From positions 1 to 41,830 of the forward strand of contig JAQUNZ010000013.1 in assembly GCA_028717345.1 (NCBI GenBank): a stretch of 41,830 bases of DNA, read 5' to 3'. A program made the position numbers and the translations under genes. Under the pieces are notes generated by a model. That model worked only from the letters and a program-made list of their open reading frames with translations, was not told the origin of the DNA and made no database searches. Shown one piece after another: positions 1 through 41,830 of this stretch (positions within the stretch are counted from its first letter, which is position 1; each line of letters begins with the position of its first letter). The DNA comes from Candidatus Methanoperedens sp. (lineage in GTDB: Archaea > Halobacteriota > Methanosarcinia > Methanosarcinales > Methanoperedenaceae).

Positions 1-1
1 C

Positions 2-1228
2 CAGGAAAACCGAGAAATCCAGATCGGAATAGGGAATGATGACTTTTCGAGATATCTGATGGACCGGATAAAGATGCTCGAAGAGAGGAACAATCTCCTG
101 AGGGAGCAGGCAAACAAGATCGAACTTGAGAAACGGTTTACTGAGAACCAGAAACTCAAATACGAAAGAGAGATCCGCCAGCTCAAGAGCGAACTTGAAA
201 GGCTTAAAATGACACCCCAGGTCGTTGGCAGTGTCGTGGATGTTCTTGATGGCAATAAAGTGGTTATCAGAAGCAGTACAGGCCCCCAGTTCGTAGTAGG
301 GGCTTCGCAGTTAATAAACAGCTCAGATCTGGTGCCAGGGACAAGGGTTTCACTAAATTACCAGACCCTTGCGGTGACCAGCATCCTGCCATCCTCCCGC
401 GACCCGTTCGTGAACGGCATGGAAGTTTTGGAGAAACCCGACATATCATATTCAGAAATAGGCGGACTGGATGAACAGATCCGCGAATTGAGGGAGGCAG
501 TGGAGATACCCCTTACAAAGCCGGAAGTGTTTGAAAGGATTGGAATAGAACCACCTAAAGGCGTTCTATTATATGGTCCTCCGGGAACTGGCAAGACGCT
601 GCTGGCAAAAGCCGTAGCAGGGCAGACCAAAACCACATTCATCAGGATAGTGGGTTCTGAATTGGTGCAAAAATACATCGGAGAAGGCGCAAGGCTTGTT
701 CGGGACCTCTTCAAGATGGCTAAAGAAAAGGCGCCGAGCATCATATTCATTGATGAACTGGATTCCATAGGGGCAAAACGGCTTGATACAGCGACCTCAG
801 GCGACAGGGAAGTCCAGCGTACCCTGATGCAGCTGCTTTCTGAAATGGATGGCTTCAATGCCCGCGGGAATGTAAGGATAATCGCTGCTACGAACAGACC
901 AGATATACTTGATTCGGCGCTGCTTCGACCTGGGCGGTTCGACAGGTTCATCCAGATCCCGATGCCTGGCGAGGAAGCGCGCTTGATGATCCTTAAAATC
1001 CACTGCAGGAAGATGAAACTTCTGGAAAATGTTGATCTTGAAGAAATTGTCTCACTTACTGAAGGAATGAACGGTTCTGACCTCAAAGCAATTGTAATGG
1101 AAGCGGGTATGTTTGCGGTAAGAGAAGAACGAAATGGTGTTGGAATGGATGATTTACTTAATGCCATAAAAAAGTTGAAGGTCCCTGGAGAAAAACATAA
1201 TTTGCTTACCGAGGGTATGTTCGTCTAA
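2..1228 (+). CDS. pan: Proteasome-activating nucleotidase PAN (5' end probably outside window)
   Basis: AAA+ ATPase ring that unfolds proteins and feeds them to the archaeal 20S proteasome in the cytoplasm. Counting from the first in-window Met at 59 (389 residues): N-terminal coiled coil about 1-50, OB-fold about 55-115, Walker A GPPGTGKT 173-180, pore loop around YIG 206-208, Walker B FIDELD 230-235, Arg fingers in LLRPGR 288-293. The frame is open to the left edge (...DDFSRYL before Met 59), there is no Shine-Dalgarno (SD) sequence before 59, and PANs usually have about 400-430 residues. I therefore infer that some N-terminal residues lie upstream. The C-terminus reads M-F-V, matching the HbYX gate-opening motif except for Phe in place of Tyr. 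Family assignment is firm; only the start is unsure. Confidence 0.96.
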
Positions 1229-1286
1229 AGAGACGTAACCTATTTCTTAATGATTGATTATAAAGTACCTAATTTCCTGGAGAATT

Positions 1287-1658
1287 ATGGAAACTAAAGC
1301 CCAATCACTTGAAAAAGTTCTTGATGACCTCAAAAAGGTTGGAGGTATCGAGCTGTCTGCAATAGTTTCCAGACAGGGATTATTGATGGTTTCTAAAGAT
1401 AGTAATGGAAATCTCAGCAATGAAGCTTTTGCCGCATTGACTGCTACGCTTTATATGTCTGCTGAATCCACAACATTGCGGCTTAAGGAGCAGAAACCAA
1501 AATCGATCATTGTCGAAACAACAGAAGACAAGCATCTTATTACTTATGCAGCAGGAAATAATGCATTGATAGTGGTTCTTGTTGAAAAAGACGGGGTTAT
1601 TGGTCTTATTCTGAACGAGTTGATAACTGTTGCTGAAAAAGTAAAAATGATAATTTGA
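1287..1658 (+). CDS. Roadblock/LC7 domain protein
   Basis: Small 123-residue protein with the alpha-beta pattern of the Roadblock/LC7 (MglB-like) fold: an N-terminal helix, a strand around LSAIVSRQGLLMVS, a helix with many Ala/Thr, then strands around SIIVET, HLITYA and ALIVVLV. Such proteins dimerise and often act as partners or GAPs of Ras-like GTPases, or as platforms in signalling. No GTPase gene is adjacent, so the partner is unknown. I chose ATG 1287 because GGAG precedes it at short spacing; an in-frame TTG at 1254 would add 11 residues but lacks an SD sequence. It follows PAN by about 58 bases with an AT-rich stretch between, so it may have its own promoter. Confidence 0.8.
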   Translation: METKAQSLEKVLDDLKKVGGIELSAIVSRQGLLMVSKDSNGNLSNEAFAALTATLYMSAESTTLRLKEQKPKSIIVETTEDKHLITYAAGNNALIVVLVEKDGVIGLILNELITVAEKVKMII

Positions 1659-1681
1659 GGTAAATCACGTTTTTACGTTAA

Positions 1682-1724
1682 TTATTTATACCGTGTTAAC
1701 CGTGTTAGTGTGTCACATACTAAC
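1682..1724 (+). promoter_or_regulatory. Promoter and palindromic operator candidate of the aro operon
   Basis: A TATA-like stretch (TTATTTATA, 1682-1690) is followed by the direct repeat CCGTGTTA / ACCGTGTTAG and then a 21-bp near-palindrome at 1704-1724. Its arms are GTTAGTGTGT and ACATACTAAC around a single central C, with one mismatched pair. An archaeal transcript would be expected to start about 25 bases after the TATA box, inside the palindrome, a position typical of repressor operators. The regulator is unknown. Confidence 0.5.
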
Positions 1725-1744
1725 ATAGAATGAAGGTGAATTAA

Positions 1745-2542
1745 TTGTCAGAAACCGGAAAAAAAATACGACTTGAAAGGATAATGGACAGGGAAAGCAG
1801 GAACATGGTAATAATTCCTATGGATCACGGAATATCCATGGGTCCTGTGAGGGGTATCGTGAACCTTGCTGAAATGGTGAACAGGGTGGCAGAAGGCGGG
1901 GCAAACGCTGTCCTTCTTCAGAAAGGAATGGCTAAACACGGTCACCGCGGCTATGGGAGGGATATCGGTCTTATAATCCACATGAGCGCTTCAACATCCC
2001 TGGGTCCTGACCCAAACGACAAAGTGCAGGTCTGCACAGTGGAAGAAGCAATCAAGATGGGCGCTGATGCTGTCAGCGTGCATGTTAATATCGGATCAGA
2101 GACTGAAGCCAAACAACTAAAAAAACTTGGCGATGTTGCTGAATATTGCGATATATGGGGAATGCCTCTTATTGCGATGATGTACCCGCGCGGAAAGGAT
2201 ATCAAGAACTCAAATGAAGCCGAGCTTGTAGCTCATGTGGCGCGCGTGGGTGCGGAATTAGGCGCTGATATCATAAAGACCAATTTCACAGGCGACATCG
2301 ATACGTTCAGGGCGGTCGTTGACGGCTGTCCCGTACCAGTTGTAATGGCGGGCGGTCCCAAGACCAATACTGATGAGGAATTCCTCGCCATGGTGCGAGC
2401 TGCGGTAGATGCAGGAGGACGCGGCGTCGCGATCGGAAGAAATGTGTTCCAGCATGATAACCCAACAGCCATGACCCGCGCACTCACTCTTATAGTCCAC
2501 AAAGGCGCAAGCGTTGAGGATGCCATGGAGGCGCTCAGGTGA
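1745..2542 (+). CDS. aroA': 2-amino-3,7-dideoxy-D-threo-hept-6-ulosonate synthase (ADH synthase)
   Basis: Class I aldolase-like (DhnA family) enzyme that makes ADH from 6-deoxy-5-ketofructose phosphate and aspartate semialdehyde, the first step of the archaeal route to dehydroquinate that avoids DAHP synthase. It has 265 residues, the usual length. Visible features are PMDHG near residue 26, MYPRG near 146, the Schiff-base lysine region DIIKTNFTG with Lys178, and the phosphate-binding glycines in MAGGPK and GVAIGRN. The start is TTG at 1745, preceded by AAGGTGA at good spacing. The next gene, dehydroquinate synthase II, overlaps its stop by 4 bases, which supports this role over fructose-bisphosphate aldolase, its closest homologue. 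Confidence 0.93.
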
Positions 2543-3672
2543 ACAGAGATAAAACCATCTGGATAAAAGCTGATGACGGGACATGGGAAGAGAATAAACC
2601 CCGCATCACCACAGGGCTTGAATCAGGCGCAGATTGTGTTGTCTTGAACTTTGAAGACATAAAGCTTACAAGAAGCCTTGGAAATATCAAAATAGTAGCA
2701 CCTGATATTGATGCTGATATAATACTTGTGGGTAAAGGAAGCGAGGGCGATGGCACCAAGAAACTTCCTGCTGATTTTGAACATTCCGGAGACCTATTAA
2801 AAGCAAAGAGGCTGTCTGCTGATGGAAAGACCATTGCAGGTTTTGTAGTCATCAAGAACAAGAAATATGAGGAATTCGCTCTTGAACTTGGCAAAGTCTG
2901 CGATTATCTTGTAGTGATAGGTACAGACTGGAAAGTCATTCCTCTTGAGAACCTTATTGCAGGTTTGCAGAAACTTGATGTCCAGATCATTGCAGGAGTG
3001 CGCGATGCTGAGGAAGCAAAGCTTGCGCTTGAGACCCTGGAACACGGTTCAAATGGCATTCTTCTTGATACTGACGATCTTTCAGAGATCAAGAAGGTCA
3101 TGGGTGTCAGGGACAGGTCTGAGATGGAAAAGACCTCACTTGTTGCGGCAAGAGTGACAAAAGTGAAGCAGGTTGGCATGGGCGACCGCGTATGTGTGGA
3201 TACTGCATCGCTTATGGTGCCTGGCGAAGGGATGCTCATAGGATCGCAGAGCAACGGCTTATTCCTTGTGAATTCCGAATCTGAAGAAAGCCCTTACGTT
3301 GCAGCGCGTCCCTTCAGGGTGAACGCGGGCGCAGTGCATGCGTATGTCAGGGTTGGTGAAAAGACAAGGTACCTGTCAGAATTGAACGCAGGCGATGATG
3401 TCCTTATAGTGAATTCGGCTGGTGAGATGCGCCCTGCTGTCGTTGGAAGAGTAAAGATTGAGCGCCGCCCGCTTATGCTCGTGGAAGCAGAGGTTGACGG
3501 GACAAAGATAAAGACGCTGCTCCAGAACGCAGAGACCATCAAACTTGTCGGGGCTGGAGGGAAGCCTGTGCCAGTGACAGAGCTTAAGGAAGGCGATGAG
3601 GTGCTTGTGTATTTTGAGGCTGCGGCAAGGCATTTCGGGATAAAGATAGAGGAGACGATCATAGAGAAATGA
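2539..3672 (+). CDS. aroB': 3-dehydroquinate synthase II
   Basis: Archaeal NAD-dependent enzyme that oxidatively deaminates and cyclises the ADH synthase product to 3-dehydroquinate, feeding the shikimate pathway. It is unrelated to bacterial AroB. It has 377 residues with the family's N-terminal pattern of a W-I-K-A-D block (residues 8-12) and the conserved C-terminal half including [16 protein letters not shown], the block [14 protein letters not shown] and the ending [10 protein letters not shown]. It begins with GTG at 2539 in a GTGA overlap with the stop of aroA', indicating translational coupling. No terminator is seen before the following antitoxin gene, which has its own promoter. Confidence 0.95.
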
Positions 3673-3684
3673 TATATATCACTT

Positions 3685-3726
3685 ATTGATTAAGTATAAA
3701 TACGAGTTATACTAAACTTAATCAAT
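3685..3726 (+). promoter_or_regulatory. Promoter with nested inverted repeats (antitoxin autoregulation candidate)
   Basis: A perfect 11-bp inverted repeat, ATTGATTAAGT (3685-3695) and ACTTAATCAAT (3716-3726), encloses a second perfect 7-bp repeat, AGTATAA (3693-3699) and TTATACT (3707-3713). The inner left arm forms the TATA-like element TATAAATA, and the outer right arm covers the expected transcription start just before the antitoxin gene. AbrB/VapB antitoxins typically bind such repeats as dimers, so autorepression is the natural inference. Confidence 0.55.
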
Positions 3727-3739
3727 GGAGATAACCAAA

Positions 3740-3976
3740 ATGGAAGCCATTATGAAGGTCGGTCCGAAAGGACAGGTAGTAATCCCCCGGGACTTCAGAC
3801 ATGCATTGAATATCTATCCTGGCTCAAAGGTGCTATTCAGGATGGTAGATAAAAGGCTGGAGATTGAAAAACCGCCTCAGGACGCAGTCGCCATTTTCAG
3901 GAAAACAGCTAAAGGAAAACTCAAATTGCATCCTCACGAAGCTTATGAAGAAGAAATGGATGAGAGGGTACATTGA
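3740..3976 (+). CDS. AbrB/MazE-fold antitoxin, VapB type
   Basis: About 78 residues from ATG 3740 (preceded by GGAG 9 bases upstream), or 83 from ATG 3725. The N-terminal swapped-hairpin AbrB DNA-binding motif is clear: VGPKGQVVIPRDFR followed by LNIYPGSKVLFR. The acidic C-terminal tail, HPHEAYEEEMDERV, is typical of the toxin-neutralising region of VapB antitoxins. It should bind DNA as a dimer and repress its own promoter, where nested inverted repeats are present. The cognate toxin gene immediately downstream is N-terminally truncated, so this is probably now a solitary antitoxin or regulator. Family is sure; present function is inferred. Confidence 0.85.
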   Translation: MEAIMKVGPKGQVVIPRDFRHALNIYPGSKVLFRMVDKRLEIEKPPQDAVAIFRKTAKGKLKLHPHEAYEEEMDERVH

Positions 3977-4286
3977 ATTACCTGCATGCACTTCTTTTCT
4001 CACATTTGACGAGGTTTATTACAAGGTAAACAAATCAAGAGGGAGAGATGTTGCAGTAATAAATCTGGAGGCTTTTTTAAGCATGCCAAATATGAGATTT
4101 ATCGACATAAATGATGGGGTGATCTGGAAATCCCTGGAACTTATTAAGGAATATAACCTGCTCCCGAGAGATGGAATACATGCTGCAACTGCTTTTATTG
4201 CGGGCGCAGGAACAATATTCTCAGAGGACCCCGATTTCGATGCTATAAAAGGTTTAAAGAGAAAATGGATAAATGAACAACTCTGA
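3960..4286 (+). pseudogene. Truncated VapC-type PIN-domain toxin
   Basis: About 108 codons homologous to the C-terminal two thirds of an archaeal VapC ribonuclease: SFLTFDEVYY (second acidic residue), helix around INLEAFLSMPN, PRDGIHAATAF (third acid) and SEDPDFDAIKGL (fourth acid). The usual first 35-40 residues, with the D-x-N strand that supplies the first metal-binding Asp, are missing. Upstream in this frame there is only out-of-frame antitoxin sequence, so no intact start can be rescued by a frameshift. The residual frame could start at ATG 3960, overlapping the antitoxin stop by 17 bases. I infer an old internal deletion at the antitoxin/toxin junction that left an inactive toxin. Its end overlaps the start of the next gene by 14 bases. 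Confidence 0.7.
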
Positions 4287-5475
4287 AGTAAGAGCCCTGA
4301 GAAAAGCCTTTAATTCAGTTAAGATACGGCAGGCTCAAAATCCCCCGGATAACTTTGAAGAACGTAAAAAGAGACTTACCGCTTCAAGGGAACTTTGCGT
4401 GGGAAACGAGAAACTTCTTGCTATATCCATAGCAAACCTCAGGAAAAACGGGATAATAGTCCACCTTGTAAAAGACAAGGACGAAGCAGTCAATAAGATC
4501 CTGAATGAACTGGGCGATGAAAAACTTGTAGTAAAATCCAAGTCCAATGTCACAAAAGAGATAGAACTTACAAAGACGCTTGAGAAAAAAGGACTGACTG
4601 TTGTTGAGACCGATATCGGCGACCGTATCTTGCAGGTATTGAAGGCAAGTCCTTCCCACCCAACTGGTCCTGTGACTCATCTTTCGGCAAAAGAGATAGC
4701 AAAAGGACTTTCAACACATTATGGTATGCCAATAAAAGATGACCCTGATGAGATAGTAAAGATCGTCAGGGAAGATGTGATATCAAACATCATCAGGGCA
4801 AAAGTAGGCATTACTGGAGCCAATGCCATAACAGCAGAGGAGGGCTCCATAGTGATGACCCATAACGAAGGGAACATCTATGAGGTCATGAGAAAGGAAA
4901 AACATATTGTGGTTACCTCGATAGACAAGATATATCCCGATCTTGAAAGTGCAATGAATATGCTCAAGATACTGAGCTACAATGCCACAGGCGCGATAAT
5001 CCCCTCTTTTGTTGAGATCATAAGCGGTGTCAGTAAAACCGCTGACGTGGAAAAGAAATTCATAAAAGGTGTTCACAGCCCGTCTGAGATCACTGTGATA
5101 CTTGTTGATAACAGGAGAAGCGAACTTGCAAAAAGCGGTGCAAAGGAACTTCTGTACTGTGTCGGATGCGGCAACTGCCTTATCCACTGCCCCATGTATA
5201 ATACCATCGGGAACGAGTTCGCACGGGGCAGCCACCTTGGCGGGAAAGGCATAGCCTATCATTCCCTGTACAATAATGAGAAAGATGAAAAGCTTGAGTA
5301 TTGCCTGACCTGCGGGAAATGCCGGGAGAACTGCCCGCTGGGAATTGATATACCTGAAATGATCAGGAGGATACGCAGTACAGGTCTATCTTCAGATGTA
5401 TATTATTTCCTGAAATCGCATACGCTATGGGTGTATTTTCAGATAATTTTGAGACTGAATCTTGGAAGTGAATAG
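4273..5475 (+). CDS. LUD-domain (LutB/LldF-like) iron-sulfur protein
   Basis: 400-residue cytoplasmic redox protein. Residues about 30-290 form a LUD domain, including GITGANAITAEEGSIVMTHNEGN (in part), as in the LutB/LutC family of lactate oxidation. The C-terminus has two 4Fe-4S cluster motifs: Cys 296/299/302/306 in CVGCGNCLIHCP and Cys 344/347/350/354 in CLTCGKCRENCP. In bacteria LutB works with LutA (CCG protein) and LutC, but neither is next to this gene. The substrate or electron partner therefore cannot be read from context. The start ATG 4273 overlaps the toxin remnant. No heme or membrane segment is seen. Lactate oxidation is only one possibility; a general electron carrier or heterodisulfide-reductase-linked role is equally open. 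Confidence 0.85.
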   Translation: MNNSEVRALRKAFNSVKIRQAQNPPDNFEERKKRLTASRELCVGNEKLLAISIANLRKNGIIVHLVKDKDEAVNKILNELGDEKLVVKSKSNVTKEIELTKTLEKKGLTVVETDIGDRILQVLKASPSHPTGPVTHLSAKEIAKGLSTHYGMPIKDDPDEIVKIVREDVISNIIRAKVGITGANAITAEEGSIVMTHNEGNIYEVMRKEKHIVVTSIDKIYPDLESAMNMLKILSYNATGAIIPSFVEIISGVSKTADVEKKFIKGVHSPSEITVILVDNRRSELAKSGAKELLYCVGCGNCLIHCPMYNTIGNEFARGSHLGGKGIAYHSLYNNEKDEKLEYCLTCGKCRENCPLGIDIPEMIRRIRSTGLSSDVYYFLKSHTLWVYFQIILRLNLGSE

Positions 5476-5585
5476 TCACTATTTTTTATATCATATGCGA
5501 GCCTGAGAACGCTATACACCATGTTCACAAGATCTTCCTGTGTATAGGGATTGCTCTGGATTTCTTCCCAATCTTTGGTTGTCAA
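5439..5585 (-). CDS. Possible small protein of 48 residues, unknown
   Basis: An unbroken frame from TTG 5585 to TGA 5439 reads like genuine protein: it opens with LTTKDWEEIQSNPYTQEDL and continues VNMVYSVLRLAYDIKN, a helix-like acidic/hydrophobic pattern. It overlaps the 3' end of the LUD gene on the opposite strand by 37 bases and lies downstream of the PGF-CTERM gene's terminator. There is no SD sequence, and a stop codon sits three codons upstream of the TTG. It may be the 3' remnant of a lost gene rather than a live one. I do not recognise the family. Confidence 0.3.
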   Translation of the reverse strand: MTTKDWEEIQSNPYTQEDLVNMVYSVLRLAYDIKNSDYSLPRFSLKII

Positions 5586-5594
5586 TAAAATATG

Positions 5595-5631
5595 CTAAAA
5601 AAAGTGTAAGAAGATGATCGCTCATCTTCTT
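5595..5631 (-). terminator. Hairpin plus T-run terminator of the PGF-CTERM gene
   Basis: A perfect 10-bp stem, AAGAAGATGA (5608-5617) and TCATCTTCTT (5622-5631) with a 4-nt loop, contains the gene's own TGA stop codon. On the minus strand it is followed by CACTTTTTTTAG, a bacterial-style intrinsic terminator. The hairpin could also act on convergent transcripts from the LUD gene. Confidence 0.7.
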
Positions 5632-7061
5632 GTTCTTACAAACAGATACAGTATTGATAATACCGCTGCAGAAAGAGCTATTTCAAATCCTGGTGTCCCT
5701 TTTTTGCTTCCAGTAGCAGGTGTTTCTTCAATAGCTGTAACTTGCCCTGATGCTTGCGGTTCCGGGGTGGCTGTCGGCACGATCTCACCTTTTAATCCGG
5801 TGATCGCAAGATTTGCGAAGGCAGTTGTCTTTGCTTCAAAGTAGGTATAAGTGCTGTCTTTGCCTGTTTGCGCAGTCTCAAGCTGCACCCATTTTGTTCC
5901 GTCCCACCTGACAAGCCGTATGTCTGTTGCTCCGATGCCGTTGTCAGTAAGCCATGTATTCAATACCCTGAATCCGATTGAGGCACCTTGAATATTCTTT
6001 GCCGAAACGAATCCTGTTGTTCCGACCCATACATTGAAATTCTTATACACAACACCGGGAGCAGTTACATTTACAAGACTGGATCTGCCTTTTAGCAATT
6101 CCAGAGCTGTATTTATCAGCCCTGCATTGGTATTGCCTGTTATATTGACGAACATCACCGCACTGCTGGCGTTCTTGAATTTGTATGAGGTGATCTTATC
6201 TTTATAGATCATTTCCTCATATTTTTCTTTCAGTTCGATATTATTGAAGTTCTCAGCAGAACCTCCGCCGCCGCCACCTCCGCCACCTCCGCCGCCGCCA
6301 CCGCCGCTGCTACTGCTAGAACTTGAACTGCTGGTGGTTGATGAAACAGAAGTCGTTGTTGACACTGTTCCTCCGGGGATCGTTGATGTCACACTCATTG
6401 TGAACGTATTGGTCGTTGAGGGACTATCTGCTGTTACGACCCATGTGCCTGATGTTGATCCCTGCGCTGAAATAGATCCCAGTGAATACGAAATCGTTCC
6501 TGATGACAGACTGAATCCAGCTGGCAGCGTTAGATTTACTACAACATTTGTTGCATCTGCCGCGCCTGTGGCTGCACTGTTCGAAACAAGATAACCCAGA
6601 GTGACAGTACCGCCTGTAGCTACTGATGATGCACTTTTTGAAGCTGTTACAGATAGAACTGGTCTATCTTTAACAGTCAATACAGATGAAGACGTGCCAG
6701 ACGCAGTAGTTCCGCCATCATCTCCAACTGCACGAACTGTAAATGGTGCAGGATTTGTTCCAGTTGATGAAGCAGTTATTGTCCATGTGACTGATTGAGT
6801 TCCATCAGTTGTGAACTGAACATTCTGTGTGGCTGTCGGGATCGAAAATAATCCCGAATTATCAGTGAGTGTAGCAGCAACAGTTAATGTACCTGAAACA
6901 GATGAAGCTGTTACAGATGACGTAATAGTTATACTCTGGTCCTTGACTACTGTTGTATCATAACTGATCGTTCCTACTGAAAGTGATGCAGCCGCAGATG
7001 CAGATGAAACATATCCAATAAAGAACACCAGCATGAGAATTAATATTGAATTCGTTCTCAT
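5622..7061 (-). CDS. PGF-pre-PGF / PGF-CTERM surface protein
   Basis: 479-residue secreted, cell-surface protein. N-terminal Sec signal about 1-23 (hydrophobic ILILMLVFFIGYV, then SSASA). Residues about 24-245 are Thr/Ser-rich beta-sandwich repeats resembling DUF11-type domains. A Ser run and 15 consecutive Gly form a flexible linker near 245-272. The PGF-pre-PGF domain follows, about 273-435 (region starting NFNNIELKEKYEEMIYKDKI). The tail has a TPGFE motif, a hydrophobic helix and a final RTRR, the PGF-CTERM signal processed by archaeosortase A. Start ATG 7061 overlaps the stop of the giant gene (ATGA) and has a strong GGAGGAATT upstream, so the two are co-translated. I infer that it anchors or cooperates with the giant protein, which has no C-terminal anchor of its own. 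Confidence 0.9.
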   Translation of the reverse strand: MRTNSILILMLVFFIGYVSSASAAASLSVGTISYDTTVVKDQSITITSSVTASSVSGTLTVAATLTDNSGLFSIPTATQNVQFTTDGTQSVTWTITASSTGTNPAPFTVRAVGDDGGTTASGTSSSVLTVKDRPVLSVTASKSASSVATGGTVTLGYLVSNSAATGAADATNVVVNLTLPAGFSLSSGTISYSLGSISAQGSTSGTWVVTADSPSTTNTFTMSVTSTIPGGTVSTTTSVSSTTSSSSSSSSSGGGGGGGGGGGGGGGSAENFNNIELKEKYEEMIYKDKITSYKFKNASSAVMFVNITGNTNAGLINTALELLKGRSSLVNVTAPGVVYKNFNVWVGTTGFVSAKNIQGASIGFRVLNTWLTDNGIGATDIRLVRWDGTKWVQLETAQTGKDSTYTYFEAKTTAFANLAITGLKGEIVPTATPEPQASGQVTAIEETPATGSKKGTPGFEIALSAAVLSILYLFVRTRR

Positions 7062-10000
7062 GGAATTCCTCCTGGTTTTGGCCCGCCTTCCATAGGCCCT
7101 CCTGATCTCATCTTTCCTTTATCCATGATAAAGAAGTTGTTTTTCAGCGTTTCGACTCTTCCGGTTCCATCTTCAGTTATTTGCACAACTGCTGTCAGTT
7201 CTGCAAAGTCGAAATCATAGGCACCGCCAGATTTCAGTTCGTCTGGAAGTTGAGCTGGTGTTACTGTTATCAGCCCTTCACCATCAGCAAGTGTAACGTT
7301 GATAGGCGTAGTCATTGTAAATGTCATTGGAAGCGTATCAAAGAAACCACTTGTGATATTGCCTCCAAATGACATCTTTATCTGTGTAAGTCGAGCAACA
7401 CCATTTATCCTGACGCCTGAGAAATCCTTTGCTATTACATATATAGTAATATTGTCAGACCTGTTAAGATCGAACTTTGGAGCAAATGTTCTGGCTGTAT
7501 ATGTATTTGCTGTATCATTGAACGATAATGTCGGAAATGCCAGCGGCCAGTTTTGCATATTTCCTGTTCCAACATCCCATGCAAATTGCTCTGACATGTT
7601 GGTATAAGTGATACCCATTCCGGGACCTCCACCCATTGAAATTGCATCTCCATATCCACTTTCATTGGTGTACATATCATAAGATACTTGTCCGGCGGAT
7701 GGAGACCATGAATTCAGCTCTGTCAGGTCATAGTCGTCATCATATATTGCCTGAGTCGGGAAATTCACACCGTTCGCAAGTCTGTCAATCATCAATATCG
7801 AATACCTGGGGTCTGATGTGATCACTCCTGCTGGCATATCAGGTCCTCCAGCTCCTAAGGTAGGAAGATCCACCCCGATATCCCGATCGCTGAACCTGCC
7901 TGTATAAAATATAGGTGAATCAGCAGTCCACTGCGGGATCGGGAATACATTTGTAACACTTCCGTTCAGGAGGAATATCTTTCCGCCCCATTCGGGTGCG
8001 CTGGCTACATAGTAATTATTCAGATCAGATATGTTCTCACCAATACGATAGATTCTTGAACTGCCGCTGGTCTGGTTAAAGACAAGCACCCTGTCCATTG
8101 TTTCGATCCTGCCCCAGTTAACAAGGTCTCCTGAAGTAGGTGCGATATCCTCGTAGCCATAAACGAGATAGTTATGACCATTAAAGGTGATGTTATTCAC
8201 GGATCCTCTCAAATTATCAGCTTCACCGTTATTTGGATTGCCATCTGTAAGATTACTTAAAGCATCTATACTTGCAATTAATACGGGTTGCATCAACTGT
8301 AACTGTACACTTTGATTTGTTTGATTGATATCAACGACCTGGAAATCAAGACCGCCGATCCACCAATTCCGATTATTAACAAGATCAAATGTCTGACTCT
8401 GCGGCTGATTCCAGGGTTGCTGCAGATCGGGCCATGTCCACGGCCATCCCTTATATGACATTAATATGGTAGCCTGACCTACTCCAATATTTGTAACATT
8501 GAAAAGCCACATATTACCAAAGTCACTGAAATTATTGACCCCTCTACTTAGATTTATTATGGTATTGATATTCTTTTTAGTAGTTACGTTATAAGTTACA
8601 ACGCTCTTGGCATTGCTTGAATTGATCCGGGTTCCATTTCCTGGATTCAGTGTATTGCCGTTATCTGTGGAATAATTGAATCTATTTGTAGTACTGTTGT
8701 ACCACCAGTCATTGAATGGATATTCAAGCTGATATCTCTGACCAACATTCCACCAGAATCCAATACCGCGCTGGAAGTCGATCTCATCGCCGTATGAGAT
8801 GAGCATATTGTTTCCTGGAATTCCATCCGCTGTATTAGTATCATTTAACTTTATAAGATCGATACGTCCCGGAATTCCAAGCGCTCCGGATACCATAAAG
8901 TTCCTCAATTCGAACCTCGGCAACTGCCAGAACATCTCATCATCAGCAACCGCATAGCTGTTCCCTATAGTTGCATTGTATTTAATCATCCATGAGCCTG
9001 TCGGGATAGGTCTTTGTGAGGTATTTATCGAGATAATTGCCAGTCCGTAAGTATCTGTCGTAGCATTGATTCCTGAAAGTGGTTCCTGTAATCTACTCTC
9101 ATCCATCAGGAAATCAATAGAAACATTGCTGCCATAAATGGCACTTCCACCTGGATTGGTAACAAGGAACGGTATCTTTACGATAGTTCCATTCGCAAAG
9201 GTTCCCAGATTCATGCCTCCCCAGCCCTGCCTGTAAGTCGTGAACTGGAGTTGATAAGTACCTGACTGGTATTTATTACTGATAAGATATGTTGGCTTTC
9301 CGCCGAATCCAACAGCAGCTCCTGCGCTTGCATCCTTGTATCCTCTTGAGAAATTAGTGGTATTGCTGACATATACAGTATTATAAATACCTGATGTTGC
9401 AGAATCTATCATCAGAATGTGATATGTATCATTCCAATACTGATTATCGCCATCAAGGTCAATACCTCTCCACTCATCATCTCTCATGTTGCCGAGCAGG
9501 AATTTGCCAGATATGCTTCTTGACATTATTGTACTGTTAAGAATAATTCCATTCTTCAATGCATTTATTCCTTCAAGGTTCACAGTACCGTCATCAGTGA
9601 TCGATTTGATCCTCCAGGTACGTCCTGTATAATCTGTGAAATTGTCTCCTTCTGTCTTATTAAATACCTGTGTAGTTACATTATTCGAGAGATTATAATA
9701 TTGCATTCCCCCTTCTGTCGTATTCCTATACTCTATATAGACAGTCCTCTGGGAAGTATCTACCACAACCATTGCAAACTGCGGATTCTGGCTTACAATC
9801 CCTTGATTAAATATCTGATTGTCATTACTGCTCTGCAGGATTTTTACCGCATCATTTGTATTATCATTAACGATAATCCCGCTGACCTTACCTGCTGTTA
9901 CATTTCCAAGGCTTTGACCTGCGAATTTGCTCTTTACAGATGTCACATCTGTTGATGCATTAAATGATGTCTTATTTGTATAATAAGTTCCGCCATTTAC

Positions 10001-13000
10001 ATTGACCATGTTCAGTTCCGGCATATACACCCCAGCCAGAGCCATGCGGAACCAGAATTCGGTATATACTTCATTGCTCTGGTTATCCGTGACCTTCAGT
10101 TTCATGACATATCCGCCCTGCGCCCACCCGGATGTGTTGACAGAGATATTGAACCTGTGATCCACACCGCTGACTTTTTGTGTTGTGGTAATAGATGCCA
10201 TCTCACTCTTGCTGCGGTATGAAGTCATGTACATGCCTTCCTGCATGACCTTCTCAACAGTTACATTTGTAATGTTAATCGATCCTGATGATCCGCCCCT
10301 CATATCCTGGGAGGCGACAACTGTCGCATTCATGAAACCAGTAGTAGAGAATTCATATACACCATTCGTATCCACCCATGTAACAAACGATTTCAGGTTA
10401 ACCCATGCTCTACCGACCTCAGTGGAATTGCCATCAGTTGCTTCAAATACGAATTCGAAATTCCCGCCTTTGTTGATGCCTGTGCTGTAATTATAATAGC
10501 CGGTTCCATTTATGTAACCAACATTGATATTGGGTTCAGCATAAACTGTCGGCGGCGCCATCATTTCCCAGTCGCCCATTGAAATGATCCTCTTTAAAGA
10601 TACACTGACATTCTTTCTATTGAAATTGCTGTCAAATGTATTAAGGGTGAAATTTATCGGGCGACCTACACCATTATCAAATGAAGTGGAATAGGCAAAA
10701 AAGATGAAATTGCTGACCTCGAACCACCCGTTGCCATAATCAGTGACACCATCCTGCGTGGTCATCTTGACCCTGACAGTATAGAATCCGGATTTTAGAT
10801 TCCGGTTGGTATTGATAATTGTCAATGTGGCTTCACCATTTGAATTTGTCGTAGTGGATTGAGATGAATTGACACCATACGGAATATTCTCTCCAGTCAT
10901 GCCATATTTCAAGGATGAGACTTCTATTGTAGCGCTTGAAACATTGTTCCCGCTGACATCCTTTACTTTTACACTAAGAGTAATATTATCACCTGAACCA
11001 AATGCTTTGAACATCCCTGTTCCTGAATCTGATTGCGGTTTTACAAATATTTCATAGGATTTTTCATCAAACCAGCCATCTCCGATCACTTTCTTTGGAG
11101 AACCGCCTATTGTTGCGTTCACCCAGAACTTGACATTGTGGAAACCAAGATGAGAATCATTGGCAGTGAACTTCAATACTTTAATAGTTTCTGAACCTCC
11201 AGGACCGTACTGAACCTGGATCTGCTCAAGTGTAATATTTAACATTTCCTCGGTGACAATATCATTTGCACCTTCACTCCATACCTCGACAAGACCTGCT
11301 TCAGAAATATTCGCTGCAGTCAATCTCCCGCCTGTAGATGGATTGAAAGCCAGGATATTCAATCTTACAAAACCGCCTGGTGATACTTTCGGATTGAACC
11401 AGCCGTTCTTGTTCACAGGCTCACCGTGAACGAACATGTCCTGCACTGAGATCGTGGTGCTTGCTTTTACCCAGCCTGAGATATTTGCCTGGACAACCAC
11501 ATTGTAAATACCATTTGTTGAAGGCGCTGTGAAATTGATTATTGTGAAATTATTTCCCAGCATCATTTTTATTTCAGACTGGATATCAGTCGGGACACCC
11601 AGATAAGAAAAGAACGCAGTCTGGTTCATTACGTTCCAGGAAGGTGTGACATCTGTGCCTGTGCTGTCTGTGATATTCACCCTGAAGTTGCTGGTATTAA
11701 TAGCGACCATATCCTCAATATTGATATTCTCTCCGCCTGACAGGTTAGTTCCGGCTAGGATCATAAAAGCACCCATACCAGGTGCAAAACCATCGCTATC
11801 CTGTCTTTCTTTTGAAACGGGTTTTAAGAACAGGTTATATGATTTGATATTATAACTTGTAAAAGCCTTTTGCGTCTGTGAATTATTGACCGAGGTGAAT
11901 TCCACATTATATGTGGTTTCTTCCTCAGTTGAAGGGATTGTATATGAGTATGTATAGGCGCTGATATTGCTATCATATGTAAGGCTCTTTGAAAGTATGA
12001 ATGAAGTGTTAGTCTGGCTTCGGATAGTAGCTCTCACTGTTGCTGTTGTTACAGGGTACCCGGTAGATACATCTTTGAGATATAAGGCGCCCTTCAACGT
12101 TTCCCCACGTGCGAAAGTATGTTTTGGCTTATTTTCTTCAGAAAGAATATCGGAAAATATGGTATTTGTATTTACCATAAATGATAAATGTCCAATGTTG
12201 CCTGCTATTAAATGATATATCCCGGATGCATCCTGTATGGTTATTGATGTGGTATTAATACCGTTTGAATTTGTACTGAGTGTTGTATTGCTGACGGCTG
12301 TTCCGTCGTTCATGATATATTCCATTAGAATATTCTGGCTAAGAGGATAATTCGTTGAATTTAATACGAGGAATGTAACATTTCTGGTCTCGCCGCCCGC
12401 AAAAACAGGAGCTATCGGTCGAGCCAGCACTATCTGGGTATCGTTATGGATATCCATTATAGTGTATGTTGTAGCATTTAATTTGACTTTTGACCCCTCG
12501 ACAAGATTTCCAACCACACTGTTGCCTGAAATGTCTGAAGACAGGTTCATTTCATTATCATCGTCCATATAAGCCACGTCATCGTTTGAAACAAGGAAAT
12601 AGAATGGTCTGCCATCGAAAGTTACGCTCCCTCCGGTTTTGCCCGTACTGAGGGGACCTGTTATGCCATGACTGCCTGATAAAGAAACTACAAGTACAGG
12701 GCCCTGTGAGAAGAATGTTTTGATCGTACTTGGATCAGAAGCTCCAAGAACGGTCATATTTAGATATTGGGAATTAACTCCTGATTCCACATATGTGGCT
12801 GCAACTGTATATTCCCCGGATGATCCTGGGGCATTTATTGTCGTGGAGAATGCACCGGAAGATGCATATACCAGTTGATAGCTTGTGGCTGATCCTGTGA
12901 ACTCGTTCCCCCGTACCCAGATCGTTATATTAACAGCGCCTGATGCATTGCCATCAAGGATCGCTCCTGAGACGCTTATTGGATCATTTGCAGCATAATA

Positions 13001-13180
13001 CTTTGAATTGATATTGAACTTCTGTATCGATGCTGCCATTGCTAATGGATTCATGAAAATGAAAACCACCAAAGCAATGGAAATGACTGAAACAATATTC
13101 TTCTTTCTAACATTTTCTTTTGTTAACCAAACCAACATAACCTCAGATCTCCTTCTAATAAACGTTTTTACCTTCATCAT
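7058..13180 (-). CDS. Giant secreted surface protein, 2040 residues
   Basis: Exported protein with a positively charged N-terminus and a signal/transmembrane helix at about 29-49 ending in AMA-A. Nearly all the rest is predicted beta-rich: repeated Ig-like/MG2-like units of roughly 100-120 residues. Several carry a G-W-F or A-W-V signature at the repeat junction (NKNGWFNP, IGDGWFDE, YGNGWFEV, VGRAWVNL). I see no cysteine in the whole chain and dozens of N-x-S/T glycosylation sequons. The C-terminus is a short Gly/Pro-rich tail, MRSGGPMEGGPKPGGIP, with no transmembrane anchor or sorting signal. The SD GGGGGTGA lies 6 bases before ATG 13180 and supports this start. It overlaps the PGF-CTERM gene by 4 bases. 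Likely roles are S-layer, sheath or adhesin; the exact function is unknown to me. Confidence 0.85.
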   Translation of the reverse strand: MMKVKTFIRRRSEVMLVWLTKENVRKKNIVSVISIALVVFIFMNPLAMAASIQKFNINSKYYAANDPISVSGAILDGNASGAVNITIWVRGNEFTGSATSYQLVYASSGAFSTTINAPGSSGEYTVAATYVESGVNSQYLNMTVLGASDPSTIKTFFSQGPVLVVSLSGSHGITGPLSTGKTGGSVTFDGRPFYFLVSNDDVAYMDDDNEMNLSSDISGNSVVGNLVEGSKVKLNATTYTIMDIHNDTQIVLARPIAPVFAGGETRNVTFLVLNSTNYPLSQNILMEYIMNDGTAVSNTTLSTNSNGINTTSITIQDASGIYHLIAGNIGHLSFMVNTNTIFSDILSEENKPKHTFARGETLKGALYLKDVSTGYPVTTATVRATIRSQTNTSFILSKSLTYDSNISAYTYSYTIPSTEEETTYNVEFTSVNNSQTQKAFTSYNIKSYNLFLKPVSKERQDSDGFAPGMGAFMILAGTNLSGGENINIEDMVAINTSNFRVNITDSTGTDVTPSWNVMNQTAFFSYLGVPTDIQSEIKMMLGNNFTIINFTAPSTNGIYNVVVQANISGWVKASTTISVQDMFVHGEPVNKNGWFNPKVSPGGFVRLNILAFNPSTGGRLTAANISEAGLVEVWSEGANDIVTEEMLNITLEQIQVQYGPGGSETIKVLKFTANDSHLGFHNVKFWVNATIGGSPKKVIGDGWFDEKSYEIFVKPQSDSGTGMFKAFGSGDNITLSVKVKDVSGNNVSSATIEVSSLKYGMTGENIPYGVNSSQSTTTNSNGEATLTIINTNRNLKSGFYTVRVKMTTQDGVTDYGNGWFEVSNFIFFAYSTSFDNGVGRPINFTLNTFDSNFNRKNVSVSLKRIISMGDWEMMAPPTVYAEPNINVGYINGTGYYNYSTGINKGGNFEFVFEATDGNSTEVGRAWVNLKSFVTWVDTNGVYEFSTTGFMNATVVASQDMRGGSSGSINITNVTVEKVMQEGMYMTSYRSKSEMASITTTQKVSGVDHRFNISVNTSGWAQGGYVMKLKVTDNQSNEVYTEFWFRMALAGVYMPELNMVNVNGGTYYTNKTSFNASTDVTSVKSKFAGQSLGNVTAGKVSGIIVNDNTNDAVKILQSSNDNQIFNQGIVSQNPQFAMVVVDTSQRTVYIEYRNTTEGGMQYYNLSNNVTTQVFNKTEGDNFTDYTGRTWRIKSITDDGTVNLEGINALKNGIILNSTIMSRSISGKFLLGNMRDDEWRGIDLDGDNQYWNDTYHILMIDSATSGIYNTVYVSNTTNFSRGYKDASAGAAVGFGGKPTYLISNKYQSGTYQLQFTTYRQGWGGMNLGTFANGTIVKIPFLVTNPGGSAIYGSNVSIDFLMDESRLQEPLSGINATTDTYGLAIISINTSQRPIPTGSWMIKYNATIGNSYAVADDEMFWQLPRFELRNFMVSGALGIPGRIDLIKLNDTNTADGIPGNNMLISYGDEIDFQRGIGFWWNVGQRYQLEYPFNDWWYNSTTNRFNYSTDNGNTLNPGNGTRINSSNAKSVVTYNVTTKKNINTIINLSRGVNNFSDFGNMWLFNVTNIGVGQATILMSYKGWPWTWPDLQQPWNQPQSQTFDLVNNRNWWIGGLDFQVVDINQTNQSVQLQLMQPVLIASIDALSNLTDGNPNNGEADNLRGSVNNITFNGHNYLVYGYEDIAPTSGDLVNWGRIETMDRVLVFNQTSGSSRIYRIGENISDLNNYYVASAPEWGGKIFLLNGSVTNVFPIPQWTADSPIFYTGRFSDRDIGVDLPTLGAGGPDMPAGVITSDPRYSILMIDRLANGVNFPTQAIYDDDYDLTELNSWSPSAGQVSYDMYTNESGYGDAISMGGGPGMGITYTNMSEQFAWDVGTGNMQNWPLAFPTLSFNDTANTYTARTFAPKFDLNRSDNITIYVIAKDFSGVRINGVARLTQIKMSFGGNITSGFFDTLPMTFTMTTPINVTLADGEGLITVTPAQLPDELKSGGAYDFDFAELTAVVQITEDGTGRVETLKNNFFIMDKGKMRSGGPMEGGPKPGGIP

Positions 13181-13202
13181 ATATATTCACCCCCATATAT
13201 AT
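13179..13202 (-). promoter_or_regulatory. Hairpin presenting the ribosome binding site of the giant gene
   Basis: Two perfect 8-bp ATATATAT arms (13179-13186 and 13195-13202) flank an 8-base loop which, on the mRNA, is exactly the SD sequence GGGGGUGA. The first two bases of the start codon belong to the 3' arm. The all-AU stem is weak, so it may melt easily. A translational control role is inferred, not shown. Confidence 0.4.
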
Positions 13203-13236
13203 ACATTATGATTATTGTTATGATGATAAATCAATC

Positions 13237-13260
13237 ATAGCCGAAAAAATGTCGGGCTAT
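13237..13260. repeat. Inverted repeat upstream of the giant gene
   Basis: ATAGCC (13237-13242) pairs with GGCTAT (13255-13260), and the stem can be extended by two pairs with one bulged base around an A-rich loop. It lies between the tRNA-Gly 3' end and the giant surface gene. It may be an operator, a leader hairpin or a weak terminator of the tRNA transcript; the sequence does not decide. Confidence 0.35.
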
Positions 13261-13343
13261 TTTCGTTCATTTATGTGGTCTCGGAGAAAAAAGATTAGAA
13301 TAAACAGATGAACCGATCTGGCAGGTATGTTATTCAAAAAAAT

Positions 13344-13414
13344 GCACCGATCGGGATTTGAACCCGAGTTATTAGCTTGGAAGGCTAAAGTCATAGCCAC
13401 TAGACCATCGGTGC
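13344..13414 (-). tRNA. tRNA-Gly(TCC)
   Basis: On the minus strand a 71-nt cloverleaf folds fully. The acceptor stem is GCACCGA with TCGGTGC, the D arm starts GTCTAGTGG, and the anticodon stem TTAGC/GCTAA carries loop CTTCCAA with anticodon TCC. The T stem is TCGGG/CCCGA with loop TTCAAAT. No CCA is encoded, as is common in archaea. A run of T residues follows within a few bases of the 3' end and probably terminates transcription. No intron is present. Confidence 0.97.
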
Positions 13415-13523
13415 TTTGATCTGGCACTTACAGCACTTTTTACCTTAAAAACCTTTAGATTCAAATAGGTTTTCCTGAGGAGAATTCTTATCTCCAGTCA
13501 CTCTATATAAAACGGTGATTATC

Positions 13524-14573
13524 ATGAGCCGCTTAAAATATCTCCTTGAGAAATTATCCAATGCCCACGGGGTTTCAGGATATGAAAACAACGTCAGGCA
13601 AATGATCTGGGACGAAGTAAGACCTTACGTTGACGAGATAAGAACAGATAAAATGGGAAACCTCATTGCCACAAAACATGGCGGCTCACCCCGCATTATG
13701 CTTGCAGCGCATATGGATGAGATAGGGCTCATGGCAAAATACGTTGATGATAAGGGTTTTATTTATTTTACTGCAACAGGCGGGTGGTTTGACCAGACGC
13801 TCCTTAACCAGAGGATGATACTGCATACACAGAGCGGTCATGTTTACGGGGTGATAGGGTCAAAGCCTCCGCATGCCATGAAAGAAGAAGAGATGAAAAA
13901 ACCTGTTAAAGCCGAAGATATGTTCATCGATATGGGCGCCACAAGCAGGGAAGACGCGCAAATGCTGGGCGTCATGGCTGGAACGCCGATCACTTCTGAC
14001 ATAGAATTCAGGTCGCTCGGCAAGGACATGGTAACTGGCAAAGCCCTTGACGACCGCGGAGGCTGCGCCGTGCTCATTGAGGTTCTTCGGCAGATGAAGG
14101 ACGTGAAAGCCACAGTGCATGCTGTTTTTACAGTACAGGAAGAAGTCGGATTGAAAGGGGGAAGGACATCGGCTTTTGGACTGTATCCAGATATTGCGCT
14201 GGTGTCGGAAGTTACATTCACGGGCGACCATCCTGGCATTGAGATGAAAGACCAGGCGCTTGAGATAGGAAAAGGACCTGTTATCACGGTAAGCGATGCC
14301 GAAGGGGATGGGATCATCGTCCCTGAACATGTGCTGCGCTGGTTAAAGCAAGCGGCAGAGGCAAACAATATCCCGTACCAGCTCAAGGTCGGCACCAGGG
14401 GGCAGACCGACGCCTCCATTATCCACCTGTCGCGTGAGGGCATTCCCACAGGCGTAATAAGTACGCCGTCAAGATATATCCACACGCCCGTAACTGTGAT
14501 GAAAATGAGCGACCTTGAAAAGAGCGCAGAGCTTATTGTAAAGGCTGTTGAGAGCGTTGACCGGTTATTTTGA
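13524..14573 (+). CDS. M42 family metallo-aminopeptidase (TET-like)
   Basis: Dinuclear-metal aminopeptidase of family M42, which forms large TET dodecamers that finish the degradation of peptides released by the proteasome. Numbering from ATG 13524 (349 residues): metal ligands H63 and D65 in AAHMDEIG, the bridging Asp in ALDDRGG 174-180, catalytic Glu206 and ligand Glu207 in VQEEVGLKG, and H320 in SRYIHTP. At the position usually held by an Asp ligand (D-V-T... motif) this protein has Glu229 in SEVTFTGDHPG, a conservative change. ATG 13524 is preferred over GTG 13515 because GGTGAT sits before it. Some members were annotated as endoglucanases; peptidase is the safer name. Confidence 0.92.
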   Translation: MSRLKYLLEKLSNAHGVSGYENNVRQMIWDEVRPYVDEIRTDKMGNLIATKHGGSPRIMLAAHMDEIGLMAKYVDDKGFIYFTATGGWFDQTLLNQRMILHTQSGHVYGVIGSKPPHAMKEEEMKKPVKAEDMFIDMGATSREDAQMLGVMAGTPITSDIEFRSLGKDMVTGKALDDRGGCAVLIEVLRQMKDVKATVHAVFTVQEEVGLKGGRTSAFGLYPDIALVSEVTFTGDHPGIEMKDQALEIGKGPVITVSDAEGDGIIVPEHVLRWLKQAAEANNIPYQLKVGTRGQTDASIIHLSREGIPTGVISTPSRYIHTPVTVMKMSDLEKSAELIVKAVESVDRLF

Positions 14574-14594
14574 ATTACCTGGATTAACGTATGA

Positions 14595-14702
14595 TCAGGT
14601 CTTGTGTTTGATGAATGTACCGTTTTGATACTCCTCGAAGGCCATCTCTAATTCCTCCTGAGTGTTCATAACGATCGGCCCATACCATGCCACAAAATCA
14701 CA
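14595..14702 (-). pseudogene. Pirin C-terminal remnant
   Basis: A minus-strand frame ending at TGA 14595 encodes the characteristic end of pirin-family cupins: VAWYGPIVMNTQEEL, then EMAFEEYQNGTF and a final IKHKT. No pirin start, cupin core or metal-binding residues exist upstream; that DNA is the 3' part of sdhC in another frame. The remnant overlaps the last 37 bases of sdhC. I infer a recombination or deletion that joined sdhC to the tail of a pirin gene, leaving this 36-codon scar. Confidence 0.7.
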
Positions 14703-14992
14703 AGGACTCCTATGAGGACAAGCGCCCAGAACAGGATCTTTTGTGTTTTTTCCCCTATCCCGAAGTCTATTGCAAAAACCCGGAATCCGTTCAATGCATG
14801 CGGCAGTACGAGTAAAAGCAGGATGAGAACCGAGGTTTTGACATCTACGAACATGAAATCAAACGGTGTCTTTATTCCGTGAGCCCATCCGATATGGATC
14901 AACAGGTAAAACACTAACAAGACACCTGTAATGCGCTGGAGCAGCCATGCCCACATACCGGTTCCGTAAGCCCGATCTTTTTCCATGGTCAC
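14666..14992 (-). CDS. sdhC: Succinate dehydrogenase/fumarate reductase membrane anchor, cytochrome b subunit
   Basis: 108-residue membrane protein with three predicted helices, about 14-38, 54-72 and 83-103. RAYGTGMWAWLLQRITGVLL matches the quinone-site region of SdhC/SdhD subunits. His in LLIHIGWAHG and in LPHALNGFR are candidate heme b ligands. It starts at GTG 14992, overlapping the sdhB stop by GTGA, or at ATG 14986. The protein should anchor SdhAB and pass electrons to or from membrane quinone or methanophenazine. Only one anchor gene is present instead of the usual SdhC plus SdhD. The last residues overlap a pirin remnant, so the native C-terminus or a following sdhD may have been lost here. 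Confidence 0.82.
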   Translation of the reverse strand: MTMEKDRAYGTGMWAWLLQRITGVLLVFYLLIHIGWAHGIKTPFDFMFVDVKTSVLILLLLVLPHALNGFRVFAIDFGIGEKTQKILFWALVLIGVLVILWHGMGRSL

Positions 14993-15762
14993 CTGAATAA
15001 ATGTTTCATTCTATATAAGATAATTTTCCTTATGAAACCTGTGATGGCATTGGTGGGCGGCACCTGTTTGGGGCAGACTTCAACACATCGGTAAACGGTG
15101 TCGCATGCCCATACTCCGGTTTTCGCATCCACTCTCTTTAGCATTTCATCCTTGGAGCGATACCTCGTATCAGCATAAAAACGCCATGCTTTTGCCAGGG
15201 CTGCCGGTCCAAGATAATCCCTCTCCCTTGCAGCAGCAGGACATGCCCCATAGCAAAGACCGCACAGGATGCAGGCAGCATATTTATCCACTTTCCTGAC
15301 ATCGTCCTGCGACATCATTGCCTCATTTACTGCCTGGTCGTCATCTACAAATCCTGGCATAACTTCTTCATAATGCTTAAAAAAAGGTTTCATATCCACT
15401 ATAAGGTCCTTTATTACAGTCAGGTTCGGGAGCGGTTCTACAAGAATATCATCGCCTGTCTTTAATTCAGGTTTCGCAATTGGACCATACGGTGAAATGG
15501 TCAATACTCTTTCACCTGTGATCTCAGATACCTGTGTCCTGCACGCAAGCCTCTGTTTTTTATTGATGAGCATGGCGCATGAACCGCAAACTGCGCCGCG
15601 GCATGAATATCTGAATGCCAGAGTGCCGTCCTGCTCATCCTGTATCTGGAAGAGCGCTTCAAGAACTGACATGTGCGATACTGGTTTTACCTCAAAAGTA
15701 TCGAACCAGGATTTTTCCCCGTTGTATCTTTTTATCTTAAATTTCATAACCCGGCATTTCAT
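14989..15762 (-). CDS. sdhB: Succinate dehydrogenase/fumarate reductase iron-sulfur subunit
   Basis: 257 residues carrying the three clusters of SdhB/FrdB. The plant-type 2Fe-2S centre uses Cys54/59/62/74 in CRGAVCGSC...LAC, the 4Fe-4S centre uses Cys164/167/170/174 in CILCGLCYGAC, and the third cluster uses Cys220/226/230 in CDTVYRC...CPKQVPP. It relays electrons between FAD in SdhA and the membrane subunit. It lacks the C-terminal CCG domains of methanogen thiol:fumarate reductase TfrB, so a membrane quinone-type partner is expected. ATG 15762 is used; ATG 15747 would remove five residues and is possible. It is divergent from sdhA with about 60 bases between, and overlaps sdhC by 4 bases. 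Confidence 0.94.
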   Translation of the reverse strand: MKCRVMKFKIKRYNGEKSWFDTFEVKPVSHMSVLEALFQIQDEQDGTLAFRYSCRGAVCGSCAMLINKKQRLACRTQVSEITGERVLTISPYGPIAKPELKTGDDILVEPLPNLTVIKDLIVDMKPFFKHYEEVMPGFVDDDQAVNEAMMSQDDVRKVDKYAACILCGLCYGACPAAARERDYLGPAALAKAWRFYADTRYRSKDEMLKRVDAKTGVWACDTVYRCVEVCPKQVPPTNAITGFIRKIILYRMKHLFR

Positions 15763-15769
15763 AGTTTCT

Positions 15770-15815
15770 TTTTCTGGTTATATAAAACAAATGGTAAAAT
15801 AATATAAGAGACCCA
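15770..15815. promoter_or_regulatory. Shared divergent promoter region of sdhBC and sdhA
   Basis: Only about 59 bases separate the two starts. The stretch holds TATA-like elements (TTATATAAAA near 15778-15787 and AATAATATAAG near 15798-15808) that could serve opposite directions. Co-regulation of the flavoprotein and the iron-sulfur/anchor genes is inferred from the shared spacer; no clear operator palindrome is visible. Confidence 0.4.
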
Positions 15816-15821
15816 TATAGT

Positions 15822-17501
15822 ATGAGTATGTTCAGGCATGACATCATAATCGTAGGTGGAGGTCTGGCAGGTCTGCGCGCCGCCCTTGCAGCCAGGGATG
15901 CAGATGTGGCAGTCATATCCAGAGTTCACCCCCTGCGCTCGCATTCAGTGGCAGCCCAGGGCGGAATTAATGCTGCGCTTGGAAAAACCGATAAGTGGGA
16001 AGACCATGCTTTTGACACGATAAAAGGAAGCGATTATCTTGCAGACCAGGATGCTGTGGAAGTGCTATGCAAAGATGCCCCGGCTCGGATCATTGAGATG
16101 GAGCGATGGGGCACGCTTTTTTCAAGGACTGATGAAGGAATGATCGCCCAGCGCCCATTCGGCGGCGCCGGATATCCGCGCACTGCATACGCAGAGGACA
16201 GGACAGGTCATGCGCTGCTGCATACGATGTATGAGCAGGCTCTCAGGAAGGGGATAAAGTTCTATGAAGAATGGCTGGTGACAGGGCTTGTTACCAATAA
16301 TGGCAGGTGTTCGGGAGTTGTCGGATATAATATCGCGAACGGGCAAATAGAAGGTTTTCTCGCCATAGCGGTTATTTTCGCTACAGGAGGATATGGAAGG
16401 ATATACGAACGTTCCACTAACTCGATAATTAACACTGGATTTGGGTGCGCAGTTGCATACAGGGGCGGCGCGGCGCTTGAGGATATGGAATTTGTGCAGT
16501 TCCATCCGACCACCTTATACGGGACGAATATCCTTATCACTGAGGGCGCGCGGGGGGAAGGGGGTTTTCTCACAAATAAGAACGGGGAACGCTTCATGCA
16601 ACGTTATTCCCCGCATTTGCTTGACCTTGCGCCGCGCGATATTGTGGCGCGGGCTATCCAGACCGAGATTAACGAAGGGAGGGGATTTGAAGGTGGTTAC
16701 GTTCATCTTGACCTCACACACCTTGGCGCTAAAAAGATTAAGGAACGATTGCCCGGTATCAGGCAGATCGCTATGGATTTTGCGAATATCGACCCCATCA
16801 GGAAGCCTATACCAGTGCAGCCCGGGCAGCATTATTCCATGGGCGGGATCGCTTCAAACAAGAACTGTGAAACTTCGATATCAGGATTATTTGTATGTGG
16901 TGAATGTTCCTGCATCAGCGTCCACGGCGCCAACAGGCTCGGCGGGAATTCCCTGCTTGAGACCATAGTGTTCGGAAAGATCGCAGGGGAAAATGCAGTG
17001 AAGTATGCAAAAAAAACTGATTTTGAAGCGCCGGAAGCACTTGAAAGTGGGGTAAGTGAGGAATCACAACAGATTTCAGCCCTGCTTGATACAACGGAAG
17101 GAGAAGCTTTCTTCAGGATACGTGATGAACTCAAAACCACCATGAACGAGAATGTGGGAATATTCCGGGACGAACGAAAATTAGAAACGGCACTTGCCAG
17201 GATCAAGGAATTGCAGAAGCGTTATAAGAATGTATATATCAGGAATAAAGGCGATGTTTTTAACCAGGAACTTGTTAACACAATCGAGCTTGAGGGAATG
17301 CTGGATATCGCTGAAGCGGTATGTATCGGTGCCCTGGCTCGCGAGGAAAGCAGGGGTTCCCATTATCGACTTGATCATCGGGAGAGGGATGATGCGAACT
17401 GGCTCAGGCATACGATTGTTGCATATACGCCGGTGGGACCGAGAATAAATTATAAACCTGTGAATATCACGATGTATGAGCCGAAAGAGAGGGAATATTA
17501 A
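15822..17501 (+). CDS. sdhA: Succinate dehydrogenase/fumarate reductase flavoprotein subunit
   Basis: 559-residue FAD protein that interconverts succinate and fumarate. The Rossmann motif [15 protein letters not shown] is at 8-22, and the covalent-FAD histidine is H41 in [10 protein letters not shown]. The family's active-site stretches are present: [34 protein letters not shown], and [18 protein letters not shown] near the C-terminus. The length is normal for archaeal SdhA. It lies divergent to sdhB-sdhC rather than in one operon with them. Direction of catalysis in vivo is unknown: in an anaerobic methane-cycling archaeon either fumarate reduction or part of an incomplete TCA cycle is possible. 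Confidence 0.95.
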
Positions 17502-17544
17502 AAGCTCTTTATTTATCTTACGGTATTCCCGATATCTATTGCAA

Positions 17545-18240
17545 TTATTTCAAAAAAGATTCCATTGCAAATACCAGAACTGCACCCAGGATAACCGCAA
17601 AAATTACATTTATATTAAATTTTTTGTGCGCATCCGGGAGAAGGTCGCTTGTTGCAATATACAGGAAATCCCCAGTTACGACTGCCAGGACAATCATATT
17701 GAGGCTGCCCGGGACAAAGATAGAGAGGGCGGCTCCTATGGGATAAAGTATGGATTCGATCCCCAGCGCTAATAAGATGGCATTTTTTCCCTGACCTCCG
17801 CGCCTTAAAAGTAGAGTGGTGGTAATGCCTTGTGGTATCTCATGGACTATTACGGAAAGCGCCACAACTATACCTGTGAGCGGATTTATCATGTATGCGA
17901 TGGCAATCCCGATCCCGTCTATGATATTGTCGGAAGCCATTCCGATAACAGGCAGCCATCCGATCCTGTGAACTTCAGATGTGCATTCGTATTCTCCACA
18001 TGAATGTATCATTGTGAGGCGCTCAAGGAGATAAAAGAAAAAGAAACCTGCTCCTATGTAGATGGAATCGGCAGGTGCAAGCTCCGGAAGCATCTCAAAA
18101 AATACAGCGCCAAGCATTGTTCCCGCAGCAAAACCGATGATATAACGCGTTGAGGATTCCTCTATTTTGTGATAAAAAGGGATAATGCCACTTAATATAT
18201 CCGACAAACCAGCAAGAAATGCAAGAAGAACTGATATCAT
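17545..18240 (-). CDS. ZIP family divalent metal transporter
   Basis: 231-residue integral membrane protein with about eight hydrophobic segments. The metal-binding motif of helix V, HEIPQG, is at 133-138, and helix IV carries SDNIIDG at 103-109 in place of the common HNxxDG. A short loop with Cys81 and Cys86 lies between TM segments. ZIP proteins move Zn, Fe or similar divalent ions into the cytoplasm. The gene is convergent with sdhA and divergent from the Cys-cluster gene. Substrate cannot be told from sequence; the Asp for His exchange is seen in some prokaryotic ZIPs. Confidence 0.9.
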   Translation of the reverse strand: MISVLLAFLAGLSDILSGIIPFYHKIEESSTRYIIGFAAGTMLGAVFFEMLPELAPADSIYIGAGFFFFYLLERLTMIHSCGEYECTSEVHRIGWLPVIGMASDNIIDGIGIAIAYMINPLTGIVVALSVIVHEIPQGITTTLLLRRGGQGKNAILLALGIESILYPIGAALSIFVPGSLNMIVLAVVTGDFLYIATSDLLPDAHKKFNINVIFAVILGAVLVFAMESFLK

Positions 18241-18352
18241 ATTATTCCGAATTACCTTGATTTTGTCAGATTAGCCTCTTATTCCTAATAATCTTTTTTG
18301 ATTATAGCTTAATAAAGTATTAATGTGACAAAGTCAGGTTAATTATTCAACA

Positions 18353-18934
18353 ATGAAAAGAAAAACCAGCCAGTTGAAAAGAGCTCTTAATGAAGCTGTC
18401 GGAATAGAAGAAGGTGATATCGCCGATAAAATTATATCCATTGGATACAAATGCCGGAAGTGCGGCAGGTGCTGCATGGGGGACTTTGGCGACAATACTG
18501 TTTCCATCTTTCCATTCGAAATCAGGCATATATCCGAAAAGACCGGACTGAAAAGGGAGGACATAGCCGTCCCAACACCATCAGAAGACAGGGATGATGC
18601 AGGGAATATCCATACTTTTGAATGGATATTGAAGAAAAACAGGGACTGCACGTTCCTGGATAAGGGTTTGTGTAAAATATACGAATGCAGACCGTATATT
18701 TGCAGGACATATCCTTTTTATTTGCTTGAGGGGCGCCTTATGATATGCGAATGCGAGGGTCTGGGAAACACTATCTGTAATGAGGATGCCACGAAAATGG
18801 CGGCACTGCTCAAGGAAAGATACATCGCCGAGATCCGTGAATCAATAGCGCTTCTTGAAAAATTCGGGGGATTTGTTCCTTCCGGTAAGGGAGATATATG
18901 CGTCCATGACAGCGAAGGAGAGCACTGGCTCTGA
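18353..18934 (+). CDS. YkgJ-type cysteine cluster protein (zinc/iron-chelate binding family)
   Basis: 193-residue soluble protein of the YkgJ (CxxCxxCC) family: Cys34, 37, 40 and 41 in CRKCGRCC, followed by a second block CTFLDKGLCKIYECRPYICRTYPF. These residues probably bind a metal ion or Fe-S cluster. The biochemical role of the family is unresolved. An AT-rich region and a TATA-like TTAATAAAG precede it; the leader is short and no strong SD sequence is seen before ATG 18353. It is followed by the phosphoesterase-cooC-radB operon in the same direction, separated by about 60 bases with a separate TATA-like element. Confidence 0.8.
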   Translation: MKRKTSQLKRALNEAVGIEEGDIADKIISIGYKCRKCGRCCMGDFGDNTVSIFPFEIRHISEKTGLKREDIAVPTPSEDRDDAGNIHTFEWILKKNRDCTFLDKGLCKIYECRPYICRTYPFYLLEGRLMICECEGLGNTICNEDATKMAALLKERYIAEIRESIALLEKFGGFVPSGKGDICVHDSEGEHWL

Positions 18935-18993
18935 CAACCGGACGAATATCCAGCATAAAAAATATAAGTATCATTAAGCTAATATTGAGTCCT

Positions 18994-19626
18994 ATGAGAT
19001 TTCTTGCGCTAGCAGACCTACATGGCGATTATTCCCATGTTGAAGCGATATGTGACAGGGCAGGGAAATTTGACGCGGTATTGATAGCCGGGGACCTAAC
19101 TGACTTCGGTCCTGATGAAAAAGCGCTGGAATTGCTTGGAATGTTCAGTAAACCAGTACTTGCAGTGCCGGGGAATTGCGATAATGTCTCAATCTTGAAA
19201 TTATTGGATGAAAAAACGATCAGTCTTCATAATTCATTTCATAAAATAGGCGAACTTACATTTGTTGGTCTGGGGGGTTCAAATCCCACTCCATTCAATA
19301 CCCCGTTTGAGTTGTCAGAAAAGAGAATCGGTGAATCTATAGGGACGTTATTAAGTAGAGTAAACACAAGTAAAAAAATTATATTATTATCACATTTTCC
19401 CCCTAAAAATACAACTGACAGGCTACCCTTCGGGAATGTAGGAAGCGTTGCCCTTGCGCGTTTCCTGGGACGCTTTGACCTGATAGTATGCGGGCACATC
19501 CATGAGGCTCGCGGTGTAGTACAGGTGAATGGCACGCAGGTAGTGAATCCGGGTCAGGGGTCGAAGGGACAGGCTGCAATGATCACTATAGGCAATGAAA
19601 TAACAGTCGAGTTCATAGATACATGA
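18994..19626 (+). CDS. Calcineurin-like metallophosphoesterase
   Basis: 210-residue enzyme with all motifs of the binuclear metallophosphoesterase fold: DLHG (motif I), GDLTD (II), GNCD (III), LSHFPP (IV) and CGHIHE (V). Substrate is unknown; relatives are phosphodiesterases or phosphatases of the YfcE/MJ0936 type. I prefer ATG 18994 to the TTG nine bases upstream. A TATA-like AAAATATAAG lies about 30 bases before it with no SD sequence, suggesting a leaderless transcript. Its stop overlaps the cooC start in ATGA, so the three genes phosphoesterase, cooC and radB form one translationally coupled unit. Confidence 0.88.
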   Translation: MRFLALADLHGDYSHVEAICDRAGKFDAVLIAGDLTDFGPDEKALELLGMFSKPVLAVPGNCDNVSILKLLDEKTISLHNSFHKIGELTFVGLGGSNPTPFNTPFELSEKRIGESIGTLLSRVNTSKKIILLSHFPPKNTTDRLPFGNVGSVALARFLGRFDLIVCGHIHEARGVVQVNGTQVVNPGQGSKGQAAMITIGNEITVEFIDT

Positions 19627-20381
19627 TCAAGATAGCGATTTCTGGTAAAGGGGGCGTCGGGAAGACAACGCTATCCGGCACTCTGGCACGGCTTCTTGCG
19701 CGCCTGGGCTACGACGTACTTGCTATTGACGCTGATCCGAGCATGAACCTTGCTTCAGCTCTGGGGATTAAAAATCCGCCCAAACCCCTGACCGGATTTA
19801 CCGAACTTATCGATGAAAGAGCAGGCGGACCTGCCGGTGTTTTCAAATTAAATCCAAAGGTTGATGACATTGTAGAAAAGTTCGGAGTAACTGGTCCTGA
19901 TAACGTAAAACTGCTCGTCCTGGGCACGGTAGAGCGCGGCGGGAGCGGCTGCATGTGCCCGGCAAGCTCTTTTTTGAAAGCGCTTCTTCGCCATGTGCTC
20001 CTGAAAACTAACAGCGTGGTAATACTTGACATGGAAGCAGGAGTGGAGCATCTCGGGCGGGGCACGACCCGGGGAATAGATATCATGCTCATAGTGGTTG
20101 AACCTGGAGCAAGGTCTATCGAAACGGCTGGAAGGATAGTGGAACTTGCGCGGCAGATTGATATCAGGAAATTCGGGGCAATCATCAATAAAGCAGGGGG
20201 AGAGACAAAAGATATCGAAGATCAACTCAAGGGTTATGGCATAGAGGTATTTGGCATAATACCGTATGATACTTCACTTGTTCATGCTGACATGGAGAAC
20301 ATAGCCCCGATAGATAAGGGCGGTGCTGCGGTAGAGGCAATAAAAAATATATTGGACAAGGTATCTATGGCACAGGAGTGA
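19623..20381 (+). CDS. cooC: CooC-type nickel-insertion ATPase of carbon monoxide dehydrogenase
   Basis: 252-residue P-loop ATPase of the MinD/ParA superfamily with the deviant Walker A GKGGVGKTT at 8-16. The C-M-C motif (Cys110, Cys112) within GGSGCMCPAS is the nickel-binding signature that separates CooC from ordinary MinD/ParA proteins. It also has the ADPS element near 37-40 and DMEAGVEHLGRGTTRGID. CooC dimers load Ni into the C-cluster of CODH, here presumably the acetyl-CoA decarbonylase/synthase complex encoded elsewhere. It overlaps the phosphoesterase upstream and radB downstream by 4 bases each. Confidence 0.88.
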   Translation: MIKIAISGKGGVGKTTLSGTLARLLARLGYDVLAIDADPSMNLASALGIKNPPKPLTGFTELIDERAGGPAGVFKLNPKVDDIVEKFGVTGPDNVKLLVLGTVERGGSGCMCPASSFLKALLRHVLLKTNSVVILDMEAGVEHLGRGTTRGIDIMLIVVEPGARSIETAGRIVELARQIDIRKFGAIINKAGGETKDIEDQLKGYGIEVFGIIPYDTSLVHADMENIAPIDKGGAAVEAIKNILDKVSMAQE

Positions 20382-21070
20382 CAAACATTCAGAAACAAGA
20401 AAGGATAACCTGCGAATGCAAATGCATTGACGACCTCCTTGGCGGTGGATTCGAGAGGGGCATAGTCACCCAGATATACGGGGCGTCAGGCACGGGGAAG
20501 ACCAATATCTGCATCCAGCTTGCCGTGGCGGCTGTCAGGAACGGGAAAAAAGTCATTTTCATTGACACTGAAGGGTTCTCTGCTGAGCGGTTCAGGCAAA
20601 TAGCAGGAGAGGATGCCAAAAAGGTTGCAGGAGAAATAATCATATATGAACCTGCAAGCCTTGACCAGCAGTATTCTGCAGTACTTGAGCTTGAAAAGAT
20701 AATGAACGAAAAGATCGGTCTCATAATACTTGACTCAGCAGCGCTTTTTTACAGGCTGGGGCTGTCAATGGACGATTCGAACGAAGAGAACATGGCGCTT
20801 CGGAGGGAACTTGTGAACCAGATAGGGCTCCTTCACGGGATAGCCAGGAAATACGTTATTGCAGTTGTGATCACAAATCAGGTCTATAAAGATGTATCTA
20901 CAGGAGAACTCTGCCCCATCGGAGGGAATGCCCTGGAGCATCTCTCAAAGACTATTATACTTCTTGAAAAGACCGGACCTTCAAAACGAAAAGCAACGCT
21001 TCGAAAACACAGGTCTAAGTGCGAAGGAACGAACTGCGATTTTCTGCTGACCGATAAAGGCGCAATATAG
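20378..21070 (+). CDS. radB: DNA repair and recombination protein RadB
   Basis: 230-residue RecA/Rad51-family paralogue found in euryarchaea. Walker A GASGTGKT is at 35-42 and Walker B LIILD near 115. The protein lacks the N-terminal helix-hairpin-helix domain of RadA, which identifies RadB. The basic C-terminal stretch SKRKATLRKHRSK is typical. It assists RadA in homologous recombination. It starts at GTG 20378, overlapping the cooC stop (GTGA). Its stop is only 4 bases from the convergent membrane protein gene. Confidence 0.95.
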   Translation: MTNIQKQERITCECKCIDDLLGGGFERGIVTQIYGASGTGKTNICIQLAVAAVRNGKKVIFIDTEGFSAERFRQIAGEDAKKVAGEIIIYEPASLDQQYSAVLELEKIMNEKIGLIILDSAALFYRLGLSMDDSNEENMALRRELVNQIGLLHGIARKYVIAVVITNQVYKDVSTGELCPIGGNALEHLSKTIILLEKTGPSKRKATLRKHRSKCEGTNCDFLLTDKGAI

Positions 21071-21074
21071 TTTT

Positions 21075-21497
21075 TTACTTTCCGCCGCTCATTATTTTTC
21101 CAAGGCTTAAAAGGAAGTCCTCAATTTTCTTCTTTACGGTCTTAGGAGGCTCTTCAGGTTCTATCTGGTCTGTTGATGATATCTCTTTTGATACTTCAGT
21201 GCTGCTGTCATCTGTTTTATCCATTAACAGATACCAGGCTAAAAGCTCGGAATAGATTATTATCCCAAGAAGAGCTGACCAGAGCATGAGCATTAAATGG
21301 ATATTATTTACTGGCACACCCATATATGAGAACTGGGAAATGGAAAGGAATTGTGACACAGGGTCTGGAAATATCAGAGCAATAGCCACTGGTAAAATTA
21401 TCATTACAATGGCAGAGATTACAGGTGAAATGTATATCAGAAGTATCAAAATGACCATTGCGTATATGAAAAATAGCAGAACTGAAAGAATATCCAT
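21075..21497 (-). CDS. Small membrane protein, unknown
   Basis: 140 residues with three hydrophobic segments, about 4-24, 25-42 and 66-88, then a charged cytoplasmic-looking tail rich in Ser, Glu and Lys (from about residue 95). No family recognised. GAGGTAAAA precedes the ATG. It lies 2 bases after the 551-residue surface protein gene on the same strand, so the two are almost certainly co-transcribed and may work together at the membrane. It contains no catalytic motif or cysteine cluster that I can see. Confidence 0.75.
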   Translation of the reverse strand: MDILSVLLFFIYAMVILILLIYISPVISAIVMIILPVAIALIFPDPVSQFLSISQFSYMGVPVNNIHLMLMLWSALLGIIIYSELLAWYLLMDKTDDSSTEVSKEISSTDQIEPEEPPKTVKKKIEDFLLSLGKIMSGGK

Positions 21498-21499
21498 TT

Positions 21500-23155
21500 T
21501 TACCTCAACATCCTGGTAATTAAATATGCGACCACAGCAGCACCCGTTACAATACCTGCTATCGCTACAAACGATGAGATCATAAACAATACTAAATCAG
21601 ACGGCGCAACATTTAGAGGTTTTGTACTTTCACTCTTTTCCTGCTGTGTTCTCTCCACAACCTTCCCGAATTCAATGGTATTTGACCTGGCTTGCCTTGT
21701 GACACCGCGAATATCCAGGTATGAAGCTTGCGCAGCCGGAAGGGTTTTGACTTCTCCCTGTAAATAGTAATTGATCTCAACCTTTTCACCGTTCTCAAGC
21801 TTCCCGGACAATGTCGTTTCACCGCTTAATACATTATTCCCTGGAGGAATATTATCCCATATTTTAACCTGCGAAGGTCTGTCGCCGACATTGGTCGTTA
21901 CAACTTTCACAAGAGTTTTGCCTTCAATATGCTCGATTGATTTTGCCATTGTGAGATAGGGCATATGCATTGTTATTTTTACCCTTTTTGAAGCTTTTGT
22001 CCCGCCGTCCCATTTAGCAGTGGCAGATGGGAGGATATAAAGTCCTGGTCTTGGAGGTGTCAGATTATATTCAAGAGTCCTAGAACTTTTGGGTCCGATA
22101 TCCAGTTCCCATTCTAGCGATTTTTCAATAAACTCTTCTGGTATCATATCGCGTATGCTCACGGATCTATTGCTCAGCCCTGAATTATATATATACAATT
22201 GCACTGGCACTATTTCATCATCTGTATCTGCTGGAACGCGCTTTATTATGGCTATTTCCGGGGTGATGGAAATATCTTTACTTACATCAAGAATATGTGA
22301 ATTCCCAAAAAAATCCCGGACATCAAGCCTGGCATTGATACTTAATGTAGAATTCACAGGCTGCCGGGTTATTATCGTCTCAAATGTCCTCTCCCCGGAA
22401 AAGTCTGTTATGGAGAAGTTATCCTGTGATACTTCTGTATTGGGGCTTGTCTCTACAGTTATTCCTATCAGGTTCAGAGTAAGATCACTTGTTGCCGTTA
22501 TTGAGATATTAATAGGTTCATCAGGAAAGTATTCATCCTTATCTGTGTAAATCTGCGCTTTAACAAAAGGAAATACCTCTGTTTTATAATCAGGGAGCTT
22601 ATTTGTGAAAAAATCAATATCTATAAAGCCAGTCCTGTTGATATTTGTTAACCTCATCCTGAAACTATCAAAATCTTTTTCGTCCCCTGTGAAAAACTCT
22701 TCTTTTTTCGTTCCTGTTTTGTTTGAAATCGTCAGGTTTACCGAGTCCCTTCCGTATGTGTCTATCATAAAAGAATAATTCTCGATCGAATAGGATTCAC
22801 CCCATTTCAACTGCGCTCTTTTAAGGAATCTCCAGAATTCTTTATTTTCAAGTTTACTTATAGATATCCACGAATTTCCGTCCTTGATACCGAGCAGGGT
22901 TATGCTAATGTTATCATAATTTTTTATCTCGTTTATCCCGAAGTTACCAGATCCTGCAAGCACATTGTTCTTATAGACACTTATCGAAGAAACAGTATCA
23001 TCCACGGCAGTGGCTTTAACAAGGTAGTTCTCATATGACAGTGAGCCATTAAAACCGATATATCCAGACGACTTTGCAGTCCAGAGAGTATCAGTTGCAG
23101 ATGCTGATGGAATTAAACATATAAATATTAAACATATTACAATTTTTATATCCAT
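21500..23155 (-). CDS. Membrane-anchored surface protein with CARDB/DUF11-like repeats
   Basis: 551 residues: Sec signal about 1-20 (IVICLIFICLIPSASA), an extracellular beta-rich part with many N-x-S/T sequons, and one C-terminal transmembrane helix about 523-547 followed by RMLR. The region about 200-500 resembles CARDB/DUF11 repeats of S-layer-related proteins, for example the blocks IYNSGLSNRSVSIRDMIPEE and VTTNVGDRPSQVKIWDNIPPG. It is divergent from the archaellum arlC/E-like gene, sharing a 130-base spacer with a palindromic motif also found before arlB. It may therefore be a cell-envelope partner of the archaellum. Function is not otherwise apparent. Confidence 0.8.
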   Translation of the reverse strand: MDIKIVICLIFICLIPSASATDTLWTAKSSGYIGFNGSLSYENYLVKATAVDDTVSSISVYKNNVLAGSGNFGINEIKNYDNISITLLGIKDGNSWISISKLENKEFWRFLKRAQLKWGESYSIENYSFMIDTYGRDSVNLTISNKTGTKKEEFFTGDEKDFDSFRMRLTNINRTGFIDIDFFTNKLPDYKTEVFPFVKAQIYTDKDEYFPDEPINISITATSDLTLNLIGITVETSPNTEVSQDNFSITDFSGERTFETIITRQPVNSTLSINARLDVRDFFGNSHILDVSKDISITPEIAIIKRVPADTDDEIVPVQLYIYNSGLSNRSVSIRDMIPEEFIEKSLEWELDIGPKSSRTLEYNLTPPRPGLYILPSATAKWDGGTKASKRVKITMHMPYLTMAKSIEHIEGKTLVKVVTTNVGDRPSQVKIWDNIPPGNNVLSGETTLSGKLENGEKVEINYYLQGEVKTLPAAQASYLDIRGVTRQARSNTIEFGKVVERTQQEKSESTKPLNVAPSDLVLFMISSFVAIAGIVTGAAVVAYLITRMLR

Positions 23156-23199
23156 TATACATTAAATTGAATTCAAATGGTTTAAGCTTTTTCTTGTCT

Positions 23200-23213
23200 C
23201 TCATTATGAGCAT
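23200..23213. promoter_or_regulatory. Palindromic motif shared with the arlB promoter
   Basis: CTCATTATGAGCAT, whose first 11 bases are a palindrome (CTCAT-T-ATGAG), lies between the divergent surface protein and arlC/E-like genes. The identical 14 bases occur at 33968-33981 in front of archaellin. TATA-like elements for the plus-strand gene follow at about 23235-23243 and 23252-23262. I infer a binding site for a shared regulator. Confidence 0.5.
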
Positions 23214-23285
23214 GAATCTCAGAAAACAGCAAGAGTATATATACTTCCAGTAAATATATAATAAAACTGTACTAAAGGAGAAAGC

Positions 23286-24401
23286 ATGTTTGAAGATTTG
23301 TCAGGTAAATTCGGAAAACTGAAGATGCCTGAAGGTTCACTTATAAAGAAGCTTGAGAGAATTAAAAAGAATTCTGAAACACCTTATGGAAAGGGAAGCT
23401 CACCTACATTATTTCCTGATGTTATAGAACAGCTAAGAAAGGCACCCGAAGAGATATCAAAAAAGATAGAAGAGGTCGTAAGTGCCAAAACAGAGATGAT
23501 AAAAGCCAATTCAGAAGCAGTCAAAAACCTCGAATCCCAGATGAGCAGGATAGACCAGTCGATCGGCTCTTCAAAAAAAGATACAGAAGAGTTTAAAAAC
23601 AGGCTGAATAAGATCGACGAGACTGTTCTTGAACTTTTGTCGTTATATGAAGTGGTCTCAAGTACCGTGAACCCGTTTATCGGTGACAAGAACAACCCGA
23701 TGAATGAGAAAATAGCAGAGATCGAAAAGAAGATGAATGAGCTTGGTACTAAGAATCCTGAATTACCTCTTAATCTGATAGAGGATATGGAAAATAAATT
23801 CAAAGGTCTTGAGAACAACATAGAGGAGCTTAAAAAGACAGTCGAGTCAAAAGCCATAGATGAGAATGCACTTGTTGAAAAAGTTACTTTAATGGTCGTT
23901 GAGCAGATCAAACCGCAGTCAAGACAGAAACCGATATATGGGGGAATGCCGCAGGTACAACAACAATCACACACCCGGCAACCTGCTCTATCTGCTACCG
24001 CACAGCAGGCTGTTTCCCAGTATTTTGAGGAAGAAGAAGGACAGGGTGTCAGATTATCATATCTTGATAACAGGCCGGAAACATCCATAATTCTCCTTAA
24101 CTGGATTGAGTTCCTTATGGAAAAAGTTGGGCGAAATAACCTGTTCGATGTGCTTGAATATTATATGGAAATCGGGTGGATAAGTGAGGATGTAAGCTCC
24201 AGGATGATGGCGTACGCAAGCGGGATAGACTATTTTGTGGAAAGACCTTCCTGGAAGCTCCTCCCTGAAGATCATACAAAATCCTTATTATTCATAGAAC
24301 AGCTCAGGGGAAAGAAAGTCGATAAAATGCTGTTCTCAAGGCTTGAGAGGGATGTCGATAAGATAATCCGAAGCAGTAGCAGTGAAGTAACAGTACATTA
24401 A
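23286..24401 (+). CDS. arlCE: Archaellum protein ArlC/D/E-like (FlaC/D/E family)
   Basis: 371-residue cytosolic archaellum component. The N-terminal half is a long coiled coil (about 50-210) that includes the FlaC-like element ELLSLYEVVSSTVNPFIG. A Gln/Pro-rich linker lies about 212-245. The C-terminal FlaD/E domain follows, about 255-355, with SIILLNWIEFLMEKVGR, then NLFDVLEYYMEIGWISEDV and a block ending ASGIDYF. In euryarchaea ArlCDE links the motor to the chemotaxis signal. AAGGAGA precedes ATG 23286. It is encoded opposite to and 1.5 kb away from the other arl genes, separated by an AAA+ ATPase gene. The architecture looks like ArlC fused to ArlE in one chain. Confidence 0.88.
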   Translation: MFEDLSGKFGKLKMPEGSLIKKLERIKKNSETPYGKGSSPTLFPDVIEQLRKAPEEISKKIEEVVSAKTEMIKANSEAVKNLESQMSRIDQSIGSSKKDTEEFKNRLNKIDETVLELLSLYEVVSSTVNPFIGDKNNPMNEKIAEIEKKMNELGTKNPELPLNLIEDMENKFKGLENNIEELKKTVESKAIDENALVEKVTLMVVEQIKPQSRQKPIYGGMPQVQQQSHTRQPALSATAQQAVSQYFEEEEGQGVRLSYLDNRPETSIILLNWIEFLMEKVGRNNLFDVLEYYMEIGWISEDVSSRMMAYASGIDYFVERPSWKLLPEDHTKSLLFIEQLRGKKVDKMLFSRLERDVDKIIRSSSSEVTVH

Positions 24402-24441
24402 TATTTTAGTACATATTTATATTTTATTATAGGCATATATC

Positions 24442-24514
24442 TATTACTATCGTAACCGCTATAATTAAGCAATTATTACTAACATAACCGCTAAAATTAT
24501 ATAGTTTATTACTA
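24442..24514. repeat. Direct repeats with 32-33 base period before the AAA+ ATPase gene
   Basis: The units 24442-24467 and 24474-24499 both begin TATTACTA, contain TAACCGCTA and end AATTA. A third partial TATTACTA starts at 24507. Spacing is 32-33 bases, about three helical turns. They fill the spacer in front of the ATPase gene and could be operator sites. Two and a half copies with diverged units do not make a CRISPR. Confidence 0.55.
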
Positions 24515-24528
24515 ATATGCTTGTAATA

Positions 24529-25875
24529 ATGAACGAAAGAAGCATAATAGAAAGAAACCCATGGTGGATATCAGGAAGCGTGCCCGGAGAACTTATCGGA
24601 ATTACACGCAGGGAATATCTTGGGAAAATAGAAGAGCGATTAAAAGACCATAAGCTCCTTGCTATCCTTGGCATAAGGAGAAGCGGTAAATCAACGCTCA
24701 TCTATCAATCAATTAAGTCACTTATTGACAATGGCATTGATCCAAAGAGTATAATCTACATAAATGCAGACGACTTCGAAAAACCAGAAAGAGATGACAT
24801 TGAAGAAGCGCTTGATTTCTGTCAGCAGAAAAACATGTTTTCCCTGAAATATAAAAAGATATTCGTTTTTATTGATGAAATACAGAATGTAAGAGGATGG
24901 CAGCAGCTATTGAAAAAATATTATGACCTTAAATTCGCTTCAAAATTCATTGTTTCTGGTTCATCTTCCAGTCTCATTTATAAGAACTCATCAGAGAGCC
25001 TTGCAGGAAGAATAAGTTTTATTGAAGTTTTCCCGCTTACATTCAGGGAGTTCCTGCAATTTAACGGCATGGTGATGCCTGAGACAGAGCTTAATTTTCA
25101 AATGCTTAAAAAACTTTATTATGATCTTACTCCAAAAATCAATGATATAACGGGTTTCCTGCTTAAATATCTGAACATCGGAGGATTCCCTGAATGGTTC
25201 GATGTAAAAAATGAAGATACATGGTTCAAAATACTGGCAGAGGATTATACAAGCCTCCTGATCTACAGGGATATTGTCAGGATTTTCAGTATCCGCGATC
25301 CACTGCTACTTGAATCAGTCTTTCGTTTCGTATCAGCTCATTCGAGTGAACGATTCAGTTACCTTGGGATAGCCAAACAAAATGATGGGGATAAGGAGAC
25401 ATCAAAACAATATATATTCCATCTGGCTCATTCCCATCTCATTAATTTATCTGATTTTTACACAAAAAGTAAAAAAGCTTCAGAGAGAAAAGAAAAAAAG
25501 ATATATTTCTGCGATCTTGGACTAAAAAATTCCATAGGCGGGCGTCAGGATATAGGCTTTGACGCTGAAACGGTTGTTTATCTGCACTGCCTCAAACGTG
25601 TTTCCAGTTATCCGATGGGGAAAATATTTTACTGGCTTGATATGAAAAAGAATGAAACTGATATTGTCATGAGCTGCGGATCTGAATTAATCCCGGTTGA
25701 AGTAAAATACAGGTCATCTATTGAGGTTTCGAATTTGAAAGGCATATTGAGTTTTTGTCAGGAATTTAGTGTTAGAAATGCATATGTTGTGACAAAAACG
25801 CTAATGGAAGAAAGAGATATAGACGGGATCATGGTTTCGTTCATTCCTTTGTGGTTGTTTTTATTAGTGTTTTGA
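24529..25875 (+). CDS. AAA+ ATPase with DUF4143 domain (COG1373 type)
   Basis: About 448 residues from ATG 24529 (452 from ATG 24517). Walker A GIRRSGKST is at about 48-56 and Walker B IFVFIDEIQ about 111-119. A sensor-like SGSSSSL follows, then a winged-helix/DUF4143 region. The C-terminal patch ETDIV...IPVEVKYR resembles a PD-(D/E)XK nuclease fold. This family is common and sporadically distributed in archaea, often in accessory DNA. Its biochemical role is poorly known. It lies between the arlC/E-like gene and the oppositely oriented arl operon, behind its own repeat-containing spacer. I infer a later insertion rather than an archaellum component. Confidence 0.85.
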   Translation: MNERSIIERNPWWISGSVPGELIGITRREYLGKIEERLKDHKLLAILGIRRSGKSTLIYQSIKSLIDNGIDPKSIIYINADDFEKPERDDIEEALDFCQQKNMFSLKYKKIFVFIDEIQNVRGWQQLLKKYYDLKFASKFIVSGSSSSLIYKNSSESLAGRISFIEVFPLTFREFLQFNGMVMPETELNFQMLKKLYYDLTPKINDITGFLLKYLNIGGFPEWFDVKNEDTWFKILAEDYTSLLIYRDIVRIFSIRDPLLLESVFRFVSAHSSERFSYLGIAKQNDGDKETSKQYIFHLAHSHLINLSDFYTKSKKASERKEKKIYFCDLGLKNSIGGRQDIGFDAETVVYLHCLKRVSSYPMGKIFYWLDMKKNETDIVMSCGSELIPVEVKYRSSIEVSNLKGILSFCQEFSVRNAYVVTKTLMEERDIDGIMVSFIPLWLFLLVF

Positions 25876-25916
25876 GATTCTTGAATATGAATCAAATCCC
25901 GACTGAAAAGACAAGA

Positions 25917-27560
25917 TCAAACCATATTCGCCATTGCAACAAAGGACACCTCTGCCAGTATTGCTGAAAGCCAGACCATACCCACGAAGTGAATATAGCA
26001 ATTGAAAAGGCTTCCGCCGTCCACTGCCCTCAAAAGCAGTGCTGAAAGGAAAGAGTGACCAACCATCATCGCCATAAGCAGTAATGCCAGGAAATTGATA
26101 TCCATCACAGAACCCAGGGAAAGGATCGAGGTCATTCCGGGCGGTATATCGGTGCCTGCGAATATGTTTGTAAGCATCTTGACTATCGCAAGCGTGAGGA
26201 ACATGGTAAAAGCAATACCTCCAGTTAACCCGTAAACTTCTCCCAGGAGGCTCGTGGCAAGAGAGTAACGCAGTTTTCTCAATGAAACTATGCGCATGAA
26301 GTTATCCCCGACTATATCGCCTATGGCTTCAGGTTTTCCTCCCTTGTCTATTCCTTCGGCAAATATTGTACCGAACCGTTCGATAAGGTTGCTGCCAGTA
26401 CCTGCCGCGAAATAGTTCCAGGACATTATCTTATTTATCCTGGTTTCAAGACGTTTATACAATTCATTGATATCCGGTGTCAGGGGACCAAAATCATGAT
26501 ACGTCAGATTGCGAAGAGAATCCCTTATAATGCCTCCCCTGGCGCCAGCCGTGGAACCGAGAGCGCGAACGAATGCTGCAAAATTATCATCCTTTCGCTT
26601 TATCAATTCTTCTTCTTTTCTTGCAAAATAACCTGTTAACGCAATTGGAGTAATAGCTACTGCGATCTTTATCGTGATGGGGAGCGCCCCGCCCCAGAGC
26701 ATCATTACTATCGACAATAGCATGACCCCTATTATCGAAACTGGAAAAGACATGCGTATTTTCCTGTCAGCCGCAGTTTCGATGCTCAGGGTATGCCATA
26801 TCTTATCTTTTGGAGACTTGGTTTTCATGACATAAACAAGGATACCTTCTGCCCCCAGGAAAGTAACTATAGAACCTGCCATCAGGGGACCAGGTTCCAT
26901 ACCAGTGATTATAGGCATTATCAGTGATATCGAAGTAAGGAAGATCAGAGCTGTCATCATAGCCACGAATATCTCCTTTGTCATCTGGATCTCTCCAAGT
27001 GATTTCTTGTACATGGTGTCAAATTCGTTCATTACGACTTTCTGCTCAGTCCAGATGAATTGTTCAAACGGTTCACCCGCCTCTGAAGAGTGCGCAAGCC
27101 TGTCAAGAAAATCCGCAAAAATCGGAGACGGCGTCCTCTTTGAAATGAACCTGCACGCCTGTGACAGGCTGAAGTTCCAGTCGTTCATCAATGAATATAT
27201 CTTTCCGGTCTCTGTTGCAAGGTAACCATACGCAGCGTTCAATGAAAGCTGGCGGATGACCTCTTTTCGCGCCATGTTCGAGGTTGCAAGCACGCCCATG
27301 TGCGTGATATAATAATGCATGTTCACTTCTATCTGGCTTCTCTTGGTTCCCATCACGGTCATCGGATAGAATAACGCCAGTCCAATGAAGAGTACAGGCA
27401 CAAGTAGAAGCACGTATGTGAAAGCCCCGGTAATAAGGTCGGGGACAAGAAGGAACATGATGATGGGGAAGAAAATACCCATGAATGCAAGCGGCAGGGC
27501 AAACCTGATGACGTATTGCCGCTGTGTCATTTCCATGCATTCAAAAGCTTTCTTGAACAT
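25917..27560 (-). CDS. arlJ: Archaellum membrane platform protein ArlJ (FlaJ)
   Basis: 547-residue polytopic protein of the type II secretion GspF/TadC family, the membrane platform on which the archaellum is assembled and rotated. Hydrophobic segments cluster near 15-60, 205-260, 270-310 and in the C-terminal third. The two cytoplasmic T2SSF-type domains lie between, with conserved stretches such as NMHYYITHMGVLATSNMAR and LGSTAGARGGIIRDSL. AGGTGAAAT precedes ATG 27560, seven bases after the arlI stop. It is the last gene of the minus-strand archaellum operon. It should bind the ArlI hexamer on its cytosolic face. Confidence 0.93.
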   Translation of the reverse strand: MFKKAFECMEMTQRQYVIRFALPLAFMGIFFPIIMFLLVPDLITGAFTYVLLLVPVLFIGLALFYPMTVMGTKRSQIEVNMHYYITHMGVLATSNMARKEVIRQLSLNAAYGYLATETGKIYSLMNDWNFSLSQACRFISKRTPSPIFADFLDRLAHSSEAGEPFEQFIWTEQKVVMNEFDTMYKKSLGEIQMTKEIFVAMMTALIFLTSISLIMPIITGMEPGPLMAGSIVTFLGAEGILVYVMKTKSPKDKIWHTLSIETAADRKIRMSFPVSIIGVMLLSIVMMLWGGALPITIKIAVAITPIALTGYFARKEEELIKRKDDNFAAFVRALGSTAGARGGIIRDSLRNLTYHDFGPLTPDINELYKRLETRINKIMSWNYFAAGTGSNLIERFGTIFAEGIDKGGKPEAIGDIVGDNFMRIVSLRKLRYSLATSLLGEVYGLTGGIAFTMFLTLAIVKMLTNIFAGTDIPPGMTSILSLGSVMDINFLALLLMAMMVGHSFLSALLLRAVDGGSLFNCYIHFVGMVWLSAILAEVSFVAMANMV

Positions 27561-27567
27561 ATTTCAC

Positions 27568-29163
27568 CTATAAATTAAACGGAAGACCCTCAACACCGTT
27601 CCTCTCGAAAGCCCATATAACATCTTTTGTTTTATAATAATCAACAATATTCTGTTCTACCATTTTTTGAAGAATTTTTGCACGCAGTTCAAGCTCTGCA
27701 TAGATCTTTTTTTTATCTGCATAACCGAGTTTATGGGCGATCAGATTTTCAAGGATATAGCTGTTGTTCAATCCCCTGAAATGATGCTTATCATTGAGAG
27801 CGTCCCACTGGAATACAGCTCTTGTAATAACACCTTTTGATTCTTCCATATACCCTTCTATCTCTTCAACCGATACGCACCTGCGCAGGAATACACCCTG
27901 CCTGTAAACCGCCTGCAGTATCATGACAACATGAAGGTTGTCGATGAAAGTAACAGGTACTTTGATCGGGTCACCTGTTATCCTCTGGATGAGTTTCTTT
28001 ACTGAAGATGCATGGAATGTTGCCATGACAGAGTTTCCAGCCTGCATCGCCTGGAATGCCACTGCTCCCTCCACGCCCCGTATCTCACCCACGATCACGT
28101 ATGTGGGACGAGAGCGCAGCGCAAGTTTCAACAGGCTGAACATATCCACCTGAGAATTCTTCGGACCAGTCTCGCGCGTGATCATCTGCTGCCATACTTC
28201 CTGCGGGGCTGTTACTTCAGCCGTATCCTCGACGCTGTAAATTTTCCCTTTTGAATTGACAAAAGGCATTATCGAGTTAAGCGCAGTTGTTTTTCCGCTT
28301 GCTGTTTCACCGCTCACGAATACGTTCATACCGTTCTCAAGGCACAGCCACAGGTAAGCCCCGATCTCTGCGCTGATGCTTCCCCATTTAATGAGCTGCG
28401 TGACGCTTGTGGGTATAGCTGCGAATTTCCTGAGCGTAAATGAACTGCCGCGCCTGCTGACTTCACGGCTGTAAATGATGTTTATTCTGGAACCGTCAGG
28501 TAACGCGCCGTCTGCTATGGGTCTGAAATCACTCACAGGTCTTCCTATCCGTTCGCTCATCACCCTCATCCAATCATCTATCTGCTCATCAGATGAAAAA
28601 TGGACATTCGTTTCCAGCATGCCGAGTATCTTATGGACAACGAAAATGTTGTATTTGCCGATATCGTGAATATCTTCAAGATACGGGTCTCTTATGAGAG
28701 GTTCGATTATACCGTGACTTACAATGTTGCGGTCTATGAAATATTTTATTTTTTTGAACTCATCTTCTTTTAGCGAGACTTTTTCCTTGTTCCTTGTGGA
28801 TCTTCCTATAACTGTCATTTTATCCAGGAGTTTATTGAAATGTTCCCTGAGTTTATCAGGCGTGTCTGCCGCAAGTTCTTCAGGTGTTCGCCTCAGTACC
28901 ATTCCGAGCAGTTCCAGATATTTTTCCTGCTCATGAGGCGTCAATTCTGGTTCGATAGCATAGTATTTTACTCCTATCTTGTGCGTCCCGTATAAATGTA
29001 TGAAAAGCGGATCACCTACCGGATAGATGACATTAACATTTTTCTTATCCATATCTCTTGAAAGCTGTGGAATAAATGACGGTGTAACCCCTGTTTGTTC
29101 CTGGAACTTCCGGATGTAAATTCCAAGATGCGGATTATTCTTAATAGCTTCTTCAAGTTCCAT
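27568..29163 (-). CDS. arlI: Archaellum motor ATPase ArlI (FlaI), second copy
   Basis: 531-residue secretion ATPase of the GspE/PilT-FlaI family that powers archaellum assembly and rotation as a hexamer. Walker A is GETASGKT at 285-292. Downstream are the Asp box region YSVEDTAEV, Walker B-like YVIVGEIRG, and the His box stretch AGNSVMATFHASSV. The N-terminal domain (1-200) includes RDPYLEDIHDIG. All catalytic motifs look intact. It is preceded 6 bases upstream by a paralogue with the same architecture and long blocks of identical residues, so this is one of two tandem ArlI copies. It is closer to arlJ and keeps the common Walker A continuation TTALN. Confidence 0.93.
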   Translation of the reverse strand: MELEEAIKNNPHLGIYIRKFQEQTGVTPSFIPQLSRDMDKKNVNVIYPVGDPLFIHLYGTHKIGVKYYAIEPELTPHEQEKYLELLGMVLRRTPEELAADTPDKLREHFNKLLDKMTVIGRSTRNKEKVSLKEDEFKKIKYFIDRNIVSHGIIEPLIRDPYLEDIHDIGKYNIFVVHKILGMLETNVHFSSDEQIDDWMRVMSERIGRPVSDFRPIADGALPDGSRINIIYSREVSRRGSSFTLRKFAAIPTSVTQLIKWGSISAEIGAYLWLCLENGMNVFVSGETASGKTTALNSIMPFVNSKGKIYSVEDTAEVTAPQEVWQQMITRETGPKNSQVDMFSLLKLALRSRPTYVIVGEIRGVEGAVAFQAMQAGNSVMATFHASSVKKLIQRITGDPIKVPVTFIDNLHVVMILQAVYRQGVFLRRCVSVEEIEGYMEESKGVITRAVFQWDALNDKHHFRGLNNSYILENLIAHKLGYADKKKIYAELELRAKILQKMVEQNIVDYYKTKDVIWAFERNGVEGLPFNL

Positions 29164-29169
29164 TGTACC

Positions 29170-30783
29170 TCAGACTGGAAAGGGAAGCCCTTCCAACCCG
29201 TATTCCCTGTATGCCTGCACCATCTTGAACGTCTCTGTAAAATCGAATATCTCGTGTTCTACCATAGCGTTCAGTACCTTCGCCCTTTTGAACAACTCAT
29301 CGTATATTTTCCTTTTATCTTTGTATCCCTGTCTTGCTGCGATCTTTTCTTCAAGGATGTAACTGTTATTCAATCCCCTGAACTCGTGTTTGTCATCTGC
29401 CGGATTTAACTGGAAAACAGCCCGCGTAACCACGCCTCCCGCTTCCTCATAATACCCTTCAAGCTCTTCTATGGCAAGTATCCTCCTTATGAGAATGCCA
29501 TTCCTGTAATATGCATGAAGCACAACACAGACGTTCAGGTTATCTATGAATGTGACCGGGACGCTTATCGGTGCACCGATGAATCTCTGTATCATCTTTT
29601 TCACTGATGAAGCATGGAACGTGGACATCACGGGATGTCCGGTCTGCATTGCCTGGAAAGCCACCGCTCCTTCTATACCCCGTATCTCACCTACGATTAT
29701 ATAATTTGGACGCGAACGCAGCGCGGCTTTCAGCAGTGTGAACATGTGCACCTGCGATTCTTCAGCCCCTTCCTCCTTGGTCGCAAGCTGCTGCCATACA
29801 TCATGGGGGGGCGTAACTTCGGTAGCATCCTCTGCGCTGTATATCTTGGCTTTTGAATCTATAAATATCAGTGTTGCGTTCATTGCTGCTGTCTTTCCGC
29901 TTGCTGTTTCCCCGCACAGGAAAACGCTCATGCCGTTCTCAAGGCACAGCCAGAGATACGCTGCTTCTTCTGCGCTCATTGTACCGAATTTTATGAGCTG
30001 GGTTATGCTCAATGGCGTTTTTGTGAATTTCCTTATAGTGAATGAACTTCCGCGGCGGCTGATATCGTCGCTGTATGCGATCGCTATACGAGAACCGCTG
30101 GGAAGTGTGCCACCTGCTATCGGGTTTGCATCCCCTATAGGTCTGCCTATGCGTTCGCTCATGGTTCGAAGCCAGTTATCAAGCGACATTTTTGAATCGA
30201 ACCTGACATTGGTCCTGATATTTGCGAATATCTTATGGACAAGAGAGATCTGATTCAATCCCACGCAGTGGATGTCCTCAAGATACGGGTCTCGTAACAT
30301 TGGTTCCACAGGACCCGAATCAAAAATATCCCTTATTACAAGATATCTCAATTTATCATATTCTTCCTTTGTAACTTTGATAATTAAAGACGCAAGAGAC
30401 CTTTTCACAAATGCTTCCACCCTGACAGTCTCGTCAATAAGTTTTAAAACCGTCCCCCTTAAGTCATCTTTTGACTTGACTCTTACTCCTTTCTCAAGCA
30501 CCCGGTCAAAAACTGTGGCGTATAACTCTTTTTCTTCCTCCCTGAGCTGCGGTTCGATGACAAGATACTCAATATCCTTATGCGGCTCTCCATATATGTG
30601 TATGAATACAGGGTCTCCGACCGGATATATTATGTTCGGGGTCTTTTCAAGTGACATCTCACGGGGGAGGCTGGTAATAAATGACGGGAGGCTGGTGTGT
30701 TCTTTCTGGAAATTGAGGAGATAATCGGAAAGATGCTTGTTATTTTTAAGAGCTTCTTCGAATTCATTTTCCATTTTCATCAC
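29170..30783 (-). CDS. arlI: Archaellum motor ATPase ArlI (FlaI), first copy
   Basis: 537-residue paralogue of the next gene. It has the same N-terminal domain (RDPYLEDIHCVG), Walker A GETASGKT at 291-298 but followed by AAMN instead of TTLN/TALN, the Asp box region YSAEDATEV, Walker B-like YIIVGEIRG and STFHASSV. All acidic and basic catalytic residues that I can identify are present, so it may be active. It starts with GTG 30783 in a GTGA overlap with arlH (ATG 30780 or 30774 are alternatives). Two full-length arlI genes side by side are unusual, since archaella described so far use one. Candidate explanations are a hetero-oligomeric motor, a division of labour between assembly and rotation, or a recent duplication. 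Confidence 0.92.
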   Translation of the reverse strand: MMKMENEFEEALKNNKHLSDYLLNFQKEHTSLPSFITSLPREMSLEKTPNIIYPVGDPVFIHIYGEPHKDIEYLVIEPQLREEEKELYATVFDRVLEKGVRVKSKDDLRGTVLKLIDETVRVEAFVKRSLASLIIKVTKEEYDKLRYLVIRDIFDSGPVEPMLRDPYLEDIHCVGLNQISLVHKIFANIRTNVRFDSKMSLDNWLRTMSERIGRPIGDANPIAGGTLPSGSRIAIAYSDDISRRGSSFTIRKFTKTPLSITQLIKFGTMSAEEAAYLWLCLENGMSVFLCGETASGKTAAMNATLIFIDSKAKIYSAEDATEVTPPHDVWQQLATKEEGAEESQVHMFTLLKAALRSRPNYIIVGEIRGIEGAVAFQAMQTGHPVMSTFHASSVKKMIQRFIGAPISVPVTFIDNLNVCVVLHAYYRNGILIRRILAIEELEGYYEEAGGVVTRAVFQLNPADDKHEFRGLNNSYILEEKIAARQGYKDKRKIYDELFKRAKVLNAMVEHEIFDFTETFKMVQAYREYGLEGLPFPV

Positions 30784-31478
30784 GACACGGATGCAATTTC
30801 AACCACAAGACCTACGTTCGATTCTATCCTGAATCCGATCATGCTCTCAACTGAAGCAGATGCGCCTGTGAATTTGTTTACAATGATGGTTCTCTTGATG
30901 TTGCTGCCAAGAGTGCTTATTTTCAATGTCAGGTTTATATCAGCAGATGAGACGAACTCGGTATGGATGTGGTTTTCGAGTTCTGAGGGTTCAATCGAGA
31001 GAATTATGGTCTTACTTACACCTGTCAGTCTCTTAAAAAAAGAGATCAGTTCAAGACCTTTCTCCATGTTCACGCTATGTTTGATGAGTGAGGAGATGGT
31101 GTCAATAATAATTATATCGTTCTTGAAAAGTTCTTCTGCTTCTCTTAACCGTTCTATGAAATCCAGTCTTGGCGCAGAGGGGTCCATCATGGAAAGGACA
31201 GGGATGTAGAGCAACTTTTTCTTTAAGAGGAAACTGGCAATGCTATAGTTGAGCGAATGCATCTGGTTGATGAAACCCTTAGTGGTCATCTGGGTCGAGA
31301 TATATGTCACTGTGGAGCCATTCTCCATGAGTCCGTAAGCAAGTCGCTGGCACACCGTGCTTTTTCCGCTGCCGCTGCCGCCTTCTATCACAACTATGGA
31401 GCCTGCTGGAAAGCCGCCGCCAAGCTTCCTGCACAATTCGTCGCGGGGAAGGTCAAAAGAACGGATGCCGGTTATCAT
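30780..31478 (-). CDS. arlH: Archaellum ATP-binding protein ArlH (FlaH)
   Basis: About 232-residue KaiC/RecA-like ATP-binding protein that forms a ring on ArlI/ArlX and regulates the motor. Walker A GGSGSGKST is at 33-41 from ATG 31478, and the Walker B-like strand is IIIIDTISSLI. It keeps TYISTQMTTKGFINQM, typical of FlaH. The open frame runs further upstream, to 31619, but that part overlaps arlG by more than 130 bases and has no family match. I therefore place the start at ATG 31478 or at GTG 31487, the latter overlapping the arlG stop as GTGA. The stop overlaps the next gene (arlI) by 4 bases. Confidence 0.9.
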   Translation of the reverse strand: MITGIRSFDLPRDELCRKLGGGFPAGSIVVIEGGSGSGKSTVCQRLAYGLMENGSTVTYISTQMTTKGFINQMHSLNYSIASFLLKKKLLYIPVLSMMDPSAPRLDFIERLREAEELFKNDIIIIDTISSLIKHSVNMEKGLELISFFKRLTGVSKTIILSIEPSELENHIHTEFVSSADINLTLKISTLGSNIKRTIIVNKFTGASASVESMIGFRIESNVGLVVEIASVS

Positions 31479-31483
31479 GGATA

Positions 31484-31939
31484 TCACGTCTTGAAAGCCA
31501 TTGTGTCGAATACGCCATTTCCGGCTACCACGCGGACTGTATGATCTCCTGACGATATAGGAGGGTTCTTTCCGCCGGAGTATGTGTAGTTCAGCATCAG
31601 GACATAGGTGGGTGACCATTGAGTGCCCCCTTCCATAACACGGTATGTGAGGTTCATTGTAAACCTTCCGTCCACGAACATATTTACCGTGGTTGTGTCA
31701 AGAGTCGATTGTCCAGTATTTTTTACGAAGAAACTGAGATTGGAAGATGAATTGGGAATCATCGCCGGGTCATTGATGATGGTAATGTCGGTCTTTAACT
31801 GGTCTGCTAATGTCTTGCTGTTCATACCATAAGAGGCACTGATACTTTGCACGTTGGTCGTGACCACTCCGAGTACACCCACTGCTATAATTATCGCGCC
31901 TATGAAGAATATCAGATGGGTTATTCCTTCGCCTGGCAT
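31484..31939 (-). CDS. arlG: Archaellum stator protein ArlG (FlaG)
   Basis: 151 residues: an N-terminal pilin-like segment (EGITHLIFFIGAIIIAVGVLG) and an extracellular beta-sandwich domain about 45-150, the layout of ArlG. ArlG polymerises outside the cell membrane and, with ArlF, anchors the motor to the S-layer. GAGGTAG precedes the ATG. N-x-S/T sequons are present in the extracellular part. It lies between a Fn3-like secreted protein and arlH, matching the usual F-G-H order apart from the inserted gene. Confidence 0.88.
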   Translation of the reverse strand: MPGEGITHLIFFIGAIIIAVGVLGVVTTNVQSISASYGMNSKTLADQLKTDITIINDPAMIPNSSSNLSFFVKNTGQSTLDTTTVNMFVDGRFTMNLTYRVMEGGTQWSPTYVLMLNYTYSGGKNPPISSGDHTVRVVAGNGVFDTMAFKT

Positions 31940-31963
31940 TTTACTACCTCATAATATATTGTA

Positions 31964-32779
31964 TTAAGGACAATTTTCTCCTGTTGAGCTTCCGCCCATG
32001 CCTGAAAGATAACAAGTACCAGAAGGTACGCCTTCATTTCCATGAGTATCGAATGCTGTCATCCATACATACAAGGAATTGGTTGCATTGTTGCTTCCAC
32101 AGTTGCCACCGACTTTTTTAAAAGCACTCCCAATAAATGCAGTACTACTTGCTCCGGTTGTAAAGGCTACGTCCACATCATTTTTATCAATATTATCAGT
32201 CCACGTATAATACAATGCATAGTGATCTATCGGCCATTGGCTTACAACAGGTTTATTCCACGCTAAAGTCAAGTCCCTCCAACAGTTATCACTGGTGTTA
32301 GGGCTTGCGGATAACGACGTAAATCTTGGAGGGGAGGGGACTGTTATTTTAACCCCGTTCTCCCCAGATAGAGTTAAATTTAATGGTTTTTGGGTTAAAT
32401 TCAAAGAATGTGTTGTCGAATTTGTCAAAGGAGGCGTAGAATTGTCAGATGTCGAATTTATCCGGACCCATGTTTTGTTTAATAAAATTGAATATTTTAA
32501 AGGGCTTAAAACAATACTGCCATTATTTTTTATTGTAAGGTGCAAATGAATTGTCTGTGGACTATTTGTAACAACAGATGAATAATACATTGTTCCATTA
32601 ACTTTCAATGCCTCAACCACAAAATCCGTTTGCGCCTTCCCTGCCTCCCTCTCAGCATAAGCATTCTCAGCCATTAGCGGTGCTTCCTGGGAATCTTTCG
32701 ATATCCCGTAATTTGCAGATAACGCTATCGAAACTGCCAACAACAGCATAATCACGAACATGATCACAGCATATCCCAT
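31964..32779 (-). CDS. Archaellum-locus secreted protein with Fn3-like domain
   Basis: 271 residues. The first 25 form a membrane segment like those of ArlF/ArlG and pilins (VIMFVIMLLLAVSIALSA). Residues about 45-145 are a beta-rich domain resembling ArlF (SVVTNSPQTIHLHLTIKN block). Residues about 150-260 look like a fibronectin type III module: PSPPRFTSLSASP, a W in LTLAWNKP, YALYYTW, and a final strand NSLYVWMTAFD. Four Cys in the C-terminal part (DNCW, GNCGS, GTCYL, ENCP) probably form disulfides, rare among its neighbours. It sits 9 bases downstream of arlF and 24 bases before arlG, where no gene is normally found. I infer an extra extracellular archaellum or stator component. Confidence 0.75.
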   Translation of the reverse strand: MGYAVIMFVIMLLLAVSIALSANYGISKDSQEAPLMAENAYAEREAGKAQTDFVVEALKVNGTMYYSSVVTNSPQTIHLHLTIKNNGSIVLSPLKYSILLNKTWVRINSTSDNSTPPLTNSTTHSLNLTQKPLNLTLSGENGVKITVPSPPRFTSLSASPNTSDNCWRDLTLAWNKPVVSQWPIDHYALYYTWTDNIDKNDVDVAFTTGASSTAFIGSAFKKVGGNCGSNNATNSLYVWMTAFDTHGNEGVPSGTCYLSGMGGSSTGENCP

Positions 32780-32788
32780 TATTATCGC

Positions 32789-33199
32789 CTACCTGAGCCT
32801 GTAATCTGATACCCCGTTTTCAGTCGTGATCTTTATCCTGTCGCCAATATTGACTGACACAGGGATCGTTATATTGGTGCTGTTTTGCGGCACCCACACG
32901 TTCCCTGCCGTGACCACGCTGAAATCGTACGGATTCCCATTGACAAAAACATCCAAGGCACTGGCATTTAGCGTGGTTTTTCCTGTGTTCCTGATAGTAA
33001 GGTTCAGGAGTGCTGGGCTGTTTGTGATATTGATTATCGTAATATCCGTCTGTATCTTTGCCTTTTTCATGGTATCCTGTTCATACTGCGCATTTTTTAC
33101 AAGACTATTAGAGTATTCATAAGATGCATATGTTGTTGTTCCGATAGTAAGAAATCCTATAAATATCAAAGCGATTACAACAGATGTTTCTGCAGCCAT
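32789..33199 (-). CDS. arlF: Archaellum stator protein ArlF (FlaF)
   Basis: 136 residues with the ArlF layout: N-terminal transmembrane/pilin-like segment (TSVVIALIFIGFLTIGTTTYA), a short linker, then a single beta-sandwich about 45-135 that binds S-layer protein in characterised ArlF. The motif pattern TDITIINITN...LNLTIRNTGKTTLNASALDVFVNG is typical. GAGAGGA precedes ATG 33199. It is the first gene after the archaellin terminator and has a partial copy of the arlB-upstream motif 24 bases before its start, so it may have its own promoter. Confidence 0.88.
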   Translation of the reverse strand: MAAETSVVIALIFIGFLTIGTTTYASYEYSNSLVKNAQYEQDTMKKAKIQTDITIINITNSPALLNLTIRNTGKTTLNASALDVFVNGNPYDFSVVTAGNVWVPQNSTNITIPVSVNIGDRIKITTENGVSDYRLR

Positions 33200-33222
33200 T
33201 ATCTGAATCCTCTCTAATACAC

Positions 33223-33233
33223 ATACTCATTAT
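33223..33233. promoter_or_regulatory. ATACTCATTAT motif before arlF
   Basis: An exact 11-base match (ATACTCATTAT) to the motif in front of arlB, 24 bases upstream of the arlF start. It suggests a second, related control point after the archaellin terminator. It lacks the right half-site ATGAG of the full palindrome. Confidence 0.35.
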
Positions 33234-33280
33234 ACTTATAATAATGTATATGCATTGACTTAAAGATTGCTATAAAAAGA

Positions 33281-33322
33281 AGAAAAAAATAAAAAATGCG
33301 ATATATTTTATGGATATATCGC
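33281..33322 (-). terminator. Intrinsic-type terminator of the archaellin gene
   Basis: A perfect 9-bp stem, GCGATATAT (33298-33306) and ATATATCGC (33314-33322), has the arlB stop codon in its 7-base loop. On the minus strand it is followed by a T-rich tract (complement of 33281-33297). It should end most transcripts after arlB, which would explain abundant archaellin relative to the motor proteins. Confidence 0.7.
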
Positions 33323-33934
33323 TACCGAGTTTGTACTGCCTAGCGCAGGAATTGTCAGGGGCAGGTTCAACGTAGCACCTTTTTCTGGCGTCAAGGCAAG
33401 TGTGATACTGCTCCTCGCCCCGATAGTTAGACTTGTGACATTGACGTCGAATCTTGCCAATCCGCCTGGTTTCAATGTTGATGATGATGTTTTGGCGTAT
33501 TTATTGGCGCCTGAATTTGATATGTCTGTGGCGCCTGTGGTTGCTTCCCTTAATGAATAAACCCAGAATGTGTTTAATGGCACAGTTGAAATATTAGTAT
33601 CGCTGGTAAAATTGTAGCTTTGCGAATTAACTTTCACCAAAACCTTGGTTAAGTCAATATCTGAACCACCTGCAGCAACTTTTATAGTTACGTTAAGGTA
33701 GTTCACTGGGGATGTGCCTGCTGTACTCATATATCCATCGACAGCTTCAATAGCAAAATTTTCACCAATCGCCGCAGCAGCTTCTTTCGTTGTCGAAGTA
33801 CTCTTAGACTGCATCACACCTGATGTCTGGATGAGCACAGCAGCCGCAACAGCAGCCACAAGCACCATTGCGATGAAAATGATGAGTGTGCCGACGCCTG
33901 CCTGTGCATGTTCGTTCTTTATTATTGTTTTCAT
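33308..33934 (-). CDS. arlB: Archaellin ArlB (FlaB), filament subunit
   Basis: 208-residue filament protein. A class III signal peptide, KNEHA then QAGVGTLIIFIAMVLVAAVAAAVLI, is cut by the prepilin peptidase after about residue 10, leaving the hydrophobic N-terminal helix that builds the filament core. The rest is the outer beta domain with several N-x-S/T sequons (NVT, NFT, NIS). GGAGG lies before the ATG. Upstream is a TATA-like TATATTTATA (34001-34010) with the CTCATTATGAGCAT motif near the expected transcript start. It is the only archaellin gene in the window and is followed by its own terminator. Confidence 0.95.
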   Translation of the reverse strand: MKTIIKNEHAQAGVGTLIIFIAMVLVAAVAAAVLIQTSGVMQSKSTSTTKEAAAAIGENFAIEAVDGYMSTAGTSPVNYLNVTIKVAAGGSDIDLTKVLVKVNSQSYNFTSDTNISTVPLNTFWVYSLREATTGATDISNSGANKYAKTSSSTLKPGGLARFDVNVTSLTIGARSSITLALTPEKGATLNLPLTIPALGSTNSVAIYP

Positions 33935-33964
33935 ATTATGCCTCCGTTACGGTCATTTATACTC

Positions 33965-34010
33965 ATACTCATTATGAGCATATTACTCTATGAACATTAA
34001 TATATTTATA
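33965..34010 (-). promoter_or_regulatory. arlB promoter with palindromic motif
   Basis: On the minus strand the TATA box (34001-34010) is followed about 25 bases later by the motif at 33965-33981, which contains the palindrome CTCAT-T-ATGAG and an extra ATACTC half-copy. The position at or just after the predicted start suits a repressor site or a leader element. The same 14 bases recur at 23200-23213. Confidence 0.55.
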
Positions 34011-34059
34011 GTTAGTGGTTGTAAATTCTTAACAGCAAACATATATACATAAAAATGAG

Positions 34060-34422
34060 TTAAGAAGGTATCCGTTCTATGATATGTTCGAGGTCTTTCA
34101 CCTTCTTATAATATACCGATGTAGACCTGATAAAATCAGCAGCGATCAGACCTTTATGTGTGATTATATAATCCCCGTGACCTATCTTTAGAGCCAGTCC
34201 CTCAAGCTGGAACACGGATTTCATTTTTCCACCTATGCTTCCCCTGTCCGCTATCTTATCTGTGTATTCCCTTATCTCCGAGAACCGCGTTACGGCATCT
34301 TCCCCGTTCCTTGCAAGGACGAGTAGTATTAGCCTGTACTGGATATCGCCGGGCCCTGTGGTTATCCCCATAGTTTGATAGAATCTTGCCACTTCCTGCT
34401 CAAATCCGATATCAATGTCCAT
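34060..34422 (-). CDS. Small protein with winged-helix-like pattern, unknown
   Basis: 120-residue soluble protein. The middle and end read like a winged helix: a helix-turn-helix-like stretch FSEIREYTDKIADRGSIGGKMKSV followed by a beta-wing LKIGHGDYIITHKG and a final helix. No exact family is recognised. GAGGGAA precedes ATG 34422, ten bases after the 7TM gene stop. It sits directly upstream of the arlB promoter in the same direction. By position it could be an archaellum regulator analogous to EarA of methanococci, but this is inference from context and fold pattern only. Confidence 0.65.
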   Translation of the reverse strand: MDIDIGFEQEVARFYQTMGITTGPGDIQYRLILLVLARNGEDAVTRFSEIREYTDKIADRGSIGGKMKSVFQLEGLALKIGHGDYIITHKGLIAADFIRSTSVYYKKVKDLEHIIERIPS

Positions 34423-34431
34423 GTAATTCCC

Positions 34432-35211
34432 TCACTCGTCTTCATTCTCGAAATCCTCAAGCTCTGTCTGCGATACGCCAAGCCTTCTATCCATCATATC
34501 AAGCTTCTTGTCGAAGGATTCGGAAAAGTAGGAAAAATAACCCAGCACAACACCTATGAATATGAATATCCTGGCAGCCATCTGGGTAGCGCCTGACGGG
34601 GCTATGTTATCAAGAAGCATGAAATCAAATATCAAAGAGATCGAAACAAGTGAAAAAGCTATCCTGTTCTGAAGCCTCTTAGGGACACGCTGGAGCAATA
34701 TCAGAAGCATAAGACCCAGTATCATACTTGTGGGGACGATGAACAGCCCTGAAAGATAAACGTTTATAGCGAGATCACTATTGATATCAAATGTGGAGCC
34801 CCATTCTTCAGTAAAAGGACCTATTATCCCGAAGCCGAATAATGCGATAAGGTATATCGAACCGAAGATAAGGAATACTGTTGATACCCCTATACTGACC
34901 CGATGATCACCAAGAATAATGTATATGATAAAATAGACAAGGGGAACTGTGATAAATGCAAATGGGATCGAGCCAAAATAATACAGGGCTGTTTCAACTT
35001 CTTTGAAATTACCATAGGCTGCAAGCGTTCTTAGACCAGCTAATAAAAAGAACATTCCAACAAGTGACCAGAAGACGACCAGGGCATTCAAGGTAGGAAT
35101 GCTCTCCCCTTTCTGCCTGTTTTTGTTCTGATGCAGGGTGACTGCGAAAGCAAACGTGGCAAGCACAATGGCAAAACATATGATCGCGTTCAGTATAAGC
35201 CCAAAACTCAT
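34432..35211 (-). CDS. Seven-helix membrane protein, unknown
   Basis: 259 residues with seven predicted transmembrane helices (about 5-25, 43-65, 78-100, 108-130, 150-172, 183-203 and 212-232) and an acidic cytoplasmic tail ending EDFENEDE. The layout resembles the 7TM sensor modules found at the N-terminus of some archaeal signalling proteins, but no kinase or other output domain follows. GAGGATGAG precedes the ATG. It is probably co-transcribed with the small winged-helix-like gene. A sensor-regulator pair in front of the archaellum operon is a possible reading. Confidence 0.7.
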   Translation of the reverse strand: MSFGLILNAIICFAIVLATFAFAVTLHQNKNRQKGESIPTLNALVVFWSLVGMFFLLAGLRTLAAYGNFKEVETALYYFGSIPFAFITVPLVYFIIYIILGDHRVSIGVSTVFLIFGSIYLIALFGFGIIGPFTEEWGSTFDINSDLAINVYLSGLFIVPTSMILGLMLLILLQRVPKRLQNRIAFSLVSISLIFDFMLLDNIAPSGATQMAARIFIFIGVVLGYFSYFSESFDKKLDMMDRRLGVSQTELEDFENEDE

Positions 35212-35409
35212 TTACTCATCCTCTATTTATTGCCCTCAGTATCTAAATTCCGCCTTAATGAATTTATTACATTTATATATTTACTATTAAGTATTTATAC
35301 TTTTTCTGGAAACGAATACTGGAATCGTGTTCGAGACTATATGTATCAAAAGGATTATAAGAACCGACCACATTAAAAAACCTCCATTATCATGATCAAG
35401 AGGATATTT

Positions 35410-35814
35410 ATGAAACAGAAAATCGGAATACTGGCACTCGGGCACGGCAGCAGGCATCCGCATAATAAAGAGGTAGTCAACGGAGTGGCTGACCTGATAG
35501 CAAAAAAATACGATAACGTGGTCGTTCGCATTGGATTTATGAACATGAACACACCTACCATGAAGGAAGGTCTTGAGGCATTCAAAGGCACAGGCGTTTC
35601 CACTATAGTCGCAGTTCCCATCTTCCTGGCTCATGGAGTACATACTATGGAGGATATTCCCCAGATACTGGGTATCAGCCGCGATTCAAGAAAGACCACG
35701 GTGAAGCTTGATGGCAAAAATGTCCAGCTCATTTATTCAGAACCCCTTGGGATCGATGAACTCGTCGCTGAACTGGCATTTAAGAGGGCGCAGGAAGCCC
35801 TGGCATCGAATTGA
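35410..35814 (+). CDS. cfbA: Sirohydrochlorin nickel/cobalt chelatase CfbA (CbiX-S)
   Basis: 134-residue small CbiX-type chelatase; it inserts Ni into sirohydrochlorin for coenzyme F430, and can insert Co for cobalamin. Metal-binding His12 lies in ALGHGSR, and His75 and His78 in FLAHGVHT. ATG 35410 has AGAGGAT just upstream, so it is preferred to ATG 35392. The next gene, cfbE, starts on the last base of its stop, which places this protein in F430 synthesis. The long His-rich loop of some homologues is absent. Confidence 0.93.
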   Translation: MKQKIGILALGHGSRHPHNKEVVNGVADLIAKKYDNVVVRIGFMNMNTPTMKEGLEAFKGTGVSTIVAVPIFLAHGVHTMEDIPQILGISRDSRKTTVKLDGKNVQLIYSEPLGIDELVAELAFKRAQEALASN

Positions 35815-37178
35815 TGCTCAGGAACGCCCGGGTTGCAGTACTTGACCTGACCCATGGCGGCGCCGTGATCGCCAGAAAGCTTACAAAAATTGCCGCATCA
35901 GTTACCGGGATCGATGTTTATAAGACGCTTCGCCCTGATGAACTTGAGGCTCTGGAACATGAGGGCATAAGAACGTCACGGGCGCCGCAGAATGTTTCTG
36001 AATTTGATATACTTATCGCGCCAGTACATCTTGATCCCGGCTATCCTGTGCTTGATGAGGCAGCAAAAAATAATATCCCTGTTATATCGCATCATGTTGC
36101 TGTCGGAGAGATATTAAGAGGCACTCTTAAGGACTGTACCGTTATCGAAATAACAGGCACCAGGGCAAAGACAAGCACTTCCATCCTCCTGGCAGAGATA
36201 CTCTCAGGAAATAAAAAAGTGATATCCCATACAAGCAGGGGACTTGAAGACTGGAGCAAAAAACGCATTATTCAAAACGGGTTGAGCATTACCCCTGCCA
36301 GCATCCTTCGCGCTGTGGATGTGGTGGAGGAATCTGGAATAAAGCCAGATGTATTCATATTTGAAATATCACTTGGTGGCACTGGCAGCGCGGATATCGG
36401 TGTAATTACAACTATTGTAGATGATTATAAGATCGCAAATAACACAAAGCTTGCAAGCGAAGCCAAGCGCATGATGATACTTGATGCAAAGCCGGGGAGT
36501 ACGGTCGTTATCAACCACGATGCCATGAGGTTCTTCGGGGCATGCAGGAGAGATGTCAATATCATTTCATTCTCTGATTCTGTGAACGCCGCATCTAACG
36601 TGTATTATGAGAACATAAACAGTGATGGGGGAACTATTGCCTATTTTATTGAGGGACGAACAGGAAAGATAACCATTAAAGGAACTCAGGATTATGACCT
36701 GATCTCGTATAAAACCGCCTTTGTATGCGCAGCCGCAGTCGCGCTTGCTATGGATATCGAACCTCACATGATCGAGCGTTCACTGCGGGATTTCAAAGGC
36801 GCAATGGGACGCATGAGAAAGACCACTCTGGCTGGAAGGACGTTTATAGATAATTCAAACTCAGGCATGGATATAAAGAGCGCAGAAAAGGCGCTTGATT
36901 ATGCAAAGACCGAAGAGGGACGAATCGTCATGGTGCTGGGGGAAGAAGCAAAAGAAGTATGCGAAGGGCTTGACCCTTCTGGAGTTATGCGGTTCATTGA
37001 AAAGCACCTTGATGAAATTTATTCCCTTGTCCTTGTGGGGGAAAGGATGAAGCCTCTTGCAGGTAAGAATATTAACAAGATATATCATGCAGGGAATCTA
37101 TCTGAAGGTATGGAATTTGCACAGCAGCTCACACGGAAAAAGGATATTATAATATCCTGCGTGAAGTGCTTCAGATGA
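35814..37178 (+). CDS. cfbE: Coenzyme F430 synthetase CfbE (Mur ligase-like)
   Basis: 454-residue ATP-dependent ligase of the Mur family that catalyses the last step of F430 synthesis, activation of a side chain of seco-F430 for closure of ring F. The ATP-binding loop TGTRAKTST occupies about 114-122, with conserved FEISLGGTGSADIGVIT downstream and the C-terminal domain with DNSNSGMD about 344-351. It starts at ATG 35814, overlapping the cfbA stop by one base. The remaining F430 genes cfbB, cfbC and cfbD are not in this window. Presence of cfbA-cfbE implies that the organism carries methyl-coenzyme M reductase. Confidence 0.93.
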   Translation: MLRNARVAVLDLTHGGAVIARKLTKIAASVTGIDVYKTLRPDELEALEHEGIRTSRAPQNVSEFDILIAPVHLDPGYPVLDEAAKNNIPVISHHVAVGEILRGTLKDCTVIEITGTRAKTSTSILLAEILSGNKKVISHTSRGLEDWSKKRIIQNGLSITPASILRAVDVVEESGIKPDVFIFEISLGGTGSADIGVITTIVDDYKIANNTKLASEAKRMMILDAKPGSTVVINHDAMRFFGACRRDVNIISFSDSVNAASNVYYENINSDGGTIAYFIEGRTGKITIKGTQDYDLISYKTAFVCAAAVALAMDIEPHMIERSLRDFKGAMGRMRKTTLAGRTFIDNSNSGMDIKSAEKALDYAKTEEGRIVMVLGEEAKEVCEGLDPSGVMRFIEKHLDEIYSLVLVGERMKPLAGKNINKIYHAGNLSEGMEFAQQLTRKKDIIISCVKCFR

Positions 37179-38104
37179 TTATGGAAACACTGGATAGACC
37201 TATCAGGCATGCTAAAATAACAAAGAATATGACTGTGAGTGAGCTTGTTGGCTCACTTGAAGGTACAGCTTTCGGTGCTGGTAGGCTGTGTGAAGCTGTG
37301 GATATATTCAGGGATATGGTAAGTGACAGGGAATGCACGAAGTTCTTTGGTCTTGCCGGTGCTATGGTGCCTGCCGGGATGAGGCAGATAGTTAGCGATA
37401 TGATAAGGGATGAGGATATCGATATCCTTGTCAGTACCGGGGCGAATCTTGTTCACGACATCATTGAATCGATCGGGCTTCACCATTACAAGGGTACTGA
37501 TACGGCTGATGACGTGGAGCTAAAGCACTGCTCAATTAACCGTATCTACGATGTGTTCCTGCCAGAGGAACATTTCGCAGGGCTTGAGGAAAAACTCCAG
37601 CCAATTTTCAGGGAGCTTCCTGATAAACTGTCAATAAGTGAATTCCTCTCGCACATAGGGAGCAAACTTGATGACGATAATTCCATACTGAAAAGCGCAT
37701 ACGACATGGGCATACCTGTCTACTGCCCTGCGATACAGGATTCGATAATAGGTTTGCAGGCATGGCTTTTCAGGCAGACGAATCCACTCAACGTGGATGT
37801 CTTTGCAGACATGAAGGGACTGATCGATAGATGCTATGAAGCGAAGCGCTCAGGAGTATTCATAGTCGGCGGGGGCGTGCCCAAGAACTTTATCCTCCAG
37901 TCCATGCTCGTTACTCCAAGATCATTCGATTATGCGATACAGCTTACAATGGACAGACCTGAGACGGGGGGTCTCTCAGGAGCGACACTTGATGAGGCGC
38001 GTTCATGGGGGAAGGTCGGGGAAAATGCTCGTTCTGTGACCGTGTATTCTGATGCGACCATCACTCTGCCTATTATCGTGGCTGCTGCAAAGGGCAGAAG
38101 GTAG
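37175..38104 (+). CDS. dys: Deoxyhypusine synthase
   Basis: 309 residues; transfers the aminobutyl group of spermidine, NAD-dependently, to a lysine of translation factor aIF5A. The catalytic lysine in SWGKV is at 280, followed by the conserved VTVYSDATITLP. Other family blocks are STGANLVHDI, GIPVYCPAIQDS and GGGVPKNFILQ. ATG 37175 overlaps the cfbE stop (ATGA); GTG 37166 and ATG 37181 are alternatives. Presence of the active-site lysine argues against the DHS-like paralogues. The neighbouring pyrF and cfb genes are metabolically unrelated; their tight packing reflects co-transcription. Confidence 0.94.
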   Translation: MIMETLDRPIRHAKITKNMTVSELVGSLEGTAFGAGRLCEAVDIFRDMVSDRECTKFFGLAGAMVPAGMRQIVSDMIRDEDIDILVSTGANLVHDIIESIGLHHYKGTDTADDVELKHCSINRIYDVFLPEEHFAGLEEKLQPIFRELPDKLSISEFLSHIGSKLDDDNSILKSAYDMGIPVYCPAIQDSIIGLQAWLFRQTNPLNVDVFADMKGLIDRCYEAKRSGVFIVGGGVPKNFILQSMLVTPRSFDYAIQLTMDRPETGGLSGATLDEARSWGKVGENARSVTVYSDATITLPIIVAAAKGRR

Positions 38105-38107
38105 GCT

Positions 38108-38770
38108 ATGCGAAAGAAGACGGGGCTGATCGCTGCTCTTGACATGACTGACAAAACCCAGGCGCTCTCGATATCAAAAGAGATAGAATATTTTGTGGAT
38201 GCTATCAAGGTTGGATACCCTCTTGTGCTGGAATCAGGGCTGGGAATAATTGGCATGATAGCTGAATTTGCACCTGTGATAGCGGATTTCAAGGTCGCTG
38301 ACATCCCGAACACTGACAAGCTGATATGCAGACAGGCGTTTGATGCAGGAGCAAGCGCCGTTATTGTTCACGGGTTCACTGGACGCGACAGTCTTATGGA
38401 ATGCGTGAATACAGGAAGGGAGCATCATGGGGAAATCTATGTTGTAACTGAAATGAGCCATCCCGGAGCGCTTGATTTCCTTGCGCCTGCAGCACATAAA
38501 CTTGCGCACCTTGCAGTTGAGTGCGGCGCTTCCGGCATAGTTGCGCCTGCGACGCGACCTGAAAGTGTAAGGGATATGCGCAGGATCGTTGGGGAGATGC
38601 CGATAATTTCACCCGGCGTTGGAGCGCAGGGGGGAAGCGCAGCCGAAGCCATAAGGGCTGGAGCAGATCATGTTATAGTGGGAAGAAGCATTTATAATTC
38701 GAAGGCTCCTGGAAAGGAAGCTGAAAAATTAGTTCGCGAGATCAAAAGCGCCTGTGATGATAGAACATAG
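38108..38770 (+). CDS. pyrF: Orotidine 5'-phosphate decarboxylase
   Basis: 220-residue TIM-barrel enzyme that makes UMP from OMP. The catalytic D-x-K-x-x-D array is D60, K62 and D65 in [11 protein letters not shown], preceded by AALD at 9-12 and Lys34 in AIKVG. The phosphate-binding end is formed by [10 protein letters not shown] and HVIVGRSIY. Length and order match archaeal PyrF. It starts 3 bases after the deoxyhypusine synthase stop, in the same operon. The 87-base spacer to convergent enolase shows no clear terminator. Confidence 0.95.
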
Positions 38771-38857
38771 CTGAAATGTGATGAACCCTATGAGTACTGA
38801 GGCATTTGATTGTTTCAATTACGTACGATACCCTACCTACCTTTGTCGAGCGTTAAT

Positions 38858-40105
38858 TCATAGCCTTACATACCGCGCCGCTTTCCCCAGTTCTTCCTCG
38901 ATCCTGAGCAATTGGTTGTACTTCGCGTTTCGCTCGCTTCTTGCAGGCGCGCCTGTCTTTATCAGTTCCGCGCCAATCGCGACCGCGATGTCGGCGATGG
39001 TGGTATCTTCGGTTTCTGCAGAGCGATGGCTCACTATAACTTTGTATTTATTCTTCTGCGCAAGTGCAGCAGCGTCAAGAGCCTCAGACAATGTGCCTAT
39101 CTGGTTCACCTTGAGCAAAAGCGCATTCCCGGCTTTCATCCTGATACCCTTTTCAAGCCGCGCCACATTGGTCACGAAAAGGTCGTCACCAATGATTATC
39201 GTGTCTTTGAGTTTTCCTGTCAGGGCGGCAAAATCTTCGAACGCCTCCTCTTCGAATGGGTCTTCGATAGAGAGGATGGGATATGTCTTTACAAGGTCTG
39301 CATAAAGATCGACCATTTCACCTGAAGAATATGATTTTCCATCAATGTTGTACTTACCTTTCCTGTAGAACTCTGAGGCTGCTGAATCAAGCCCGATGCT
39401 TATCTTTTTGCCGTATCCTGCCTCTTCAATTGCGCCAGTTAAGGCATCAAGCGCATCAGCCGTATTCGTAAGCGGAGGAGCATAGCCGCCCTCGTAACCC
39501 ACGTTCACCGCAGAATTGCCGTACTTTTTCACAAGTATTGCGCCAAGCGTGTGGTATGTCTCAGCCCCCATGCGAAGCGCCTCTGAAAAGGTTTTTGCTC
39601 CCCTGGGCTGTATCATGAACTCCTGTATCGCAAGCTCGTTCCCGGCATGCTTTCCTCCGTTTATGACATTCATGGTAGGGACAGGTAGCGTGAAGGCATT
39701 GGTACCTCCAAGATAGCGGTAAAGCGATATTCCAAGCGAATCTGCAGCAGCGTGGGCAACTGCCAGCGATACTCCCAGGATGGCATTGGCACCCAGTCTT
39801 GATTTGGTGGGCGTGCCGTCAAGTTCCAGCATCATCATATCAAGTTCGCGCTGGTCGCACACGTCCATACCGGTGAGCGCTTCTTTTATCTCTGTATTTA
39901 CATTCTTCACAGCCTTTGCCACGCCTTTTCCAAGATAGCGTTTATCTTTATCCCTCAGTTCAAGCGCTTCATACGTACCAGTGGAAGCTCCTGACGGTAC
40001 GCTTGCTCTACCAGAGCCGTTTTCTGTAAAAACATCGACTTCTACTGTTGGATTACCGCGAGAATCAAGTATTTCTCGTGCATGGATGTGCTCGATCGTG
40101 AACAA
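38858..40105 (-). CDS. eno: Enolase (phosphopyruvate hydratase)
   Basis: 415-residue enzyme interconverting 2-phosphoglycerate and phosphoenolpyruvate. Signature pieces include [15 protein letters not shown] near the N-terminus, [15 protein letters not shown], the Mg ligands around LSIEDPFEE and [10 protein letters not shown], catalytic Lys in [15 protein letters not shown], and [10 protein letters not shown]. It starts at TTG 40105, supported by AGGTGAT three bases before it. It lies 37 bases downstream of the amidohydrolase on the same strand, probably one transcript. It serves gluconeogenesis or glycolysis. Confidence 0.96.
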
Positions 40106-40141
40106 TGTATCACCTGAGGGACTAAATGGTCACAGTTATAC

Positions 40142-41413
40142 TTAATTTTTCTCAGTGATCCTTATCATCGCTTCCCTTGCATTCTCGATTATCTTATTTT
40201 CATCAAAAATTGTCACCATTCGATCTTCCATAAGCACCCTCCCGTTCACTATCGAAGTCTTTACATCACACCCTGTAGCCACATTTACCAGAGATGAAAT
40301 AATATCCGCAGAAGCAAACTGAGGTTTCCTGATATCAACAATAATAATATCAGCCAGATATCCTGGTTTCAGCACCCCGCTATTAATCCCCAGCGCCCGG
40401 GCGCCGTTTTTCGTAGCCATTTCAATGACCTTTGATGATGGCATCGCTGCCGGGTCTTCAAGCCTGTGCAGAAGTGAAGCGCAACGCATCTCCTTCCACA
40501 TATCAAGACTTCCGCTTGAAGCCACACCATCTGTTCCCAGGACGATATTGATGCCTTTCCCAAGCATCTTTGGGACTGGCGCAACCCCGGCGCCGAGAGC
40601 CATGTTGCTTGATGGGCAGTGGACAACATTGACCTCTTTTTCTTTGAGAATATCGATATCGTCATCAGATAAAAAGATGCAGTGCGCCGCAAGAAGACCT
40701 GGCCCAAGCATACCTATGCTGTCCAGAAGGTTTATCGAGCACATCCCATAACGTTTTTTCATCGTTTTAAGTTCGTCCTCTGTCTCAAGTACATGAATAT
40801 GCACCCCGGAATTATCCCTTGCAGCCAGTGCCTTTACTTTGATCAAAAACTCCCTTGAGCAAGAAGCAGCCGAATGTGGCGCGTACATGGTTGTAATCCT
40901 CCCGTCTGCGGCGCCGTTCCATTTTTTCACAAATTTCTCCCTGATCTTCAGTTTTGTATCAGCATCCTCATTCATGCCCTCGATCATCCCGTACCCCAGC
41001 GCAGCCCTTATGCCTGTTTCTTCCACAACATGCGCCACTTCATCCTCATGGAAATACATATCCACAAACGTGGTTGTTCCTGAGCGTATCATCTCAAGAA
41101 CGCCAAGGTATGCGCCAGAGCGAACATCAGATGGAGTTAATTTAGTCTCTAACTTCTGGATCTTTTTCATCCATTCTGCATATGATAATCCATCAGCAAC
41201 CCCTCGAAAAAGCGTCATGGGAACATGGGTGTGCGAGTTGATAAGACCTGGCATGACAACGCAGCCCCGCGCATCTATCACTTTATCTGCTTTCTCTTTC
41301 GTATCCTTCCCCACATACTTTATCAAACCTTTATCCACGACCACGCTTGCGTTACCGATGACCGCGTCGTCCATGGTAAGCACGATGCCGCCCTTGATAA
41401 TGAGGTCTGCCAT
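40142..41413 (-). CDS. dadD: Amidohydrolase, 5'-deoxyadenosine/SAH deaminase type (DadD/MtaD)
   Basis: 423-residue metal-dependent TIM-barrel deaminase. Metal ligands are H61 and H63 in NSHTHVPM, His in GVHIHVLETEDE, and Asp in LGTDGVASSGSLDM. The substrate-side motifs APHSAASCSRE and AAHCIFLSDDDI are typical of MTA/SAH deaminases. Methanogen homologues (DadD) deaminate 5'-deoxyadenosine, S-adenosylhomocysteine and related nucleosides released by radical-SAM and methyltransferase reactions. Substrate preference cannot be decided from sequence, since the PYTCS-like block is changed to AASCS here. It precedes enolase in the same direction. Confidence 0.85.
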   Translation of the reverse strand: MADLIIKGGIVLTMDDAVIGNASVVVDKGLIKYVGKDTKEKADKVIDARGCVVMPGLINSHTHVPMTLFRGVADGLSYAEWMKKIQKLETKLTPSDVRSGAYLGVLEMIRSGTTTFVDMYFHEDEVAHVVEETGIRAALGYGMIEGMNEDADTKLKIREKFVKKWNGAADGRITTMYAPHSAASCSREFLIKVKALAARDNSGVHIHVLETEDELKTMKKRYGMCSINLLDSIGMLGPGLLAAHCIFLSDDDIDILKEKEVNVVHCPSSNMALGAGVAPVPKMLGKGINIVLGTDGVASSGSLDMWKEMRCASLLHRLEDPAAMPSSKVIEMATKNGARALGINSGVLKPGYLADIIIVDIRKPQFASADIISSLVNVATGCDVKTSIVNGRVLMEDRMVTIFDENKIIENAREAMIRITEKN

Positions 41414-41490
41414 GGATAGTAATAAGGGTGAGGTTATAAAATAAGGTTTCTCATACGGTTTAGAGGTTTTTGAAAAATATCATAACTATG

Positions 41491-41532
41491 GAAAAATAAA
41501 AAACGACCTGCAAAGTATCATGACCTTGCAGG
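41491..41532 (-). terminator. Hairpin plus T-run terminator of the right-edge surface gene
   Basis: CCTGCAA (41507-41513) pairs with TTGCAGG (41526-41532). On the minus strand the stem is followed by TCGTTTTTTATTTTT (complement of 41491-41505). It lies 15 bases beyond the stop of the gene ending at 41547 and looks like a bacterial intrinsic terminator. Confidence 0.7.
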
Positions 41533-41546
41533 CTGCCTGCCGTCTA

Positions 41547-41830
41547 CTACACATTTCTGACTGTTCCGGTTATAGTTCCTGTCGGCTTCAACTGCAGTCT
41601 GACATCCTGGTTCACAACAGCGACTCCGGAAGTTGAAACACTCACCGTATCGTTTGTATAATACGCTGGATCATTTCTTGCAATCAGGTTATATGTGCCT
41701 GTAACAACTGCAAAGGAATAGAACCCTGTGGCGTTTGTTATGGTTGAAAGGGTCGAGTTGGCAGTCACTATCGCATCTGCAATGGGATTTCCAGTCGAAT
41801 TATCTCTCACTGTGCCGTTAATATACCTGA
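41547..41830 (-). CDS. Secreted protein with CarboxypepD_reg-like domain, partial
   Basis: C-terminal end of a gene cut by the right edge of the window; the frame stays open to the last base (reading YINGTVRDNSTGNPI at the edge). The visible 94 residues form one carboxypeptidase regulatory-like (transthyretin-fold) beta-sandwich: G-T-V-R-D at its start, GNPIADAIVTANST, ATGFYSFAVVTGTYNLIA, then a second start GTITGTVRNV just before the stop. Several N-x-S/T sequons suggest export and glycosylation. No membrane anchor or PGF-CTERM follows. An internal GTG at 41810 is not a likely start. It is probably a surface protein built of repeats. Confidence 0.7.
   Translation of the reverse strand, partial: RYINGTVRDNSTGNPIADAIVTANSTLSTITNATGFYSFAVVTGTYNLIARNDPAYYTNDTVSVSTSGVAVVNQDVRLQLKPTGTITGTVRNV

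Follow-up and report, generated by a model that had tools for sequence, protein, structure and literature searches.

A giant surface protein without an anchor and its PGF-pre-PGF neighbour: a probable two-gene surface module in Candidatus Methanoperedens and related archaea

The gene pair and its junction

The window (the whole stretch of DNA that was analysed, 41,830 nucleotides) carries the gene of a giant surface protein on the minus strand, followed directly by the gene of a smaller protein, P0002, here called the partner. The features of the pair are listed in the direction of transcription.

7058..13180, minus strand: giant surface protein, 2040 aa, 0 Cys, 78 N-X-S/T sequons, no C-terminal anchor; full-length homologues in 20/238 genomes of the class
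13034..13180, minus strand: signal peptide of the giant (residues 1–49), predicted cut between AMA and AS
12221..12406, minus strand: MG2-like beta-sandwich domain (residues 259–320); Pfam MG2 16.4 bits here, above the cut-off in orthologues
10763..10990, minus strand: MG4/Big_1-like domain (residues 731–806); Pfam MG4 20.9 and Big_1 18.1 bits, below the cut-offs; second copy by profile
8891..9208, minus strand: second MG4/Big_1-like copy (about residues 1325–1430); hhalign of giant segment against giant segment, 97.3% probability, E 2.5e-11
7068..7072, minus strand: GGAGG, Shine–Dalgarno site of the partner within the last codons of the giant; equivalents in 18/18 loci examined
7058..7061, minus strand: ATGA stop/start overlap, translational coupling, read in the DNA
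5622..7061, minus strand: partner P0002, 479 aa, PGF-pre-PGF protein; orthologue directly after the giant in 20/20 genomes
6663..6992, minus strand: domain A, beta-type (residues 24–133), proposed to dock the giant; mean pairwise identity 56%, r 0.946 with the giant
6330..6656, minus strand: DUF11 beta domain (residues 136–244); Pfam PF01345, 26.7 bits, cut-off 24.6
6255..6329, minus strand: Ser/Gly linker with poly-glycine, from the sequence; crossover point of the deletion in genome G020
5796..6254, minus strand: PGF-pre-PGF domain (residues 270–422); TIGR04213 147.2 bits, cut-off 28
5625..5696, minus strand: C-terminal tail TPGFE–hydrophobic–RTRR, a PGF-CTERM-like membrane or sorting anchor by sequence and hydropathy; below the PGF-CTERM models

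The overlap between the stop of the giant and the start of the partner, noted in a previous sequence-only reading of this DNA, was found as ATGA. Each of the 18 loci examined has GGAGG, GGAG, or GAGG closely 5' of the partner start, within the end codons of the giant. The junction is ATGA in nine of these and GTGA in one, and in the remainder no more than about 20 nt separate start and stop. Since the Shine–Dalgarno site falls in the last codons of the giant, its conserved C-terminal glycines are at least partly the ribosome-binding site of the partner. At the level of sequence, the two genes are translationally coupled, and the ribosome-binding site in the last Gly–Gly codons together with the stop/start overlap indicates that the two proteins would be made together. 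A fusion of giant and partner through frameshifting was considered and dropped, because the signal peptide of the partner would be buried in such a product.

The giant protein

The open reading frame confirmed the 2040-residue, Cys-free protein described earlier, and its export signal. Along all 2040 residues, the sole hydrophobic segment by hydropathy was this N-terminal signal, where the alignment conserves an A-x-A-x-SIQKF pattern. The abundance of glycosylation sequons also stood up: the 78 sequons compare with 35.7 ± 5.2, and 59 at most, in 1000 shuffled sequences. Among the 17 giants aligned, 50 columns carry a sequon in 8 or more sequences, and four control N-x-z motifs reach that level in 1 to 7 columns. 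The giant is likely to be N-glycosylated at dozens of conserved sites.

Ig-like repeats had been proposed as well, and these are real but weak in the window's copy. The MG2 match reached 39.7 and 36.2 bits in orthologues (cut-off 32.8), and profile self-comparison revealed one duplicated domain, with about residues 725–830 recurring at 1325–1430; in the window's giant, the MG4, Big_1, and MG2 matches all remained under the Pfam cut-offs. That the giant folds into an extended series of Ig/macroglobulin-like beta domains is thus partly shown. AlphaFold2 models of its two halves, computed from a three-sequence input, had pLDDT values of 32.5 and 29.7 and were not used. Profile searches of the PDB with the giant and with the partner yielded no relative, and neither did a search of viral contigs. 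The lack of Cys was dropped as a signature. It is ordinary, since portions (800–1199 aa) of the canonical S-layer proteins of the same genome are also Cys-free and the clade II giants contain 2 to 17 Cys each.

The partner and its anchoring

The partner consists of a signal peptide, domain A, DUF11, the Ser/poly-Gly linker, the PGF-pre-PGF domain, and the TPGFE–hydrophobic–RTRR tail. Its assignment as a PGF-pre-PGF protein was borne out by the TIGR04213 score of 147 bits, and 14 of the 15 partner orthologues scanned match this model (E ≤ 0.01). Domain A is the best-conserved part (56% mean identity), and its identities follow those of the giant most closely (r = 0.946), ahead of the PGF-pre-PGF domain (35%, r = 0.57) and the tail (22%, r = 0.46); these correlations serve for ranking only, as shared ancestry inflates them. 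The partner of genome G003 retains a domain A 74% and a DUF11 69% identical to those of G014, joined to an unrelated C-terminal half. Pfam and TIGRFAM scans detected no catalytic domain in the partner.

The PGF-CTERM label given earlier to the partner holds for the layout of its tail, yet the tail misses the PGF-CTERM models (TIGR04126/PF18204). One orthologue, in G043, passes with 25.0 bits (cut-off 24.5). Archaeosortase A (ArtA) is encoded in the window's genome (TIGR04125, 250 and 223 bits, cut-off 75). Lipid anchoring by the archaeosortase, as the sequence-only reading had it, is plausible for the window's partner with its PGF motif, but it is not general: in G017, G021, and G009, the partner terminates with a PGF-less transmembrane helix, and in G003 it has no recognisable anchor in its sequence. 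Nearly all complete partners have a membrane tail, most of them with the PGF-pre-PGF domain. No C-terminal anchor was found in the window's giant or in any homologue with an intact 3' end, in line with the earlier description of the giant as anchorless. As far as the protein sequences go, only the partner, and not the giant, can be held in the membrane.

Distribution and constancy of the pair

Of 120 relatives, 18 had a giant homologue, and across the class the count was 20 in 238 genomes, including that of the window; most of the genomes compared are drafts. The distribution is patchy (5 of 39 genera). The carriers comprise 10 of the 31 Methanoperedens genomes, one genus of family f2, two of f3, and genus g17 of f5. 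The RNase J of a g17 genome gave a close, full-length alignment with PDB 5haa/5ws2 ('MPY-RNase J'), which we take to be the protein of Methanolobus psychrophilus; g17 is therefore probably Methanolobus, an identification that serves as a lead. The homologues are full-length and single-copy (1967–2048 aa where complete), and two close relatives on contigs L004 and L005, from an uncultured archaeon and a Candidatus Methanoperedens MAG, showed 80 and 84% identity. The alignment is conserved from end to end, unlike that of an adhesin growing by repeat expansion.

In all 20 giant-bearing genomes, a partner orthologue lies directly downstream on the same strand, at giant identities of 33–84% (18 loci read, phmmer 1e-37 or better; two later genomes, tblastn 1e-104 and 1e-115). 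A profile of the N-terminal region of the partner (residues 21–245) recovered exactly the same 18 of 120 genomes (E 1e-15), at one place per genome, save one case split over two contigs. The genes around the pair vary between loci and the pair stays. Giants without the partner as neighbour, or with an anchor of their own, were sought among the 20 (for the anchor, among those with an intact 3' end), and none was found. Taken together, the constant adjacency, the identical set of genomes, and the lack of an anchored giant lend strong support to the two-component assembly put forward by the sequence-only reading.

One homologue, L074 (G143:C1:287265-291611), matches residues 557–2003 of the model only and has two in-frame TGA codons inside that match, with the partner still downstream; it is possibly a decaying copy or an assembly error.

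Neighbouring genes

Several observations were made on the surroundings of the pair and on other parts of the genome.

13343-13414: tRNA-Gly(TCC) just upstream of the giant; also L035:5622-5693 and L036:6742-6813 (in genomes G000, G013, and G023)
L048:12898-16956, L040:13139-17230, L039:211-4407, L037:121-4371, L038:13030-17589: surface protein with a PGF-type tail, upstream of the giant

In G023, the similarity ends just past the tRNA-Gly(TCC) gene, which may mark an insertion boundary. A possible empty site beside the M42 gene was considered: in the flank of the nearest relative (G011), neither the tRNA-Gly gene nor the giant lies beside the M42 gene, and the homology begins at window position 13471, which would suit a change in either direction. 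The upstream surface protein (1350–1520 aa, same strand as the giant) occurs in five Methanoperedens species and is absent from the window's own locus. The G021 copy is an S8 subtilase that bears a PGF-pre-PGF domain; those of G003 and G017 share 73–77% identity with it or with each other.

Elsewhere in the window's genome, a PGF-pre-PGF domain (G000:C4:4524-4961, L030) lies within a 7205 aa open frame that encodes an enormous surface protein. Within the window, two consecutive T2SSE-type ATPase genes (27568-30783; 531 and 537 aa) adjoin a T2SSF gene (25917-27560) and a KaiC-type gene (30780-31619). Together they make up a cluster of archaellum or pilus-like type whose motor ATPase is doubled.

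Replacement and loss at shared loci

Genomes G003, G017, and G021 carry the pair at the same locus, with flanking proteins mostly 73–96% identical between G003 and the other two (LeuD 94–96%, the next two genes 92% and 88%, the subtilase-type gene 73–77%). Between these flanks, the giant is 31% and the partner 37–40% identical. The DNA similarity ends at position 5206 of L048 and resumes at 12896, so that the heterologous stretch (L048:5207-12895) frames the giant and its partner (5261-12782). The giant tree joins the G003 protein to its counterparts in G009, G014, and families f2 and f3, apart from the other Methanoperedens giants. With this placement in another clade, the difference is one of replacement and not of fast drift. 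Methanoperedens is divided in the partner tree as well, whose deep joins are uncertain on account of long branches. By these comparisons, giant and partner were replaced together, as a unit, at one locus between Methanoperedens species.

At the same locus, G020 has neither the giant nor the N-terminal domains of the partner.

L180:4463-8944 (G020; compared with L040 of G021): surface subtilase chimera, with the switch at the poly-Gly linker

After its poly-Gly run, this subtilase continues with a PGF-pre-PGF domain and transmembrane tail of the partner type. The resemblance to the partner amounts, for example, to 26/30 identities, against 20/30, right after poly-Gly, and to 9/9, against 5/9, at the end. 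The G020 locus looks like a deletion footprint, as expected from recombination between two PGF-pre-PGF repeats; an insertion, in the opposite direction, is possible. The chimera suggests that anchors are swapped through recombination at such poly-Gly linkers.

A surface module and its alternatives

With these results in hand, we propose that the giant and its partner constitute one surface module, a giant ectodomain with a membrane-anchored holder, to which we assign a probability of about two-thirds. Because the two genes are always together and are inherited, swapped, and lost as a unit, it is most likely the partner that keeps the giant attached to the cell. The giant would be translated first, with the partner coupled to it through the ribosome-binding site in the giant's end and the stop/start overlap, and both proteins would be exported by their signal peptides. 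The giant would be N-glycosylated and fold as its chain of Ig/macroglobulin-like beta domains. The tail would secure the partner in the membrane, by ArtA-dependent lipidation where PGF is present and as a plain transmembrane helix elsewhere, and the partner would reach outward through the PGF-pre-PGF domain and the poly-Gly linker. We infer that its N-terminal beta domains, domain A and DUF11 and chiefly the former, bind and display the giant. The assembly would stand beside or atop the ordinary DUF1608 S-layer and may serve contact with other cells, minerals, or viruses; such a role would explain why the pair is lost or exchanged as a unit. Its function is probably adhesion or recognition. 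Some points weigh against the module: the G003 partner keeps domain A and DUF11 but is anchorless, three partners are devoid of the PGF motif, and adjacent genes co-occur by linkage, so co-occurrence alone is no proof of interaction.

The same anchorless partner of G003 is in keeping with a different role, in which the partner would help the export, glycosylation, or assembly of the giant without holding it, and the giant would be released or form a matrix. The giant is itself anchorless, and conserved coupling would suit a helper too. We regard this as unlikely, since the membrane tails and PGF-pre-PGF domains of the partners are cell-surface features and no catalytic function was recognised in them.

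The pair could also be the principal S-layer or sheath of these cells, as the sequence-only reading had contemplated. Size, predicted glycosylation, Ig-like domains, one copy per genome, and a two-component layout like that of SlaA/SlaB (PMC10903991) all fit such a role, but the distribution does not. Independently of the giant, 118 of 120 genomes encode PF07752 proteins, with 19 matches in the window's genome, while the giant is restricted to about a third of the Methanoperedens genomes and few genera. Nor does it have any profile similarity to this family: there was no Pfam match to DUF1608/PF07752, and the hhalign probability was at most 0.6% in every stretch. As the canonical S-layer family is there regardless of the giant, the pair is decidedly unlikely to be the main S-layer, which is almost surely of the PF07752 type, and this identity was rejected.

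We give very little credence to the giant being an alpha-2-macroglobulin-like trap acting with an adjoining surface subtilase. It was suggested by the MG2 and MG4 matches, by the S8 subtilase upstream in G021, with homologues occupying that position in G017 and G003, and by the existence of archaeal macroglobulins (PMC8416519). Beyond those MG2/MG4-like matches, the giant has no A2M, bait-region, or thioester-domain match, it can have no CxEQ because it has no Cys, and the subtilase is missing beside the giant in the window and in the Methanolobus-like loci; this identity was rejected. Least probable of all is that the two genes are unrelated and linked only by synteny. Linked genes trivially share presence and absence, but here the surroundings differ while the pair persists, and the boundaries of replacement and loss coincide with it.

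Comparison with known systems

The proposed module of giant and holder is closest in layout to the S-layer of the Sulfolobales, where SlaA (1424 aa) is soluble and beta-rich and SlaB (475 aa) combines beta-sandwich domains with a membrane-bound coiled coil (PMC10903991). Both systems have a large glycoprotein (predicted as such here) without an anchor and a smaller anchored protein, the G003 partner excepted; the 475 aa of SlaB compare with 479 aa in the partner, and the N-terminal beta-sandwich domains of SlaB with the partner's beta domains. They differ in the anchor, which is a PGF-pre-PGF domain with a PGF-like tail in the partner and a coiled coil in SlaB, and in that the giant–partner pair is accessory and patchy, with another S-layer family present. 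No SlaA or SlaB chain was among the PDB profile matches of the giant or the partner, a comparison of sequence only.

The partner shares with the PGF-pre-PGF/PGF-CTERM substrates of archaeosortase A the TIGR04213 domain, the PGF–hydrophobic–basic tail, and ArtA in the genome. It differs from them in that its tail scores below the model and three orthologues have no PGF, and the giant has neither the domain nor the tail. The Methanosarcina-type S-layer protein (PF07752/DUF1608) is likewise an exported envelope protein, with Cys-free portions in the window's genome. The Methanospirillum S-layer protein carries both six Ig-like domains and a PGF-CTERM on a single polypeptide (PMC11641113) and so resembles the pair in Ig-like domains and PGF-type anchoring. 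Both have domains and anchor in a single chain, whereas here they are split over two genes.

In Thermococcales, a large multi-Ig surface protein heads the recombining locus of the VARTIG modules, and mosaic surface proteins have been noted in Methanosarcinales (PMC8416519). Recombination among surface genes of the latter is thus not new. The pair resembles VARTIG in having a large Ig-type surface protein at a recombining locus; it differs in that VARTIG has a hypervariable C-terminal Ig domain with varying genes there, whereas the giant is conserved throughout and its partner is constant. A literature search found no description of such a constant giant–partner pair.

On this basis we tentatively suggest, at slightly less than even odds, that the pair is a second, independently evolved two-component canopy with a membrane holder, standing atop the S-layer in Methanosarcinales. 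It would move between species as a two-gene cassette, with recombination at the poly-Gly stretches of PGF-pre-PGF anchors as one route of loss, and its alleles would set adhesion targets or virus recognition. If this is true, split display, with a giant ectodomain and a separate holder anchored by lipid or in the membrane, would extend beyond Sulfolobales to methane-oxidising and methanogenic Euryarchaeota, and the PGF-pre-PGF class would gain a concrete role as an interchangeable base for surface structures. Some carriers of the giant have complete or nearly complete genomes and belong to a genus that can probably be cultivated (probably Methanolobus), which makes the proposal testable. Exchange of the entire pair at one locus suggests that, in archaea on which methane release depends, the outermost layer is under selection from partners, surfaces, or viruses.
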